Part shown: in pieces, positions 1 through 64,000 of the stretch
Position numbering within the stretch: position 1 is the first letter of the stretch
Layout: each line of letters starts with the position of its first letter
Notes under the pieces: model-generated
Database searches by the model: none
The model's input: only the letters and a program-made list of their open reading frames with translations
Told to the model about the DNA's origin: nothing
DNA from: Cellvibrionales bacterium
Lineage (GTDB): Bacteria; Pseudomonadota; Gammaproteobacteria; Pseudomonadales; JAHEIH01
Assembly (NCBI GenBank): GCA_024639455.1
Contig: JAHEIH010000026.1
Location: 304,987-368,986 of the forward strand
Reading direction: 5' to 3'
Length of the DNA: 64,000 nucleotides
Program-made: the position numbers and the translations under genes

Positions 1-663
1 GATAGAAGCGATGTTAGCGAGGTGGTGTTTATTTCACGCGAGCAAGCGCTGCGCGAATTCGAGCAAGTCTCGGGCCTTGATAACGTGTTGAGTTACCTCG
101 ATGAAAACCCGCTGCCCTCGGTGCTGGTGGTAACACCGACCGATCTCAGCATGAGCAGTGCTGCCAGCGAGCGTTTTATTGAAACCATGTCCAGTATTCC
201 CGGCGTAGAAAAGGTGCAATTGGACATGCAGTGGGTTAACCGCCTACAGCAGATCCTCACCTTGTTTGATCGCCTCGCCACCGTATTGGCGTTGCTGTTA
301 GCTCTCGGCGTGATATTGGTGATAGGCAACACCGTGCGCATGACCATCGAACAGCGGCGCGATGAAATCGTGGTGGCTAAGTTGGTAGGCGCTTCGGACA
401 GTTTTGTGCAAAGACCCTTTTTATACGCCGGTGCATGGTATGGCTTGGGCGGAGGTATTTTGGCTTGTGTCATCGTCTGGGTGGTTAGTTGGTGGCTGTC
501 TGGCCCCATTGAGTCTTTGGCCGATGCTTACCAAGCGAGTTTCTATGCTCACAGCCTTGGTGTGTTGCCCGCCCTAGCGGTTTGCACTATCGGCGTGGTC
601 ATGGGATTGCTGGGAAGTGCCGTGGCGGTATTCAAACATTTGCGAGAAATTGAGCCAACGTAA
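1..663 (+). CDS. ftsX: Cell division protein FtsX, C-terminal part (5' end outside window)
   Basis: Membrane partner of the ATPase FtsE. The FtsEX complex acts at the division septum and controls periplasmic amidase activation. The frame is open from base 1, so the N-terminus and first membrane segment lie upstream. What is visible is the end of the periplasmic domain, including the family-typical stretch ISREQALREF, followed by three hydrophobic segments: LATVLALLLALGVILVIGNT, a Gly-rich one around AWYGLGGGILACVIVW, and LPALAVCTIGVVMGLLGSA. The cytoplasmic EQRRDEIVVAKLVGAS motif between the first and second is characteristic of FtsX permeases. The gene directly precedes rpoH, the usual ftsY-ftsE-ftsX-rpoH order in gammaproteobacteria, which supports the call. 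Confidence 0.93.
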   Translation, partial: DRSDVSEVVFISREQALREFEQVSGLDNVLSYLDENPLPSVLVVTPTDLSMSSAASERFIETMSSIPGVEKVQLDMQWVNRLQQILTLFDRLATVLALLLALGVILVIGNTVRMTIEQRRDEIVVAKLVGASDSFVQRPFLYAGAWYGLGGGILACVIVWVVSWWLSGPIESLADAYQASFYAHSLGVLPALAVCTIGVVMGLLGSAVAVFKHLREIEPT

Positions 664-680
664 ACGTTGCGCTTGAAATG

Positions 681-707
681 GGAACTTTCTGACCCCATAG
701 TGTCTTA
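681..707 (+). promoter_or_regulatory. Candidate sigma-E promoter of rpoH
   Basis: GGAACTT at 681-687 is followed after 15 bases by TCTTA at 703-707 (GTCTTA from 702). This matches the known envelope-stress sigma-E pattern (GGAACTT, about 16 bases, GTCnnA). Sigma-E control of rpoH is established in E. coli; here it is inferred from the motif and its place about 90 bases before the rpoH start. Confidence 0.6.
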
Positions 708-717
708 TATAGCGGCA

Positions 718-746
718 TTGGCATATCTATCATGTCTTGCTATTAT
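718..746 (+). promoter_or_regulatory. Candidate extended -10 sigma-70 promoter of rpoH
   Basis: TTGGCA (718-723), a 17-base spacer and TATTAT (741-746) form a near-consensus housekeeping promoter. TG at 738-739, one base before the hexamer, makes it an extended -10 element. Transcription would start near 753, leaving a leader of about 45 bases before rpoH. Confidence 0.6.
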
Positions 747-796
747 TGTGCAGCTATACGTAGATGGTGTAGTAACACTGTCATTTTGGAGGAGTA

Positions 797-1651
797 ATGA
801 GCACTAGCTTACAAACCTACGCAAACTTGTGCCCTGGGGCGAATCTCGCGGCTTACACGCAGACTGTATCTGCGATTCCGCTGCTAACAGCAGAGGAAGA
901 GTTGGCGCTGGCTGAAGAGCTGTATTATCACGACAATCTTGATTCGGCGCGCCAGCTCGTTATGTCGCACCTACGTTTTGTGGTGCATATTGCAAAAAGT
1001 TACTCGGGTTATGGTCTGGCCGAAGCTGACCTGATCCAAGAGGGCAACGTTGGCCTGATGAAGGCCGTAAAGCGTTTTAACCCCGAAAAAGGCGTTCGTC
1101 TGGTGTCGTTCGCCGTGCACTGGATCAAAGCCGAAATCCATGAATTCGTGTTGCGCAACTGGCGTATCGTCAAAGTGGCGACCACCAAGGCGCAACGTAA
1201 ATTGTTCTTCAACCTTCGTTCAAGCAAGCAGCGTTTAGCCTGGTTGTCACAGGATGAAGCGCAGCGCATCGCCGACGACCTAGGGGTTGAATTACGCGAT
1301 GTGCAGCAAATGGAAAATCGCCTCAGCTCTACCGACGCGGCCTTTGACGGTTATGGCGATGACAGCGACGAGAGCGATTTTGTGGCGCCTGCGAATTATT
1401 TAGAAGACAACAGCCACAACCCTGCCATGCTGTTGGAAAACGCCGACTGGGAAGCCAACACGATGCAGAATTTGCATATGGCGTTGGAGTCACTCGATGA
1501 GCGTAGCCGCGACATCATTGCTAAGCGTTGGTTGAGCGAAGACAAAAGTACCTTGCACGATCTAGCGGCTGAATACGGTGTCTCTGCCGAGCGCATCCGC
1601 CAGTTGGAAAACAATGCTATGAAAAAGGTTCGCGCCGTTTTAGAGGCCTAG
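797..1651 (+). CDS. rpoH: RNA polymerase heat-shock sigma factor RpoH (sigma-32)
   Basis: Directs core RNA polymerase to heat-shock promoters (chaperones, proteases). The 284-residue length equals the family norm. Region 2 is clear ([20 protein letters not shown], about residues 78-97). It is followed by the RpoH-specific box QRKLFFNLR at residues 133-141, which separates RpoH from RpoD and RpoS. Region 4 is the C-terminal helix-turn-helix ([19 protein letters not shown]). The start has a strong ribosome site (GGAGGAG) seven bases upstream. It lies behind ftsX as usual and has its own tandem promoters and a terminator, so it is probably monocistronic. HslU, part of a classic sigma-32-regulated protease, is at the other end of the window. 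Confidence 0.97.
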
Positions 1652-1670
1652 TGCCCGCGCGAGCTAATTA

Positions 1671-1702
1671 AACCGCCCCTGCTTGGCAGTGGCGGTTTTT
1701 TT
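1671..1702 (+). terminator. Rho-independent terminator after rpoH
   Basis: AACCGCC (1671-1677) pairs with GGCGGTT (1691-1697), and inside it CTGC pairs with GCAG. A run of seven T follows (1696-1702). The hairpin ends only 13 bases before the next start codon. Confidence 0.85.
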
Positions 1703-1715
1703 ATTTGAGATAACA

Positions 1716-2093
1716 ATGGATAAAATTTTCTTATTGTTCGCCGCCTTGTTCGGCACCACCGCGGTGGGCTTGGGCGCTTTCGCTTCGCACGGTCTGCGCG
1801 GTCAGCTCAGCGATCGTTTATTAAATACGTTTCAAACCGGCGTGGAATACCAGATGTACCACGCGATTGCCCTATTGGGTGTGGGTATCTTGGCTCGCCT
1901 TTGGCCGTCGTCAGCCTTCAATGTAGCCGGCGGCTTATTTATTGTTGGTGTATTGCTGTTTTCGTGTAGCCTATACGGCTTGGCGCTGGGTGGTCCACGC
2001 ATCCTCGGCCCGATTACCCCCATCGGTGGGGTGTGTTTTATTGGCGGTTGGATAACTCTCGCCGTCGCTTGCTGGAGATTGCCCTCGCTATGA
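1716..2093 (+). CDS. DUF423 family small membrane protein
   Basis: A 125-residue integral membrane protein of the DUF423 (YgdD-like) family, function unknown. Four hydrophobic segments are visible (about residues 4-24, 48-62, 71-90 and 99-120), and the family hallmark GAFASHGL follows the first. I chose the ATG at 1716 because it gives the family length; an upstream in-frame start would lie inside the rpoH terminator. The stop overlaps the trmB start as ATGA (2090-2093), so the two are translationally coupled. The short gap after the terminator means expression depends on read-through or on a promoter inside the end of rpoH. Confidence 0.85.
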   Translation: MDKIFLLFAALFGTTAVGLGAFASHGLRGQLSDRLLNTFQTGVEYQMYHAIALLGVGILARLWPSSAFNVAGGLFIVGVLLFSCSLYGLALGGPRILGPITPIGGVCFIGGWITLAVACWRLPSL

Positions 2094-2806
2094 GTGATGA
2101 CTTTACCGTTACCACCGAATACCGTCCTGAGTACAAAAAGAAGTCGATTCGCAGTTTTGTGATCCGCAGTGGACGCATGACCGAGTCGCAGGCCAAGGCC
2201 TTCGACTCACACTGGAAAAATATTGGTTTAAGCCTTTTTGATGGACTAATAGAGCAAGTGGCCTTGTTTGGCCGAGAGGCTCCGCTAGTGGTTGAGATAG
2301 GCTTTGGCATGGGTGATTCGCTAGTGGATATGGCGGCAGCCGATCCCGGCAGTGATTTCATCGGTATTGAAGTTCACCCACCCGGCGTGGGGCGCTTGAT
2401 CAACCGCGCTGGCAATGAAGGGCTGAGCAATCTGAAAACCTACATGGCCGATGCCAACGACGTGCTGGAAGACTGCATCGCTGACGCCAGTTTAGCACGT
2501 GTACAGCTCTACTTCCCCGACCCGTGGCACAAGAAAAAGCACCACAAGCGTCGCATAGTTCAACCCGAATTTGTCGCTCAATTGGTACGCAAATTAAAGC
2601 CCGGCGGTAAAATTCATATGGCCACTGATTGGGAGAACTACGCCGAGCATATGCTCGACGTGTTGCAGGCCAATCCCGATATCAGCAACGACAGCCCCAA
2701 CGGTGATTATGTGACGACACCTGCTTGGCGCCCTCATACCAAATTTGAAGCCCGCGGCGAGCGCCTCGGACACGGTGTGTGGGACTTACTGTTTACTAAA
2801 AAGTAA
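2090..2806 (+). CDS. trmB: tRNA (guanine-N7-)-methyltransferase TrmB
   Basis: Methylates N7 of guanine 46 in the tRNA variable loop using S-adenosylmethionine. The 238-residue protein carries the SAM-binding glycine motif VEIGFGMGDS, the family signature YFPDPWHKKKHHKRR and the C-terminal TKFEARGERLGHG, all diagnostic for TrmB. The ATG at 2090 overlaps the DUF423 stop, and the stop codon shares a base with the following HAD gene (TAATG at 2804-2808). The three genes therefore form a tightly coupled run. An in-frame ATG 57 bases upstream would give an N-terminal extension unlike the family. Confidence 0.95.
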   Translation: MSDDFTVTTEYRPEYKKKSIRSFVIRSGRMTESQAKAFDSHWKNIGLSLFDGLIEQVALFGREAPLVVEIGFGMGDSLVDMAAADPGSDFIGIEVHPPGVGRLINRAGNEGLSNLKTYMADANDVLEDCIADASLARVQLYFPDPWHKKKHHKRRIVQPEFVAQLVRKLKPGGKIHMATDWENYAEHMLDVLQANPDISNDSPNGDYVTTPAWRPHTKFEARGERLGHGVWDLLFTKK

Positions 2807-3411
2807 TGTCTAGCCTCGTCCTCTCTCACTACGACGCCATCATTTTTGACATGGATGGCACCTTGGTGGATTCTGTGGCGCCCCATCTCGATTCTTGGCA
2901 GGTGATCTGCGAGCGCTATGGCTACCCCTGTGATCGCGATTTTATGGCGCAGCTGAGTGGGGTTCCTACGCTGGCTACTGTGCAATTATTGAATGAACGC
3001 TTTGGTCTCGACCACCCGGTGGCTCGCGTGGCGCACGAAAAAGAACATCTATTTTTAGACATGTGCAAGACGCCGCTGCGTATTGAGCCGGTTTATCAAA
3101 TTTTGCTTGAACAGCACACACGCGTTCCTGTGGCTGTCGGTACCGGTGCGAGTCGTGAGCACGCATTGGAACAGCTCGGTCCACTCGACATTCTGCCTCT
3201 ACTATCGGCGCTGGTCACCGCCAGCGATGTCCAACATGGCAAGCCCCATCCTGAGACTTTTCTAACCGCCGCGCAGTTAATTAACATACCGCCCAGCCGC
3301 TGCGTGGTATTTGAAGATACCGCTATCGGTAGGCGGGCGGCGTCGGCGGCCGGCATGGACTGTTACCAGGTGGACGCGGGGCAGGTGGTAGATTTCGTCG
3401 CGGCGAGATAG
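2806..3411 (+). CDS. HAD-superfamily phosphatase, YqaB / beta-phosphoglucomutase-like
   Basis: A 201-residue HAD hydrolase, probably a small sugar- or nucleotide-phosphate phosphatase. The nucleophile motif DMDGTLVDS places the two catalytic aspartates at residues 15 and 17. Motif II is in VGTGASREH, the lysine in GKPHPETF and the acidic motif in FEDTAIG. The helical cap between motifs I and II matches subclass I HADs such as YqaB (fructose-1-phosphatase) and beta-phosphoglucomutase. The exact substrate cannot be read from the sequence. Its start overlaps the trmB stop by one base. Confidence 0.85.
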   Translation: MSSLVLSHYDAIIFDMDGTLVDSVAPHLDSWQVICERYGYPCDRDFMAQLSGVPTLATVQLLNERFGLDHPVARVAHEKEHLFLDMCKTPLRIEPVYQILLEQHTRVPVAVGTGASREHALEQLGPLDILPLLSALVTASDVQHGKPHPETFLTAAQLINIPPSRCVVFEDTAIGRRAASAAGMDCYQVDAGQVVDFVAAR

Positions 3412-3485
3412 CTTCTTGCGATGTTGTAACGCTAAGCTAAACCTTGGCAACAGACGGTCAAAATAAGCAATTGTGCATTTTCGAG

Positions 3486-3513
3486 TTGCCGAAACCGAGT
3501 GACAGGGTAAAAT
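3486..3513 (+). promoter_or_regulatory. Candidate sigma-70 promoter of gcvH
   Basis: TTGCCG (3486-3491), a 16-base spacer and TAAAAT (3508-3513), about 45 bases before the gcvH ATG. No glycine-riboswitch-like structure is evident in the 146-base gap. Confidence 0.4.
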
Positions 3514-3557
3514 GCGAAAAATAGCCGATAGTGGCAAGGAAAATACAGGGGAAAACC

Positions 3558-3944
3558 ATGAGTAACCTACCAGCAGAATTACGTTACGCTTCATCACACG
3601 AATGGGCACGTCTCGAGGACGATGGCAGTGTGGTCGTGGGCATTACCGACCACGCCCAAGATGCGCTAGGCGACGTGGTTTTCGTTGAATTGCCAGAAGT
3701 GGGTGCTACCGTTGCCATGGGCGCCGAGTGTGCCGTGGTTGAATCGGTGAAGGCAGCATCCGATATCTACGCACCGATCTCAGGTGAAATCGTCGAGATT
3801 AACGAAAACTTGGAAGATGCCCCCGAAACCATCAATGCCGATCCCTACGGTGACGGTTGGATGTTCCGTATCCAGCCCGATAACGAAGACCAGTTGAACG
3901 ATTTACTCGACGCGGATGGCTACGCCGCCGAAATCGACGAGTAA
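3558..3944 (+). CDS. gcvH: Glycine cleavage system H protein
   Basis: Lipoyl carrier that shuttles the aminomethyl group between the P, T and L proteins of glycine cleavage. The 128-residue length is typical. The lipoylation site is Lys65 in the motif [12 protein letters not shown], and the N-terminal [12 protein letters not shown] and [14 protein letters not shown] are classic GcvH sequence. I chose the ATG at 3558; an upstream in-frame ATG at 3531 adds nine non-conserved residues. No gcvT, gcvP or lipoate ligase gene lies in the window, so this is an orphan H protein here, followed by its own terminator. Standalone GcvH can also act in lipoate relay to 2-oxoacid dehydrogenases. Confidence 0.95.
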
Positions 3945-3969
3945 GATCCACATTCCGTTCGTTGCTACG

Positions 3970-3997
3970 GCCAGTCGCCTGTGCGGCTGGCTTTTTT
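3970..3997 (+). terminator. Rho-independent terminator after gcvH
   Basis: A nine-pair stem, GCCAGTCGC (3970-3978) with GCGGCTGGC (3983-3991, one G-T pair), has a CTGT loop and is followed by six T. Confidence 0.88.
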
Positions 3998-4016
3998 ATT
4001 TTTAGGAAGCCCCGCC

Positions 4017-5210
4017 ATGTCGTTTCAAACCCTCTACCTTAAAAAGCAATCCGACCGCCGTTTAAGGCAAGGTCACCAGTGGATTTTTAGCAACGAGGTC
4101 GACGTGCAGCGCTCGCCATTGAAGATGTTTAGCGGCGGCCAGCAAGTGGTAGTTGAAAACGCCGAAGGGCGGTTTGTTGGTTACGCCTGCATGAGCCCCA
4201 GCAATTTGATCTGTGCGCGTTTGGTGAGTCGCGACAAACAACACCCTTTGGATAAATCACTCTTGGTACACCGCATCAACGTGGCGCTGAGTTTACGCCA
4301 ACGCTGCTTCGATCAACCCTACTACCGTTTAGTGTACGGTGATTCAGATTTCTTGCCGGGCTTGGTGATTGACCGCTTCGGTGATGTTTGCGTGGTGCAG
4401 ATCTCCAATGCCGCGATGGACGCCATGCTAGAGGATATTCTTGCCGCCTTGATCAAGGTGGTTAAACCGAGCGGTGTGTTGTTGAAGAATGACAGCGTCG
4501 CACGCGCTGACGAGGGGCTGTCAGAAGACATCCGCGTGATTCACGGCGATGTAGCAGAATCGGTGCCGCTGGTGGAAAACGGAGTGAACTTTATGGCGCC
4601 CGTGTGGCACGGTCAAAAAACCGGTTGGTTCTACGACCACCGTGAAAACCGCGCTCGCTTGCAGCAGTTATCAAAAGGCCAGCGAGTGCTTGACGTGTTC
4701 AGCTACGTGGGTGGCTGGGGTGTGCAGGCGGCCGCGGCTGGCGCCAGTGAAGTATTCTGTGTAGACCGTTCCGAGCAAGCGCTCGACTGGGTGCACCAAA
4801 ATGCCACCTTGAATGGTGTGCAGGATAAGGTGGCAACCCTGCAGGGCAATGCTGTTGATGCTATGCAGCAGTTGCGCGACAGCGGCGAGCGTTTCGATAT
4901 CGTGGTGGTTGATCCGCCGGCCTTTATCAAGAAGCGCAAAGACAGTGCTAAAGGCGAGCAGGCCTACCACCGCATCAATCAGTTGGCGCTTCGCCTTTTG
5001 AATAAGGATGGCATTTTGGTTGGCGCGTCATGCTCAATGCATCTGTCGCGCGCACAGCTTACCGAAGTCGTTCGCGCCGGTGGCCGGCACATTGACCGCA
5101 GCGTGCAGATTTTCGCCAGCGGCGGCCAGGGGTCAGACCATCCTGTGCACCCCGCTATTCCTGAAACCGAGTATTTAAAGGCGCTTTTCTGCCGCGTTTG
5201 CCCGGTGTAA
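4017..5210 (+). CDS. rlmI: 23S rRNA (cytosine-C5)-methyltransferase, RlmI family
   Basis: SAM-dependent methyltransferase expected to modify C1962 of 23S rRNA. The 397 residues match E. coli RlmI. An N-terminal PUA-type RNA-binding domain (about residues 1-80, starting SFQTLYLKKQSDRRLRQGHQ) is followed by a Rossmann methyltransferase domain with DVFSYVGGWGVQAAAAGA (SAM site), the catalytic motif VVDPPAFIKKRK and the cysteine in GASCSMHLS. The start at 4017 has TAGGAAG upstream, beginning immediately after the T-run of the gcvH terminator. Closely related RlmI/RlmK-type enzymes cannot be separated by motif alone, so position specificity is inferred from length and order. Confidence 0.88.
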   Translation: MSFQTLYLKKQSDRRLRQGHQWIFSNEVDVQRSPLKMFSGGQQVVVENAEGRFVGYACMSPSNLICARLVSRDKQHPLDKSLLVHRINVALSLRQRCFDQPYYRLVYGDSDFLPGLVIDRFGDVCVVQISNAAMDAMLEDILAALIKVVKPSGVLLKNDSVARADEGLSEDIRVIHGDVAESVPLVENGVNFMAPVWHGQKTGWFYDHRENRARLQQLSKGQRVLDVFSYVGGWGVQAAAAGASEVFCVDRSEQALDWVHQNATLNGVQDKVATLQGNAVDAMQQLRDSGERFDIVVVDPPAFIKKRKDSAKGEQAYHRINQLALRLLNKDGILVGASCSMHLSRAQLTEVVRAGGRHIDRSVQIFASGGQGSDHPVHPAIPETEYLKALFCRVCPV

Positions 5211-5321
5211 ATAACGATCATTTTTAGATGGGGCAGGTATGCCCCAGTCGACTTCATTTCCCTGCTCGCCTATACTGATTGGCCGAGTTTGTTTTTTCAC
5301 AGACTTGTCTAAGGGATTCAA

Positions 5322-5837
5322 ATGACAAGAAATAACAATGAAAATTTGATCGATCGCCAAGGTTTTCGCGCCAATGTCGGCATTGTCGTTGCCGACGGAC
5401 AAGGTCGCGTGCTGTGGGCGCGTCGCTGCGGCCAAGACGCTTGGCAATTTCCACAGGGCGGCATTCACGCCGGTGAGACGCCGGAAGAAGCGATGTACCG
5501 CGAGTTGGACGAAGAGATTGGCCTGCAACCCGGCGACGTGAAGCTGATTGCTCAAACCCAGGGTTGGTTGCGTTACAAACTGCCCGAAGGCTTAATTCGT
5601 AAGCACTCTAAGCCGCTGTGCATCGGCCAGAAGCAGAAGTGGTTTTTGTTACAGATGGTCGGCGAGGACGAGCGCGTGGTGTTAAATCACGGTGACTGTA
5701 AGCCCGAATTTGACCACTGGCAATGGGTCAGTTATTGGTACCCCTTGGGTCAAGTAGTGTCCTTTAAGCGCGATGTTTATCGCCGCGCGATGCGCGAGCT
5801 TTCAGCCAACCACGCACGAATGGTTCGAACGGTATAG
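5322..5837 (+). CDS. rppH: RNA pyrophosphohydrolase RppH
   Basis: Nudix hydrolase that removes pyrophosphate from the 5' end of mRNAs and so starts RNase E-dependent decay. It has 171 residues. The Nudix box runs [20 protein letters not shown] and onward to IG, with all catalytic glutamates present. The N-terminal [21 protein letters not shown] and [10 protein letters not shown] are typical of RppH rather than other Nudix proteins. An AAGGGA ribosome site lies about ten bases before the ATG. Only three bases separate it from ptsP, the standard rppH-ptsP operon of gammaproteobacteria. Confidence 0.95.
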
Positions 5838-5840
5838 GCC

Positions 5841-8114
5841 ATGCTGAATTCGCTGCGTCGGATCGTTCAGGAAGTTAACTCGGTTAAAAATTATGCCGAG
5901 GCACTGAAGCTTATCGTCGATCGGGTCGCCGAAGCAATGAATACCGACGTCTGCACGATTTACATGTGGGATGAAAACGCGCAGCGATTTTTCTTTACCG
6001 CGACGCGCGGCCTCAACCAAGATTTATGTGGCAAGCTTAGCCTTGCTCGCGATGAGGGCTTAGTCGGTTTAGTGGGTGTGCGCGAGGAGCCGCTTAACCT
6101 CGAACGGGCAGACGCTCACCCGCGCTTCCACTATATGGAAGGCATTGGCGAGGAGCTCTATAGTGCCTTTTTAGGTGTGCCTATCATTCACCAACGCCGC
6201 GTGCTGGGTGTGCTAGTTGTGCAACAAGCGGCGCGGCGGCGTTTCGATGAGGCGGAAGAGGCGTTTCTGGTGACATTGTCGGCGCAGTTAGCGGGCGTTA
6301 TCGCCCACGCCGAAGCCAGTGGCGCGCTGCACGATGACCCTAATGTCGAGCTTGGTCAGCGCCCCAATGCAAAATTCCAGGGCCTTGGTGCGGTGCGTGG
6401 CACCGCGATCGGTACCGCCGTTGTTGCCTCACCTCAAGCCAACTTAGAAGCTGTTCCAAGTCGTCCGGCGGGAGATATTAATAGCGAGATTGAACGCTAT
6501 AACCGCGCTATCGATGCCGTACGTATGGATATTTGGAAACTGCGTGAAAAGCTCAGTTCTCAATTGCGTCCTGAAGAGCGCGCGCTCTTCGATGTGTACC
6601 TTGGCATGTTGAACGATAATGCCCTTGGTAACGAAGTCTTAGCTCGTATCCGGGGTGGTGAATGGGCACAGGGTGCACTCGCGAGTGTCATTTTGGAGCA
6701 CGTGCGTACCTTCGAACTGATGGAAGATGCCTACCTCCGCGAGCGCGCGGTCGATGTAAAAGACCTCGGTCGACGCGTGCTGTCTTACATGCAGAACGCC
6801 AATCAAGGCGAACAAGAATATCCGGCTAATACCATTCTTGTCGGCGAGGAACTGACCGCCTCGATGCTCGGCGAGGTACCAAAAGACAAGCTGATCGGTC
6901 TGGTGTCGGTGCGTGGCTCGGGTAACTCCCACGTGGCGATTATGGCGCGAGCCATGGGTATTCCCACCGTGATGGGGGTGATGGAGCTTCCCTTTGCCCG
7001 CCTTGAAGGGTGTCAGTTAATTCTCGATGGCTATGCCGGTACTGTTTACGCCAACCCCGGCGATGAGCTGTTGCAGTACTTCTGCGAAATGCTGGAAATC
7101 GAGCGACAGGAGATCGATGCACTGGCCGAGTTGCGCGATCTGCCTTGTGAAACGCTCGATGGGCAACGCATTGAATTGGTCGTGAACACGGGGCTGAACT
7201 CCGATGTGAGTCGCTCGCTCGATCACGGTGCTGAAGGCGTGGGCCTTTACCGTACTGAAATGCCTTTTATGATTCGTGAGCGCTTCCCATCTGAAGAAGA
7301 GCAGCGCCGTATTTACCGCGAACACTTGAAAGCCTTTGCCCCTAACCCTGTGACCATGCGCACCTTGGATATTGGCGGTGACAAGGCTTTGCCCTATTTT
7401 CCGATCGAAGAAGAAAATCCTTTCCTGGGGTGGCGCGGTATTCGCGTTACCCTCGATCACCCGGAAATTTTTCTGGTGCAACTGCGTGCGATGATTCGTG
7501 CCAATGAAGGGCTAGGCAATCTCAAAATCATGCTGCCAATGATCAGTAACGTCTCAGAGCTAGATGACTCACTAGAATTGATTCGTCGCTGTTATGATGA
7601 GCTGATCGATGAAGGCATTGAATCACCCATGCCCAAGTTGGGGGTGATGGTTGAGGTACCGGCGGCGGTTTATCAAGCCAGACAACTCGCGCGTCGAGTA
7701 GATTTTTTATCTGTGGGTAGTAATGATTTGACCCAATACCTGCTGGCGGTCGATCGCAACAACGCCCGCGTGGCGGACTTGTATCATCAATACCACCCGG
7801 CGGTATTGCAGGCGCTAGTGAAGATAGCTCAGGATGCTCGCCTAGAGGGCAAGGAATTGTCTATCTGTGGTGAGTTGGCGGGCGACCCAGGCGCGTCAAT
7901 ATTGCTGGCGGGGATGGGTTATCGCACCTTGTCGATGAGCGCCAACAACTTGCCGCGGGTAAAATCCGTATTGCGCCAAGTCAGTATGGCGCAAGCGAAG
8001 GACATGCTGCACCGAGTACTTGAGATGGACAGTGCGCGCGACGTTCAGCGAAGCGTCGACGGCCTATTGCGAGAGTTAGGCCTCAGCCGTATGTTCCAGA
8101 GCTCAGACGACTAA
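5841..8114 (+). CDS. ptsP: PTS-Ntr enzyme I (phosphoenolpyruvate-protein phosphotransferase PtsP)
   Basis: First phosphotransferase of the nitrogen-related PTS: it takes phosphate from phosphoenolpyruvate and passes it to NPr. The 757 residues comprise an N-terminal GAF sensor domain (about residues 15-160), then the HPr-binding/phosphohistidine domain with the active histidine at residue 364 in GSGNSHVAIMARAMG, then the PEP-utilising barrel (GVGLYRTEMPFM, NPFLGWRGIR, SVGSNDLTQYLLAVDRN, and Cys in LSICGELAGD). The GAF domain separates it from sugar PTS enzyme I. In other bacteria this domain responds to glutamine. NPr and EIIA-Ntr genes are not in this window. Confidence 0.95.
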   Translation: MLNSLRRIVQEVNSVKNYAEALKLIVDRVAEAMNTDVCTIYMWDENAQRFFFTATRGLNQDLCGKLSLARDEGLVGLVGVREEPLNLERADAHPRFHYMEGIGEELYSAFLGVPIIHQRRVLGVLVVQQAARRRFDEAEEAFLVTLSAQLAGVIAHAEASGALHDDPNVELGQRPNAKFQGLGAVRGTAIGTAVVASPQANLEAVPSRPAGDINSEIERYNRAIDAVRMDIWKLREKLSSQLRPEERALFDVYLGMLNDNALGNEVLARIRGGEWAQGALASVILEHVRTFELMEDAYLRERAVDVKDLGRRVLSYMQNANQGEQEYPANTILVGEELTASMLGEVPKDKLIGLVSVRGSGNSHVAIMARAMGIPTVMGVMELPFARLEGCQLILDGYAGTVYANPGDELLQYFCEMLEIERQEIDALAELRDLPCETLDGQRIELVVNTGLNSDVSRSLDHGAEGVGLYRTEMPFMIRERFPSEEEQRRIYREHLKAFAPNPVTMRTLDIGGDKALPYFPIEEENPFLGWRGIRVTLDHPEIFLVQLRAMIRANEGLGNLKIMLPMISNVSELDDSLELIRRCYDELIDEGIESPMPKLGVMVEVPAAVYQARQLARRVDFLSVGSNDLTQYLLAVDRNNARVADLYHQYHPAVLQALVKIAQDARLEGKELSICGELAGDPGASILLAGMGYRTLSMSANNLPRVKSVLRQVSMAQAKDMLHRVLEMDSARDVQRSVDGLLRELGLSRMFQSSDD

Positions 8115-8128
8115 GATTGGCGAGTGCT

Positions 8129-8929
8129 ATGCAAGATTTATTGATCTATTTGCCCATGGGAGCGTTGGCCGGTTTACAGGCTGGCTTACTCGGCGTGGGT
8201 GGAGGCTTGATCATTGTTCCCGTATTGTTATTTACCTTTTCGCTGCAGGGTTTCGAAAACGATTTTGCCACCCATATGGCGGTGGGTACGTCGCTGGCAA
8301 CCATTTGCATCACCTCCATAAGTTCAACCTTGGCGCACCGCAAATACGGCAATATCGATTGGACTATTTTTAACGCCCTCGCCCCCGGTATGATCTTCGG
8401 TGTCTGGCTCGGGGTGCAAACGGCACTGTCTTTGAGTGGTCAAACCCTGCAGTTGTTAATTGCTAGTTTTGCCCTGCTTATCGCCATAAAAATGGCGCTG
8501 GGGTTCAACCCTAAGCCCGAGCACGCCATTCCCGGGCGGGGTGGGTTGTTCTCAGCGGGCACGGTGATTGGTTGGGGATCGTCCATTTTCGGTATCGGCG
8601 GTGGCAATCTGACCATTCCCTTTTTGCGCTGGGCAAATTTTCCCATACAGCGCGCAGTGGGTATTTCAGCGGCGTGCGGTATTCCCATCGCCTTTGTGGG
8701 CGCAGGTACCAATGTTTGGGAGGGGCTGCACTTAGAGCATCTGCCCGAGGGCGCATTTGGTTACGTGTATATGCCGGCTTTTATCGGTATTATTTCGACA
8801 AGCGCTATCTTTGCAAAATTAGGTGCCAAATTGGCGTCGAGTATTTCAGAAAAAGCACTTCAGTGGTCGTTCATTACTTTTTTAGTTTTGGTGAGCCTTT
8901 CCCTTATCACGAGAAACCTACTGCTATGA
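8129..8929 (+). CDS. TSUP-family (TauE/SafE-type) membrane transporter
   Basis: A 267-residue integral membrane protein of the TSUP family, proposed exporters of sulfite or organosulfonates. The paired repeats are visible: [20 protein letters not shown] near residue 15 and [20 protein letters not shown] near residue 153, each with the glycine-rich turn typical of the family. Seven to eight hydrophobic segments can be traced. I prefer the ATG at 8129 over the in-frame TTG at 8117. Its stop overlaps the lgt start (ATGA at 8926-8929). A TSUP gene between ptsP and lgt is a conserved arrangement in Pseudomonas relatives. The substrate is unknown. Confidence 0.85.
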
Positions 8930-9711
8930 TCCAATATCCTAACATTGATCCCGTCGCGATAGCGCTAGGCCCCGTCGCCATTCACTGGTACGGCTTGATG
9001 TATATGTTCGGGTTTGGTGCGGCCTGGTGGCTGTCGGTGCGCAAGGCGCGCCGTGGCGGTGCCATCCAAGCGGCGCAGGTTGAAGATTTGATTTTTTACG
9101 GCGCCATGGGTGTCGTATTAGGTGGTCGCTTTGGTTACGTACTTTTTTACAATGTTGACCGCTTTCTTGAAGATCCGTTGTGGTTGCTTCGTATATGGGA
9201 AGGGGGAATGTCTTTTCACGGTGGCTTGCTAGGTGTGATCGCAGCTTTGGCTTTGTTTGCACGGCAGCGCAAGCTCGATCCCTTCACGGTTTACGACTTC
9301 ATTGCCCCTGTGGTGCCGATCGGATTGGGCCTTGGGCGTTTGGGTAACTTCATTGGCCAAGAGTTGTGGGGCCGCGCCAGCGATGTGCCTTGGGCCATGG
9401 TGTTTCCCAACGATCCGCTGCAAGTAGCTCGTCATCCCTCGCAGCTTTATCAGGCCTTGCTGGAAGGGCTGTGCCTCTTTATTATTTTGTACCTTTACAG
9501 CCGCAAACCACGCCCTGCACCGGCCGTGGGCGGTCTGTTTTTAACGGGTTACGCGGTGTTTCGCTTCACTGTTGAGTTTGTACGCGAACCCGATAACCAC
9601 ATCGGCTTTGATGCTTTCGGTTGGATGACGCGCGGTCAATTATTATGTATCCCTATGTTATTGATTGGGCTGGCATTGATGGTTTGGGCACACCGTCGCC
9701 AGCCTAGGTGA
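8926..9711 (+). CDS. lgt: Prolipoprotein diacylglyceryl transferase Lgt
   Basis: Inner-membrane enzyme that attaches diacylglycerol from phosphatidylglycerol to the lipobox cysteine of prolipoproteins, the first step of lipoprotein maturation. The 261-residue length is typical. Diagnostic motifs are [17 protein letters not shown] near the N-terminus, SFHGGLLGV, and the Lgt signature [18 protein letters not shown]. Several transmembrane helices are evident. The start overlaps the TSUP gene stop. Likely substrates in this window are the FKBP protein at 55771 and the M1-like lipoprotein at 43516. Confidence 0.96.
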
Positions 9712-9720
9712 GAATATTCT

Positions 9721-10572
9721 ATGAAACAGTATTTGGCGCTTTGCCAACGTATTATTGATAGCGGCACGTGGATTGAAAACGAGCGCACCGGCATTCGCTG
9801 TCTAACCGTGGTGAATGCAGACTTAGAGTACGATGTTGGCAACAACCAATTTCCGCTGATTACCACGCGCAAAAGTTTTTACAAAGCTGCCATCGCCGAG
9901 TTGTTGGGCTACCTGCGTGGCTACGACAACGCAGCGCAGTTCCGTGCTATTGGTTGCAATACCTGGAATGCCAATGCCAATGAGAACAACGCCTGGTTGA
10001 ACAATCCTTACCGTAAAGGTGAAGACGATATGGGGCGTGTTTACGGTGTTCAAGGCCGCGCCTGGCGCCGGCACGACGCCACTCTCCTTGATCAACTGCG
10101 CAAAATAGTCGACCACCTTAGTAAGGGCATCGACGATCGCGGTGAAATTCTAACCTTTTATAACCCCGGTGAATTTGAATTGGGATGTCTGCGCCCTTGC
10201 ATGCACACCCACCAATTCTCCGCGCTGGGCGACACCCTGTACCTGAATAGTTTTCAGCGCAGCTGCGACGTGCCTCTCGGGCTGAATTTCAACCAAATAC
10301 AGTGTTTTGTGTTGCTGGCGTTGATGGCGCAGATTACCGGCTACAAGGCCGGTGTGGCGTACCATAAGATTGTCAATGCCCACATTTACGAAAACCAAAT
10401 TGAGTTGATGCGCGATGTGCAGCTAAAGCGCGAGCCATTTGATCCGCCGCAGTTGACTATCAACCCGGCGATTAAGTCATTAGAAGATATCGAGACGTGG
10501 GTCAGTACCGACGATTTCGAGGTGGTGGGCTACCAATGCCACGACGCCATCCAATATCCATTTGCGGTGTAA
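9721..10572 (+). CDS. thyA: Thymidylate synthase ThyA, long (vibrio-like) form
   Basis: Converts dUMP to dTMP with methylene-tetrahydrofolate. The protein has 283 residues, longer than the 264-residue E. coli enzyme. The catalytic cysteine lies in [12 protein letters not shown] and the dUMP-binding stretch is [15 protein letters not shown]. Compared with the E. coli type, the Arg-Arg pair is replaced (DDRGEIL), the residue after the catalytic Cys is Met, and there is an insertion around [18 protein letters not shown]. From memory this matches the longer ThyA of vibrios. The gene sits two bases upstream of folA, coupling dTMP synthesis to dihydrofolate recycling. Confidence 0.93.
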
Positions 10573-10574
10573 CT

Positions 10575-11087
10575 ATGCAAAATTTTACCCTATCTGCCAT
10601 CGTTGCCATGGCAAAAAACCGAGTCATCGGCATTAACAATGGTTTGCCTTGGTATTTGCCCAATGACCTGAAATACTTTAAAGCTGTCACTATGGGGAAG
10701 CCGGTGATCATGGGGCGCAAAACCTTTGAGTCGATCGGAAAGCCGTTGCCTGGACGTCCCAACATTGTGATTAGCACTAATCCTGACTACGGTGCCGAGG
10801 GCGTTAGCGTGGTGACGAGCGTTGCCGCGGCGCGTGAATTGGCAGGTAATATTCTTGCTGTCGATGGTGGCAGTGAAGCCATGGTGATCGGTGGCGAACA
10901 AATCTATCGCCTATTTATGGACAGTGTAGACCGTTTGTACCTCACCGAAGTGATGGCCGAAGTAGAAGGGGATGCATGGTTTCCAGAGTTTGACGAAGCA
11001 CAGTGGATAGAGTCGTCATGCCAAAAATTTGAGGCCGAAGGCCCTAACCCATACGACTACCAGATACGTATCCTTGACCACAAATAG
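10575..11087 (+). CDS. folA: Dihydrofolate reductase FolA
   Basis: NADPH-dependent reduction of dihydrofolate, the product of the ThyA reaction; target of trimethoprim. It has 170 residues. The N-terminal substrate loop is MAKNRVIGINNGLPWYLPND, where the family-typical acidic residue follows NDLKYFK. GRKTFESIGKPLPGRPNIV and VIGGEQIYRLF are the NADPH-site motifs. The ATG at 10575 follows the thyA stop by two bases. It is the last gene of the rppH-to-folA run and is followed by a structured intergenic region. Confidence 0.95.
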   Translation: MQNFTLSAIVAMAKNRVIGINNGLPWYLPNDLKYFKAVTMGKPVIMGRKTFESIGKPLPGRPNIVISTNPDYGAEGVSVVTSVAAARELAGNILAVDGGSEAMVIGGEQIYRLFMDSVDRLYLTEVMAEVEGDAWFPEFDEAQWIESSCQKFEAEGPNPYDYQIRILDHK

Positions 11088-11168
11088 TGTTACCTTGCCG
11101 GAAAAGTGTTACCAGGATGCCGCCAAGCAGGTAACACATTCCTTCTTATTCTCTTAATTTTCCGAAAA
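11087..11168. repeat. Nested inverted repeats downstream of folA
   Basis: GTGTTACC occurs at 11087-11094 and 11106-11113 and its complement GGTAACAC at 11130-11137, giving an eight-pair hairpin with a 16-base loop. Outside it, CGGAAAA (11099-11105) can pair with TTTTCCG (11158-11164), and TTTTCCGAAAA (11158-11168) is itself an odd palindrome. T-rich sequence follows the inner stem, so it may work as a terminator for thyA-folA. The rest of the 252-base gap holds only the leader of the next operon. Confidence 0.55.
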
Positions 11169-11192
11169 AGTTTCGTTCGTTACAATTCTTCC

Positions 11193-11222
11193 TTGATTAA
11201 ATACCTGCTCCATTCATAGAAT
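11193..11222 (+). promoter_or_regulatory. Candidate promoter of the TonB2 operon
   Basis: TTGATT (11193-11198), 18-base spacer, TAGAAT (11217-11222), about 118 bases before the first gene. A second possible -10 (TACAAT, 11181-11186) lacks a good -35. No convincing Fur box is visible, so iron control is not claimed. Confidence 0.3.
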
Positions 11223-11339
11223 CCGGGTTCGTTGATTTTGGCGTACTTCGCGCATCTGCGATGTGCGCTGTCAATATTGATGATGGAAACCGCCGACCGG
11301 CGGATAATAACTAACGCTCCGATAGGAAAGTTAATTCTC

Positions 11340-12122
11340 ATGAAAACGCATCGTTTAAATAAGGTCTTTTTAGCATGTGCCGCAACTAGCGCGCTGCTTG
11401 CGACCGCAGCTAACGTCCAAGCCGAAAGCTTGGAAGCTGTGTTGAAGGTTGGCCAAGATCGCCACGCCGCCGCCAAACAATCACAAGTTAAAGTCGACCG
11501 CTTGGCCGACGAAACCCGTGATCTGGTTACCGATTACAAAACCGTTATGAAAGACGTTGACGGTCTCCGTGTGTATAACGCTCGTCTGGAGCGTTCACTG
11601 GTTAAGCAACAGCAACGTCTGGCTAACTTGGAGAAGTCGATCTCTGACGTGACTGTTATCCAACGTCAAGTTGACCCCCTGTTGGTTAAGATGATGGACA
11701 GCCTCGAACAGTTCATTACTCTGGACATCCCCTTCGACTACGACCGTCGTATGGAGAACCTCGAATTGCTGCGCAACAGCATGGAGCGTTCGGATCTGAC
11801 CACCGCTGAAAAATTCCGCCAAGTATTGGAAGCCTACAAGATCGAAAACGAATACGGTCGTATGCTTTCAACCGCTGAAACTACCATCGAAATCGAAGGT
11901 GTAGAGCGCAACGTAACCACCTTGCAGGTGGGTCGTGTGGCACTGGTTTACCAAACAGCAGACAAGAATATGACTGGCATGTGGAACCAAAACAGCCGTC
12001 AGTGGGAAGCACTTGCAGATGGTGACTACCAATCAGCCGTTGATAAAGCGATCAAGATTGCTAAGAAAGAAGCGGTTTATGACCTGTTGAAATTGCCTGT
12101 ACTTCCACCGGAGGCTAAGTAA
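11340..12122 (+). CDS. DUF3450 family periplasmic coiled-coil protein
   Basis: A 260-residue exported protein of the DUF3450 family, which accompanies TonB2-type clusters in marine gammaproteobacteria; its molecular role is unknown. A signal peptide (about residues 1-28, ending ANVQA) precedes a long charged helical region rich in Lys, Gln and Leu (about residues 35-115, for example LVKQQQRLANLEKSISDV) that should form a coiled coil. A C-terminal globular part contains VGRVALVYQTADKNMTGMW. The ATG at 11340 is preceded by a GATAGGAAAG ribosome site and gives a proper signal peptide. The stop overlaps the next start (TAATG). It may extend or brace the periplasmic part of the following ExbB-like protein. 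Confidence 0.85.
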   Translation: MKTHRLNKVFLACAATSALLATAANVQAESLEAVLKVGQDRHAAAKQSQVKVDRLADETRDLVTDYKTVMKDVDGLRVYNARLERSLVKQQQRLANLEKSISDVTVIQRQVDPLLVKMMDSLEQFITLDIPFDYDRRMENLELLRNSMERSDLTTAEKFRQVLEAYKIENEYGRMLSTAETTIEIEGVERNVTTLQVGRVALVYQTADKNMTGMWNQNSRQWEALADGDYQSAVDKAIKIAKKEAVYDLLKLPVLPPEAK

Positions 12123-13501
12123 TGAAAATGAATATTGCTAAGTCCATCGTACTTGCCGGTGGCGTATTGTTGGCTGCCAATGGCGCCTTCGCACAAGACA
12201 CCAATGCCCGTTCACTGGACGAGTTGTTGGGTTTTGTTAAGCAAGGTCAAACCAACGAAGCGAAAGATAACTCAGCTCGCGAAGCGCGTTTCCGCGCGGC
12301 AAAAGCCGAGCAAGCGACAATGCTCCAAGAAGCCAAAAACGAGCGCACTCGTCAAGAGCGTCGTTCAGCGCAGCTTGAAAAGCAATTCGAAGAAAACGAG
12401 AAGTTGTTGGCAGCTACTCAGAAGCGTCTGCGCGATGCGATGGGTTCACTGCAAGAACTGTTCGGCCACATCACTTCAACCGCGGGTGACGCTCGCTCGA
12501 ACTTTGAAGGTTCGTTGACTAGCGCTCAAATCCAAGGTCGTGAAGAATTCCTGTCTGCATTAGTAGAAAAGATGAGCGGTGGCGAGCAACTGCCTAGCAT
12601 CGAGGAAATCGAGCGCGTTTGGTACCTGTTGTTGCAAGAAATGGTGGAATCTGGCCGTGTGGTTTCATTCCCCGCGACTATCGAAAAGCCCAATGGCGAC
12701 AAAGTTGACAGCAATGTCACTCGCGTAGGTCTGTTCAACATCGTGTCTGCTGAAGGTAACTACCTGCAGTTCGTTCCAGAAACTGGCGCATTGTCTGAAT
12801 TGGCTCGCCAGCCAAGTGCGACGGCTGAAGCAGCAGCGCTGACTACGGCTTCTTCAGTGTCACCTTTCTATGTTGACCCCACTGGCGCGACCGGCGGTTC
12901 ATTCTTGGCGGCGCTGATTAACAGCCCTGACCTGGAAGAGCGTTGGCACCAAGGTGGTTACGTAGGTTACGTGATCACTGCAGTCGGTGTTATTGCTATG
13001 TTGATCGCTATCCTGCGCCTGATTGTGTTGGGTGGCATGAGCTCAAAAGTTAAAGCTCAGCTGAAAGCGACTTCTGCCAACACTAATAACCCACTGGGTC
13101 GCGTACTGAAAGTACACGAAGATAACCCATCTATGGATACTGAAACTCTGGAACTGAAACTGAGTGAAGCTATCCTGAAAGAGACCCCTGCTATTGAGAA
13201 GAACCTTACGCTGTTGAAGATCATTGCAGCTGTAGCGCCTCTGTTGGGTCTGTTGGGTACCGTTACCGGTATGATCGTAACCTTCCAAGCTATCACCATC
13301 TTCGGTGCCGGCGATCCGAAGGCAATGGCTGGCGGTATTTCTGGTGCTCTGGTAACCACTGTTTTGGGTCTGATTGTTGCTATTCCTACCGTACTGATGC
13401 ACACCATCGTTAACGGTAAGGCAAAAGAAATCATTCACATTTTGGAAGAGCAGACCACGGGTATTATTGCTGAACATACTGAAGCAAGTATGAAGGGTTA
13501 A
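12122..13501 (+). CDS. TtpC-like large MotA/TolQ/ExbB proton-channel protein
   Basis: A 459-residue protein with an N-terminal signal peptide (ending GAFA, about residue 24), a charged coiled-coil region (about 45-105), a periplasmic domain resembling the DUF3450 partner, and a C-terminal MotA/TolQ/ExbB domain. The latter has membrane segments near 280-302, 360-392 and 403-428, including APLLGLLGTVTGMIVTF and the GGISGALVTTVLGL motif. In vibrios the equivalent, TtpC, is essential for TonB2-dependent uptake and is thought to help span the periplasm. The operon position, directly before a short ExbB, fits TtpC. The gene symbol is withheld because orthology is by architecture only. Confidence 0.88.
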   Translation: MKMNIAKSIVLAGGVLLAANGAFAQDTNARSLDELLGFVKQGQTNEAKDNSAREARFRAAKAEQATMLQEAKNERTRQERRSAQLEKQFEENEKLLAATQKRLRDAMGSLQELFGHITSTAGDARSNFEGSLTSAQIQGREEFLSALVEKMSGGEQLPSIEEIERVWYLLLQEMVESGRVVSFPATIEKPNGDKVDSNVTRVGLFNIVSAEGNYLQFVPETGALSELARQPSATAEAAALTTASSVSPFYVDPTGATGGSFLAALINSPDLEERWHQGGYVGYVITAVGVIAMLIAILRLIVLGGMSSKVKAQLKATSANTNNPLGRVLKVHEDNPSMDTETLELKLSEAILKETPAIEKNLTLLKIIAAVAPLLGLLGTVTGMIVTFQAITIFGAGDPKAMAGGISGALVTTVLGLIVAIPTVLMHTIVNGKAKEIIHILEEQTTGIIAEHTEASMKG

Positions 13502-13505
13502 TACA

Positions 13506-14024
13506 ATGGATGAAGTCATCAAAGCGCTACTTTCATTTATGGATAAGGGTGGCCCAGTACTCTGGGCTATCGCAGCTTTGACTCTGATTCTGTGGACACT
13601 AGTTCTTGAACGCGTTTGGTATTACAAGACTACTTTCAAGCAAGATAAATCCGAGGTTCTCAAACAATGGGAAGCTCGGACTGAAAGAAAGTCTTGGAAT
13701 GCACACCAGGTGAGAGAAAAACTAATTTCTCGAATGAATTTGAAGATCAATGAGCATCTTGCATTCATTCAAGCGTTAGTAGCTCTCGCCCCCCTGTTCG
13801 GCCTGTTGGGTACGGTATGGGGTATGATTGAAGTGTTTAACATCATGGCGGTCACCGGTGGTGGTGACGCCAAGTCCATGGCGGGCGGTGTGTCGAAAGC
13901 GACCATCCCCACAATGGCAGGCATGGTGGCAGCACTTTCTGGTGTGTTCTCTAATACTTACGTAACAAGTATTGCGTCTAGGGAGTCCGAGTTGTTAGCT
14001 GATAGTTTAACAACCGATCACTAA
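13506..14024 (+). CDS. exbB: ExbB2-type TonB-system proton channel subunit
   Basis: The short, canonical MotA/TolQ/ExbB protein of the cluster, at 172 residues. With ExbD it conducts protons across the inner membrane to energise TonB. Three hydrophobic segments are seen (VLWAIAALTLILWTLVLERV; LVALAPLFGLLGTVWGMIEV; the segment in TIPTMAGMVAALSGVF). The family motif APLFGLLGTVWGMIEVF and the GGVSKATIPTMAGM stretch match ExbB2. It starts four bases after the TtpC-like gene and 12 bases before exbD. Having two MotA/TolQ/ExbB proteins in one operon is the hallmark of TonB2 systems. Confidence 0.92.
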   Translation: MDEVIKALLSFMDKGGPVLWAIAALTLILWTLVLERVWYYKTTFKQDKSEVLKQWEARTERKSWNAHQVREKLISRMNLKINEHLAFIQALVALAPLFGLLGTVWGMIEVFNIMAVTGGGDAKSMAGGVSKATIPTMAGMVAALSGVFSNTYVTSIASRESELLADSLTTDH

Positions 14025-14036
14025 AGAGAGCTTTTC

Positions 14037-14453
14037 ATGAAAAGAAAACGTAATTCAGATGATCAAGGCGGGCAAATCGACTTAACGCCGATGCTCGACG
14101 TTGTATTCATCATGTTGATTTTCTTCATCGTAACAGCTTCTTTCGTGAAGCTTCCGAAAGCTGAGTACGCGTTGACTGGCGCAGTGACATCTGAGGCTAA
14201 AAAGCCAAAGATCATCGTAGCAGTGACCGAGACCAATGATTTTGTCTATGGCGATAAAACCATTGAGTCTCGCAATCTGAAACGTGAACTGCAAAAGATC
14301 TACGCGGATGCGGGTTCAGCCGCAGAGCTTTCAATGCGTATGGACGCAAAATCCAACGCCGAGAGTTGGAATACGCTCTTTAAGGCCGCTACTGATGCGG
14401 GTATCCCTAAAGAGAATATTTATCTCTCGATTGATTCGGAACAGGCAAATTAA
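14037..14453 (+). CDS. exbD: ExbD2-type biopolymer transport protein
   Basis: Single-span partner of ExbB, with 138 residues. The conserved membrane aspartate that carries protons is Asp21 in DLTPMLDVVFIMLIFF, followed by one hydrophobic helix and a periplasmic domain (KPKIIVAVTETNDFVYGDK and so on). An AGAGAG ribosome site precedes the ATG. It lies between exbB and tonB and belongs to the same transcription unit. Confidence 0.93.
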   Translation: MKRKRNSDDQGGQIDLTPMLDVVFIMLIFFIVTASFVKLPKAEYALTGAVTSEAKKPKIIVAVTETNDFVYGDKTIESRNLKRELQKIYADAGSAAELSMRMDAKSNAESWNTLFKAATDAGIPKENIYLSIDSEQAN

Positions 14454-14456
14454 GTT

Positions 14457-15062
14457 ATGAAATCATCAAAACTTCTATTGTCCGGTGTTCTGGGTGCTGG
14501 TATCACAGTTGGCTTGTTTTACCTAATGTACGCGCTGGTGTTGACCGATGAGGTTAAGCTAGACGACGTGGGTAACGACAAAATTGCTGATATCGTTATG
14601 CCCGAGCCCGAGATTGATGTGCGTGTTGCAGAACTTAAACCTGAACAGCCCGATGAGCCTGATGAACCCCCACCACCGATGGATACCCCTGATGTTGAGG
14701 TGGTTGATGTCGATATGGCTCTGAACATGGCAGCACCTGCAGCTGCTAATGTTCAAATTGGTCTTGGTGGCGGTCTAGGTGCTTCTGACGGCGAATATCT
14801 GCCCATCGTTAAGGTGGCCCCCATCTACCCACGTCGTGCGACATCACGTGGCATTGAGGGCTACTGTATTGTGGAGTACACAGTGACCAAAAATGGTTCT
14901 ATTCGTGACCCACAAGCGGTTGACTGCCAACCCTCTGGAATTTTTGAACGCGCCTCTGTTAAAGCGGCGGAGAAGTTCAAATATAAGCCACGTGTAGTTG
15001 ACGGTGAGCCAATCGAAGTGGCCGGTGTTCAAAACAAGTTCACCTACACTCTGGAAAAATAA
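14457..15062 (+). CDS. tonB: TonB2-type energy transducer
   Basis: Transmits proton-motive energy from ExbB/ExbD to outer-membrane TonB-dependent receptors. It has 201 residues: a single N-terminal helix (about 5-27), a strongly acidic, proline-rich linker (EQPDEPDEPPPPMDTP, then VEVVDVD) and a C-terminal TonB domain (VKVAPIYPRRATSRGIEGYC, VEYTVTKNGSIRDP, FKYKPRVVDG). The linker has almost no lysine, unlike E. coli TonB with its Glu-Pro and Lys-Pro repeats. Its short span fits a system in which TtpC helps bridge the periplasm. No TonB-dependent receptor gene is in the window, so the cargo is unknown. Confidence 0.93.
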   Translation: MKSSKLLLSGVLGAGITVGLFYLMYALVLTDEVKLDDVGNDKIADIVMPEPEIDVRVAELKPEQPDEPDEPPPPMDTPDVEVVDVDMALNMAAPAAANVQIGLGGGLGASDGEYLPIVKVAPIYPRRATSRGIEGYCIVEYTVTKNGSIRDPQAVDCQPSGIFERASVKAAEKFKYKPRVVDGEPIEVAGVQNKFTYTLEK

Positions 15063-15114
15063 ATCGCGGTGGGTTTCGGCCCACTCCGGTTACGCTTAAG
15101 GTATAGATAAGATC

Positions 15115-16449
15115 ATGTCTATGAAATTTAAAACAACAGCGTTTACCTTAGTCGCAGCGACGGGTCTAAGTGCAGCAATGGCGGTTGCGCCAATTGTTGG
15201 CAAGGCATTTGGTGTTCAAGCGGGTGTTGCTTTTGCTCAAGAGCAACAGCAGAAGAAACAACAAGAAACTCGTAAGACGCCGGCACTGCGCAACAAGGTT
15301 TACGAAAAGTTGCAAGCGGTTCAACAAGCTGCTGAAGCGCAAGATATGAAACTGGCCAAAGAGCTGCTGGATGACATGCGCACAGCGGGTGGTAAAAACG
15401 AACTGAACAGTTACGAGCTGGCTAACATGTGGAACATGTACGCTTTCGTATACTATTCAGAAGAAAACTACCCTAAAGCGATTGAAGCCTACAACAACCT
15501 GATTGCTCAGCCAGATATTCCTGTGCAGTTGGAAGTTAACACCAAATACTCTATCGCGCAGTTGTACTTCGTGACCGAAGACTACAGAAATGCGGTTCGC
15601 ATGTTGAAAGAGTGGTTTGCTGTAGCTAACAACCCTAACGCCGATGCGCACATGCTGTTGGCCCAGGGTTACTATCAACTGAAAGAATGGGATAACGCCA
15701 TTAAGTCAGTAGAAACCGGTTTGGCGAAGAATGCTGAAAAAGGCAAGCTCCCCAAAGAGCCTTGGTTGCTTCTGGCGCGTGTGCTGTACTTCGAAAAAGG
15801 TAACATTCCTGCGATGGTTGATATCTTGGAGACACTGGTCAAGCTCTACCCCAAAGGTGAGTACTGGATTCAATTGTCGATGATGTACGGCGAGCAAAAG
15901 AAAGACTTGTTGCAAATGGTCACCATGGAAACCGCCTATACACAAGGTATGCTGACTCGTGAGAGTGAGTTGCTGCAAATGGCAGGTTTGTACGCGGGTA
16001 ACGATGTTCCCTTTAAAGCGGCGCAAGTGATGGAAAAAGGCGTTAAAGCCGGCATCATCAAAGAAACGTCTAGGAACATGGAATACTTGGGTAACTTCCT
16101 GGCGTCTGCGCAAGAGATCAAGAAATCAGTTGATCCTTTAAAGCGTGCTGCTGATCTGGCGAAAAACGGTGAACCTGCTTCACGCTTGGCTAACGTTTAC
16201 ATCAGTTTGGACCGTTTTAAAGAAGCGGAGAATGCGGCTAATTTGGCGCTGAAGAAAGGTGATTTGCGCTCTGAGGAGAATACTTTGTTGGTGTTGGGCC
16301 AAGCCCAGTTTTACCAAGAGAAGTATCAAGACGCGAAGAAAACTTTCAATAAAGCGGTTAAATACAAGAAAACTGAAAAATTCGCTCGTCAATGGATTAA
16401 ATATTTGAATTCAGAAATCAAGCGTATCGAGTCACTGGCGCAAGAGTAG
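15115..16449 (+). CDS. TPR-repeat periplasmic protein of the TonB2 cluster
   Basis: A 444-residue exported protein built of tetratricopeptide-type helical repeats. The signal peptide is unusually long (hydrophobic about residues 8-38, ending VAFAQ). TPR-like units include YSEENYPKAIEAYNNLI, YYQLKEWDNAIKSVETGL, YVSL-type ISLDRFKEAENAANLAL and FYQEKYQDAKKTFNKAV. Such a protein commonly closes TonB2 operons, where it probably scaffolds the periplasmic assembly. The start may be either of two nearby ATGs (15115 or 15121). A small hairpin (GTGGG/CCCAC, 15069-15084) lies between tonB and this gene, and a strong terminator follows it. Confidence 0.85.
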   Translation: MSMKFKTTAFTLVAATGLSAAMAVAPIVGKAFGVQAGVAFAQEQQQKKQQETRKTPALRNKVYEKLQAVQQAAEAQDMKLAKELLDDMRTAGGKNELNSYELANMWNMYAFVYYSEENYPKAIEAYNNLIAQPDIPVQLEVNTKYSIAQLYFVTEDYRNAVRMLKEWFAVANNPNADAHMLLAQGYYQLKEWDNAIKSVETGLAKNAEKGKLPKEPWLLLARVLYFEKGNIPAMVDILETLVKLYPKGEYWIQLSMMYGEQKKDLLQMVTMETAYTQGMLTRESELLQMAGLYAGNDVPFKAAQVMEKGVKAGIIKETSRNMEYLGNFLASAQEIKKSVDPLKRAADLAKNGEPASRLANVYISLDRFKEAENAANLALKKGDLRSEENTLLVLGQAQFYQEKYQDAKKTFNKAVKYKKTEKFARQWIKYLNSEIKRIESLAQE

Positions 16450-16472
16450 TCTAGCGTTAGGATCAAACAAAA

Positions 16473-16496
16473 AGGCACCTTCTGGTGCCTTTTTTA
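16473..16496 (+). terminator. Rho-independent terminator of the TonB2 operon
   Basis: AGGCACC (16473-16479), a TTCT loop, GGTGCCT (16484-16490) and a T-run. A-rich sequence on the other side makes it potentially bidirectional, so it may also stop ilvD transcription from the minus strand. Confidence 0.9.
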
Positions 16497-16564
16497 TATC
16501 TGTCAGACCTTCCTTTGCCTATGACACCTTCCTCAAGAGGAAGGAATTCACCAAAGACAATCTT

Positions 16565-18406
16565 TCACAGTTTGCTTATATCCCTAATCGCACCGGTATC
16601 CGCACTAGTCACCAGCTTAGCGTAGGCTTTCAAGGCCGTAGATACTTTACGAGGACGAGCTTTGACAGGCTGCCATGCAGCATCACCTTTTGCTTCCATC
16701 GCGGCCCGACGTGTGGCCAACTCAGCCTCGCTAAGTGCGACGTTAATACTCCGGTTGGGGATGTCAATCTTAATGATATCGCCATTCTCAACCAATCCAA
16801 TTGCGCCGCCAGCAGCGGCCTCAGGAGAGGCGTGGCCAATCGATAGGCCGGAGGTGCCACCAGAGAAGCGGCCATCTGTCAGCAGCGCGCAAGCCTTACC
16901 TAGGCCCTTCGACTTCAGGTAAGAGGTGGGATACAGCATTTCCTGCATACCGGGGCCGCCTTTGGGGCCTTCGTAGCGAACGATGACAACTTCGCCGGGC
17001 TTAACCAAGTCGTTGAGGATATTTTCTACCGCGTCTTCCTGGCTCTCGACGACATGAGCCGGGCCTTCGAAAACTAAATTGTCTTCATCTACACCAGAAG
17101 TTTTGACCACACAGCCGTCGAGAGCGATGTTACCAGTAAGAACCGCCAATCCCCCTTCCAATGAGAAGGCGTGCTCGATGGAGCGGATACAACCGTTTTC
17201 TCGGTCGGCGTCGAGGCTGTTGTAACGAGTACTTTGGCTAAAAGCGGTTTGGGTGGGAATGCCTGCTGGACCTGCTTTATAAAACTCTTTCACAGCGTCG
17301 TGTTCGGTTTCCATGATATCCCACAATTGCAATGCTGCCCCCATACTTGAACTGTGAATAGTCGGTACGTCAACGTGCAGCAATCCAGCGCGAGCAAGCT
17401 CCGCTAAGATGCCCATCACACCCCCCGCGCGGTGGACGTCTTCCATGTGGTAATTCTGGGTGTTGGGTGCCACTTTACAGAGTTGTGGTACTTCACGTGA
17501 TAAGCGATCAATATCGGCCATGGTGAAGGGTACTTCGCCTTCTTGTGCGGCGGCCAATAGGTGCAAAATGGTATTGGTTGATCCACCCATCGCAATGTCT
17601 AGCATCATGGCGTTTTCAAAGGCCTTGAAGCTAGCGACCATGCGTGGTAACACTTTGGCGTTATTGTTTTCATAGAAATCTTTGGTAATTTCAACAATAC
17701 GTGCGCCGGCTTCCAAGAACAGTTTCTCGCGGTCGGCGTGAGTCGCCAGCATTGAACCGTTGCCAGGCAGTGACAAGCCCAGTGCTTCGGTCAAACAGTT
17801 CATCGAGTTAGCGGTGAACATACCGGAACAACTACCGCAGGTAGGGCAGGCTGAGCGCTCGTATTCCTCGACCAATTCATCGCTGGCATTGCTGTCGGCG
17901 GCAATCACCATGGCGTCTACTAAGTCTATGCCGTGGTCGGCCAACTTGGTTTTACCCGCTTCCATTGGGCCGCCTGATACGAAGATGACGGGGATGTTCA
18001 GACGCAATGCCGCCATCAACATTCCGGGGGTGATCTTGTCGCAGTTAGAGATGCACACCAAGGCGTCGGCGCAGTGAGCGTTGACCATATATTCAACCGA
18101 GTCGGCGATAATGTCGCGCGAGGGGAGGCTGTACAGCATGCCGTCGTGACCCATGGCAATACCATCGTCCACGGCAATAGTGTTGAACTCTTTCGCCACA
18201 CCACCGTGTTTTTCGATTTCGCGAGCAACTAATTGCCCGAGGTCTTTCAGGTGAACATGCCCGGGCACGAACTGAGTAAAAGAGTTGGCGATGGCGATGA
18301 TAGGCTTAGAAAAGTCATCATCTTTCATGCCAGTGGCGCGCCACAGTGCGCGAGCGCCAGCCATGTTACGACCAGCGGTCGAAGTTTTAGAACGATATTG
18401 GGGCAT
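16565..18406 (-). CDS. ilvD: Dihydroxy-acid dehydratase IlvD
   Basis: Iron-sulfur dehydratase making the 2-oxoacid precursors of valine/leucine and isoleucine. The length is 613 residues, as in E. coli (616). Cluster-ligand and active-site motifs are intact: [34 protein letters not shown] and, near the end, [20 protein letters not shown]. The N-terminal SRNMAG-type sequence ([18 protein letters not shown]) confirms the start. It begins 16 bases downstream of argA on the same strand, so argA-ilvD is a likely operon. A perfect inverted repeat (CCTTCCTC/GAGGAAGG, 16527-16544) lies just past its stop but lacks a T-run. Confidence 0.97.
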
Positions 18407-18422
18407 GGTAAATCTCTAAAAA

Positions 18423-19730
18423 TTAAAGGGGTTTTATAAAAGCTTTTGAGTTGCGCTGATAATTATACAGAGCCTGCTTCTGCTGGGGTAGGTTGGCGAG
18501 CGCTTCGGCGTTAAAACCGCGCTCTTGGAACCAGTGTGCCGTGCGCGTAGTGAGCACAAACAAACGGGAAAAGCCTTCGCGTTTCGCGAGGCTTTCAATA
18601 TGCTCGAGCAGCCGCTCGCCGCGACTGCCCTCGCGGTAATCCGGGTGAACGGTGATGCAGGCCAGTTCGGCTTGGTCGCTGCCGTCGTAGTGATACAGCG
18701 CGGCGCAACCGATAATCAGGCCGTCTAACTCAATGACAAAGAACTTGTTGACGTCGTTTTCTAACAATTCGCGCGAGCGTTTCACCAATACGCCCTGATC
18801 CTCCAACGGTTGTAACAGTGCGAGGATGCCGGGAATATCGTCGAGTTTGGCGGGCCGCAGCGATTCATAGGGGTCTTGTGACACCAGCGTGCCGCAGCCT
18901 TCACGGGTAAACAGTTCGCGCAGCAACGCACCGTCTTCGCTATAGCTAATGATGTGACTGCGCGGTACACCTGCTTCGCAAGCTCCCACCACGGCGTGAC
19001 GTAAGCGCTGTTCCGCAATGCAGGATTTTGCTTGTGCAAGGTTGCACTGGCGCACTAACTGACCGTCTTCATCATGCAAGCCGTTCTGGCTCGACAACAC
19101 CACCAGTTTATCGGCTCGCAAAGCTACCGACGCACTTACGGCGAGATCTTCCACGTGCAAGTTGAAAACTTCACCGGTACCGGAGTAGCCAATCGGAGAC
19201 AGCAGTACGATATTGCCGTCGTCGAGCAGTTGTTTAATGCTCTCTGCGTGTACTTTGCGAACTTCGCCAGTGCGCTCGTGATCAACCCCATCGATCACGC
19301 CGATAGGTTTGGCGGCGACAAAATTACCACCACACACTTTGATGCGTGCGCCGTGCATAGGTGAATTGGCAATACCAGTAGAGAACATGGCTTCGATATC
19401 CGAACGGATACTGCCCACGGCGTCCTTAACCGCGTGGATGACGCTTTCGTCGGTTAGGCGTACGTTTTTGTGAAAGCGCGGGGTAGTGCCTCGCAGCGCT
19501 AAGCGCTCTTCGATCTGCGGGCGCGCGCCGTGGATCAACACTAAGCGAACCCCCAAGCTCTGTAGCAACACGATATCGTGTACGATGTTGGCAAAGTTTG
19601 GGTCGTGCAGCGCGTCGCCGCCAAACATCAATACAAAGGTTTTACCCTTGTGATTATTGATGTAGGGGGCCGCGTTGCGGAACCATTTAACGTAGGATAA
19701 TTCGTCGCTCACCGGCGGCATACCTTTCAT
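18423..19730 (-). CDS. argA: Amino-acid N-acetyltransferase (N-acetylglutamate synthase) ArgA
   Basis: First step of arginine synthesis: acetylation of glutamate. The 435 residues comprise an amino-acid-kinase-like domain (about residues 20-285; FVLMFGGDALHD, LVLIHGARPQIEERL, LLSPIGYSGTGEVFNL) that in the family binds arginine for feedback inhibition. A GNAT acetyltransferase domain follows (about 290-435; ACITVHPDYREGSRGERLLEH). It is the classical ArgA rather than the short GNAT-only form. The start could be 19730 or the Met three codons later; neither has a good ribosome site. A possible promoter (TTGACG, 16 bases, TAACTT on the minus strand, 19770-19743) would leave almost no leader. No clear ArgR box was found. 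Confidence 0.95.
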   Translation of the reverse strand: MKGMPPVSDELSYVKWFRNAAPYINNHKGKTFVLMFGGDALHDPNFANIVHDIVLLQSLGVRLVLIHGARPQIEERLALRGTTPRFHKNVRLTDESVIHAVKDAVGSIRSDIEAMFSTGIANSPMHGARIKVCGGNFVAAKPIGVIDGVDHERTGEVRKVHAESIKQLLDDGNIVLLSPIGYSGTGEVFNLHVEDLAVSASVALRADKLVVLSSQNGLHDEDGQLVRQCNLAQAKSCIAEQRLRHAVVGACEAGVPRSHIISYSEDGALLRELFTREGCGTLVSQDPYESLRPAKLDDIPGILALLQPLEDQGVLVKRSRELLENDVNKFFVIELDGLIIGCAALYHYDGSDQAELACITVHPDYREGSRGERLLEHIESLAKREGFSRLFVLTTRTAHWFQERGFNAEALANLPQQKQALYNYQRNSKAFIKPL

Positions 19731-19837
19731 TTATGGACTAAAAAGTTAATATATGACAATTAGTCGTCAATGCCTACCGTTGGTGCATTTTTCAGGCATG
19801 ATACTTACATAACCATAACAACTCTATGAGATTGACC

Positions 19838-20803
19838 ATGAGCGAATCACGCGCGGCGCTGCAGCACTTGCTACAAGACCTTGAACGTCAGATCATCGGC
19901 CAACACGAAGCGGTGCGTGGCGTTCTGATCGCGCTGCTATGCGGCGGCAATATCCTGTTGGAAGGCCTGCCCGGCACCGCAAAAACACGTTTGGCGACGC
20001 ATTTGGCGCAACACATTAGTGCCTCCTTTGGCCGTGTGCAATTTACCCCCGATCTCTTACCGTCGGATATTACTGGTACTGAGGTTTTGGTGGGGCAGGG
20101 CCAAACGCAGCAGTTGGAGTTCGAGCCCGGCCCCATATTCCACAATGTAGTGCTGGCGGATGAAATCAATCGCGCCCCTGCCAAGGTTCAGTCAGCGCTA
20201 CTGGAGGCAATGCAAGAACAACAGGTTACCGTGGCCGGCAATAGCTATCCACTGCCACGCCCATTTATGGTATTAGCCACCCAAAACCCGATCGAACAAG
20301 AGGGCACCTATCTCCTGCCTGAAGCCCAGGTCGACCGTTTTATGATGAAGTTGTTGCTTGAGCGGCCCAATGCGTTACAGGAATTACAAATTTTGCAGAC
20401 CCTTCGCAATGAGCAGCAAGACGAAATAACCCCTCGTATCATCCCCTTGGAAACCTTACAGACGGCTAGTGACGACATTGCCACAGTGAAAGTTGTCGAC
20501 AATGTGCTGCGCTATATCGTCGCCCTGATTATGGGTACTCGAGAGCCTGAGCAATACCCCAATAGCCGCCTGTCAGACTGGATCTTTGTCGGCGCTAGCA
20601 CTCGCGCGACGCTGGCGTTAGAGCACGCCGCTCGCGCCCACGCCTGGTTGGATGGGCGCGACTTTGTCGACCCGGATGACGTGCGCGCCATGTTGCACCC
20701 GGTATTGCGCCACCGCATCGCATTGAGCTACGAGGCTATGGCCAAGGGCATTACCCCCGACGACGTGATCGAAGAGCTCGTGACGCAGGTGGCGTTAGTG
20801 TAA
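19838..20803 (+). CDS. MoxR-family AAA+ ATPase of the Bat operon
   Basis: A chaperone-like AAA+ ATPase that in MoxR/Bat clusters is thought to act with the von Willebrand factor A proteins encoded next to it. It has 321 residues from the ATG at 19838; an ATG at 19826 is also possible. Walker A is GLPGTAKT (residues 43-50), Walker B lies in VVLADEINRAP, and QNPIEQEGTYLLPEAQVDRF is the sensor/arginine-finger region typical of MoxR. The C-terminal lid contains SDWIFVGASTRATLAL and a VDPDDVRAMLHPVLRHR motif. The stop overlaps the DUF58 start (TAATG). Confidence 0.93.
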   Translation: MSESRAALQHLLQDLERQIIGQHEAVRGVLIALLCGGNILLEGLPGTAKTRLATHLAQHISASFGRVQFTPDLLPSDITGTEVLVGQGQTQQLEFEPGPIFHNVVLADEINRAPAKVQSALLEAMQEQQVTVAGNSYPLPRPFMVLATQNPIEQEGTYLLPEAQVDRFMMKLLLERPNALQELQILQTLRNEQQDEITPRIIPLETLQTASDDIATVKVVDNVLRYIVALIMGTREPEQYPNSRLSDWIFVGASTRATLALEHAARAHAWLDGRDFVDPDDVRAMLHPVLRHRIALSYEAMAKGITPDDVIEELVTQVALV

Positions 20804-21711
20804 TGACCGGGCAAGCCTATGTGGCGATGCAGGATCTACTGGCGATTCGCTCGCGCTTGAAGGTGTGGCGCGATCTGCCCAACCGCAATTTGTTTGAACA
20901 CTTTGCCGGGCAACAGCCGACGCCGCAGCGTGGCCGAGGCCTCGATTTTGAAGAGTTGCGTCACTACCAACAAGGCGATGATATCCGGCGTATCGATTGG
21001 CGGGTGAGCCAGCGCAGCGGGGCTCCCCATGTGAGGGTGTACAGCGAAGAGAGTGACCGCACCACTATGGTGATGCTCGACCAGCGCATGGGAATGTTCT
21101 TTGGCAGTCTCTATGACACTAAATCTAGCGCCGCCGCCAAAATCGCCGCGCTTATTGGTTGGCGCGATGTGCAGTGTGGCGACCGCTTTGGTCTTCACGT
21201 ATTCAACGAGGAAGAGCAGCTGTGGCTGAAACCCTCTCGGCGACAGAATCACCTGCTGCAATGCATGCAGGCCATCGTCGATTTCAACACGCGCCTTCGC
21301 GCCGATAAAGTCGTCCCAGCGCATGCACGAACTCTGCGTGATCAACTACAGATGGCGATAGGTGCTGGCGTAGCGGATCAGAGAATTATTCTTATATCCG
21401 ACCTGTCGGGCTGGTGTGAAGAGTCCCCCGGATTACTGCGATTGCTCAACCAGCACCACGATGTATTAGTGGTGTTAACCTTTGACCCACTAGAGCGCAA
21501 TCTAGCTTTGGCAAAGGGCAACGTGTTTGGCGACCATGCTTACCAATTGCAGGTTGATGAGCAACACATTCAAAGCTCAAGTAGTGATGGCCACCGCAAA
21601 AATATCGACGTGCTCGATAATTTGGGTATTCCCTGTGTCTCCCTAGACGCGAGCCGCGACGGTGTGGAAGATGTACTGCGCTATTTTGCAAGGTTGCGCT
21701 ATGGGCGTTAG
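20803..21711 (+). CDS. DUF58 domain protein of the Bat operon
   Basis: A 302-residue cytosolic protein of the DUF58 family, which partners MoxR ATPases. The signature region GRGLDFEELRHYQQGDDIRR, then IDWRVSQRSGAPHVRVYSEE, occupies about residues 45-85. The remainder is a vWA-like fold (TTMVMLDQRMGMFFG; RIILISDLSGWCEE). No membrane segments. Role in the complex is not established. It overlaps the MoxR stop by one base at its start, and its own stop overlaps the DUF4381 start by 11 bases, evidence of strict co-translation. Confidence 0.9.
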   Translation: MTGQAYVAMQDLLAIRSRLKVWRDLPNRNLFEHFAGQQPTPQRGRGLDFEELRHYQQGDDIRRIDWRVSQRSGAPHVRVYSEESDRTTMVMLDQRMGMFFGSLYDTKSSAAAKIAALIGWRDVQCGDRFGLHVFNEEEQLWLKPSRRQNHLLQCMQAIVDFNTRLRADKVVPAHARTLRDQLQMAIGAGVADQRIILISDLSGWCEESPGLLRLLNQHHDVLVVLTFDPLERNLALAKGNVFGDHAYQLQVDEQHIQSSSSDGHRKNIDVLDNLGIPCVSLDASRDGVEDVLRYFARLRYGR

Positions 21712-22171
21712 TAAACTGGTACTTGATCCACCGTTGCCGGATCTGCCAAGTTGGGGCGCCCCCCAACCGCTATGGTGGCTGTTGTTGGTATCGGGGATGT
21801 TGTTGTGGCTATGGTGGTGGCGGCGGACATTGGCAGAGCGGCGTACAGCGGCGGCTTGGCGGGCGTTAATTGAGGCTTTTTTAAAGGCCTCGAGGCAGGG
21901 GCAATCGAGCGAGGCTAAAGCGCTGGCAACGACATTGAAGCGTACGCTGTTGTGCTATTGGCCACGCAGCGAGGTGGCCAGTCTGCGTATTGATCAAGCA
22001 CTACAACTACTCTGTCAGTATTGTGCTATCGAGCATTTTCAGCACAGCCAGGCGTGGCTGGTAGGGGCGTGCTATCGTGGCGAAACCATAGTGGCGAGCC
22101 CGTCGGTAGCTGGGGAATTCGTGGCTATTGCCGCGGCGATGCAATCACTTGGGAGGCCTAGCGATGATTGA
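21701..22171 (+). CDS. DUF4381 membrane protein of the Bat operon
   Basis: A 156-residue protein with one strong membrane segment (PLWWLLLVSGMLLWLWWWRR, about residues 20-40) preceded by LDPPLPDLPSWGAP, a DUF4381 hallmark. A cytosolic helical region follows. The family is found almost only between DUF58 and BatA genes; function unknown. The ATG at 21701 overlaps the DUF58 gene, and its stop overlaps the BatA start by eight bases. Confidence 0.85.
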   Translation: MGVSKLVLDPPLPDLPSWGAPQPLWWLLLVSGMLLWLWWWRRTLAERRTAAAWRALIEAFLKASRQGQSSEAKALATTLKRTLLCYWPRSEVASLRIDQALQLLCQYCAIEHFQHSQAWLVGACYRGETIVASPSVAGEFVAIAAAMQSLGRPSDD

Positions 22172-23123
22172 ATTCGTTTACCCCTTGGCGTTTGCGCTAC
22201 TGCCCTTGCCACTTTTGGTGCGCCTAATGCGCCCCTACAAGCGTTTCGTGCCGCACGTTCGCGCACCGATGTACCAGCAGTTGGCTACGGCCTCTCAACA
22301 ACGACCTCAACAGGCCGCTTGGGTGCATCGACGCTCGCCGTTACAAGTGTTTTTTTTAATTCTCAACTGGTGCCTGGTGATACTGGCCATCGCTCGTCCG
22401 CAGTGGGTTGAGGAACCGTTACCGATCGAACAGCACAGCCGGGATTTGGTGGTACTGGTAGATATTTCAGGCTCGATGAACGAGCGCGATGGTGAGGGGC
22501 AAACTCGCCTGCAGCGATTAAAGGAAGCCTTGAGTGACTTCGCAGAACAGCGCCGTGGCGACCGCCTAGGTTTGATCGTCTTTGCCGACCGCCCCTATTT
22601 ACAAGCGCCGCTGACCGCCGATAGTGAGGCCTGGCGTGCATTACTTCTGGCTACACGGGTGGGTCCGGCGGGGCGAAATACCGCGTTGGGTGATGCCATT
22701 GGGCTTGGGCTTAAACACCTTCAGGGAGACGATGATCGCGATAAAGCCATGTTGCTGGTCACCGATGGCGCTGATAACCGCAGCCTTGTACCTCCTCGAG
22801 AAGCGGCGTTGGTCGCCTCCCAGCGTGGAGTACGTGTATATACGGTGGCGATTGGCGACGACAGCGATAGCGCCGAGATTGACACGGCCACCCTGCAAAA
22901 CGTGGCTGAGATCAGTGGGGGTGAGTATTACGACGCGCGCAGCCCCGATGCTATGGCACGCCTGAGCGAGGATTTAGCTGCTGCGCTGCCCAGCGAGCTG
23001 CGTGTCGAGTGGTACTACCCCACCCGTGATTTGTACCACTACCCCATTCTATTTTGTTATGTTTTTGCCTTGCTTATCGCCGTGATAAGTATCCGACGTC
23101 AACAGCGTGGGGGTCGACTATGA
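22164..23123 (+). CDS. BatA-like von Willebrand factor A membrane protein
   Basis: A 319-residue inner-membrane protein with hydrophobic segments at both ends (N-terminal about 3-20 and 66-84; C-terminal ILFCYVFALLIAVISI) and a vWA domain between them. The metal site (MIDAS) is intact: DISGS in VVLVDISGSMNERDG, plus VTDGADNRS. In Bacteroides and other bacteria Bat proteins are linked to aerotolerance and envelope stress; the mechanism is unsettled. It overlaps BatB as ATGA. Confidence 0.9.
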   Translation: MIEFVYPLAFALLPLPLLVRLMRPYKRFVPHVRAPMYQQLATASQQRPQQAAWVHRRSPLQVFFLILNWCLVILAIARPQWVEEPLPIEQHSRDLVVLVDISGSMNERDGEGQTRLQRLKEALSDFAEQRRGDRLGLIVFADRPYLQAPLTADSEAWRALLLATRVGPAGRNTALGDAIGLGLKHLQGDDDRDKAMLLVTDGADNRSLVPPREAALVASQRGVRVYTVAIGDDSDSAEIDTATLQNVAEISGGEYYDARSPDAMARLSEDLAAALPSELRVEWYYPTRDLYHYPILFCYVFALLIAVISIRRQQRGGRL

Positions 23124-24598
23124 ATCCCTTGCCGCTGGCTTTTGTGCGTCCTGAGTGGCTACTGTTTGCCTTGCCGCCACTGATATTGCTTTGGTTCTAT
23201 GCCAGGCTGCCAGATAAGCAGGCGGGCGCCCCGGCGATCGCCGATCACCTACGCGAGGTGTTAACCGTGCGTCGTGCTTCGGCGCGTTGGTTCGCACCAC
23301 TGCCCTTTGCTCTTTTCATGTTGTCGGTGGTGGGTATCGCCCTGTCTGGGCCAAGTTGGCAGCGCGAAGAGACCCCCTTGCAGCGCGATGCTAGTTTGGT
23401 GATTATTGCCTTGGATGCTAGTGCAACCATGCAGGATAAATCGAACGGCATGTCAGCCTGGCAACATTCATTGTTGAAGAGCCGCGACCTCGTGGCTGCC
23501 ATGCCGCCCGCACGGGTGGGTATTGTTGCCTTTGCTGGCTCGGCGCACTGGGTGTTACCACCTACCCAGGATAATGCATTACTAGAGTTTACCCTCGCTG
23601 GACTGACCTCATTGCAAATGCCGGTAGACGGCAAGTATTGGCAGCGTATCGAGCAGCCCATTGAGAACTTAGGGTTAACGGTGAGTAGTGTGCTGCTGCT
23701 GAGTGACCAACAGCCAAATGATATTGATCAAGCCCGGTGGCCGCTGCGTCCATGGCTGTTTAACCATGATGGTAAACCCATGGGATCCGTTGTGGCGAGT
23801 GTTGACGACAGCGACATACGCGCCTTGCTGGCCACGCTAGCACGCGATATGACGGCCGTGGCTGAAGAAGGCACCCAATGGCGCGACGACGGTTACTATC
23901 TGGTACTGCCCTTTGCGCTGGTGTATTTAATTTGGTTCCGCCGCGGCTGGAGTATGGCCTGGAGTGTGCTGCTGGTATGCCAGTTGGGTTTTTATACACC
24001 CCCGGCCATAGCACAAGAAGCAAACGCTGGGGTTATTGGTTGGTTTTTTAGCGCAGAACAGCGCGGACGTTATTACTTTGAAGAGGGTGATTATCGCGCT
24101 GCCGCTGCCGCCTTTGAAGACCCCCTTTGGCGGGGCTTGAGCGCTTATCGCGCAGGTGATTTTGAGTCTGCCGCACAGGCTTTATCGATGGTAGACACGC
24201 CTTACGCGCGGTTGATGTATGCCAATGCGCTGGCGCAGCAAGACTTTTTAATGCGGGCTCTCGCCATTTACCTCTCGCTGGGAGAAAAACATCCCAACGC
24301 CGATGTCGTGGCGCATAATATCGCGGCCATAGAACAGCGCTTGGCAGATAGGCAGCAACTGACTGAATCACAACAGGCGGGCCTGGACGAGGTGGAGAAC
24401 CAGCAGATCATTGAGGGGCAATTTTTGGGTGACCCTGGGGTACTGGCTGACAGTGCAATGGCTGAGCAACTGACTGGACAAGACATCCTTGAGCAACAGC
24501 ATCTAGCTGAACGCTGGATGGCTCATATCAATACCGCCGTGGGAGACTATCTTACAGCCCTTTTTGCCGCTCAAGCCAGTGAGTCCCGCGATGATTAG
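23120..24598 (+). CDS. BatB-like vWA protein fused to TPR-like repeats
   Basis: A 492-residue protein with N-terminal membrane segments (LLFALPPLILLWFYA; APLPFALFMLSVVGIALSG), a vWA domain from about residue 90, two further membrane segments (about 265-305) and a periplasmic TPR-like region (YFEEGDYRAAAAAFEDPLWR; YRAGDFESAAQALSMV; about 325-430). The metal motif reads DASAT instead of DxSxS, and the usual TDG is replaced by LLLSDQQPND, so metal binding may be weakened. This BatB+BatC-like fusion is common in proteobacteria. It is coupled to BatA and to BatD by overlaps. Confidence 0.87.
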   Translation: MNPLPLAFVRPEWLLFALPPLILLWFYARLPDKQAGAPAIADHLREVLTVRRASARWFAPLPFALFMLSVVGIALSGPSWQREETPLQRDASLVIIALDASATMQDKSNGMSAWQHSLLKSRDLVAAMPPARVGIVAFAGSAHWVLPPTQDNALLEFTLAGLTSLQMPVDGKYWQRIEQPIENLGLTVSSVLLLSDQQPNDIDQARWPLRPWLFNHDGKPMGSVVASVDDSDIRALLATLARDMTAVAEEGTQWRDDGYYLVLPFALVYLIWFRRGWSMAWSVLLVCQLGFYTPPAIAQEANAGVIGWFFSAEQRGRYYFEEGDYRAAAAAFEDPLWRGLSAYRAGDFESAAQALSMVDTPYARLMYANALAQQDFLMRALAIYLSLGEKHPNADVVAHNIAAIEQRLADRQQLTESQQAGLDEVENQQIIEGQFLGDPGVLADSAMAEQLTGQDILEQQHLAERWMAHINTAVGDYLTALFAAQASESRDD

Positions 24599-25844
24599 GT
24601 GCCTAATGTGGTGTGTTATTTTATTGGCACATCCTGCGCTAGCATGGCAAGTGGATGAGGTCGATTTTAAAGCGCGATTGGTGCTATCTCAGTCGCGCGC
24701 CTACACGTCTGAAGAGGTGTCTGTCAGTTTGGAATTGGCAACGCCGCAGTGGTTTACTCGCGCCGCTCGCATCGAGCTGCCAACCCAGTCAGATGTGTTG
24801 TGGTTGCAGCGCCAAGTCTTTGCCGACAACAGCCGCAAGCGCATTGACGGCGCTATGTGGACAGTACAGCGCTGGCCGCTGTCCGTTTACCCTCGTTCCA
24901 GCGGAAAATTATTGCTATTGCCAGTCGCTGTCGAAGTAGGGGTGGCCGATAGCGAGGGGCGCAATGTACTCAAGAGGTTTTCTCTAGGGGGCTTTCATGT
25001 GCTGGGTGTACCGCTGCCTGGTGTCGATCTTGTGGCCAGCCAGTACCAAATGTCGGTCGAGCTTAATGGTGTTGAGCCGAATGACGATGGCGGCATAGCA
25101 TTGGACGCCGGAGATTCCTTGCAGATAATGTATACCAGTCAGGCAGACAACACGCTAGCGATGTTTTTACCGCAGATTGCGCCACGCCTTGAAGAGGAAT
25201 CAGGCGTGGCGGTGTATGCTGAATTGCCCGTTTTGCGTGACGATAACGAGCGGGGTCGTCGCAGCGCCTGGCGCGAGGATCGTTTCACGCTGCTGGCACA
25301 ACGCCCCCTGTCGCTTTATTTACCGAGCTTGCAGGTCGAATGGCTAGACAAGAACACTCAGCAACAACGCACGGCCAAACTCCCCGCCATTGGCCTTGAC
25401 CCCGCGAGTCATGACGCTGCGGTACGTGAAGGCGATCGACCGTGGTTAATTTGGTTGGTGTTGGTAGTGATGCTTGCTGCGTTATATACCGCGGGCAACT
25501 ATGTCCGTCGGGCAATGACGCCGTTACATCGCTATCGAGCCGCGCAACGAGAAGCCTGCTTAGCGGCGGCTAAACTTGGTGATTGGGCAGCGTTGGCGCA
25601 ACACCTATACGCCCTTAACGATAGCTATACTGACTATCGGCAACAAGCGTTACGAGTTACCATCCAACAATTGAGCGATGAGACCGCCAAGCATAGACTG
25701 AACTTCTTGCTCGACGCGGCCTACTCGGGTGCGAGCGCGTTGGTCGATGGCGACGACCGGCATGTTCTTCGCCACTTTTTTAAACACTTGGCTCGGCCTG
25801 CCATACGCCCTTTGGAAACCCATGATTCGACGTTTATTCGCTAG
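24591..25844 (+). CDS. BatD-like exported protein
   Basis: A 417-residue BatD family protein. A signal peptide (MIRCLMWCVILLAHPALA) is followed by beta-rich periplasmic domains (KARLVLSQSRAYTSEEVSVS begins the first), a single membrane helix (RPWLIWLVLVVMLAALYTAG, about residues 282-301) and a cytosolic helical tail (about 110 residues). The start at 24591 overlaps the BatB stop by eight bases and gives a proper signal peptide. Its last 23 bases overlap the following cytochrome gene, so the cytochrome is produced with the Bat complex. Confidence 0.85.
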   Translation: MIRCLMWCVILLAHPALAWQVDEVDFKARLVLSQSRAYTSEEVSVSLELATPQWFTRAARIELPTQSDVLWLQRQVFADNSRKRIDGAMWTVQRWPLSVYPRSSGKLLLLPVAVEVGVADSEGRNVLKRFSLGGFHVLGVPLPGVDLVASQYQMSVELNGVEPNDDGGIALDAGDSLQIMYTSQADNTLAMFLPQIAPRLEEESGVAVYAELPVLRDDNERGRRSAWREDRFTLLAQRPLSLYLPSLQVEWLDKNTQQQRTAKLPAIGLDPASHDAAVREGDRPWLIWLVLVVMLAALYTAGNYVRRAMTPLHRYRAAQREACLAAAKLGDWAALAQHLYALNDSYTDYRQQALRVTIQQLSDETAKHRLNFLLDAAYSGASALVDGDDRHVLRHFFKHLARPAIRPLETHDSTFIR

Positions 25845-28017
25845 CCTACTCTTCTTGTATCTTCCTCTTACCCTGGCGCAGCAATTTGTCGGCGTAGAGG
25901 CTTGCGGCGACTGCCACAGCCAGCAAGTCAACGCTTGGCGTGGCTCGCACCACGCGATGGCGATGCAGCCGGCCAAGCCAACCACAGTATTAGCGCCATT
26001 TGCTGGAGAAAGCTTTACCCAAGGCGCGACCAAGGTGAGATTTTTTCAGCGAGATGGACGCTATTGGATTAACGCCGCCGACGAAGATGGCCAGCTGCGC
26101 GACGCCGAGGTGGTGTATACCTTTGGTTTTACGCCACTGCAGCAATACTTGGTGAAAACAGATCGCGGTCGTTTGCAGGTATTTGATATTGCTTGGGATG
26201 CTCGCCCCTCGGAAAAAGGTGGCCAGCGTTGGTATCACCTGCAACCTGAAGAAAACCCTCAGCCTGGTCATCCCTTCTTTTGGCGCGGCGCCTATCAGAA
26301 TTGGAACTCGCGCTGCGCTGATTGCCATTCCACTGGTGTCGAGCGAGGCTTTGATGAGGAAAGCCTGAGTTATAACACCACCTTCGCCGAGGTAAATGTC
26401 GCCTGCGAATCCTGTCATGGCCCTGCCAGTGATCACGTGGCACGCGCTAGACAACAAGATTGGTCACTGGGTAGCGGTCTTATTAACAGCCGAGCGCCGG
26501 CGGCGTTTGTGTTCAAGGAGGGTGCGTCGATTGCATCGCCCCAGGGCAGCAGCGATGACAGCGAAATTGCCATGTGCGGTGGTTGCCATTCGCGTCGTAA
26601 CTTGTTGGAAGAAAACGCCCTCCCCACACAGGATTTTCATGGCCGTTTCCGTTTGTCGACCCTGCAGCCGGCGTTGTATTTTGCCAATGGTCAAATTCAA
26701 GACGAGGTGTTTGTACTGGGGTCCTTCCTCCAGAGCAAGATGTACCAGCAGGGCGTGCGCTGTAGCCATTGCCACGACCCACATACCGGCGAAACCCACG
26801 CGCAGGGTGACGCGCTTTGCGCTCAGTGCCACCAACCTAGCACCTATGCGACCGCACAGCACAGCCGCCACCCAGCGGGCGCTGCGCAGTGTATCGACTG
26901 CCATATGAGTAGCCGGCTCTATATGGGTGTCGACTGGCGCCGCGACCATGGTTTTCACCGCCCAACCTCGGCGTTGCCAGCACAGCCTAATGCTTGCCAA
27001 GCTTGCCATCAAGACGATGCCAAGGTGGAACAGGCGCGCCGTGAGTGGGGTGCTAATACTTCCCATTGGGCGAGCGATCTGCAGGCGGCGCGAGATTTTG
27101 ATCCCCGTGCGGTACGTGCACTCAGTCAGTGGATTGCCGATGAAACCCAGCCGGCATTGGTGAGAGCCAGCCTGTTGGAACAGTTAGCCGCCTCGCCCTC
27201 ACGGATGTCGATGCAAGCGGCGATGGAGGTATTAGACCACGCCGATCCGCTGCTGCGGGTCGCGGCAATACAAGTACTACAAGCCTTGCCCCCGGCCTCG
27301 CGCTGGCCGGCACTGCGTGGCCATTTAAACGATCCTTCCAAGGTGGTACGAATGGCGTTGGCGCCAGCTTTACGCGGTATTCCCGTCGAGCAGTTTGGCC
27401 TGCAGCAAGCGCAGGTGGCGGCCGTGCAGAAAGAATATCAAACCATGTTGCAAGTCAGTGCGGATATGCCTGCTGCGCAACTAGGTTTAGCCGATATCGC
27501 CCTACAGCGGGGTGATTTGTTGGGCGCGCAGCGACATTTTGAGATCGCCTTGGGCATTGATCCAACCGATGTTGCAAGCCTGTTAAACTACGCCGACTTC
27601 AATCGTCAGTTGGGCTCGGAGGATATGGCAGTAGCGTTATTGCAGCGCGCCCTCGCGGTTGCCCCCGATTCAGCATTGGTGCAGTTTAGCATGGGCTTGA
27701 GCGAAGTACGGCGTAAGAATTATGCGGCGGCGCTCACGTTTTTACGCGCGGCGGTGGCAACCGATAACGCCATTCCCCACCATCACTATGTGCTAGCGGT
27801 GGCGCTACAAAATCAGGGCGATGTAGCAGCGGCGCTGGAGGTATTGAGCGCGGCGCTTGTGCGTTGGCCCTACGATTACACCTTGCTGACAACGGCGATC
27901 AATTTCCAGCAAGGCTTGGGTGACACCCCCGCGTTGGCGCAGTGGGTCGCAAATTTGTCAGAAGTGGCGCCCAACGCCCCAGACGTTCGAGCCTACCTGC
28001 AGCGCTATAGACAATAG
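25822..28017 (+). CDS. Secreted octahaem c-type cytochrome with HEAT- and TPR-like regions
   Basis: A 731-residue exported protein. After a signal peptide (MIRRLFASLLFLYLPLTLAQ) there are eight CxxCH haem-binding motifs within about the first 390 residues: CGDCH, CADCH, CESCH, CGGCH, CSHCH, CAQCH, CIDCH and CQACH. Spacing and flanks resemble the cytochrome c554/multihaem family. HEAT-like helices follow (about 395-520; DHADPLLRVAAIQVLQAL, HLNDPSKVVRMALAPALRGI), then three or more TPR units (about 540-720; LGLADIALQRGDLLGAQRHF, SMGLSEVRRKNYAAALTFLR). No family-defining catalytic motif beyond the haems was recognised, so the electron donor, acceptor or substrate is unknown. The start overlaps batD by 23 bases; the stop overlaps argE on the other strand by 13. 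Confidence 0.88.
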   Translation: MIRRLFASLLFLYLPLTLAQQFVGVEACGDCHSQQVNAWRGSHHAMAMQPAKPTTVLAPFAGESFTQGATKVRFFQRDGRYWINAADEDGQLRDAEVVYTFGFTPLQQYLVKTDRGRLQVFDIAWDARPSEKGGQRWYHLQPEENPQPGHPFFWRGAYQNWNSRCADCHSTGVERGFDEESLSYNTTFAEVNVACESCHGPASDHVARARQQDWSLGSGLINSRAPAAFVFKEGASIASPQGSSDDSEIAMCGGCHSRRNLLEENALPTQDFHGRFRLSTLQPALYFANGQIQDEVFVLGSFLQSKMYQQGVRCSHCHDPHTGETHAQGDALCAQCHQPSTYATAQHSRHPAGAAQCIDCHMSSRLYMGVDWRRDHGFHRPTSALPAQPNACQACHQDDAKVEQARREWGANTSHWASDLQAARDFDPRAVRALSQWIADETQPALVRASLLEQLAASPSRMSMQAAMEVLDHADPLLRVAAIQVLQALPPASRWPALRGHLNDPSKVVRMALAPALRGIPVEQFGLQQAQVAAVQKEYQTMLQVSADMPAAQLGLADIALQRGDLLGAQRHFEIALGIDPTDVASLLNYADFNRQLGSEDMAVALLQRALAVAPDSALVQFSMGLSEVRRKNYAAALTFLRAAVATDNAIPHHHYVLAVALQNQGDVAAALEVLSAALVRWPYDYTLLTTAINFQQGLGDTPALAQWVANLSEVAPNAPDVRAYLQRYRQ

Positions 28018-29153
28018 TGCTGCACCAGTTGTTGAATGATCTCCATCGCGGGGTTAATTTGCGCTAGCGGTAAGTGTTCATCGGGTTGGTGGGCGACATC
28101 AATATTGCCTGGGCCCATGACGATGGTGTCGACCCCCATGGCTTGAAAGAAAGGCGCTTCGGTGGCAAAGCCGACGATGCCAGCATCCTGTCCTGTCATG
28201 CGCTCGGCGGCTTTTACCAATTCACTATCGCTATCTAACAAAAATGGCTCCACGCCGGGTACCAGTGCTTCAAAGCTGAGTAGGCCGTGATGTTTCGCTA
28301 CGATGGGCGAGATTAATGCCAAAATTTCTCGCCGTACGTCATCGATGGCCATACCAGGCATCATGCGTACGTCGAATTGCAGTTCGCATTGGCCGCAGAT
28401 ACGGTTGGGATTGTCTCCACCGTGGATGTGACCAAGGTTGATGGTGGGATGGTCGACTTCAAACAACGGGTCGCGGTAGCGCGCCGCTAAATCTGCGCGG
28501 TAGGCCATGAGTGCTTGAATGACTTCAGCCATGGCATCTAGCGCATTAATGCCCAGAGCCGGATTGGAGCTGTGGCCGGCGCGACCGGTGATACGAATCG
28601 TCTCCATCATCACCCCTTTGTGAGCGCGTATGGGTTTGAGCCCGGTGGGTTCGCCAATGACCGCTGCTCGTGGGGTCTTCAAACTGGCGGCCGCTAAACG
28701 TCGCGCGCCGTTCATGGAGCTTTCTTCGTCGGCGGTGGCGACAATAATCAACGGGTGTTTGAGCTGGCGCAAATTTATGTCGCGTAGTGCGGCGATAATA
28801 ACGGCGAAGAAACCTTTCATGTCGGCGGTGCCGATGCCGTAGTAGGCGTTATCGCGCAGGTCGACCTGAAGAGGGTCGCTTTGCCACAGTTGTTCGTCGA
28901 ACGGCACCGTATCGGTGTGACCAGATAGCACTAGCCCACCTTCGCCACTCCCTAGGGTAGCGATCAGGTTGGCTTTATTAGACTGCTCGGGATCGACTAA
29001 AATTTCGGTGGAAAAGTGCAGACTAGAGAACCATTCGGCGAGTTGTTCGATCACTGCGAGGTTGCCCATGTCCCACTCGGGGGTGGCAGAGCTCACCGAA
29101 GCAAGAGAAATTAAGCGTGAAAGTTGTTGTTCAAAGGTCGGTAATGCATGCAT
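28005..29153 (-). CDS. argE: Acetylornithine deacetylase ArgE
   Basis: M20-family metallohydrolase releasing ornithine from N-acetylornithine in the linear arginine pathway. It has 382 residues. Metal-site motifs are GHTDTVPFD (His), GTADMKGFF (bridging Asp), ATADEESS (catalytic Glu-Glu) and GEPTGLKPIRAHKG, ending with MGPGNIDVAHQPDEHLPL (His ligand). The dimerisation domain lies about residues 178-290. DapE and other M20 enzymes are the main alternative, but the GxADMKG and GPGNIDVAHQPDE stretches favour ArgE. ArgA is also in the window, on the same strand about 9 kb downstream. Confidence 0.9.
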   Translation of the reverse strand: MHALPTFEQQLSRLISLASVSSATPEWDMGNLAVIEQLAEWFSSLHFSTEILVDPEQSNKANLIATLGSGEGGLVLSGHTDTVPFDEQLWQSDPLQVDLRDNAYYGIGTADMKGFFAVIIAALRDINLRQLKHPLIIVATADEESSMNGARRLAAASLKTPRAAVIGEPTGLKPIRAHKGVMMETIRITGRAGHSSNPALGINALDAMAEVIQALMAYRADLAARYRDPLFEVDHPTINLGHIHGGDNPNRICGQCELQFDVRMMPGMAIDDVRREILALISPIVAKHHGLLSFEALVPGVEPFLLDSDSELVKAAERMTGQDAGIVGFATEAPFFQAMGVDTIVMGPGNIDVAHQPDEHLPLAQINPAMEIIQQLVQHYCL

Positions 29154-29234
29154 GGTGAAGGCTACGTTGGCCGTGAATCGTGATATCGACTATAGACGGA
29201 CAGCCTTTGCTCCCGCAAGTAATAGAGGGATTTT

Positions 29235-30719
29235 ATGAAACGATTAGCCGTATTAATTAGCTTTTTATTTACCCTGGTGCCGACCTTTGCTATGGCGAAC
29301 GAGCAAGGCGCATCAGCCCTAGACATTACCGCACCAAGCGTGACCGAACACAGCGGGGTATTCAATGGCAAACGCCTTAAATACCAGGCGATTGCCGGTG
29401 AAACCGTGCTCAAAAATGCCAAGGGCGAACCCGAGGCGGCGATTTTTTCAGTATCGTATATCGCGAATAAACCCGGTAAGGGGCCTCGCCCGGTGAGCTT
29501 CATCTACAACGGCGGCCCAGGGTCGTCTTCGGTGTGGCTACACATGGGGGTGTTTGGTCCCAAAAAAGTCGTGCTCCCTTCTGATGCCGAAGATGATGGT
29601 GCCGCGCCGTTTAGCATTGTCGATAATTCCCAAGCGCCCCTCGATGTCACCGATTTGGTGTTCATTGACCCGGTGGGTACAGGCTTCAGCCGTGCGCTGG
29701 GCGAGACCGAAGCGAAGAGCTTTTGGGGCGTGAGCGAAGACGCTAAGTCGGTGGCGCGCTTTATCCGTGCGTGGTTGCGTGAACACAATCGCTGGAATAG
29801 CCCCAAGTATATCGGTGGTGAGAGTTATGGCACCACGCGCACTGCGGCGTTGGTCCACGAATTGGAGGGGCGCTTCGATGATGTGAGCGTCAACGGGCTG
29901 TTACTGATTTCAACGATCTTGGATTTCAGCCTCGATGCCTACGATCCCGGCAACGAATTAGTTTACATGGTGGCCTTGCCCACCATGGCGGCCACCGCAC
30001 ACTACCACGGCAAAGCAGGGCAGGGCGTGCCACTGGAAGAGTGGGTGGAGCAAGCGCGCCAATTTGCTTTGCGTGAATACGCACCAGCGCTGCTTTTGGG
30101 CAGCCGTCTAGACGAGCAGCGCCAGGCCGATGTTCGCGCCAAGTTGGCACGTTTTACTGGCTTGACAGAGGATTATCTCGATCGCGCCAACCTGCGTGTG
30201 AGCTACCCCCGCTTTAACCGCGAACTACTGCGCGAGCAAGGGGTGTCGATCGGTCGTTTGGATTCGCGCTTCAAGGGTGACGAGGTAGATGCGGTGGGTG
30301 AAACGCCCGAAACCGATCCGAGCTTTTACGGTATCGATGGTGCCTATACGGCAGCGTTAAACCACTGGGTGCGCGACGGCCTCAACTTCAATCCAGATCG
30401 TGAGTACACCATTATTGGCGGTGTGAGCAGTTGGAACTGGAAGCTGGGCGAAAATATGTGGCGCCAGGCCTACCTGAATGTGACACCCTACATCGGCAAA
30501 GCGATGCGCGGAAATAGCCAGTTGCGGGTATTCAACGCCGCTGGTTACTACGATTTTGCCACGCCTTTTATGGGCGCCGAGTACGCGTTAGATCGCGCAG
30601 GTGTGGATCAAAGCCGCGTGGTCTATAAATACTATGAGGCGGGGCACATGATGTATATTCACCATCCCAGCTTTGACCAATTCCTCGAAGATATTAGGCA
30701 ATTCATAAAAGCCAAGTAA
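29235..30719 (+). CDS. Secreted S10-family serine carboxypeptidase
   Basis: An exported peptidase related to serine carboxypeptidases, expected to trim C-terminal residues in the periplasm or outside the cell. It has 494 residues with a signal peptide (about 1-21, ending TFAMA). Family motifs are the oxyanion-hole loop YNGGPGSSSVW (about residue 91), the nucleophile Ser197 in GGESYGTTR, Asp in AAGYYDFATP and His in EAGHMMYIHHPS. All three catalytic residues are therefore present. It stands alone, with a leader of about 80 bases after the divergent argE, and is nine bases ahead of glnE. Confidence 0.9.
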   Translation: MKRLAVLISFLFTLVPTFAMANEQGASALDITAPSVTEHSGVFNGKRLKYQAIAGETVLKNAKGEPEAAIFSVSYIANKPGKGPRPVSFIYNGGPGSSSVWLHMGVFGPKKVVLPSDAEDDGAAPFSIVDNSQAPLDVTDLVFIDPVGTGFSRALGETEAKSFWGVSEDAKSVARFIRAWLREHNRWNSPKYIGGESYGTTRTAALVHELEGRFDDVSVNGLLLISTILDFSLDAYDPGNELVYMVALPTMAATAHYHGKAGQGVPLEEWVEQARQFALREYAPALLLGSRLDEQRQADVRAKLARFTGLTEDYLDRANLRVSYPRFNRELLREQGVSIGRLDSRFKGDEVDAVGETPETDPSFYGIDGAYTAALNHWVRDGLNFNPDREYTIIGGVSSWNWKLGENMWRQAYLNVTPYIGKAMRGNSQLRVFNAAGYYDFATPFMGAEYALDRAGVDQSRVVYKYYEAGHMMYIHHPSFDQFLEDIRQFIKAK

Positions 30720-30728
30720 GGAGGCTGC

Positions 30729-33635
30729 ATGGCATGGATCGAGCAGGCTAGCCAAACGCTTCCAGCCGCGCTTCAGGTGGAAGCTCAGCGCGACGCGCAA
30801 CGTATCATTGACGCCGCAGGCGACATGCTCGCGTTGAGATTACAGGCGACGTCTAGCGTAGCGGAGCAGTTTGTAAGGGTCGTCGCCTTAAGCCGTTTTG
30901 TCGCCGAGACGCTGCGGCGCTACCCCGAGGTGCTGCTCGATCTGCTCGACAGCGGCGATCTTCACCACAGCTATGAGGATGATGACGCCATGCTAGCGCA
31001 CCTACCGCAAGATGCGCCGAGCGATGAAGAGGGCTTACAAAAGCATGTGCGGCTTTTCCGGCGGCGAGAAATGGTGCGTATTATCTGGCGCGATCTCAAT
31101 CGCTTGGCCGATATGGCAGAGACCACCCTCGATATCAGTCGGCTCGCGGAAAACGCCCTGCAGTTCGCGCTGGATGCCTGTTACCAGCAGATGTTACCCA
31201 AGTACGGACGGCCGATGAGTCGCGATGGCCAGCGCGAAGTGGGGCTGGTGGTGTTGGGCATGGGTAAGCTTGGCGCGCGCGAGCTCAACCTATCGTCTGA
31301 CATCGACTTGATATTTGCCTACCGCGAAGGTGGCTACACACGCGATGGTGACAAGGAACTGGATAACCAAGCCTTCTTTACCCGCTTAGGACAGCGCTTG
31401 ATTAAGGCCATCGATCCAATGACAGTGGACGGCTTTGTATTCCGCGTCGATATGCGCCTGAGGCCCTACGGCAACAGTGGTGCCCTCGCCCTCAGTTTCG
31501 ATGCCATGGAGGAGTACTACCAGGACCAAGGCCGCGACTGGGAACGCTACGCGATGATCAAGGCGCGACCCGTGGCGGGTTGCCCGCTCGACGGCATTGA
31601 GTTGATGAACATCTTGCGGCCGTTTTCCTACCGCCGTTACATCGATTTTTCGGTCATCGAATCGCTGCGCAAGTTAAAGACGATGATCCGCCAAGAGGTG
31701 GCGCGCAAGGGGCTGCACGCCAACGTTAAACTGGGGACGGGCGGAATTCGAGAAGTCGAATTCATTACTCAATCCTTCCAATTAGTGCGCGGTGGTCGCG
31801 ATCAAGAACTGCAAGAGCGCAGCGTGTTGAAGGTGCTCGACTTGCTGGAGACGCGTGAATTACTCACGCCACAAGATCGTGATCTTCTGCGCGAAGCCTA
31901 CGTGTTTTTACGTAATACCGAACACGCTATTCAAGCGCTCGATGACCAACAAACCCAAAATTTACCCGCCTCTGAAGGTGATAGGTTGCGCGTGGCGGCG
32001 GCGCTTGGATTTGATAATGTGGTGGCCTTTGATGATGAGCTGTCAAGGCTTAGGGGCGAAGTTAGCGCTCGCTTTAAAGATATTGTGCGCGATGGTGATG
32101 AAGACCAACAGGAAGACGCTGATCCGGTTTGGATCACGTTTTGGAGCCATGTTGATGATCGTGATGACGCCATAGCAGTGCTTACCGAGCAGGGCTTCGG
32201 CGAGGCAGAATTGGTGTACGACAAGCTCGCCGAATTTAGCCAATCGCGCACCTTCCTAGCCTTAGCAAGCCAAAGCCGGGAGCGCATCGATCGCTTTTTA
32301 CCGCTACTGCTCGCCACTTGTGCCGCTAGCCCACAACCTGCAGTGGCCATACTGCGCATTATCCCGCTTTTGGTCGCCATTCAACGCCGTACGGCCTACA
32401 TCGTATTGCTGGAGGAAAATCCCAACGCCCTGCGTGAGTTGTGCACGCTATGCACCATGAGCCCATGGATCGCCGAGCAGTTAGCGAAGTATCCCGTGTT
32501 GCTCGACGAACTACTCGATGCCGCGTCGCTTTACGCGCCGCCCTCGCGCGAGGCCTTGCAGGATGAATTGACCATGTCGTCGTTGCGCATTCCTCTCGAG
32601 GATCTCGAGGCCCACATGGACAATTTGCGCACCTTCAAAATGGCCCATACCTTACGGGTCGCGGCTGCTGAGGTAACTGGCCGCTTGCCACTGATGAAAG
32701 CCAGCGACTACCTCACCTGGATCGCCGAGGTGATCGTGGAATTTGTGGTGGACTTGGCGCGTGACGATTTACGTCGCAAATACGGTGAGCCCACTACCTC
32801 CAAAGGTGAGGTCATTAACCAGGGGTTTACCGTAATTGGCTATGGCAAGATGGGGGGTATTGAGCTCAGTTACAGCTCAGACTTAGACATGGTGTTTGTC
32901 TACGACGCGCCCATGAATGGCTACACCAACGGCCCCAAAGATATCGATAACAGTGTCTTCTTCACACGCCTCGGACAGCGTGTGCTGCATATTATGACCA
33001 CTCGCATGTCGAGTGGCATCCTCTACGACGTCGACATGCGACTGCGCCCATCGGGGGCCTCTGGTTTGCTAGTGTCTTCCCTGGAGGCCTACCGCAATTA
33101 CCAAGAAAACAATGCCTGGACCTGGGAGCACCAAGCCTTGGTTCGCGCGAGGGTCGTGGCAGGCGATACCCTACTGGGTCAGCGCATCAATGAGATTCGC
33201 CAAGCTGTGCTGGGACGAGCCCGTGATGTTCCCCATTTGCAAGGTGAGGTACGGGAGATGCGTGAGAAAATGCGCGACCACCTGCTACCTGCCGAGTGCA
33301 AGGGAGATGACGCAAGCATGTTCCATGTGAAGCACAGCCCAGGCGGTATTGTAGATATCGAATTTATGGTGCAATTCGCTGTCTTGGCCCACACCCATCA
33401 ACACCCCGCTATGGCGCGCTTTACAGACAACATTCGCTTATTAGAATCATTGGCGAAAATTGACGCGATTGGGTATGATGACAGCCAATTTTTGTGTGAC
33501 ACCTACCGGACTCTCAGAACGGCAGGTCACGCGCTGGCACTGCAGGAACAAAAATCGGTACTACCGATCGAACCCTACCGCGAATCCAGTCAGCGAGTGG
33601 TCGCCATTTGGCGACGTTTATTAGAACAGCAGTAG
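30729..33635 (+). CDS. glnE: Bifunctional glutamine synthetase adenylyltransferase/adenylyl-removing enzyme GlnE
   Basis: Attaches AMP to, or removes it from, glutamine synthetase in response to PII state. It has 968 residues with two nucleotidyltransferase domains. The N-terminal (deadenylylating) one has LSSDIDLIFAY with GMGKLGARELN before it; the C-terminal (adenylylating) one has YSSDLDMVFVYD with GYGKMGGIEL before it. GlnD-like helical domains lie between and after (TGGIREVEFITQ and SPGGIVDIEFMVQ). The length and the paired motifs are standard. The ribosome site AAGGAGG at 30718-30724 overlaps the S10 peptidase stop. glnA and the PII gene are not in the window. Confidence 0.97.
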   Translation: MAWIEQASQTLPAALQVEAQRDAQRIIDAAGDMLALRLQATSSVAEQFVRVVALSRFVAETLRRYPEVLLDLLDSGDLHHSYEDDDAMLAHLPQDAPSDEEGLQKHVRLFRRREMVRIIWRDLNRLADMAETTLDISRLAENALQFALDACYQQMLPKYGRPMSRDGQREVGLVVLGMGKLGARELNLSSDIDLIFAYREGGYTRDGDKELDNQAFFTRLGQRLIKAIDPMTVDGFVFRVDMRLRPYGNSGALALSFDAMEEYYQDQGRDWERYAMIKARPVAGCPLDGIELMNILRPFSYRRYIDFSVIESLRKLKTMIRQEVARKGLHANVKLGTGGIREVEFITQSFQLVRGGRDQELQERSVLKVLDLLETRELLTPQDRDLLREAYVFLRNTEHAIQALDDQQTQNLPASEGDRLRVAAALGFDNVVAFDDELSRLRGEVSARFKDIVRDGDEDQQEDADPVWITFWSHVDDRDDAIAVLTEQGFGEAELVYDKLAEFSQSRTFLALASQSRERIDRFLPLLLATCAASPQPAVAILRIIPLLVAIQRRTAYIVLLEENPNALRELCTLCTMSPWIAEQLAKYPVLLDELLDAASLYAPPSREALQDELTMSSLRIPLEDLEAHMDNLRTFKMAHTLRVAAAEVTGRLPLMKASDYLTWIAEVIVEFVVDLARDDLRRKYGEPTTSKGEVINQGFTVIGYGKMGGIELSYSSDLDMVFVYDAPMNGYTNGPKDIDNSVFFTRLGQRVLHIMTTRMSSGILYDVDMRLRPSGASGLLVSSLEAYRNYQENNAWTWEHQALVRARVVAGDTLLGQRINEIRQAVLGRARDVPHLQGEVREMREKMRDHLLPAECKGDDASMFHVKHSPGGIVDIEFMVQFAVLAHTHQHPAMARFTDNIRLLESLAKIDAIGYDDSQFLCDTYRTLRTAGHALALQEQKSVLPIEPYRESSQRVVAIWRRLLEQQ

Positions 33636-33667
33636 TTACATTTTCTCGCAAGAGTAGGAGTTTTATT

Positions 33668-34600
33668 ATGTCGATGGCCGACCGCGACGGTGTGATTTGG
33701 CTTGATGGTGAAATGGTGCCTTGGCGCGATGCGCGAGTGCACGTCTTGACCCACACACTGCACTACGGCATGGGTGTGTTTGAAGGTGTCCGCGCGTATA
33801 ATAGCGAAGCACAGGGGCCGAGCATTTTCCGTTTGAATGAGCACACCAACCGCCTGTTCAATTCGGCGCATATTCTCGGTATGAAGCTGCCTTATAGCAA
33901 AGAAGAATTGAACGACGCACAGTGCCGCGTTGTTGCCGAAAACAATCTGCAAGAAGCCTACCTCCGTCCGATGGCTTTCTTAGGGTCTGAAGCGATGGGT
34001 CTGCGTGCAGATAACTTGAAAGTCCATGTGATGGTTGCTGCCTGGCACTGGCCCTCGTACATGTCGCCTGAAGCTAAAGAGCAAGGCATCAAGATCCGCA
34101 CCTCGTCGTACACCCGCCACCACGTGAACATCACAATGTGTAAGGCCAAGGCAAACGGCAACTACATGAACTCCATGTTGGCGCTGCGCGAAGCGCTAGA
34201 CAGCGGCTGCGACGAAGCGCTGTTGCTGGACAACGAAGGTTATGTTGCAGAAGGCAGTGGTGAGAACTTCTTCCTGGTTAAGGATGGCGTGCTCTTCACC
34301 CCCGAGCTGACGTCGTGTTTGGACGGTATCACCCGCAACACTATTTTCCAGCTGGCGGCAGAGATTGGTTTGACGGTAAAAGAAAAGCGTATCACGCGCG
34401 ACGAAGTTTACATCGCTGATGAAGCCTTCTTCACCGGTACTGCCGCCGAAGTACTGCCTATTCGTATGCTGGATGGACGTCAAATTGGCAGCGGTGTTCG
34501 CGGCCCTATCACCGAACGCCTGCAGACCATGTATTTTGACTCGGTATATGGCCGTCGCGAGCAACACCCCGAGTGGCTGTCGCCCTGCTACAAGGGATAA
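33668..34600 (+). CDS. ilvE: Branched-chain amino-acid aminotransferase IlvE
   Basis: PLP-dependent class IV transaminase for the last step of valine, leucine and isoleucine synthesis. It has 310 residues. HTLHYGMGVFEGVRAYNS and RLNEHTNRLFNSAHIL are class IV motifs. The PLP lysine lies in MCKAKANGNYMNSMLAL, and GSGENFFLVKDGVLFTP confirms IlvE. I chose the ATG at 33668, preceded by TAGGAG; an upstream in-frame ATG overlaps glnE. The glnE-ilvE-LPS-waaA order is as in Pseudomonas. It complements IlvD encoded about 15 kb upstream. Confidence 0.95.
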   Translation: MSMADRDGVIWLDGEMVPWRDARVHVLTHTLHYGMGVFEGVRAYNSEAQGPSIFRLNEHTNRLFNSAHILGMKLPYSKEELNDAQCRVVAENNLQEAYLRPMAFLGSEAMGLRADNLKVHVMVAAWHWPSYMSPEAKEQGIKIRTSSYTRHHVNITMCKAKANGNYMNSMLALREALDSGCDEALLLDNEGYVAEGSGENFFLVKDGVLFTPELTSCLDGITRNTIFQLAAEIGLTVKEKRITRDEVYIADEAFFTGTAAEVLPIRMLDGRQIGSGVRGPITERLQTMYFDSVYGRREQHPEWLSPCYKG

Positions 34601-34609
34601 GCCAGCACC

Positions 34610-35494
34610 ATGGATGACGCCGCACTAGCGCCATCCACTGCCGAGGCTCAGACCTCGGCGGAATTCTCCTCGGTGACCATTATCAGCGTCACCTTCAACA
34701 GTTCCTGTATCGTCAAAGACCTTGTCGCCTCCGTTCCCCCCGGTGTTCGGGTGGTATTGGTCGATAATGGCTCGAGCGATATCGATCAGTTGCAAACGCT
34801 TGCCAGCGAGCAGGTATCGGTTGTTGTCAACGCGCATAATGTCGGTTTTGGCGTGGCCTGTAACATCGGTGCGCAGCACGCCTGCAGCGACTATCTATTT
34901 TTTGTTAACCCCGATGCCCAGCTAAGCGAGCACACCCTGTCGGCATTGCTTGAGGCGGCGGCGCGCTATCCCCAGGCATCGGCCTTTAATCCCGCCATTG
35001 AAGAGGGCAACGGAAAGCAGTATTTCAAGCGTTCTAGTACCCTCTTACCGCGCGAGCATTATATGCCTCGTGGCTGGCCGACCCGCGATCGCGAAGTTAG
35101 TGTACTGAGTGGCGCGGCTATTTTTATCAAGCGCGCTACCTTTACGGCGGTGGGGGGATTTGACGAGGCTATCTTCCTCTACCATGAGGACGACGATCTA
35201 TCGCTTCGCCTGAAACACCACGGGCCGCTGATGTTCATTCGCGAGGCGGTGCTGACCCATATTGGCGGTGCAGGGTCGGCTCGTAGTCCGGCCGTCGCCG
35301 CCTTGAAGGCATGGCATATGGGGCGCTCGCGTGTTTATGCCCTGCGTAAGCACGGTTTTGCTGCGCCTTGGTGGCGCTCATTTGGCCTGGCTTTATGGCA
35401 ACTGTGTTCGCCACTTGTCTGGTTGTCAAAGCGCAAGCGCGCTAAACAACTGGCGCTGTTAACAGGCGTGTGGAGTATGCGAGGGCGTCCATGA
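34610..35494 (+). CDS. Glycosyltransferase family 2
   Basis: A 294-residue GT-A fold transferase, related to rhamnosyltransferase-like GT2 enzymes of LPS or capsule assembly. Motifs include TIISVTFNSS, LVDNGSSDID, the acceptor-binding NAHNVGFGVACNIGA and the DxD-like FVNPDAQ, then LSGAAIFIKRATFTAVGGFD and FLYHEDDDLSLR. It begins ten bases after ilvE and ends in an ATGA overlap with the next transferase. Donor and acceptor sugars cannot be read from the sequence; position implies LPS core. Confidence 0.85.
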   Translation: MDDAALAPSTAEAQTSAEFSSVTIISVTFNSSCIVKDLVASVPPGVRVVLVDNGSSDIDQLQTLASEQVSVVVNAHNVGFGVACNIGAQHACSDYLFFVNPDAQLSEHTLSALLEAAARYPQASAFNPAIEEGNGKQYFKRSSTLLPREHYMPRGWPTRDREVSVLSGAAIFIKRATFTAVGGFDEAIFLYHEDDDLSLRLKHHGPLMFIREAVLTHIGGAGSARSPAVAALKAWHMGRSRVYALRKHGFAAPWWRSFGLALWQLCSPLVWLSKRKRAKQLALLTGVWSMRGRP

Positions 35495-36546
35495 TGCGCA
35501 CTATTTTGATTCTCGGTAATAGCAACAAGCGCTTCTCGGGCGTGACCTCAACCATGTTGCAGGTGTTGCCTGAGCAGAGCCGTTTGATCGAGACCTGGGT
35601 GATGGGTGAGCACAACCTTCCCAAAGGCCAGGCATGGCTCAGTTTTGGCGAGTGTTTACACCGGTTACGCGATCCACAATACCGTGATGTGCGCTTTGTC
35701 TTCCACGCGCGTCGCAACGACGAAATGATTCAGGCGTTGCTGTTACGCGCCTTCAGTAAGGCGCCTTTGAAAATCTTTTTTACCTCCACCGCGCAACGAC
35801 TGCACAGCAATTTTAGTCGCTGGTTGATGGGTAAAATGGATCAGGTGATTTCCACTTGTGAGGCGGCGGCTAGCTATCTGACACCCAAACCCGACGTGCT
35901 TATCCCGCATGGCATAGACACCCGCCGTTTTCAGCCTTTAGACGATAAAGCAGCGGCGATGGCCGAGCTGGGTTACAAGGGCATACGCGGGGTAGGAATT
36001 TTTGGTCGGGTACGCCAGCAAAAGGGTGTCGACGTATTCGTTGAAGCGCTTTTACAAGTATTACCGACTCAGCCTGATGTGCACGGTTTTGTCATCGGCG
36101 AAATTAAACCTGCCGATCGCGACTTCGTTGAAAACCTTAAGCAGCGCATTTCCGCACAGGGGCTTGAGCAGCGTATCCACTTTCTCGGTAAATTGCCGTT
36201 TGAACAGTTGCCGCGCTGGTTCGCGGCGGTTGATGTTGCGTGTGCGCTGAGTCGCAACGAGGGGTTTGGGCTGACCGTGTTAGAAGCGATGGCAAGCGGC
36301 ACGGCGGTGGTGGCGAGCAAGGCCGGCGCTTGGCCTGATATTTTGGCGGCCCATAACGCGGGACAATTGGTCCCCTGCGGTGATGTTGACGCCACAGCGC
36401 AGGCGCTCCATGACTTGCTGTGTGACGATAGCTACCGCGCACAATGCGCTGCTAATGGTTTGGTTGGCGTAACAAGCGATTACACAGTGCGACGGGAAGC
36501 CGCAGCGCTGGTGGATGTAGCGCGCGCCTTAGCGGAGCGTGGCTAG
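35491..36546 (+). CDS. Glycosyltransferase family 4 (GT-B)
   Basis: A 351-residue retaining GT-B glycosyltransferase. The C-terminal half has FGRVRQQKGVDVFVEAL and the nucleotide-sugar motif with the E-x7-E pair in RNEGFGLTVLEAMASG, then TAVVASKAGAWPDIL. The N-terminal acceptor domain begins ILILGNSNKRFSGVTSTM, a stretch resembling mannosyltransferase-like LPS enzymes. It is coupled by overlap on both sides (ATGA at the start, TAGTG at the end), so GT2-GT4-GDPD form one unit, probably for LPS core or another surface glycan. Confidence 0.87.
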   Translation: MMRTILILGNSNKRFSGVTSTMLQVLPEQSRLIETWVMGEHNLPKGQAWLSFGECLHRLRDPQYRDVRFVFHARRNDEMIQALLLRAFSKAPLKIFFTSTAQRLHSNFSRWLMGKMDQVISTCEAAASYLTPKPDVLIPHGIDTRRFQPLDDKAAAMAELGYKGIRGVGIFGRVRQQKGVDVFVEALLQVLPTQPDVHGFVIGEIKPADRDFVENLKQRISAQGLEQRIHFLGKLPFEQLPRWFAAVDVACALSRNEGFGLTVLEAMASGTAVVASKAGAWPDILAAHNAGQLVPCGDVDATAQALHDLLCDDSYRAQCAANGLVGVTSDYTVRREAAALVDVARALAERG

Positions 36547-37328
36547 TGCGCTGGCTTTGGCGAATGGCGCTTTTTGCATTGCTACTGGGGCTGGCCAAGT
36601 GGGGGATCGATGGTCGTTTTGAGCGAGCCGTGCAGTCAGCACCTGCTGCCGCCAGTTGCGATAAAGTCTGGGCCCACCGCGGCCGGTTCGAGAGTGACCC
36701 GCCAAATACCCTAGCCAGTGCCCAGCGTTTGATGTCACTGGGTGTAGCGGGGCTGGAGCTCGACATACATTACGACCCAGAGCAGCAACATTTTTGGGTC
36801 ATACACGACGATCCCCGTGCGGCTGATAAGGCGCATCGCGACAATCTTGAACGCTTTTTAGAGGTCTTAGGCCCGGCCAAAATGGGCCTCTGGCTGGATG
36901 CAAAAAACGTTGCCAGTTTGGCGCCTTGGGATGCCATAGCGGCGGCGGACCGATTGCAGCAATTGCTGGCGCGATACGCCCCCCAGAGCCGTGTCTATGT
37001 AGAGTCGCGCAATCCCTTTTACCTGTTACTACTACAGTCTAGGGGTGTACCAACCAGCTACTTGATCAGTCCGAACTCGCGTCATGCGGCGGCAGTTTTT
37101 TGGTTAAATGTCTACTGGATGAAGTGGTCCTACAGCTGGGGGCCGTTTGATGCGGTGTCGATGGATATAGGTCGCTATGACACACGGGTAGCTGAGATCT
37201 TTGCTGGAGTACCGACCTTACTGAGTACCGTCAATGATGACATCATGGTGGCCGCGTTGGCCTCGCAGCCGAATGTCGCGGCGCTGCTGAGTGACCGTAA
37301 CATCTTTCAGGTGGGTCGCTGCCACTAG
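36546..37328 (+). CDS. Membrane-anchored glycerophosphodiester phosphodiesterase-like protein
   Basis: A 260-residue protein starting at a GTG that overlaps the previous stop. An N-terminal hydrophobic stretch (MALFALLLGLAKWGI) is an anchor or uncleaved signal. The GDPD barrel motifs are present in altered form: HRG in VWAHRGRFESDPPNT (the usual PENT reads PPNT), ELDI, the catalytic histidine in WVIHDDPR and DAK in GLWLDAKNVAS, where many homologues have ExK. Activity is plausible but not assured. In this LPS context it might act on a phosphodiester decoration of a glycan rather than on phospholipid; that is inference only. Confidence 0.7.
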   Translation: MRWLWRMALFALLLGLAKWGIDGRFERAVQSAPAAASCDKVWAHRGRFESDPPNTLASAQRLMSLGVAGLELDIHYDPEQQHFWVIHDDPRAADKAHRDNLERFLEVLGPAKMGLWLDAKNVASLAPWDAIAAADRLQQLLARYAPQSRVYVESRNPFYLLLLQSRGVPTSYLISPNSRHAAAVFWLNVYWMKWSYSWGPFDAVSMDIGRYDTRVAEIFAGVPTLLSTVNDDIMVAALASQPNVAALLSDRNIFQVGRCH

Positions 37329-38578
37329 GGCATCGCCCGATCGATACAGCCCAACAGTTTTTCCAAGGCGCCGCGGTTGGCCTCGACGATGGCCGCCGCC
37401 GCTTCTCCCGCTTGTGATCGCTGCGCCGGGCAGTCAAACCACAACGTCAGCTGTTCGGCCAGTGCTTTGCCATCTTCGATCACGGTCATGCCGCCGGCGT
37501 CGATCAGCAGTTCGCTGATTTCTTGAAAGTTGAACAAGTGTGGGCCGCTTAACACGGGAATTTGCCACACCGCGGCTTCGAGCATGTTGTGGCCACCGTT
37601 GGGCACCAAGCTACCCCCGATAAAGGCTATGTCGGCACTACCGAGCAAGGATAATAGTTCCCCCATCGTATCGCCAAGTAAGACATCCCATTGGTCAGGC
37701 GTCTCTGTCGTGCTGCGCCGGACAACCGTCATACCGCTGTCACAGGCTAATTGGTAAACACTGTCGAAACGCTCGGGGTGTCGCGGCACCAGTATCAAAC
37801 GTGCCCCGGGGTGGCGTTGTCGAAGACGTTGATGGGCTAATAGGATGATTTCGTCCTCGCCTTTGTGGGTGCTGGCGGCGATCCACAGCGGCGTTTGCTG
37901 CTCGTTGCTCCAGCGCGCGCGCAGATCAGTAGCTTTGCGGCGTGTTTCTTCGTTGAGATCGAGATCAAATTTAATACTGCCAGTGACGGCTAATTTGTCT
38001 TCGGCGAGCCCTAACTCAACAAATCGCTCGCCGTCGCGGCGGTTTTGCGCTGCGATGGTGTACACGTCCTCAAGCATGGCGCGACACAAGCGCGCGACCT
38101 TTTGGTAACCAGTGGCTGATTTGGCCGACAACCGGGCATTAGCTACTAGCACGGGAATGCCGCGCTGTTGGCAGTGGTGAAGCAGGTTGGGCCACAGTTC
38201 GGTTTCCATAACGATGCAGATTGTTGGGCGCAGAGCGTTGAGGAAGCGACCGACGAATAGGCCTAGGTCGTAGGGGTTGTAGTAGTGGATGACGCTGTCC
38301 CCAAATAATGCTTGGGTGCGCGCTGATCCCGTCGCGGTGGTGTTGGTAATGCACAGGTGGTATTCGGGGTAGCGCGCCTGGAGGGCTTTTACTAAAGGCG
38401 CCGCGGCGATCGTTTCGCCAACGGACACCGCGTGCAACCAAATAATCGGCCGATCATGCTTTGGAATCACACCAAAGCGCTCTTGCCATCGAGCGGCGTG
38501 GCCACGCCAAATCAAACGCAGCACAATGAGGGGGAGCAGCAGCCCGTAGACGCAACTATAGGCGATACGGGCGAGCAC
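37325..38578 (-). CDS. waaA: 3-deoxy-D-manno-octulosonic-acid (Kdo) transferase WaaA
   Basis: Inner-membrane GT30 enzyme adding Kdo to the lipid A precursor. It has 417 residues. The N-terminal anchor (CVYGLLLPLIVLRLIWRG) is followed by WLHAVSVGETIAAAPLVKAL, which contains the catalytic Glu, then CIVMETELWPNLL and the nucleotide-site region FIGGSLVPNGGHNMLEAA. All are diagnostic. It begins five bases after the tolC stop on the same strand, an arrangement similar to Pseudomonas. Its stop overlaps the GDPD-like gene stop by four bases, convergently. Confidence 0.95.
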   Translation of the reverse strand: MLARIAYSCVYGLLLPLIVLRLIWRGHAARWQERFGVIPKHDRPIIWLHAVSVGETIAAAPLVKALQARYPEYHLCITNTTATGSARTQALFGDSVIHYYNPYDLGLFVGRFLNALRPTICIVMETELWPNLLHHCQQRGIPVLVANARLSAKSATGYQKVARLCRAMLEDVYTIAAQNRRDGERFVELGLAEDKLAVTGSIKFDLDLNEETRRKATDLRARWSNEQQTPLWIAASTHKGEDEIILLAHQRLRQRHPGARLILVPRHPERFDSVYQLACDSGMTVVRRSTTETPDQWDVLLGDTMGELLSLLGSADIAFIGGSLVPNGGHNMLEAAVWQIPVLSGPHLFNFQEISELLIDAGGMTVIEDGKALAEQLTLWFDCPAQRSQAGEAAAAIVEANRGALEKLLGCIDRAMP

Positions 38579-38583
38579 GCGGT

Positions 38584-39975
38584 TTAGGCTCCGCTGGCAG
38601 AAGTACTAGTGGGTACCGTCATCTGTTGGTCGAGGGTGCGGACGTCGTCTTCGCTCAATAGGCCGGCTTGCAGACGCAATTTCAACACATTGACCACGAA
38701 GTCGTAGCGTGCGTTGGCGAAATCACGTTGTGTACGATAGAGGTTTTTCTGCGCGTTTAACACGTCTACCACGTTGCGTGTACCAACGTCGTAACCGGCT
38801 TGGGTGGCTTCAAGCGCACTCTTCGCTGAGGTGATGGCTTGGGCGCGAGCTTTTACCGCGGCAGCGCCTGTTGTCACGCTAATAAACTGCGAGCGGGTGA
38901 ACTTGGTAGTGTTGCGTTGCGTCAGTTTGTGATTTTCCAGCGCGAATAAGTATTGCTGGTAGGCTTGACGGCGAGCAGCAGAGGTACCTCCACCGGTAAA
39001 CAATGGAACGTCGACGCTAAAGGTAATGGTAGTGCCGTCGTTGGCGTTAAAGATTTTATCTGACATTGCCTCGCCGTTTAGATCGTAGCCGCTATTGCCA
39101 TTGACTTCAGAGTCGCTCCAACCAAAATTTGCACGCGCGGTTGGTAAATGTTGAGCCCTAGCACTATCTGATAAACGTTTTGCGGCATCAACGCCGAATT
39201 TAGAGGCTTGCAGCAAGGCGTTGTTCTCGCTTGCCCAATCCGCCCACTGTTGGGGATCTTGCGGGCTGGGGACGCTGGCTTCAAAAGAGGCGGCTAGTTT
39301 TGATAGATTATCGTTGTCGCGACCGGTCAACACGGTCAACGACTCTTTAGCGATATTCAACGAGCCCTCTTCGGCGAGCCTTGCGACCACGGCTAAATCA
39401 TAGGCGGCACGTGCCTCGTGCACGTCGGTAATGGGAATCAAGCCCACTTCGAAGCGTTGCATGGTTTGCTCGAGTTGACGCTCGATGGCCTTTTCTTCTG
39501 CGCGGGCAGAGGTCAAACGCTCCTGCGCACTCAAAACATCAAAATAGGCTTCCGCCACGCGGATGATCAGGTCTTGCTGGTCGTATTTGTAGCGCGCTTC
39601 GGCTTGGCTAGACAAGCTCTGCCCGCGCTTGTAACCATGCCAGGCGGGCAAGTTGAACAGTGCTTGAGTTATATTGACTGATTTAGATTCAATTGTTGTA
39701 TCTGTGGAGGAATCTGAAATTAAGTCTGTTCGAGGATCATATTGAGACTGATCCTCATCACTTTCTGTGCGAGTTAATGTTGCAGACGCTTGAGGCAGTA
39801 GAGAAGATAAACCAAGATTTTTATATTCTCTACCTGCCATATAATTTGCTTGCGCCGCCTGCAATTGTGCATCGTTAGCCAGCGCTTGTTGATAGACGTC
39901 GAGCAGAGAATCGGCACTGGCGGTGTGCGCTAGTATGGCCAATGAACAGGAAACAACGAGAGTTTTTAACTTCAC
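38584..39975 (-). CDS. tolC: TolC-family outer-membrane efflux channel
   Basis: Outer-membrane channel for type I secretion and tripartite efflux pumps. It has 463 residues with a signal peptide ending AHTASA. Two internal repeats are visible, each with long coiled helices (SAQERLTSARAEEKAIERQL; KARAQAITSAKSALEATQAGY) and the family stretches GYDVGTRNVVDVLNAQKNLY and MQRFEVGLIPITDV. The start is a GTG with AAAGGA upstream. An extracellular loop (about residues 70-95, acidic and serine-rich) is encoded by distinctly AT-rich DNA (39665-39860) unlike the rest of the gene. Probably one operon with waaA. Confidence 0.93.
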   Translation of the reverse strand: MKLKTLVVSCSLAILAHTASADSLLDVYQQALANDAQLQAAQANYMAGREYKNLGLSSLLPQASATLTRTESDEDQSQYDPRTDLISDSSTDTTIESKSVNITQALFNLPAWHGYKRGQSLSSQAEARYKYDQQDLIIRVAEAYFDVLSAQERLTSARAEEKAIERQLEQTMQRFEVGLIPITDVHEARAAYDLAVVARLAEEGSLNIAKESLTVLTGRDNDNLSKLAASFEASVPSPQDPQQWADWASENNALLQASKFGVDAAKRLSDSARAQHLPTARANFGWSDSEVNGNSGYDLNGEAMSDKIFNANDGTTITFSVDVPLFTGGGTSAARRQAYQQYLFALENHKLTQRNTTKFTRSQFISVTTGAAAVKARAQAITSAKSALEATQAGYDVGTRNVVDVLNAQKNLYRTQRDFANARYDFVVNVLKLRLQAGLLSEDDVRTLDQQMTVPTSTSASGA

Positions 39976-40158
39976 AAAAACATTCCTTTGAAAATTCTAA
40001 GATAGCGCTTAGACGCAGCGACTATCATTATGGATGCAGTAGCTTACCAAAAATATGCAATGACTGTGTAATAAAGCATTATTGTAGTTTGATGGGGCGC
40101 AAATTGAAGTGCACAATGGGTCATGTTGGCTCATTTTTGTAAGATTGAAGGTGATTTG

Positions 40159-40635
40159 GTGGGTTTTTTAAAAAACTACAGCGTTGATCTCGGTCGTGAA
40201 CAGGCGCTTTGCGAGGCCAATTTCGCGGCCATGCGACGCCTGCTCGGTGACGCCGAGCAGGGTAAAACGCTGTATTTCGATGTCGCCCTACCCAATCGCC
40301 CCTTACACTACGCGGTGACGTTTGAAGTCATTGAACGATCAGCCCACACGGCCATTGTCGCTGTCAGCGCCGATCAGTTTTTGTCTTACTGGCTACACGA
40401 CCTAGATTTTGAGGTGGGCATCTATTTTGATGCCGCCATGGCTGAAGTGGTCAAGTTTAATGGTCAGCGCCGCTTGAAATTGTTTGTGGGTGGCGAAAAG
40501 CACCACAGTGGCGACGATGAAAAGCGCCAAGTGAATCAATTTTTGGGCGAATGGTTAGCCTATTGTCTTGAATATGGCATCGCTCGTCAGACCCCTTTTG
40601 GTGCCCCAGAAAAATCCTATGTGACGAATTGTTGA
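40159..40635 (+). CDS. yqiB: DUF1249 family protein, YqiB-like
   Basis: A 158-residue cytosolic protein of unknown function. The C-terminal part (HSGDDEKRQVNQFLGEWLAY) closely matches the end of E. coli YqiB, and the N-terminal LGREQALCEANFAAMRRLL is the DUF1249 opening. I chose a GTG at 40159 (AAGGTG just upstream); an ATG at 40123 would add 12 residues not typical of the family. The order tolC/yqiB/cpdA/parE is the E. coli and Pseudomonas order, but nudF, normally just before yqiB, is missing. Confidence 0.82.
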   Translation: MGFLKNYSVDLGREQALCEANFAAMRRLLGDAEQGKTLYFDVALPNRPLHYAVTFEVIERSAHTAIVAVSADQFLSYWLHDLDFEVGIYFDAAMAEVVKFNGQRRLKLFVGGEKHHSGDDEKRQVNQFLGEWLAYCLEYGIARQTPFGAPEKSYVTNC

Positions 40636-40681
40636 TCAGGGTTTACACTTACTCAAAACAACAACGAGATAGAGATAACGC

Positions 40682-41488
40682 ATGGATGTTGTCACCACGA
40701 GTGAATCAATTCGCTTGGTGCAAATAAGCGATACCCACCTCGAACCCGAAGAGGGGGGTACGCTGCTCGGTATGGATACTGATCGAAGCCTCCGCTATGT
40801 ACTGGATTTAGTACGTAGCGATAACGCGCGTATAGATCTTTTGCTCGCCACCGGCGACATCTCCACCCACGGCACCCCCCAAGCCTATCAGCGCTTTGCC
40901 CGCTACATGCAGCAGTTTGATGCACCGGTAGTGTGGCTGCCAGGCAACCACGATGATAACGCGGTGATGACGGAACACTGCGGTAGCCCAGAGGCGATGG
41001 CGGGACATATCGTGATTGGCCATTGGTTGATCATCATGCTCGACTCCACTATCTCTCGCCAAGTGGGCGGACGGGTTGAGCAGGCCGAGTTAGACCGCTT
41101 GGCTGCGCTGGCGGCACATCACGCCGATAAGCACGTCTTGGTGGCCTGCCACCATCCTCCTTTAAGTATTGATTGCGAGTGGATCGATCCGCAACGCATC
41201 AGCAATGGCGAGGTGTTTTTAGACGCGCTGCTAGCACTGCCCAATGTGAAGCTATTGATTTGTGGCCACATTCACCAACACTGGGAAACGAGTTATCGCG
41301 GCTTGCCCATCATGTCGACTCCCAGTACGTGTATTCAGTTTAAGCCATTAGAGGAAGACTTTACCCTCGACGAGGTGTCACCCGGCTACCGCTGGTTTGA
41401 TCTATGTGCCGACGGCACCTTCCGAACAGGTGTTTCACGCGTGGAAGGTGTGGAATTTAGCTTTGATATGAATTCCGGCGGTTATTAA
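40682..41488 (+). CDS. cpdA: 3',5'-cyclic-AMP phosphodiesterase CpdA
   Basis: Class III metallophosphoesterase that hydrolyses cAMP and so tunes Crp-dependent regulation. It has 268 residues. Metal-site motifs are complete: QISDTHLEPEEGG (Asp, His), LLATGDISTHG (Asp), WLPGNHDDN (Asn-His), ACHHPPL (His) and ICGHIHQHWE (His-x-His). Length and position between yqiB and parE match CpdA. No CRP gene is in the window. Confidence 0.93.
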   Translation: MDVVTTSESIRLVQISDTHLEPEEGGTLLGMDTDRSLRYVLDLVRSDNARIDLLLATGDISTHGTPQAYQRFARYMQQFDAPVVWLPGNHDDNAVMTEHCGSPEAMAGHIVIGHWLIIMLDSTISRQVGGRVEQAELDRLAALAAHHADKHVLVACHHPPLSIDCEWIDPQRISNGEVFLDALLALPNVKLLICGHIHQHWETSYRGLPIMSTPSTCIQFKPLEEDFTLDEVSPGYRWFDLCADGTFRTGVSRVEGVEFSFDMNSGGY

Positions 41489-41627
41489 TCGTCACAATTT
41501 TTCTGCATCGCCCACTCTGCATGTGCAGTTTGCGGCGATATCCTTTACTATCCCTTCGTTATATTTCATGAGAGCTGCCAAACATCGTGTGGCGGCCATC
41601 GAAGACTTATAGGAATAAAAATCGAGT

Positions 41628-43514
41628 ATGAGTAACTATAACGCGGATTCTATTGAGGTATTAACTGGCCTCGACCCGGTGCGCAAGCGTCCTGGTATGT
41701 ATACTGATACCGCCCGCCCCAACCACCTAGCGCAAGAGGTCATCGACAACTCAGTGGATGAGGCGTTAGCTGGCCATGCTAGCCAAGTGAAAATCACCCT
41801 CCACGGCGATGGTTCGTTGAGCGTAGAAGACGACGGTCGCGGTATGCCGGTCGATCTTCACCCAGAAATGAAACGCCCTGGCGTAGAGGTCATTTTGACG
41901 ACCCTGCACGCCGGCGGCAAATTCTCCAACAAGAACTATCAGTTTTCGGGCGGCTTGCACGGGGTTGGTATCTCGGTCGTTAACGCGTTGTCCAAGACTG
42001 TCGATGTGCGCATTAAGCGCGACGGAAAGCTGTTCGAAATCAATTTTGCCGACGGCAACCTAGCGCGAGAGCTGCGCGAGATCGATACTGTCGGGAAACG
42101 CAACACTGGTACCATCGTGCGATTCTCGCCGGATGCACAGTACTTTGACTCGGTGCGTTTCTCGGTGCCTCGCCTCAAGCATGTGCTGCGAGCTAAGGCG
42201 GTGTTATGCCCCGGTTTGAAAGTCATCTATGTCGATGAAGCGACTCCCGACAACAGTGAGGAGTGGTACTTTGAAGATGGTTTGACCGACTACTTGCGCG
42301 CGTCTACCGAGGGTTATGAAACCCTGCCAATTTTGCCCTTTGTTGGAAGTTTTAGCGGCAATAGCGAGGCTGTCGATTGGGCCGTACAGTGGCTGGCTGA
42401 AGGTGGTGAACTGACCCAAGAAAGCTACGTTAACCTGATTCCTACCGCCCAGGGCGGTACCCACGTGAATGGTCTGCGTACCGGTTTGTTGGAGGCAGTG
42501 CGTGAGTACTGTGAATTCCGCAATCTGCTGCCGCGCGGCGTGAAATTGTCACCAGAGGATATCTGGGACAAGTGTTGCTACATCCTGTCAGCGAAATTGG
42601 CTGACCCACAGTTCTCGGGTCAAACCAAGGAGCGACTATCGTCTCGTGAATGCGCTGCGTTTGTGTCTGGTGTAGCGAAAGACGCCTTTTCCCTGTGGCT
42701 AAACCAGCACACCGAAGAGTCGGACAAGCTGGCAGAACTGTTCATTAGCAACGCCCAAACCCGTCTGCGCAAGAACAAAAAGGTAGCGCGTAAGCGCGTT
42801 AGTGCAGGCCCTGCGTTGCCAGGGAAATTGGCTGACTGCTCTGGCGATGACGCCATGCGTGGCGAATTGTTTTTAGTCGAGGGCGACTCGGCGGGCGGGT
42901 CGGCGAAACAAGCGCGCGACCGCGAGTTTCAAGCCATTCTACCGCTGCGCGGAAAGGTGTTGAATAGCTGGGAAGTCGACTCGTCCGAGGTACTGGCGTC
43001 GGCTGAGATTCACAACATCGCGGTAGCGCTGGGGGTGGATCCCGGTTCTGATGATTTGACCGGCCTCCGCTATGGCAAGGTGTGCATCCTGGCGGATGCT
43101 GACTCCGATGGACTGCACATTGCCACCCTACTTTGCGCGCTGTTTGTGCGACACTTCCCAGCACTAGTGAACGCCGGCCATGTCTATGTGGCGATGCCGC
43201 CGCTGTACCGTATCGATATTGGCAAGGATGTTTATTACGCCCTCGATGAAGCAGAAAAGCAGGGCGTGCTAGACCGCATTCAGGCGGAGAACCGCAAGGG
43301 CAAGGTCAATGTTCAACGCTTTAAAGGTCTCGGTGAGATGAACCCCTTGCAGCTGCGAGAGACGGTGATGAACCGCGATACGCGTCGCTTAGTACAACTC
43401 ACCCTTGAGCAGGATGACGGCACCCACCAGATTATGGACATGTTGTTATCTAAAAAGCGTGCCGGGGATCGCAAGAGCTGGCTGGAAACCAAAGGCGATA
43501 TGGCGGAGATCTAA
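41628..43514 (+). CDS. parE: DNA topoisomerase IV subunit B ParE
   Basis: ATPase subunit of topoisomerase IV, which decatenates daughter chromosomes. It has 628 residues, as in E. coli (630). The GHKL ATP site is EVIDNSVDEALAGHASQ, VEDDGRGMPVD and GGLHGVGISVVNALS; the TOPRIM domain has EGDSAGGSAKQARDREFQ and LADADSDGLHIATLL. GyrB is the alternative, but the short length, the tolC-cpdA context and the PVDLHPEMKRPGVEVIL region favour ParE. yqiA, usually just upstream, is absent, and parC is not in the window. A 139-base gap before it holds no clear promoter. Confidence 0.95.
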   Translation: MSNYNADSIEVLTGLDPVRKRPGMYTDTARPNHLAQEVIDNSVDEALAGHASQVKITLHGDGSLSVEDDGRGMPVDLHPEMKRPGVEVILTTLHAGGKFSNKNYQFSGGLHGVGISVVNALSKTVDVRIKRDGKLFEINFADGNLARELREIDTVGKRNTGTIVRFSPDAQYFDSVRFSVPRLKHVLRAKAVLCPGLKVIYVDEATPDNSEEWYFEDGLTDYLRASTEGYETLPILPFVGSFSGNSEAVDWAVQWLAEGGELTQESYVNLIPTAQGGTHVNGLRTGLLEAVREYCEFRNLLPRGVKLSPEDIWDKCCYILSAKLADPQFSGQTKERLSSRECAAFVSGVAKDAFSLWLNQHTEESDKLAELFISNAQTRLRKNKKVARKRVSAGPALPGKLADCSGDDAMRGELFLVEGDSAGGSAKQARDREFQAILPLRGKVLNSWEVDSSEVLASAEIHNIAVALGVDPGSDDLTGLRYGKVCILADADSDGLHIATLLCALFVRHFPALVNAGHVYVAMPPLYRIDIGKDVYYALDEAEKQGVLDRIQAENRKGKVNVQRFKGLGEMNPLQLRETVMNRDTRRLVQLTLEQDDGTHQIMDMLLSKKRAGDRKSWLETKGDMAEI

Positions 43515-43515
43515 G

Positions 43516-45492
43516 GTGCGACAGTGGTGGCGTTGTTACATTGCCGCGAGTTTAGTGGCTATTTTGGGTTGTTCTGAAAGTAATCCGCCGGTGCCGGCAG
43601 ATCAGCTCCCGGTGGACCACTTGCCAGCGCAGCTTGAACCACTGCGTTACAACATTGAGCTCTATTTACAGCCGCGCAAAGACGAATTCACAGGCCATGT
43701 TGAGATCGATGTTGATGTTAAGCAGCCGTTTGATCGTTTGTGGCTTCACGGCGCGCAATTAAAAGTCGGTACCGTGCAGGTCGTCGGCGGGACTATCGCC
43801 ACCGGCGAATGGCGCCAACACACGGCTGAGGGCTTGGCGAGTATTGTGTTCGACCGCACGGTGCCGGTCGGTCGCAGCAAAATCATTGTTGATTATTCTG
43901 CCTCCTACAGCCCCGGTTTGAAGGGCTTTATCCGCAGCCGCGATAAGGCGGCCTATGTCGCCAGTATGGCAGACGGCGGTGCCCGCTATGTGTTGCCAAG
44001 CTTTGATGAGCCGCGTTATCGCGCGCTGATGACGCTCTCGATTGATATTCCCAGTCAATTCGAGGCTGTCGCCAGTACCAGCGTAATCAATCGCACCGAA
44101 CTTGAAAACCAGCGCCGTGTGGTGCGTTTTGCCGAAACCCCTGCACTGCCATTGGGTGCCATGGGATGGCTTGTTTCGAGCTTGGAACCCCCTCAACAAG
44201 CACGCTCTGACCACACGGTGGTGAGCGGTTATGGTCTAGATCCCTCACCCTGGCTGCTGGGTGTAGAGGCGTTAGAGCTGCGTAGCGAACACCCCTATCC
44301 CATGCCCAAATTGGATGTAGTGGCTCTGCCCAATGTGAGCGAAGTGATTAACGCTGTTGGCTTGATCATCAATCCGGAATCCGCACTAGAGATACAAGCA
44401 GAGCGTTTGGCGCAGCATTGGCTAGATCACGCGGCCCACTACCGCAGTTGGCAGGCGCAGTGCGTGGCACGTGGCGTCGCCAAATGGGCCGGCCTCGATG
44501 CCTACCGCAACGCGAATATGATCCAACAGTCGGTACAAGACAGCCTCTGGCAGCGCGCGCTGGCGCTCGATACCAACCCACTGGGTACGATGTGTTGGGA
44601 TGTGCCTTCAGACAAGGTGCTCCCTCTGGTCGATGTAGAAGATCATGCCTTAGTGGCGGCGGCGCTATTGACCATGGAAGACGCCAAGGGGGCCGATGTC
44701 ATCGCCGAACAAGTGTGGCGTGACTGGCTGACCGGGCGCGATACTCCCCGCGGCGCTCAGGATTTCTTGCCGGCGCTGTATCAGCGTATTTATACCGTTT
44801 TGCAGGATGGCCGCTTAATGCCAAGCGGTTGTAAAGATGACTGTCGCTACCGAGTAACCACCTCGCAACCCGAGTTGAGTGTCGCAGAGGCCTTGCAAAA
44901 ACCGGCGAGCGTATCCCTTTCGCAATGGCGCGATTTGGCCCGTGAACCACGCATTGTCAATCTATTCGAACGCATCGTCAGTGCCACTCAGGAAACCCCC
45001 ATGCTTGAACTTAAGGCGCGCTACGGTGATGCCTGGGTGGTGGCCATGGGCGGTGCTATGGCACGTGATTTCGACCGCTGGAGCGGATGGTTGCGCCAGC
45101 AAAGTGCTGAAGCTAGCACCTCTGAAGAGCGTCTCATGGCCTTGTTTGCACTCGCCGAGTCGACCGATACCCGCGTGGTGACGTGGTTCCAGCAATTGTT
45201 CTTAAACCGTGCACTATCGCCCGACGATAGCGACGCCCTGTTTGCTCGCTTGATGCATGCACCGCAGTCAGATAGTCAATTGCAATGGTTGTCGACTAAC
45301 CGCGACAAGGTCATGCGCAAACTGTCGCCCGCGCAGCGTGTGCGCTGGTTAGATGCTCTAGGTGCTCTCTGTGGGCAAGCTCAAGCCGCTATCGTGCGGG
45401 ACGCGATGAGCCCCGTGGCGGCGATGATTTTCCGTGGTGAAGCCCGTTTGGAGAGAGCATTAGCACGCATTGAAGCCTGCGCAACGCGCTAG
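43516..45492 (+). CDS. Lipoprotein with M1-aminopeptidase fold lacking all zinc-site residues (pseudoenzyme)
   Basis: A 658-residue protein from a GTG one base after parE. A lipobox ending LVAILGC (Cys19) marks it as a lipoprotein. The N-terminal M1 domain is recognisable: ARYVLPSFDEPRYRALMTLS matches the M1 stretch with PxFDEP. Yet the catalytic motifs are replaced. GAMEN is EVINA (about residues 276-280, within YPMPKLDVVALPN...VGLI), HELAHQW reads ERLAQHW (about 296-302), and the third zinc ligand in WLNEGFA reads WQAQCVA (about 312-318). The reading frame is long and clean and the C-terminal helical domain is kept, so this looks like a maintained non-enzymatic binding protein rather than decay. 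Function unknown. Confidence 0.8.
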   Translation: MRQWWRCYIAASLVAILGCSESNPPVPADQLPVDHLPAQLEPLRYNIELYLQPRKDEFTGHVEIDVDVKQPFDRLWLHGAQLKVGTVQVVGGTIATGEWRQHTAEGLASIVFDRTVPVGRSKIIVDYSASYSPGLKGFIRSRDKAAYVASMADGGARYVLPSFDEPRYRALMTLSIDIPSQFEAVASTSVINRTELENQRRVVRFAETPALPLGAMGWLVSSLEPPQQARSDHTVVSGYGLDPSPWLLGVEALELRSEHPYPMPKLDVVALPNVSEVINAVGLIINPESALEIQAERLAQHWLDHAAHYRSWQAQCVARGVAKWAGLDAYRNANMIQQSVQDSLWQRALALDTNPLGTMCWDVPSDKVLPLVDVEDHALVAAALLTMEDAKGADVIAEQVWRDWLTGRDTPRGAQDFLPALYQRIYTVLQDGRLMPSGCKDDCRYRVTTSQPELSVAEALQKPASVSLSQWRDLAREPRIVNLFERIVSATQETPMLELKARYGDAWVVAMGGAMARDFDRWSGWLRQQSAEASTSEERLMALFALAESTDTRVVTWFQQLFLNRALSPDDSDALFARLMHAPQSDSQLQWLSTNRDKVMRKLSPAQRVRWLDALGALCGQAQAAIVRDAMSPVAAMIFRGEARLERALARIEACATR

Positions 45493-45560
45493 TTTTTAAT
45501 ATTTATCAAAGCCCATTGTTCATTTCCGTGCTACATATTAATTATGAGTACGGAGGTTCT

Positions 45561-46004
45561 ATGAGTAAGAAACACATGCCCACTATGGTGTCGGTGATGA
45601 CGCCGTTCCCACACTTCATTGCACCCAATGCCAGCCTTGGAGAGGCCAAACGATTGATGGATGAATTTGCCATTCACCATCTGCCCGTGGTCGATGATTT
45701 TGATATCGTTGGCCTTATCTCTCATCGCGATTTGCTGCGGGCGGTCAGCCTGGGTGAGCGCTTGAGTCATCAACCCGATATCGTCGTGTCGGATCTGGTG
45801 AATCATCGCCCATACATGGTGGATGTGGGAGATCCGCTGGTGCCGGTGCTGCAATCGATGATCGACAATCGAATAGGTTCGGTAATTGTGCTAAAGGATG
45901 GTGAGTTGGTAGGTATATTTACCTCCACCGATGCCATGCGCCATTTTGCCGGCTTTTTAGAGGAGGCATTTCCCGCCAACCCCGACGGCGATGATGCCGC
46001 TTAG
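45561..46004 (+). CDS. Tandem CBS-domain protein
   Basis: A 147-residue protein consisting almost entirely of two CBS motifs (about residues 10-65 with HHLPVVDDFDIVGLISHRDL, and 80-135 with IGSVIVLKDGELVGIFTSTD), a fold that binds adenine nucleotides. No effector domain is attached, so it probably acts by binding a partner or as a nucleotide sensor. A strong ribosome site (ACGGAGG) precedes the ATG at 45561; an upstream in-frame ATG at 45516 is less likely. The arylsulfatase gene follows after a weak hairpin. Confidence 0.85.
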   Translation: MSKKHMPTMVSVMTPFPHFIAPNASLGEAKRLMDEFAIHHLPVVDDFDIVGLISHRDLLRAVSLGERLSHQPDIVVSDLVNHRPYMVDVGDPLVPVLQSMIDNRIGSVIVLKDGELVGIFTSTDAMRHFAGFLEEAFPANPDGDDAA

Positions 46005-46030
46005 CCGCAGTTGCGGTAAATTGTCTTTTT
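46005..46030 (+). terminator. Weak candidate terminator after the CBS gene
   Basis: CCGCA (46005-46009), loop GT, TGCGG (46012-46016), then TAAATTGTCTTTTTA. The stem is only five pairs and the T-run is displaced. Confidence 0.3.
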
Positions 46031-46051
46031 ATTTTTAAAGATGAATTTACC

Positions 46052-47581
46052 ATGAAAACGATCATTCGCACCTTGTCATTGGCATTGGTTGCACTCACCA
46101 GCCTCGCGCAAGCCAACGATAAACCCAACATCCTCGTGATCATGGGTGATGATATAGGTTTAACGAATATAAGTTATGTCAGTCACGGCATGATGGGTTA
46201 CCAGACACCTAATATCGATAGCATCGCCGAAGAAGGTTTGTTCATGACCGATTACTACGGCGAGCAGAGCTGCACCGCCGGACGCTCGGCGTTTATTTTA
46301 GGACAAAGTCCTGTGCGAACGGGTTTGACCAAAGTGGGTTTGCCCGGCGCCCCCCAGGGTATTCATCCCGATGATCCGACAATTGCGGAACTATTGAAAC
46401 CGCTCGGCTATACGTCTGGCCAGTTTGGTAAAAACCACCTCGGTGACAGCGACCAGTTCCTGCCCACCAACCACGGTTTTGATGAGTTCTTTGGCAATCT
46501 CTACCACCTCAATGCAGAAGAAGAGCCAGAACGTGAACACTATTACAACGATCCCGCCATGCGCCAAATGTTCGCCCCGCGCGGCATCATTCGCTCTTAC
46601 GCCGACGGTCGTATCGAGGACCTTGGGCCTTTAACTAAGAAGCGCATGGAGCGCGTTGATGAGGACTTCCTCGCCGCTAGCCTTAACTTCATTGAGCGTG
46701 CCCACGCCGATGGAAAGCCGTTTTTTGTATGGTTTAACGCTACCCGCATGCATTACTTTACCCACGCCCCGGAAGAATACCGTGGCCGCTCCGGTTTGAA
46801 CGAATATGTCGATGGTATGCTGCAACACGATGATCATGTAGGCACCCTTTTGGGAAAGCTAGATGAACTGAGCATTGCCGATAACACTATTGTGATTTAC
46901 ACCACCGATAACGGTCCCCATTTGAATATGTGGCCCGACGCAGCGATGACGCCCTTCCGCGGTGAGAAAAACACCAATTGGGAAGGCGGCTACCGCGTGC
47001 CTATGTTTGTGCGTTGGCCTGCCAAGATTGCTGCCGGTAGTAAATCTTCTCAAGTTATGTCGCATATGGATTGGTTCCCCACCTTGATGGCTGCCGCCGG
47101 TGTGGATGATATTGTTGGCAAGTTAAAGCAAGGCTATCGCGCCGGTGATAAAACGTATCGTGTGCACCTCGATGGCTACGATTTTTTGTCTCACCTCACC
47201 GGACAGTCAGAGCAAGGTCCGCGGCATGAGTTCTTATATTGGAGCGACGACGGTGATTTGGTTGGTCTGCGCTACGCTGGTCGTTGGAAGTTAGTGTTCG
47301 CAGAGCAGCGCGCATCTAGATTGCATGTATGGCGCGAGCCTTTCGTAAAGTTACGTGCCCCCTTGTTATTCGACCTTCGTACCGATCCATTTGAACGTGC
47401 ACAGCATGACTCAAATAGCTACGAGCGCTGGTTTGCCGAGCACTCTTACCTGATATACCCCGCCAAACCCATTGTCGGTAAATTTGTGATGAGCATGCAG
47501 CAGTTCCCACCGCGCATGAAGCCGGCCACGTTCAACGTCGATGAAATTACCGAGATGATGTATCGAGGGATGAAGCAGTAA
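46052..47581 (+). CDS. Exported arylsulfatase (formylglycine-type sulfatase)
   Basis: A 509-residue exported sulfatase with a signal peptide (MKTIIRTLSLALVALTSLAQ, cleaved after Ala21). It releases sulfate from an organic sulfate ester. Metal ligands are in ILVIMGDDIGLTNI (Asp33-Asp34) and TTDNGPHLNMWP. The residue converted to formylglycine is Cys74 in EQSCTAGRSAFI; the usual CxPSR core is CTAGR here, a variant seen in one sulfatase subgroup. GKNHLGD and the HMDWFPTLMAAAG region are typical. Substrate is unknown (algal polysaccharide sulfate is plausible in a marine cell). No maturation enzyme (FGE or anSME) is encoded nearby. Confidence 0.92.
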   Translation: MKTIIRTLSLALVALTSLAQANDKPNILVIMGDDIGLTNISYVSHGMMGYQTPNIDSIAEEGLFMTDYYGEQSCTAGRSAFILGQSPVRTGLTKVGLPGAPQGIHPDDPTIAELLKPLGYTSGQFGKNHLGDSDQFLPTNHGFDEFFGNLYHLNAEEEPEREHYYNDPAMRQMFAPRGIIRSYADGRIEDLGPLTKKRMERVDEDFLAASLNFIERAHADGKPFFVWFNATRMHYFTHAPEEYRGRSGLNEYVDGMLQHDDHVGTLLGKLDELSIADNTIVIYTTDNGPHLNMWPDAAMTPFRGEKNTNWEGGYRVPMFVRWPAKIAAGSKSSQVMSHMDWFPTLMAAAGVDDIVGKLKQGYRAGDKTYRVHLDGYDFLSHLTGQSEQGPRHEFLYWSDDGDLVGLRYAGRWKLVFAEQRASRLHVWREPFVKLRAPLLFDLRTDPFERAQHDSNSYERWFAEHSYLIYPAKPIVGKFVMSMQQFPPRMKPATFNVDEITEMMYRGMKQ

Positions 47582-47585
47582 ACGA

Positions 47586-47606
47586 AGCGCCTACGGGCGC
47601 TTTTTT
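47586..47606 (+). terminator. Rho-independent terminator after the arylsulfatase gene
   Basis: AGCGCC (47586-47591), a TACG loop, GGCGCT (47596-47601) and a T-run. The remaining bases up to about 47783 show no gene that I can support. Confidence 0.85.
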
Positions 47607-47783
47607 ATTTTTTGGGCGAGGGATTAAATGAGGTCGGCGGTGTGGATGAACCGCGATGCCACTGGGTGGGTGGCGTTTGATGGCGCGTTGGTTGTGGGGT
47701 CTACAGCCTGGCGCATCGCTAACCTCATGTGACACATTGTAGGTGAACGACCGGAGAGAATGGTTGCAAAGATTGCGCTAAAA

Positions 47784-47813
47784 TTGGCTATATATGAAAT
47801 TATTGGCTAATAT
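47784..47813 (+). promoter_or_regulatory. Candidate promoter and direct-repeat operator of the Lrp-like gene
   Basis: TTGGCT (47784-47789), 18-base spacer, TAATAT (47808-47813). The octamer ATTGGCTA appears at 47783-47790 and again at 47803-47810, a 20-base period (about two helical turns). This suggests autoregulatory binding, which is common for Lrp/AsnC proteins. Confidence 0.4.
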
Positions 47814-47853
47814 TTACTTTTATTGTAGTCAAATAATCTCGGAAAGCCATAGT

Positions 47854-48333
47854 ATGAAGTTTGATCGCATTGATCGGCGTATTTTGCAAGAGCTACAGGC
47901 CAATGCCCGTATCTCCAATTTAGAGCTCGCCGACCGGGTGGGCTTGTCACCTACACCTTGCTCGCGGCGTGTTAAGCAGCTGGAAGATAGCGGTCTTATT
48001 GACGGCCACGTGACCCTTCTTAACCCCAATAAGCTCGGCTTAAAGCTCACCGCGATCATCGGCATTTCAATGGATCGGCACACCCCAGAGCGCTTCGAAA
48101 ACTTTGAGCGTGAAGTCGCGGCCTTTCCCGAGGTGGTGGAGTGCAACGTTGTTACCGGCCAGACTGCTGATTATCTGCTTAAAGTGATGGTGCCCGACAT
48201 GGCCTACTACGAAGAATTCTTGCTGGGCCGTCTTACCCGTATCGAGGGTGTCTCGGGAGTACACTCAAGCTTTGTGCTGCGCTCGGTGTTGCGCAAAACT
48301 GAGTTGCCGGTGCTGGATATCCGCGAAGGGTAA
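47854..48333 (+). CDS. Lrp/AsnC-family transcriptional regulator
   Basis: A 159-residue feast/famine regulator. The N-terminal helix-turn-helix is typical (KFDRIDRRILQELQANARIS, NLELADRVGLSPTPCSRRVK), and the C-terminal RAM ligand domain includes FPEVVECNVVTGQTADYLLK and IEGVSGVHSSFVLRSV. I chose the ATG at 47854; an upstream in-frame ATG at 47794 falls within the candidate promoter. Ligand and targets are unknown. The isocitrate dehydrogenase cluster starts about 100 bases downstream and may be a target, but nothing in the sequence proves it. Confidence 0.9.
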   Translation: MKFDRIDRRILQELQANARISNLELADRVGLSPTPCSRRVKQLEDSGLIDGHVTLLNPNKLGLKLTAIIGISMDRHTPERFENFEREVAAFPEVVECNVVTGQTADYLLKVMVPDMAYYEEFLLGRLTRIEGVSGVHSSFVLRSVLRKTELPVLDIREG

Positions 48334-48400
48334 TAGCGACTAAAGCCGCATTGCGGCGACGCTGACATCGGTAGACACTGATGGCCCCTCATCGGTCAAC

Positions 48401-48406
48401 TATACT
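48401..48406 (+). promoter_or_regulatory. Candidate -10 element for the isocitrate dehydrogenase gene
   Basis: TATACT lies 33 bases before the start codon. The -35 position (around CTGATG, 48378-48383) is weak. A GCCGC/GCGGC hairpin (48345-48357) between the regulator and this promoter has no T-run. Confidence 0.3.
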
Positions 48407-48438
48407 TTGGCTTTTCTACAACTTTCAAAGGACGCCGC

Positions 48439-50196
48439 ATGAGCTCAAAAATCCACGTTGAAAAACCACTTGTCGTGCTACACGGTGACGAGATGGCACA
48501 GGTCGCCTTTGAACGCATCCTCGATATGTTCATTAAAACACCCTTGGACATTGAATTAATCGAGGTCGATCTGACAGCAGAAAACCGCCTTGTCACCAAT
48601 GGTAAGGTAGTGAACGATGCTATCGATATGTTGAATACCTATGGCGTGGGCATCAAGAATGCCGGTATGACGGTTAACCGTGAGCAGTTGAATGACTTGC
48701 TGGACAAGTACCACGGCATCAGCGAAGAAGATTTGGATAAGCTGGCCACCAAATCGCCCAACGGAGCGATTCGTAAAGGTATCGGTGGAAACATTACCCG
48801 CGAGGATATCCCCTTTACGAATTTGAAGGTCAATACGCCGGATTGGATCGGTCGCGATATCGTGGTCGACACGATGGAAATCGGTGGCATTAAAGAATCC
48901 TACAACGACGTCTCCGAAGTCACTGGGGTCATCAAGGTGTTATTTGTCGGCGCTAGCGGCAACCCAGTAGAGCTGCATCGTCGTGACATCAACAAGGGTG
49001 ATCCTTGGTTGTTGAGCACCAATCAAATGACCGACGTCGAAGCATGGGCGCATGCGTTTTTCCAGCGCGCCATCGATGAGAAACGCGATATCTACCTTGG
49101 TCTCAAAGATACTGTTATAGCGGGCTACGACGGCGTGATGCGTCAGGGAATCGAGCAGATCTACTTCAAACACTATAAAGCCCAAGTGGACGCCTTGGGG
49201 CTCAATTACCACTACGAACTGATTGACGCCCAGGCGGCGCGCATTGTCGCCAACCCGCCGCAGCGTGCGATTTGGGGGGTGCCGGATAATAACACCGGCC
49301 GCAAACTCTACAAGTTGGTCGAAAGCCTCAAGCAATATGGTATCCCCGATCGCAAAACCCACGTGTCGATTTCGCGCATGAGCGCTGGCGGCGGTGACCA
49401 GTACGGCAGTTTTAACATGGCCGCTAGTGAAGACGGTATTGTCAAAGTGGTACTGGATGGCGTCGAGCAGCACGCACGGCGTGTTGCGGCGGGTGACCCA
49501 CTGTTGTTTATGTCGAACGACCGTGATGCGATCAAGGACTGGGTAAAGCAGGTTTTTCGTGATGCTGCTGAGAACGATAAGGAAATTTACTTTGGTTTGA
49601 AGCGCGAATACATGAAGTACGACGTCGCCTTCAGTGATGTGATTCGTGAATCGCGCGAGGAACTGGTGAACAATGAGGGCGTGACGGTGTTGCCATCGTT
49701 TATGATCATGCGGCCATCTAGCCAGTTGATCAAAATGATTACCGATCCTTCACGGTATGCACTCTACCCGGCACAAAACCTCGACGGCGATATTTTCTCG
49801 GACATTTCCGCGGCACTGGGCGGTAGCTTAGCCACGGCCAGTTCTGTGATCGAAAGCAAGACCGGTGTGATGCTTTACGAAGCGCCGCACGGGACTGCCC
49901 ATGACCTGTATCTTAAGTGGGTGGAAAGCAACGGCGAGGTCGCTATTTTCAACTCTTCTGCCTTGATTTACGCGGTAGCAAATGCACTTCAAACCATCGC
50001 TCGTCGCGAGGATAATCAGGCGCTGTCAAATTACGCCAACAATATGAAGAAGGCGTTGATCGAGACCGTTGCGCAGGGCACGATCACCGGCGACCTCAAA
50101 GGCAAAACCAATAATCCCGACAAGGAAAACGTGGAAGATATGCACGGCTTCCTTGCCGCGGTCGCAGAAAATTTAAATAAGATTCAGGAGAAATAG
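48439..50196 (+). CDS. Isocitrate dehydrogenase, type II-like with internal duplication
   Basis: Oxidises isocitrate to 2-oxoglutarate in the TCA cycle. It has 585 residues, much longer than ordinary type II enzymes (about 400-415) and shorter than monomeric IDH (about 740). The N-terminus (VVLHGDEMAQVAFERIL) and KSPNGAIRKGIGGNITRED match the type II isocitrate site; YDGVMRQGIEQIYFKHYK and NLDGDIFSDISAALGGSL also fit. Residues about 163-233 and 333-400 resemble each other (GVIKVLF... DIYLGLKDTVIAGYD against GIVKVVL... EIYFGLKREYMKYDV), an internal repeat. Where NADP-type enzymes have Arg-His, this has Asp489-Leu490 (HGTAHDLYLKW), suggesting NAD preference. From memory, a related NAD-type enzyme was reported from the marine genus Congregibacter. 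Confidence 0.85.
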   Translation: MSSKIHVEKPLVVLHGDEMAQVAFERILDMFIKTPLDIELIEVDLTAENRLVTNGKVVNDAIDMLNTYGVGIKNAGMTVNREQLNDLLDKYHGISEEDLDKLATKSPNGAIRKGIGGNITREDIPFTNLKVNTPDWIGRDIVVDTMEIGGIKESYNDVSEVTGVIKVLFVGASGNPVELHRRDINKGDPWLLSTNQMTDVEAWAHAFFQRAIDEKRDIYLGLKDTVIAGYDGVMRQGIEQIYFKHYKAQVDALGLNYHYELIDAQAARIVANPPQRAIWGVPDNNTGRKLYKLVESLKQYGIPDRKTHVSISRMSAGGGDQYGSFNMAASEDGIVKVVLDGVEQHARRVAAGDPLLFMSNDRDAIKDWVKQVFRDAAENDKEIYFGLKREYMKYDVAFSDVIRESREELVNNEGVTVLPSFMIMRPSSQLIKMITDPSRYALYPAQNLDGDIFSDISAALGGSLATASSVIESKTGVMLYEAPHGTAHDLYLKWVESNGEVAIFNSSALIYAVANALQTIARREDNQALSNYANNMKKALIETVAQGTITGDLKGKTNNPDKENVEDMHGFLAAVAENLNKIQEK

Positions 50197-50197
50197 C

Positions 50198-51376
50198 ATG
50201 GCCGCTTCCTTTCACCCACCGCAACGTACCCTCATGGGGCCCGGTCCATCGGATGTTAATCCTCGCATCTTAGAGGCGATGTCGCGTCCGACGATTGGCC
50301 ACCTCGACCCTGCCTTTATCGGCTTGATGGACGATGTGAAAGCGAAGCTGCAATACGTCTTCAAAACCAATAATACACTGACATTACCCATTTCTGCGCC
50401 CGGTTCGGCGGGGATGGAGGCCTGTTTCGTCAACCTGCTCTCATGCGGCGATACCGCGATTGTTTGCCAGAACGGTGTGTTCGGTGGGCGTATGAAAGAA
50501 AACATCGAACGCTGCGGTGCTAAGGCGGTAATGGTGGAAGATGAGTGGGGAACCCCGGTATCTATCGATAAGGTCGCCGAGGCCATCGCCAACCACCCCG
50601 AGGCGGTGGCGCTGTGCTTCGTGCATGCCGAGACCTCCACTGGTGTGCGTTCAGACGCTGCCACGCTCTGTGAGATGGCACGCGAGGCCGGTATGTTGAG
50701 TATCGTCGATACGGTGACGGGGTTGGCGGGTATTGATGTGTCGGTCGATGAGTGGGGCGCTGATGCCGTTTACTCGGGTACTCAGAAGTGCCTGTCCTGT
50801 GTACCGGGCTTGTCGCCCGTGACGTTCAGCCCGAAAGCCGTTGAGCACATTCAGAATCGCCAACAGAAGGTACAAAGCTGGTTTTTGGATATGAATCTGG
50901 TGATGGGTTACTGGGGTGGCGAAGGCAAGCGCGCCTACCACCATACGGCGCCGATCAATGCCCTTTACGCTCTGCACGAAGCGTTGTGCATTGTTGAAGA
51001 AGAAGGGCTAGAGGCATCGTGGGCGCGTCATGCATTACACCATCGCGCGCTGGTGGCAGGCCTAGAGGCCATGGGCTTATCGATGCAGGTGGCGGCCGAG
51101 TATCGACTACCCCAACTCAACGCCGTCAATATCCCTGAGGGCGCCGATGACGCCGCTGTGCGCGCGGCCTTACTGAATGACTATAGCCTGGAAATTGGCG
51201 CTGGTTTGGGCAGTTTGGCGGGTAAAGTATGGCGCATTGGCTTAATGGGCCACGCCGCCAACCACAAGAACGTGCTACTTTGCCTGCACGCCTTGGAGAG
51301 CGTCTTGCGCGCGCAGGGGGTGGCCGTTCAATCGGGTGCCATCGACGCCGCCAACGGCGTTTACCACACAGAATAA
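50198..51376 (+). CDS. Class V aminotransferase (alanine/serine-glyoxylate type)
   Basis: A 392-residue PLP enzyme of the alanine-, serine- or ureidoglycine-glyoxylate aminotransferase group. The N-terminal LMGPGPSDVNPRILEAMSRP and GHLDPAFIGLMDDV are hallmarks; AETSTGVRSDA and VDTVTGLAGIDVSVDEWGAD surround the cofactor; the PLP lysine lies in YSGTQKCLSCVPGL. It begins one base after the isocitrate dehydrogenase stop, so the two are co-transcribed. This suggests a link to glyoxylate or C2 metabolism. Which amino donor it uses cannot be decided by sequence. Confidence 0.88.
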   Translation: MAASFHPPQRTLMGPGPSDVNPRILEAMSRPTIGHLDPAFIGLMDDVKAKLQYVFKTNNTLTLPISAPGSAGMEACFVNLLSCGDTAIVCQNGVFGGRMKENIERCGAKAVMVEDEWGTPVSIDKVAEAIANHPEAVALCFVHAETSTGVRSDAATLCEMAREAGMLSIVDTVTGLAGIDVSVDEWGADAVYSGTQKCLSCVPGLSPVTFSPKAVEHIQNRQQKVQSWFLDMNLVMGYWGGEGKRAYHHTAPINALYALHEALCIVEEEGLEASWARHALHHRALVAGLEAMGLSMQVAAEYRLPQLNAVNIPEGADDAAVRAALLNDYSLEIGAGLGSLAGKVWRIGLMGHAANHKNVLLCLHALESVLRAQGVAVQSGAIDAANGVYHTE

Positions 51377-51390
51377 TTAAGGAGGTATTG

Positions 51391-53136
51391 ATGCGGAGTG
51401 TACTGGTTTGGCTGTTGAGCTTTTTCTGTAGTGCGGCGCTCGCCGCCGACCTGAACACTCTCATTGAGCGCGATTGGCAGCTGCTGATGACGCGCGATCC
51501 AATGTTTGCCACCTCCAGCGGTATTCGCGATTACGACCACCTGCTACCCAATGCCAGTTTTGAGGCTTTACAGCGGCAGCGCGCGGAAGACGCCGTGCTA
51601 CTACAAGAGATTGAAACGCTCGATCACCAGGCGTTAACGGGCCAAGCAGCGATTAACCATGCCCTGTTACGCTGGCGCGTGGCGGGTCGTATCGCGGCCT
51701 TTGATAGTGGTGAGTTCGCGCTACCTTTCAATACTTTTTCCTCGTTTTTCAATGATCCCGTCATGTCGATGGCAGATACCACCTTGCGTAGCGAGGCGGA
51801 CTATAGAGCCTTGCAGCAGCGGCTAATGGCGATGCCCGGCTATTTTGCCCAGCACGCCGACAATATGCGCCGCGGTATAAAAGAGGGGCGGGTCATGCCC
51901 CGCGTGGTTGTGGCGAAGGTGTTGCAAACGATTGAGGCGCAAGTGTACGCCACACCGCAGAGCAATCCCCTGTGGCAGCGCGTGCGCAACTACCCTGAAT
52001 CGTTTTCTAACAGTCTCCAGGCCACGCTCGATGAAGGGCTCAGTGCAGCGCTCGACCAAGGATTTAAACGCGCCTTTAGCGAATTAGCCGACTTTATGCG
52101 CGACGAATATTTACCCGCCAGCCGAGACAGTGTGGGGGCTTCCGCCATGACAAATGGCAACGCCTACTACCGCGCACAAATCCTGCAATACGTCACCAGT
52201 GACAAATACAGCGCCGATGATATTCATGCCATTGGCTTGCGCGAAGTCGCGCGAATCCGTGCCGACATGGAAGAGATAAAACAACAGGCGGGCTTTGACG
52301 GTGACCTAGACGAATTTATTGCCTTCTTGCGCAGCGACCCGCAGTTTTACGCCACTAGCGCACGCGGCCTATTGCAGGAAGCGGCCTTCGTGGCCAAACG
52401 GATCGACTACGTGCTGCCCAAGTATTTTGGCACCTTGCCGCGTACGCCCTACGGCGTAGAGCCCGTACCGGATGAAATTGCGCCGGCCTACTCCACCGCG
52501 GCCTATTGGCCCGCGCCTTTGGGAGGCGATCGCGGCGGTGCCTATATGGTGAATACCTACCGCCTCGACCAGCGGCCACTCTATGAATTGCCTGCCTTAA
52601 CGTTGCACGAGGCGGTTCCTGGCCACCATTTGCAAGGTGCCTTGGCCCAGGAGTTAGAAGGTGTCCCAGAATTTCGACGCCAGTTGTATTTCAGTGCCTT
52701 TGGCGAAGGCTGGGCGCTGTATACCGAAAAGTTGGGGGTGGAAATGGGCATCTATCAAAATGCCTACGAGCACTTCGGTCGCCTCAGTTACGAGATGTGG
52801 CGCGCGGCACGATTGGTGATCGATACCGGCATTCACACCCAGGGTTGGCGTCGTCAACAGGGTATCGACTACCTGGCTAAAAACACCTCGCTGTCGATGG
52901 AAAACGTGGTGTCAGAAGTCGACCGCTATATTTCATGGCCTGGACAGGCACTCAGCTATAAATTGGGTGAGCTGTTAATTTGGGAATTGCGCCGAGAAGC
53001 CGAGGCGGCGCTGGGTGAGCGCTTTGATCTGCGTGAATTTCACGACGCCGTGCTGCGCAATGGCGCCCTGCCCATGGCTCTTTTGACCGAGCAAGTGCGT
53101 GTTTATATCGCTCAGGTTAAGGATGAGCGTACATGA
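51391..53136 (+). CDS. Exported DUF885 protein, putative metallohydrolase
   Basis: A 581-residue exported protein of the DUF885 family. The signal peptide (VLVWLLSFFCSAALA) precedes an alpha-helical region with the zinc-type motif LHEAVPGHHLQGAL (about residues 408-421), with a further Glu in FGEGWALYTEKLG. These fit gluzincin-like peptidases, and the family is usually annotated as a putative peptidase; biochemical data are few. An AAGGAGG ribosome site precedes the ATG at 51391. It lies 14 bases after the aminotransferase gene and overlaps the thioesterase gene (ATGA at 53133). Confidence 0.85.
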   Translation: MRSVLVWLLSFFCSAALAADLNTLIERDWQLLMTRDPMFATSSGIRDYDHLLPNASFEALQRQRAEDAVLLQEIETLDHQALTGQAAINHALLRWRVAGRIAAFDSGEFALPFNTFSSFFNDPVMSMADTTLRSEADYRALQQRLMAMPGYFAQHADNMRRGIKEGRVMPRVVVAKVLQTIEAQVYATPQSNPLWQRVRNYPESFSNSLQATLDEGLSAALDQGFKRAFSELADFMRDEYLPASRDSVGASAMTNGNAYYRAQILQYVTSDKYSADDIHAIGLREVARIRADMEEIKQQAGFDGDLDEFIAFLRSDPQFYATSARGLLQEAAFVAKRIDYVLPKYFGTLPRTPYGVEPVPDEIAPAYSTAAYWPAPLGGDRGGAYMVNTYRLDQRPLYELPALTLHEAVPGHHLQGALAQELEGVPEFRRQLYFSAFGEGWALYTEKLGVEMGIYQNAYEHFGRLSYEMWRAARLVIDTGIHTQGWRRQQGIDYLAKNTSLSMENVVSEVDRYISWPGQALSYKLGELLIWELRREAEAALGERFDLREFHDAVLRNGALPMALLTEQVRVYIAQVKDERT

Positions 53137-53555
53137 TGTGTGATGTCGGGGCGTTGAATGCTTTTTTTGAGTCGGAGTTTCCTCAGGCGGCGTTGCGTGT
53201 TGAAGCCCTTGGCGATCACATGGCCACCGTTCGCTACCCTGTCGATGAGCGCGCCTTACGACCGGGGGGAACAGTGTCGGGGCCAGTGATGTTTACCGCC
53301 GCGGACTGTGCCATGTATGCCGCTATTTTGGGGCACTACGGTCTGATCCCCTTGGCTGTCACCACGAATTTATCGATAAACTTTTTGCGAAAACCTCGGC
53401 CTGATCGAGATATCTTAGCGGTATGCCGGCTGTTAAAAGCCGGTAAAGCACTGGTGGTGGCCGAGGTGGATATTTTTTCAGAGGGGCAGGCCGAGGTTGT
53501 GGCACACGCTACCGGCACCTATTCTATTCCCCCCAATGATCGCCGCGGAGGTTAG
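53133..53555 (+). CDS. PaaI-like hotdog-fold thioesterase
   Basis: A 140-residue acyl-CoA thioesterase-like protein. The hotdog helix region PGGTVSGPVMFTAADCAMYA contains the acidic catalytic residue position (Asp), followed by TTNLSINFLRKPRPDRDILA and ending with HATGTYSIP. The start overlaps the DUF885 stop. The stop overlaps the yheS stop on the other strand by four bases. Substrate unknown. Confidence 0.85.
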   Translation: MMCDVGALNAFFESEFPQAALRVEALGDHMATVRYPVDERALRPGGTVSGPVMFTAADCAMYAAILGHYGLIPLAVTTNLSINFLRKPRPDRDILAVCRLLKAGKALVVAEVDIFSEGQAEVVAHATGTYSIPPNDRRGG

Positions 53556-55468
53556 TTAGACAATTCTGCGGAGAGGGTGTCGTAGTTTTCCTGCGCCTCC
53601 ATCCACGCCTCTTCCTCGCTGCTGAGGCGTTGGCTTAGCGACGCTTGTTCGGCAAGCAGTGCATTGAGCTGCTTCTTGTTGTCGTCATCGTATAGGCTAG
53701 TATCAGCCAGTTGTTCATTGACGTCGTCCAATTGGCCTTGCAGTTTGTCGACTGATTTCTCCAAAGCATCAAGTTGCTTTTTTAACGGGCTCAATTGCTT
53801 GCGGATATCTGCTTCGCGTTGCTTTTGCTTGCGTTTGTCGTCGGCGCTGAGGTTTTTACCGGCAGAGGCGGGTTTGTCTGCGACCTCTCGACGCGCTTTG
53901 AACTCGGTCAGCCAGCGGTGGTAGTCATCCAAATCACCGTCGAAGGTTGACACCTTGCCCTCTGCGACCAACAAGAAATCATCGACACAATTGCGCAATA
54001 AATGGCGGTCGTGCGACACAATAACTACAGCGCCGGGGAAATTTTGCAGTGCCAGTGTCAGCGCGTGGCGCATTTCTAGATCTAAGTGGTTGGTTGGTTC
54101 GTCCAGTAACAACAATGCCGGTGCTTGCCAGGTCACGATAGCCAGCGCTAATCGTGCTTTTTCGCCGCCAGAGAAGTGGGCGATGCTGCCGAGTGCATCG
54201 TCGCCGTGGAAATCAAAACCGCCCAAGAAGTTGCGAATATCTTGCTCGGTGGCCTCTGGGCTAAGGCGTTGGATGTGTAACAGTGGGCTGGCGTTAAGAT
54301 CGAGTGCCTCCAGTTGGTGTTGGGCAAAATAGCCGATGCGGCTGTGCTCACCTGTGTGGCGATCGCCTTTCATGGGCTTTAGCTGACCGACGATACTCTT
54401 TATCAAGGTCGATTTGCCCGCACCGTTAGGGCCCAATAAACCAATGCGCGAACCTTGTAGTATGTTGATATTGACCTTGTTCAGAATCGGAGTAGCCGCG
54501 TCAAAACCGAGGTGCGCATCGCTCAGGCTAACCAATGTCTGCGATGATTTATCTGCCACCCTAATATTAAAGTGGAAGGGCGAATCGATATGCGCCGGCG
54601 CGATGTCTTCCATGCGCGCCAATGCTTTGATGCGGCTCTGTGCCTGCTTGGCCTTGGTGGCCTTGGCCTTGAAACGGCGCACAAAGGATTCCATTTGCTC
54701 TTTTACGCGCTGTTGTTTCTCAAACGCCGCCTGCTGCAGCGCTAAGCGCGCCGCGCGCTGGCGTTCATACGCGCTGTAGTTACCTTTGTACAATACCAAT
54801 TGCTTTTGTTCGTAAGACAGCGTGTGCTGGGTGACCGCATCGAGGAAGTCGCGGTCGTGCGAGATCAACAAAATCGCGCCAGGGTAGCGTTGTAGCCATT
54901 GTTCTAACCACAGCGTGGCGTCCATATCCAGGTGGTTGGTGGGTTCGTCGAGTAGCAAAATGTCAGCCGGTGTCATCAGCGCCTGAGCGAGGTTGAGGCG
55001 GATGCGCCAGCCGCCAGAAAAGCTACTGACTGGGCGTTGCATGTCATCGGCGTTGAAACCGAGACCATCGAGCAGTTGCTCGGCGCGCACTTTGGCTTGG
55101 TAGCCGTCGATGGCTTCTAAATCGTGGTACAAATGTCCCAGCGCATCGTCGTCGCCGCGGGCCTGGGAGCTGGCGATATTGGCTTCAATTTGGCGTAATG
55201 TTTTGTCGCCGTCGATGACGTAATCCAGCACGGGGCGGTCACTGGCACTGACTTCTTGCGCCATGTGTGACAGTCGCCAATCTTTGGGGATAAAGAGTTC
55301 TCCGCCGTCGTGGTGGAGTTGGCCGAGCAGCAATTTAAACAGGCTGGACTTGCCACAGCCATTGCGCCCAATAATGCCGATGTGTTGGCCTGGGTGAATG
55401 GTGAGGTTGCCGTCTTCGATGAGGCTGGTTTGGCCGCGGCTGAGTTGGATGTCGTTGAGTGTAATCAT
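53552..55468 (-). CDS. yheS: ABC-F family ATPase YheS
   Basis: A cytosolic ABC-F protein with no membrane part, predicted to act on the ribosome. From the Met at 55468 it has 638 residues, equal to E. coli YheS (637). Two ATPase domains carry Walker A motifs (IIGRNGCGKSS and LLGPNGAGKST), signature motifs (SSFSGGWRIRLNLAQAL and AHFSGGEKARLALAIV) and Walker B motifs in ILLLDEPTNHLD and LLLLDEPTNHLD. The linker between them is highly charged (FVRRFKAKATKAKQAQSR). A C-terminal coiled coil rich in Lys and Gln spans about residues 540-638. A longer start at 55561 would add 31 atypical residues. Confidence 0.93.
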   Translation of the reverse strand: MITLNDIQLSRGQTSLIEDGNLTIHPGQHIGIIGRNGCGKSSLFKLLLGQLHHDGGELFIPKDWRLSHMAQEVSASDRPVLDYVIDGDKTLRQIEANIASSQARGDDDALGHLYHDLEAIDGYQAKVRAEQLLDGLGFNADDMQRPVSSFSGGWRIRLNLAQALMTPADILLLDEPTNHLDMDATLWLEQWLQRYPGAILLISHDRDFLDAVTQHTLSYEQKQLVLYKGNYSAYERQRAARLALQQAAFEKQQRVKEQMESFVRRFKAKATKAKQAQSRIKALARMEDIAPAHIDSPFHFNIRVADKSSQTLVSLSDAHLGFDAATPILNKVNINILQGSRIGLLGPNGAGKSTLIKSIVGQLKPMKGDRHTGEHSRIGYFAQHQLEALDLNASPLLHIQRLSPEATEQDIRNFLGGFDFHGDDALGSIAHFSGGEKARLALAIVTWQAPALLLLDEPTNHLDLEMRHALTLALQNFPGAVVIVSHDRHLLRNCVDDFLLVAEGKVSTFDGDLDDYHRWLTEFKARREVADKPASAGKNLSADDKRKQKQREADIRKQLSPLKKQLDALEKSVDKLQGQLDDVNEQLADTSLYDDDNKKQLNALLAEQASLSQRLSSEEEAWMEAQENYDTLSAELSN

Positions 55469-55770
55469 GGCGGCATTGTAACTTTGGGGCGGCGCGCGGT
55501 GTAGTTTTTCCTTTGGTTTCTTTGTTGCGACCTTCGGATTCATGGTGGTGACATTAGGCATGCATTACTCGGAACCGCTGTGAATACCTCCATGTAGCCT
55601 ATAGGGACATATAAACGGCGGTTCTTAGCGAAACATACCGGCGCTCAATATTAGCACACCTATGTCCCTGTCTAATTCAGCACTTTTTGACGCCATCCCC
55701 TATAAAAACGCAGACGCATGTACTAGCATGGTGCCCGGCTGGTAAACACCAGATACGATCATAGGAGATT
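55469..55770. promoter_or_regulatory. Divergent promoter region between yheS and the FKBP gene
   Basis: 302 bases without a supported gene. AGGGACATA (55603-55611) and TATGTCCCT (55661-55669) form an inverted repeat 49 bases apart. A TATAAA (55701-55706) could be a -10 for the FKBP gene but has only a poor -35 (TTCAGC, 19 bases). AGGAGA before 55771 is the FKBP ribosome site. The region probably drives both genes. Confidence 0.5.
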
Positions 55771-56478
55771 ATGGTGAACAAAAAATTATTTGTAGCAATT
55801 GTTACTCTGGGGCTGATTGTCTTGCAGGGTTGTCAAGGCGAGCAAGCTAAGGAGTTAAACATGCAAAGCGACGATCAAAAAGTGGCTTACAGTATCGGTC
55901 TCAGCATCGGTGCGAACTTTCAAAACCAAGGCCTGGATCTGGATCCTGCCTACGTGAATCAAGGTATCGTTGACGCATTGTCTGGAAACGATCCCAAACT
56001 GAGCGAAGCAGAAATGCAAGAAGTGATGATGCGCTTCCAACAAGCTCAAATGGAAAAAATGCAAGCCAAGCAAGGCGCAGAAGCGAGCGACAACGCCGAG
56101 GCCTCAGCCGCCTTTCTGGCTGAAAACGCCACCAAAGACGGCGTAGTGACCACCGAGAGCGGCCTGCAGTACAAAGTGATTACTGAAGGCACCGGTGCTA
56201 CTCCTGGCGCAACCGACACAGTGGAAGTTCACTACCGCGGCACGTTGATCGACGGCACCGAGTTTGACTCATCGTACAAGCGTGGTGAAACGGTTAGCTT
56301 CCCCGTTAACGGCGTGATCGCTGGGTGGACCGAAGCACTGCAGTTGATGCAGGAAGGCGCTAAATACGAATTGTATATTCCTTCAGACCTGGCTTACGGC
56401 CCCGGTGGCACTGGCGGCCCTATCGGCCCCAACCAAGCACTGATCTTCGAAGTTGAATTGGTATCTGTCGCCAAGTAA
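55771..56478 (+). CDS. FKBP-type peptidyl-prolyl isomerase lipoprotein (Mip/FkpA-like)
   Basis: Envelope prolyl isomerase and chaperone, with 235 residues. A lipobox ending IVLQGC gives lipidation at Cys21. An N-terminal helical dimerisation domain (KVAYSIGLSIGANFQNQGLD, about residues 35-110) is followed by a C-terminal FKBP domain (about 128-235) with VEVHYRGTLIDGTEFDSSYK, FPVNGVIAGWTEALQLMQEG and IPSDLAYGPGG. This is the Mip/FkpA/FklB architecture. It stands alone between a divergent promoter region and a strong hairpin. Confidence 0.93.
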   Translation: MVNKKLFVAIVTLGLIVLQGCQGEQAKELNMQSDDQKVAYSIGLSIGANFQNQGLDLDPAYVNQGIVDALSGNDPKLSEAEMQEVMMRFQQAQMEKMQAKQGAEASDNAEASAAFLAENATKDGVVTTESGLQYKVITEGTGATPGATDTVEVHYRGTLIDGTEFDSSYKRGETVSFPVNGVIAGWTEALQLMQEGAKYELYIPSDLAYGPGGTGGPIGPNQALIFEVELVSVAK

Positions 56479-56486
56479 ACCTCTCT

Positions 56487-56508
56487 CGGGCACACGTCTG
56501 TGTGCCCG
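56487..56508 (+). terminator. Strong hairpin after the FKBP gene, probable terminator
   Basis: A perfect nine-pair stem, CGGGCACAC (56487-56495) and GTGTGCCCG (56500-56508), has a GTCT loop. The T-run is not immediate (TCTTTTT begins about 12 bases later), which lowers confidence in rho-independent function. Confidence 0.6.
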
Positions 56509-56586
56509 AACCTTCACCGTCTTTTTCTGACCTTAGCAAACCATTCTTGTGCCTCTACTCTGACTACTTTAGTTAGGAGAATAATT

Positions 56587-57396
56587 ATGTTGGCAGGAAA
56601 AGTGATTTGGATTACCGGTGCCTCGTCTGGTATCGGTGAAGAGCTGGCGTATCAACTGAGCCGTCGAGGTGCGAAATTGATTTTGTCGGCGCGCCGTGAA
56701 AGCGAGTTGGAACGGGTCCGCAAAGCTTGCGCCTCGCCAGATCTACACAAAGTACTCACACTCGACCTGACCGATATCGATGCTATGCCTTCCGTGGTAG
56801 AGAACGCGCGCCAGCTGTTTGGCCGCATCGATGTGCTGGTAAATAATGGCGGTGTCAGTATGCGCGGCTTGGCTAAAGATTTGCCTCTGGAGTTTGATCG
56901 CCGTATTTTTGAAATCGACTTCTTTGGTACCGTGGGGCTCACCAAAGCCCTGCTGCCTACCATGATCGAAAGCCATAGTGGCTACATCGTCAATATTTGC
57001 AGCGTCGCGGGCAAAGTCGGGCCGCCCTTCCGATCGACCTATGCCGGCGCTAAGCACGCGCTGATTGGCTACATGGACGCCCTGCGCTGTGAGGTCAATC
57101 AACACGGTATTGCAGTCACTAACATTTGCCCGGGTTTTATCAAGACCAACTCGTCTATCAATGCCTTGGCTGCGAATGGTGAACCCTTTGGCAAAACCGA
57201 TGAAGATATCGCCGGCGGCATGCCGGTCGAGCGCTGTGTGGCGAAAATTGTGGCGGCGATGGAAAGCCAGAAACGCGAGGTCATTGTGGCGGATGGTATT
57301 GCGCTGGTGAGCTACCACCTGCGCAGGCTCTTCCCTAACACTTTCCTGAAGCTCTTTCAGCGTGAAGCGGATCGCCGTATCCGTGAATTTAAATGA
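56587..57396 (+). CDS. Short-chain dehydrogenase/reductase, DHRS7-like
   Basis: A 269-residue NAD(P)-dependent SDR. The cofactor motif TGASSGIGEELA lies near residue 10, NNGGVS (NNAG position) near 87, the catalytic Tyr and Lys in STYAGAKHALIG, and the Ser in NICSVAGKVG. NICPGFIKTNSS follows. The ATG at 56587 is preceded by TTAGGAGAA. An extra C-terminal tail (RRLFPNTFLKLFQREADRRI) resembles membrane-associated DHRS7-like SDRs, which reduce lipid or steroid carbonyls. The substrate is unknown. Confidence 0.88.
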   Translation: MLAGKVIWITGASSGIGEELAYQLSRRGAKLILSARRESELERVRKACASPDLHKVLTLDLTDIDAMPSVVENARQLFGRIDVLVNNGGVSMRGLAKDLPLEFDRRIFEIDFFGTVGLTKALLPTMIESHSGYIVNICSVAGKVGPPFRSTYAGAKHALIGYMDALRCEVNQHGIAVTNICPGFIKTNSSINALAANGEPFGKTDEDIAGGMPVERCVAKIVAAMESQKREVIVADGIALVSYHLRRLFPNTFLKLFQREADRRIREFK

Positions 57397-57462
57397 TCTA
57401 AACGTCTAGCCGTAGCGCCTCGCGATTCATTAATCCACATAGCCAGCAGCGGGTTAGACGTT

Positions 57463-57496
57463 TACAATGCACCAAAGCCGCGGCGTTTTGCCGCGG
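57463..57496 (+). promoter_or_regulatory. Candidate -10 and 5' leader hairpin of the ubiE operon
   Basis: TACAAT (57463-57468) is a fair -10 without a good -35. Transcription from it would begin just before a perfect stem, CCGCGGC (57478-57484) with GCCGCGG (57490-57496), loop GTTTT, 22 bases before the ubiE ATG. The hairpin may stabilise the 5' end of the mRNA or mark the end of SDR transcription. Confidence 0.35.
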
Positions 57497-57518
57497 TCAG
57501 CGATTATGAACGAGAATT

Positions 57519-58268
57519 ATGGCAGAGCAAAAAACTACCCATTTTGGCTACAAAACCGTCAATAAAGACGACAAAGTCGGCATGGTGGCCAGCGTATTTC
57601 ATTCTGTAGCGGCGAAGTACGACATCATGAATGACCTGATGTCTGCGGGTATTCACCGCGTGTGGAAGCGCTTTACCATCGAGGTCTCTGGTGTCCGCAA
57701 GGGAAATTCGGTACTTGATTTAGCCGGTGGTACTGGTGATCTAACCGCTAAGTTTTCTCGCTTGGTAGGGCCCGAAGGCCGTGTGGTTTTAGCCGATATC
57801 AACGATTCTATGATCGCGGTCGGCCGCGACAAGCTGACCGACCTGGGTGTGGTTGAAAATGTCGAGTACGTACAAGCCAACGCCGAGTGCCTGCCGTTTG
57901 AAGACAACACCTTCGATGTTATTACCATTGCCTTTGGTTTGCGCAATGTTACCGACAAAGATGCCGCGCTGCGTTCTATGCTGCGGGTATTAAAGCCCGG
58001 CGGTCGCCTGTTGGTGTTAGAGTTTTCCCACCCTGACAATCCCATGCTGCAGAAGGCTTATGATACCTACTCCTTCTCAATTCTGCCTAAGTTGGGACAG
58101 ATGGTGGCCGGGGACGCCGAGAGCTACCAGTACCTCGCTGAGAGCATCCGTATGCACCCCGACCAAGAGACCCTCAAAGCGATGATGTTCGAGGCTGGCT
58201 TCGAACAGGTCGACTACTACAATATGACGGGCGGCATCGTCGCTCTGCACAAGGGCACTAAGCCCTAG
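57519..58268 (+). CDS. ubiE: Ubiquinone/menaquinone C-methyltransferase UbiE
   Basis: SAM-dependent C-methyltransferase in the ubiquinone pathway (2-polyprenyl-6-methoxy-benzoquinol to the 3-methyl form). It has 249 residues, as in E. coli (251). Diagnostic sequence: [20 protein letters not shown] at the N-terminus, [18 protein letters not shown] (SAM site), [20 protein letters not shown] and [12 protein letters not shown] at the end. It heads the ubiE-ubiJ-ubiB run. Confidence 0.97.
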
Positions 58269-58277
58269 GCTGGTAAG

Positions 58278-58916
58278 ATGGCAGAGCAGGTATTCCTCGC
58301 TAAAACCGCTGCTTTTGGTGCGCTTGAGCAGCTCATTAATCGCGCCCTGGTGCTCGACCCCGGCACCCGTTTGGCATTGCGTTCGTTGCACGGCCACGTG
58401 TTTGCCTTGCAGTGCAGCGAGCCGGCGTTGGAATTATTTCTCCATGTCGATGAGCCTCTGCGCTTGACCGAGCGTCACGAGGGTGAGGTCACCACCCGTG
58501 TGGTGGGCAGTGCTCGCGACTTTGCTGGATTGCTTGGTGCCGACGACCCCGCCTCTGCCTTGATCAACAGCGATATAAGCGTGCATGGCAAGAGTGGCCC
58601 GCTCATCGAGTTACAGCAAATCCTCAAGCAGGTCGACATCGACTGGGAAGAGCCGTTGGCTGATATTTTTGGCGAGCCTGCAGGCCACCAAATAGGCCGC
58701 GGTATTCGTCGTGCGGCGGCCTATGCTAAAACGGTGCCCCCCAAGCTTCAGGCCCGTGTTGAAACCCATCTCTACGACGAAGCACGTTTGCTTCCCCGCC
58801 GCGAGGAATTCGAAGCCTGGGTCAAGGGCGTCGGTGAGCTGAATGTGAATATTGAACGGCTGCGCGCCAAGGTCAATCTATTGCGTAAACGCCGCGACCA
58901 GGGAGTGGATAAGTGA
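58278..58916 (+). CDS. ubiJ: Ubiquinone biosynthesis accessory factor UbiJ (SCP2 domain)
   Basis: A non-enzymatic lipid-binding factor that helps organise the soluble ubiquinone complex. It has 212 residues: an N-terminal SCP2-like domain (about 15-120) and a charged C-terminal helical region with predicted coiled coil ([20 protein letters not shown]). The gene position between ubiE and ubiB is as in E. coli and Pseudomonas. Sequence conservation is low in the family, so context carries weight. The stop overlaps the ubiB GTG start. Confidence 0.9.
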
Positions 58917-60535
58917 TCCGACTGAGACGCCTGCTGACGATTACCCGTGTGGCGCTACGTTATCGCCTCGATAAATTATTGCCCGAAGACATGATGCCGT
59001 GGGGATTGTGGTTACTGATGAACCTGACCCCGCTGCGTTTGTGGCCTGAGCCAAAGATGTCGCGTGGCGAGCGGCTGCGTCGTAGCCTTGAAGATCTTGG
59101 TCCCGTTTTCATCAAATTTGGTCAGCTTCTCTCCACGCGTCGAGATTTGTTGTTCCCCGATATTGCAGACGAGCTGGCGCTGTTACAAGACCGCGTGCCG
59201 CCCTTCTCATCGGCTTTGGCCAAGGCTACCATTGAGGCCTCGCTAGGGGCTCCGGTTGAGGAAGTTTTTGCCAGCTTTGATACCGAACCCATGGCCTCAG
59301 CCTCGATTGCCCAAGTGCACGCTGCGACGTTGAAAGGCGGTGAAGATGTGGTCGTTAAAGTGGTACGCCCGGGCATCGAGCGCATCATCGCCTCCGACAT
59401 GAAGCTACTTTACACCCTAGCCGGTATTGCTCAGCGCTTTTTGCGCGACGGCAAGCGTATGCGGCCTGTGGAGGTGGTGGAAGACTACGAACACACCATT
59501 TTTGATGAGCTTGATCTGCAACGTGAGGCGGCCAACACCTCGCAACTGCGACGCAATTTCGATAATTCGCACCTGCTTTATATTCCACAAGTTTACTGGG
59601 ACTACACGCGCCACAACGTCATGGTGATGGAGCGCATCTACGCCATTCCGGTCACCGACGTGAAACAGTTAACAGCGCAGGGTACCAACATGAAATTGCT
59701 GGCGGAGCGAGGGGTGGAGATCTTCTTCACGCAATTGTTCCGCGATAACTTCTTCCACGCCGATATGCACCCCGGTAATATCTTTGTTTCGCGAGAGCAC
59801 CCTGAAGACCCACAGTACATGGGTATCGATTGCGCCATCATTGGTAGCTTGACCGACTTTGATCGCTACTATCTCGCGCGTAATTTGCTGGCGATTTTCA
59901 ACCGCGATTACCGTTTGGTGGCCGATCTTCACATCGAGTGTGGTTGGGTGCCGAGCTACACCAAGGCGCACGAGTTCGAAGCGGCGATCCGCTCGGTGTG
60001 TGAGCCCATTTTCCAAAAACCGCTGGGTGAAATTTCCTTTGGCCATTTGTTAATTTACCTGTTCAATACCGCGCGCCGCTTTGAGATGGAAGTGCAGCCC
60101 TCGCTGGTACTGCTGCAGAAAACCCTGCTCAATATTGAGGGGTTAGGGCGCGAGCTCTACCCTGAACTGGATTTGTGGACCACCGCTAAACCCTTCCTTG
60201 AGGATTGGATTAAGCAACGCTACTCGCCGAAGAGCGTGTTGAAAGAGATGCAAAAGCGGGCACCAGGTTGGTTGGAACAGCTGCCTAAGGTGCCCGACCA
60301 ACTGCTTAATGCCCTGACACAGCCCCCCTTTACCGGTCGCGATGAGAGCACCTCTCGGCTGGCCGCGTTAGAGGCCAAATTGGCGGCGACCAAGCGCCAG
60401 CAGCGCGGGCTATGGGTTTTAGGGCTTGGTTTGGGCGCGTTGTTACTAAACGCCTCTGAAAATTTGAGCTTTGACGGCCAGAGCTTGGTATATTTGGCGG
60501 TTGGAGCTGTCCTCGCCTTGCTGATTCGCGGTTAG
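58913..60535 (+). CDS. ubiB: Atypical kinase/ATPase UbiB of ubiquinone synthesis
   Basis: A membrane-bound UbiB/ADCK family protein needed for ubiquinone synthesis, probably an ATPase that delivers hydrophobic intermediates. It has 540 residues from a GTG (GTGA overlap with ubiJ). Family motifs: KxGQ in [30 protein letters not shown] with [10 protein letters not shown] (lysine), [12 protein letters not shown] and [14 protein letters not shown]. Two C-terminal membrane helices ([31 protein letters not shown]) form the anchor. Confidence 0.96.
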
Positions 60536-60568
60536 CTCGTCATAATCGTCGTCTTTTAGAGAAAACTC

Positions 60569-60961
60569 ATGACCGAACAAGCCTTTTTAGATGCGGTGCG
60601 TTGGAATGACGATGGCCTGGTGGCGGCGATTGCGCAGGACGTCGAGTCTGGTGTGGTGCTGATGATGGCGTGGATGAATCGCGAGGCATTGGCGTTAACG
60701 CTGGCCGAGCAGCGTGCCATTTACTTTTCACGCTCGCGTCAAAAGCTGTGGCGCAAAGGTGAAGAGTCTGGTCATGTTCAGCTTTTACACGAGTTGCGCC
60801 TCGATTGCGACGGCGATGCGATCGTGATGAAGGTCGAGCAAGTGGGCGGTATTGCCTGCCACACTGGTCGACAAAGCTGCTTTTACAAACTCTGGCGCGA
60901 GGGCGAGTGGGTCGACGTTGATCCCGTGCTCAAGTCAGCGGAAGAGATTTATTCAAAATGA
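60569..60961 (+). CDS. hisI: Phosphoribosyl-AMP cyclohydrolase HisI
   Basis: Third step of histidine synthesis, as a single-domain enzyme of 130 residues. Motifs are [36 protein letters not shown], the zinc/magnesium site [13 protein letters not shown] and [17 protein letters not shown] with the conserved cysteines. In E. coli HisI and HisE are fused; here they are separate genes joined by a four-base overlap (ATGA), as in Pseudomonas. Confidence 0.96.
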
Positions 60962-61290
60962 GCCAAGTATTGCAAGAGCTGCAGCAAATCCTTGAGCAGC
61001 GTAAAAACGCCTCGGCAGATACCTCCTATGTGGCGTCTTTGCACCATAAAGGCCTGAACAAAATTTTAGAAAAAGTCGGAGAAGAGTCGACTGAAGTGAT
61101 CCTCGCCGCTAAAGATGTTGAGCATGGTGGCGATAAGCAGGCGCTGATTGGTGAAGTCGCCGATCTGTGGTTTCACAGCCTTGTGATGATGTCGCACCTG
61201 GATTTAACCGTGGAAGATGTGCTGGCTGAACTGCAGCGCCGCTTCAATTTGTCGGGGCTGGAAGAAAAGCGCCAGCGTCATCCCGCTTAA
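60958..61290 (+). CDS. hisE: Phosphoribosyl-ATP pyrophosphatase HisE
   Basis: Second step of histidine synthesis, a MazG-like all-helical pyrophosphohydrolase of 110 residues. The signature region [20 protein letters not shown] contains the metal-binding Glu residues, and [19 protein letters not shown] follows. It overlaps hisI and precedes tatA by 41 bases, where AAGAGAGAG-type purine sequence gives the tatA ribosome site. Confidence 0.96.
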
Positions 61291-61331
61291 TTTTTTATTG
61301 AACTATTTACTGAGCTAAGAGAGAGATAACC

Positions 61332-61571
61332 ATGGGTTTAGGTGGTATTAGTATTTGGCAATTGCTGATCGTTTTGGTCATCGTGGTCATGTTGTTTGGC
61401 ACGAAGCGTCTGCGCAACTTGGGCGGTGACGTGGGTAGTGCTATTAAAGGCTTTAAGCAGTCGATGAAAGAAGAGCCCCCCCAGACAGAAGAAGAAACCA
61501 AAAAAGTGGCGCAAGATGATGTCATCGATGTCACGCCACAGAAAACTGAAAGCAAAGACAAGGCTGAGTAA
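61332..61571 (+). CDS. tatA: Sec-independent protein translocase subunit TatA
   Basis: Pore-forming subunit of the twin-arginine system, with 79 residues. One N-terminal helix ([20 protein letters not shown]), the FGxxxLR hinge ([14 protein letters not shown]), an amphipathic helix ([14 protein letters not shown]) and a polar acidic tail. It heads tatA-tatB-tatC. Confidence 0.96.
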
Positions 61572-61579
61572 GTCGATCT

Positions 61580-62023
61580 ATGTTTGATATTGGTTTCGCG
61601 GAACTGCTGGTCATTGGTGTGATCAGTTTGGTGGTGCTAGGCCCTGAGCGCTTGCCGGGTGCCCTGCGCACTACAGGGCTGTGGGTAGGAAGAATTCGCC
61701 GCAGCATCCGCGATATTAAAACCGATATCGAACGCGAGGTGGGTGCCGACGAAATTCGTCGCCAATTACACAACGAAGAAGTCATGCGCAGCCTCGAAAA
61801 AATGGATAAGGCCAAGTCCGATGTTTATTCGATGGCGGATGACTTCCTCAACGACGCTAAGAATTTTGGCATCCGTGAGGGCGATGAAGAGTTCTTCAGC
61901 GACGAGGAAAAAGCGGCCATTGCCAAACGCCGTGAAACGCGCGAGGCCATTGAAAACGCGGCGGTTGCTAGCCCCTCAGAGCAAAGCAATGAGCCTGCCG
62001 ATAACAAGGATGCGCCTAAGTGA
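61580..62023 (+). CDS. tatB: Sec-independent protein translocase subunit TatB
   Basis: Receptor subunit of the twin-arginine translocase, working with TatC. It has 147 residues. The N-terminus [20 protein letters not shown] and the [19 protein letters not shown] hinge are diagnostic of TatB; a long amphipathic helix ([20 protein letters not shown]) and a charged tail follow. The stop overlaps the tatC GTG start. Confidence 0.95.
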
Positions 62024-62781
62024 GCGACGCCGATCAGAAGTCTCCCTTTGTCGAGCATATGCTCGAGTTGCGTTCGCGTATTCTGCGTGCTTTGATGGCC
62101 GTACTGGTTATTTTTATTGGCCTGTTTAACTTCGCCAACGAAATTTATACCTTTATTTCGGAGCCTCTGCGCCGTTTTTTGCCAGAAGGCTCGACCATGA
62201 TCGCCACCGAAGTGGCGTCACCGTTTCTAACCCCCTTCAAGCTGACCTTGGTGTTGTCGGTGTTCATCGCCGTGCCATTCTTGCTGTACCAAGCGTGGGC
62301 CTTTATTGCGCCGGGCTTATACAAGCACGAAAAGCGCCTCGCATTTCCGCTGTTGATATCGAGCGTGCTGTTGTTTTACGCCGGTATGGCGTTCGCCTAC
62401 TTTGTGGTTTTCCCGCTGATATTTGGCTTCTTTACCTCGGTGGGACCAGAAAATGTCACCGTGATGACTGACATCAACAGCTACCTAGACTTTATTCTGA
62501 AGCTGTTCTTTGCCTTCGGCATTGCCTTTGAAGTCCCCGTCGCGACGGTGCTGTTGATTATTACTGGCGCCACCACGGCCGACGCCTTGGCTGCTAAGCG
62601 CCCCTACATTGTGGTGGGTTGTTTCGTGGTGGGCATGTTACTGACCCCGCCCGATGTGATTTCACAATCGCTATTGGCAGTGCCCGTGTGGATGCTGTTT
62701 GAGGTGGGTATATTTTTTGGTCGTTTCGTGAAAAGTCGCGAGCCCGTCGAAGATACCGACGAGCCGAGCGAATCGCTCTAA
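62020..62781 (+). CDS. tatC: Sec-independent protein translocase subunit TatC
   Basis: Twin-arginine signal-peptide receptor with six membrane helices, 253 residues, starting at GTG 62020 (GTGA overlap). Diagnostic stretches are [39 protein letters not shown] and [15 protein letters not shown] (conserved Glu). [19 protein letters not shown] is the final conserved block. The stop overlaps the convergent DUF971 gene by four bases. Confidence 0.97.
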
Positions 62782-63155
62782 AGCAATTTTACGACGCTGA
62801 CCTCTGGGTCGCGATCAAGTCCGGCCTCGGCCAAACGATCTACATAGTCCTGCCATTTCTCTACTTCGGTCTCCGCCAGTTCTAGTAAGTAGCCCCAGCT
62901 ATAAAGGCCAGAGTCGTGGCCATCGGAAAACACCAATTTGAGTGCGTATTTACCGGCCGCCTGCACGTCGGTGAGCGCCACCTGCTTTTTACCCCACTGC
63001 AGTACTTCTTGCCCCGGTCCGTGACCACGCACCTCGGCAGAGGGGGAGTACACGCGCAGATACTCTGCCGCCAATTGATACTGGCGGCCATCGGCGTATT
63101 GCAGTTCCAAGGTGTTGGAGCCGCGGTGCAATTTCACTTTGCTGGGCATGGTCAC
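62778..63155 (-). CDS. DUF971 domain protein
   Basis: A 125-residue protein consisting of one DUF971 (GBBH-like N-terminal) domain, with [28 protein letters not shown]-type sequence ([20 protein letters not shown]) and [10 protein letters not shown]. The fold also occurs in iron-sulfur cluster and oxygenase proteins; for the stand-alone form no function is established. The start is probably a GTG at 63155, since the AGGAG ribosome site is eight bases away; an ATG two codons later is 14 bases away. It follows hslU on the same strand by 11 bases, as in Pseudomonas. Confidence 0.87.
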
Positions 63156-63166
63156 GGCGGTATCTC

Positions 63167-64000
63167 CTACAGGATGTAGCGGCTGAGGTCTTGGTCGACC
63201 GATAGGTGCCCCAAATGCTGCTCAACATAGTCTTTATCGATCACAATAGCCTCACCCTTGGCGGCGAGATCCGAAGCGTCGTAGGACAGTTCCTCGGTGA
63301 GACGTTCCAATACCGTATGCAGGCGTCGTGCACCTATGTTTTCGGTGCGTTCGTTGACGTCCCAGGCGATCTCGGCAATGCGCTTGATACCGTTAGCACT
63401 GAATGTCACTTGCAAGCCTTCGGTGCCCAGTAGGGCGGTGTACTGCTCGGTCAATGAGGCGCGTGGTTCGGTGAGAATACGTTCAAAATCCTCTGGGCGT
63501 AGCGCTTCCAACTCTACGCGAATGGGCAGTCGCCCTTGCAGTTCAGGGATCAAATCTGAGGGCTTAGCCAAGTGGAAAGCACCTGAGGCGATGAATAGGA
63601 TATGGTCGGTGTTGACCATACCGTATTTAGTTTGCACGCTGCTGCCCTCAATCAGCGGCAGCAGATCGCGTTGTACGCCTTCACGAGAGACATCACCGCC
63701 GCTGGCTTCTTGGCGTTTGACGATTTTATCGATCTCATCGATGAATACGATACCGTGTTGTTGGGCGCGTTCGAGCGCTTGCTGGCGAATCTGTTCTTCG
63801 TTAACCAAGCCGGCCGCTTCTTCATCGATCACCTTTTTGAAGGCCGCCTTGACGGTCATCTTGCGGGTGGTTTTTTGTTGACTGTGCATGGAGGAGAACA
63901 TGTTTTGCAGTTGCGATGTCATCTCTTCCATGCCGGGCGGTGCCATGATTTCAACGCCCACTTTGTCAGCGGTAACGTTGATGTCGATTTCTTTGTCGTC
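63167..64000 (-). CDS. hslU: HslU ATPase of the HslUV protease (C-terminal part; 5' end outside window)
   Basis: AAA+ unfoldase that feeds HslV, a heat-shock protease. The frame is open to base 64000, so about 278 C-terminal residues are visible of the usual 440 or so. Walker A is outside. Present are the end of the I domain ([19 protein letters not shown]), Walker B in [26 protein letters not shown], the sensor/Arg regions [12 protein letters not shown] and [19 protein letters not shown], and the HslV-activating C-terminus ending DLSRYIL. hslV is expected just upstream, outside the window. Confidence 0.96.

Follow-up and report, generated by a model that had tools for sequence, protein, structure and literature searches.

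TAF2 of TFIID, a nuclear transcription factor subunit in an unrelated setting, is an M1-derived scaffold without a peptidase role, and Tma108 of yeast is a cytosolic protein. Tma108 is an M1 homologue found on nascent chains, for which a non-enzymatic peptide-holding role has been proposed, and it keeps all active-site residues but one (PMC11266112, excerpt). It sets a precedent for chain holding by an M1 homologue, and a similar role is suggested below for a bacterial protein, although Tma108 is eukaryotic and the bacterial protein keeps none of the active-site residues. The excerpt of this source names Tma108 as its one M1 pseudopeptidase and gives no bacterial M1 case, and a literature search for a bacterial M1 pseudopeptidase found no paper. 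The same source describes the alpha subunit of the mitochondrial processing peptidase (MPP; M16B) as an inactive peptidase homologue kept for substrate binding; that subunit differs from our protein in belonging to another family and in needing an active subunit, and in prokaryotic relatives a single operon of two genes encodes both (PMC11266112). In ERAP1, according to the sections available, domain IV is a bowl-shaped HEAT-repeat domain that packs on domain II and binds the C-termini of peptides (PMC8421391). The ERAP-like M1 lipoproteins of Gammaproteobacteria (PF17900, PF01433 and PF11838, ~900 aa; e.g., L049:8075-10810) are collinear with our protein over its full length and resemble it in domain I, the PYP.KLD anchor, the W-x7-G-x-A-x-W motif and probably domain IV, with a lipobox-like N-terminus in those read. 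However, HExxH and the ligand Glu are kept in 20/20 of the full-length proteins aligned, ~250 more residues are present, and both proteins scanned score with PF01433.

The window (the whole stretch of 64,000 nucleotides analysed) carries the gene of this protein as an open frame, correctly delimited in the initial annotation (Table 1). The stretches PSFDEPRYRA and YPMPKLDVVA pointed out there are present, and the M1 N-terminal domain was recovered by PF17900 with 78.7 bits against a cut-off of 25.8 (64.6 bits in the orthologue). In hhalign (local mode), the window protein and its orthologue matched 20 full-length M1 homologues with a probability of 100 over 639 columns (E 2.4e-45, from one comparison), and, as judged from this alignment, the window protein is a homologue of ERAP-like M1 aminopeptidases over its entire length. 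NCBIfam gave a weak aminopeptidase N match over the N-terminal stretch (24.2 bits vs a cut-off of 591), and the best phmmer matches among solved structures were the puromycin-sensitive aminopeptidase and other M1 enzymes, in the N-terminal half. ERAP1_C (PF11838) was found in the window protein with E 2.5e-5 and 24.3 bits, below the Pfam cut-off of 38.2; the Pfam scan of the orthologue did not list PF11838, HEAT_2 alone being matched there, weakly. The C-terminal profile gave weak matches in five full-length M1 frames, which agrees with the ERAP2 match described below.

Table 1. Features of the pseudoenzyme gene, its neighbours and its orthologue (window positions unless a locus is given).
Feature	Position	Strand	Details
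parE	41628..43514	+	Pfam; directly upstream neighbour; same order in L005/L032
Pseudo-aminopeptidase lipoprotein, M1-type	43516..45492	+	GTG start; 658 codons/aa; open frame
Signal peptide and lipobox ILG/C19	43516..43572	+	+2 = Ser; read by eye from the sequence
Domain I, M1 N-terminal domain	43639..44148	+	residues 42-211; PF17900 E 7.7e-22; 58-60% identity to orthologue
Domain II remnant	44152..44505	+	residues 213-330; PYP anchor and W-x7-G-x-A-x-W kept; catalytic residues gone
EVINA at GAMEN/GATEL position	44341..44355	+	residues 276-280; exopeptidase Glu replaced by Asn279; profile-profile alignment
ERLAQ at HExxH position	44401..44415	+	residues 296-300; template HEIAH; profile-profile alignment
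Arg319 at third zinc-ligand Glu position	44470..44472	+	profile-profile alignment
Domain IV, ERAP1_C-like alpha-solenoid	44803..45489	+	residues 430-658; AlphaFold2 and ERAP2 match
Two-CBS-domain protein	45561..46004	+	Pfam; next gene in both carrier genomes
Sulfatase	46052..47581	+	Pfam; second gene downstream in both carrier genomes
Orthologue	L032:2871-4829		652 aa; ATG start; 45% identity

Structure prediction points the same way for the C-terminal part. AlphaFold2 was run from two-row alignments on the full protein (mean pLDDT 47.7) and on the N-terminal half (39.4, a useless model); in the full model, pLDDT reaches 75-92 in blocks within residues 459-618 and 58-73 after residue 618. VIA-align superposed residues 430-657 on domain IV of ERAP2 with Z 14.4 over 201 residues at 3.8 Å, a score that helical repeats come near by chance, and all 50 matches listed were M1 proteins, including the ERAP1 peptide-binding domain 3rjo (Z 12.2). 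All 50 matches listed by Foldseek were likewise M1 peptidases, but over ~100 columns and with a TM of ~0.14.

The catalytic domain is altered far beyond its motifs. PF01433 had no match up to E 1 in the window protein or the orthologue, compared with 161 bits in a full-length homologue. The profile-profile map leaves 252 residues of the template unpaired with the window protein. The M1 scaffold, described as clear in the initial annotation, is so in domain I and in the end-to-end homology, but not in the catalytic domain. Residues 331-500 share 13-21% identity with the homologues and, because they align weakly, the exact deleted stretches are unsure. As read from the alignments, domain II and the part behind it have collapsed, leaving a protein ~250 residues shorter, which goes beyond point mutation; since AlphaFold2 is poor outside domain IV, this collapse rests on sequence alignment, and no clamp is visible in the models.

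Within the domain II remnant (28-37% identity to the orthologue, depending on the bounds chosen), EVINA in place of GAMEN and ERLAQ in place of HELAH stand at the aligned positions, as had been proposed, and the spacing of 18 residues from HExxH to the ligand Glu is exact in the window protein. Ala295, beside the HExxH position, and Ala299, inside it, are still present; the register of the zinc site is firm because this spacing, the two alanines and the W-x7-G-x-A-x-W motif round the third ligand are kept. The third ligand, initially read as a change from Glu to Gln, proved to be Arg319. The segment of the catalytic Tyr lies opposite an alignment gap, in a weakly aligned region. The 20 comparators divide into ten with GATEL and ten with xAMEN (eight GAMEN, one AAMEN, one SAMEN); as half of these site-intact proteins read GATEL, a changed GAMEN alone is no sign of inactivity. 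GATEL with HExxH and the ligand Glu intact is found in the M1 frames of L049-L055, L057, L058 and L063, and recognition of the substrate N-terminus may be different in GATEL M1 enzymes.

The orthologue (L005 and L032 being the same locus, contig JALRIU010000097.1) comes from the MAG Pseudomonadales bacterium isolate QJ.27, which is 75% complete. It reads ESINA at the GAMEN position, QHMAS at the HExxH position and Thr at the third ligand, and the position of the exopeptidase Glu is Asn in both proteins. By these alignments, the loss of the site is common to the two, with replacing residues that differ, bar the Asn279 position. Both frames are open, and the gaps between them are in-frame only; decay in relatives, which the initial annotation had asked after, was looked for, and the orthologue has neither frameshift nor stop. 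Its lipobox, LTA/C, is canonical and is followed by Ala. That of the window protein, initially called intact, is present, but its -2 residue, Leu, lies outside the usual set. Following the rule known from E. coli, Ser or Ala at +2, after the lipid-bearing Cys, suggests the outer membrane. With the lipobox and its +2 Ser or Ala, the pseudoenzyme is probably lipid-anchored in the outer membrane, facing the periplasm.

A single base separates the parE stop from the GTG of the pseudoenzyme gene, and the order cpdA, parE, pseudoenzyme, CBS protein, sulfatase and AsnC-type regulator is common to both genomes (some names by reading). Between 45561 and 51376 of the window, the order kept in both comprises the CBS protein, the sulfatase, the AsnC-type regulator, an isocitrate-dehydrogenase-like protein (585 aa) and an aminotransferase (by reading). 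A DUF885 protein (51379-53133; PF05960, E 1.2e-164) follows ~6 kb behind the pseudoenzyme gene; it has a HEAVPGHH stretch and is zinc-peptidase-like by reading. A scan of 43300-46200 gave no sigma-70-like promoter site and four terminator-like sites, vs 2.9 expected.

The fixed place behind parE, claimed initially, stands for the window's own family, in which 2/2 genomes examined carry the gene there, but not beyond: no M1-like gene was found behind parE in 20 genomes from 18 other families (tblastn 1e-4; 20 of the 54 other genomes with parE, G006/G049 and G001/G046 sharing families), which rules out the linkage as a trait of the order. The gene behind parE varies across these 20 genomes and is parC-like (by reading) in four; parC is not directly behind parE at the window locus. 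A small CBS-domain protein lies behind parE in another family too (L109, match ~6751-7086). Conversely, no parE match was found in 20 M1 loci of 15-18 kb each, and in two families chosen by parE identity the pseudoenzyme gene was present in 0/4 and 0/1 genomes. A search of contigs with two patterns, which can miss distant relatives, found one locus, the known orthologue.

Wider searches also returned a narrow spread. The window protein as query matched 26/293 genomes of the order; besides the two carriers, all matches were frames of 875-1012 aa, matched in the N-terminal part with the exception of one row. The C-terminal profile matched 10/390 genomes, strongly in the two carriers only, one weak row lying in a stretch with stops, and the class search matched 7/369, six with frames 869-973 aa long and the seventh being the genome of the window itself. 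Of the 150 PF17900 matches listed, from 184 genomes of the class, 144 lie within 2.5 kb of a listed PF01433; of the remaining six, five run into a contig end within 0.6 kb, and the last is the pseudoenzyme gene. Being the sole uncut PF17900 without a nearby PF01433 among the matches listed, it indicates that such proteins are rare in the sample.

The comparators were drawn from 30 genomes with full-length matches (24 from the order and six from the class search), of which 20 were aligned and G107, G112, G139, G034, G099, G158, G285, G127, G643 and G738 were left out; the motifs are intact in the M1 proteins of G099 and G158. In the trees, a long branch of 1.4-1.5 substitutions per site leads to the pseudoenzyme pair, which falls beside the GATEL clade in the midpoint-rooted tree of domains I and IV, but not in the tree of the N-terminal part. 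The window's genome has three PF01433 genes, a PepN-like one, a 638-aa LTA4H-like one (names by judgement) and an 842-aa frame, and no site-intact ERAP-like parent copy was seen among them; a resident parent copy may have been lost. In another family, L062 carries a sulfatase (L062:1410-2966) 55% identical to that of the window, and a full-length M1 gene of the ERAP-like type (L062:8524-11277) lies ~5.6 kb away from it; of four L062 frames scanned with Pfam, the M1 frame alone had matches.

The conservation within the pair is inverted relative to active enzymes. The two proteins share an identity of 0.37 in the old catalytic core, 0.26 in the stretch from the core to domain IV, 0.60 in domain I and 0.59 in domain IV (58-59% from residue 500 on). 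As a control, 20 site-intact homologues were compared in pairs: the similarity of the catalytic core exceeds that of domain I in 190/190 pairs, and that of the wider catalytic domain does so in 166/190. Round HExxH, two site-intact M1 orthologue pairs from the two carrier genomes reach identities of 97% and 91%, the latter over a partial frame. This inversion against the site-intact pairs indicates that the old core is without special constraint and that both outer domains are kept. The ratio of domain IV to domain I identity is 0.98 in the pseudoenzyme pair and at least 1 in 6/190 active pairs; measured against domain I, the conservation of domain IV does not surpass that seen in the best active pairs.

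That domains I and IV are kept as domain II decays suggests a client holder on a tether. Our preferred reading, which we consider reasonably probable, is a non-catalytic ERAP-like M1 descendant, tethered to the envelope, that would hold peptide or protein clients without cutting them; the holding and the tether are what we infer. More tentative, and somewhat short of an even chance, is the fuller account that in a Pseudomonadales lineage the catalytic domain collapsed between kept clamp domains to give a periplasmic, non-catalytic holder of peptides or proteins with a binding function of its own. The ancestor would have been a membrane-anchored ERAP-like M1 aminopeptidase lipoprotein. In sequence and model, the aligned places have lost the zinc ligands, the general-base Glu and the exopeptidase Glu, nothing now aligns to the catalytic Tyr, and domain II has shrunk while domain I and the domain IV solenoid stayed under selection; the two outer domains would act as a clamp on peptide or protein clients with no cleavage. 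Since peptide C-termini bind domain IV in ERAP1, peptide holding would be the likeliest inherited activity. By this analogy, the holding of peptides or proteins has probably taken the place of cleavage in the pseudoenzyme, and the outer-membrane peptide-binding protein proposed initially is plausible.

The conserved outer domains could equally be protein interfaces. The protein may be a pseudo-subunit or scaffold that pairs with an active enzyme, in the way that the inactive MPP alpha subunit pairs with beta, or with another envelope protein, peptide binding playing no part, which we regard as unlikely but worth weighing. Each genome has another lipoprotein-like M1 frame, 638 aa long in one and 643 aa in the other, in which GGMEN and HELAH are intact, and MPP-type pairs, prokaryotic ones too, are described for M16 in the excerpt of PMC11266112. 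In both genomes, however, the site-intact M1 genes are found at other loci, and no peptidase gene is directly beside the pseudoenzyme gene, the DUF885 protein of the window being ~6 kb downstream.

A slowly decaying gene, its function gone or nearly so and its frame open by chance, is very improbable. Eight genes, the pseudoenzyme gene and seven neighbours, were compared between the two carrier genomes; the synonymous distance had no finite estimate in seven of them and was 2.2 in cpdA. With a pN/pS of 0.50, the pseudoenzyme gene ranks first among the eight, its neighbours lying at 0.09-0.34, and by residues the ratio is 0.37 (20-212), 0.76 (213-300, with pN 0.52 vs pS 0.69), 0.58 (300-420), 0.66 (420-500) and 0.37 (500-658); as synonymous sites are saturated, these values are not dN/dS. 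Together with the 28-36% identity of residues 213-500 to the orthologue, the high ratio indicates that part of the gene is under weak constraint, and this, with the finding of two carriers, is what decay has in its favour. Against it, both lineages have an open frame, with gaps that are all in-frame, although pS is saturated; a neutral simulation (substitutions only) kept the frame open in 0/500 runs per distance at three distances, starting from 0.2 per site; and identity is 58-59% in both outer domains. The open frame in both lineages and the outer-domain conservation rule out a pseudogene, and on this comparison of two genomes the gene is a retained pseudoenzyme, as the initial annotation had proposed from the lost site and the intact frame.

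Six Cys besides the lipid Cys are common to both proteins (residues 316, 360, 439, 443, 619 and 655), so up to three disulfides are possible. That the protein still catalyses, through an active site that has moved or is of another kind, is hardly credible: the five His and six Cys in common and a domain II without a usable model leave it some room, but an intact zinc site elsewhere, the other alternative raised initially, found no support, neither protein having HExxH and the two sharing no HE-type or H-x3-H pair (the window protein's single H-x3-H, HWLDH, is absent in the orthologue), while few parts are less conserved than the old catalytic core and the Cys are possibly in disulfides.

The client-holding reading is preferred for what, by sequence comparison, is a real, retained bacterial M1 pseudoenzyme of narrow spread. 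With its site gone and its conservation gradient inverted, it lets one ask which M1 domains carry post-catalytic function.
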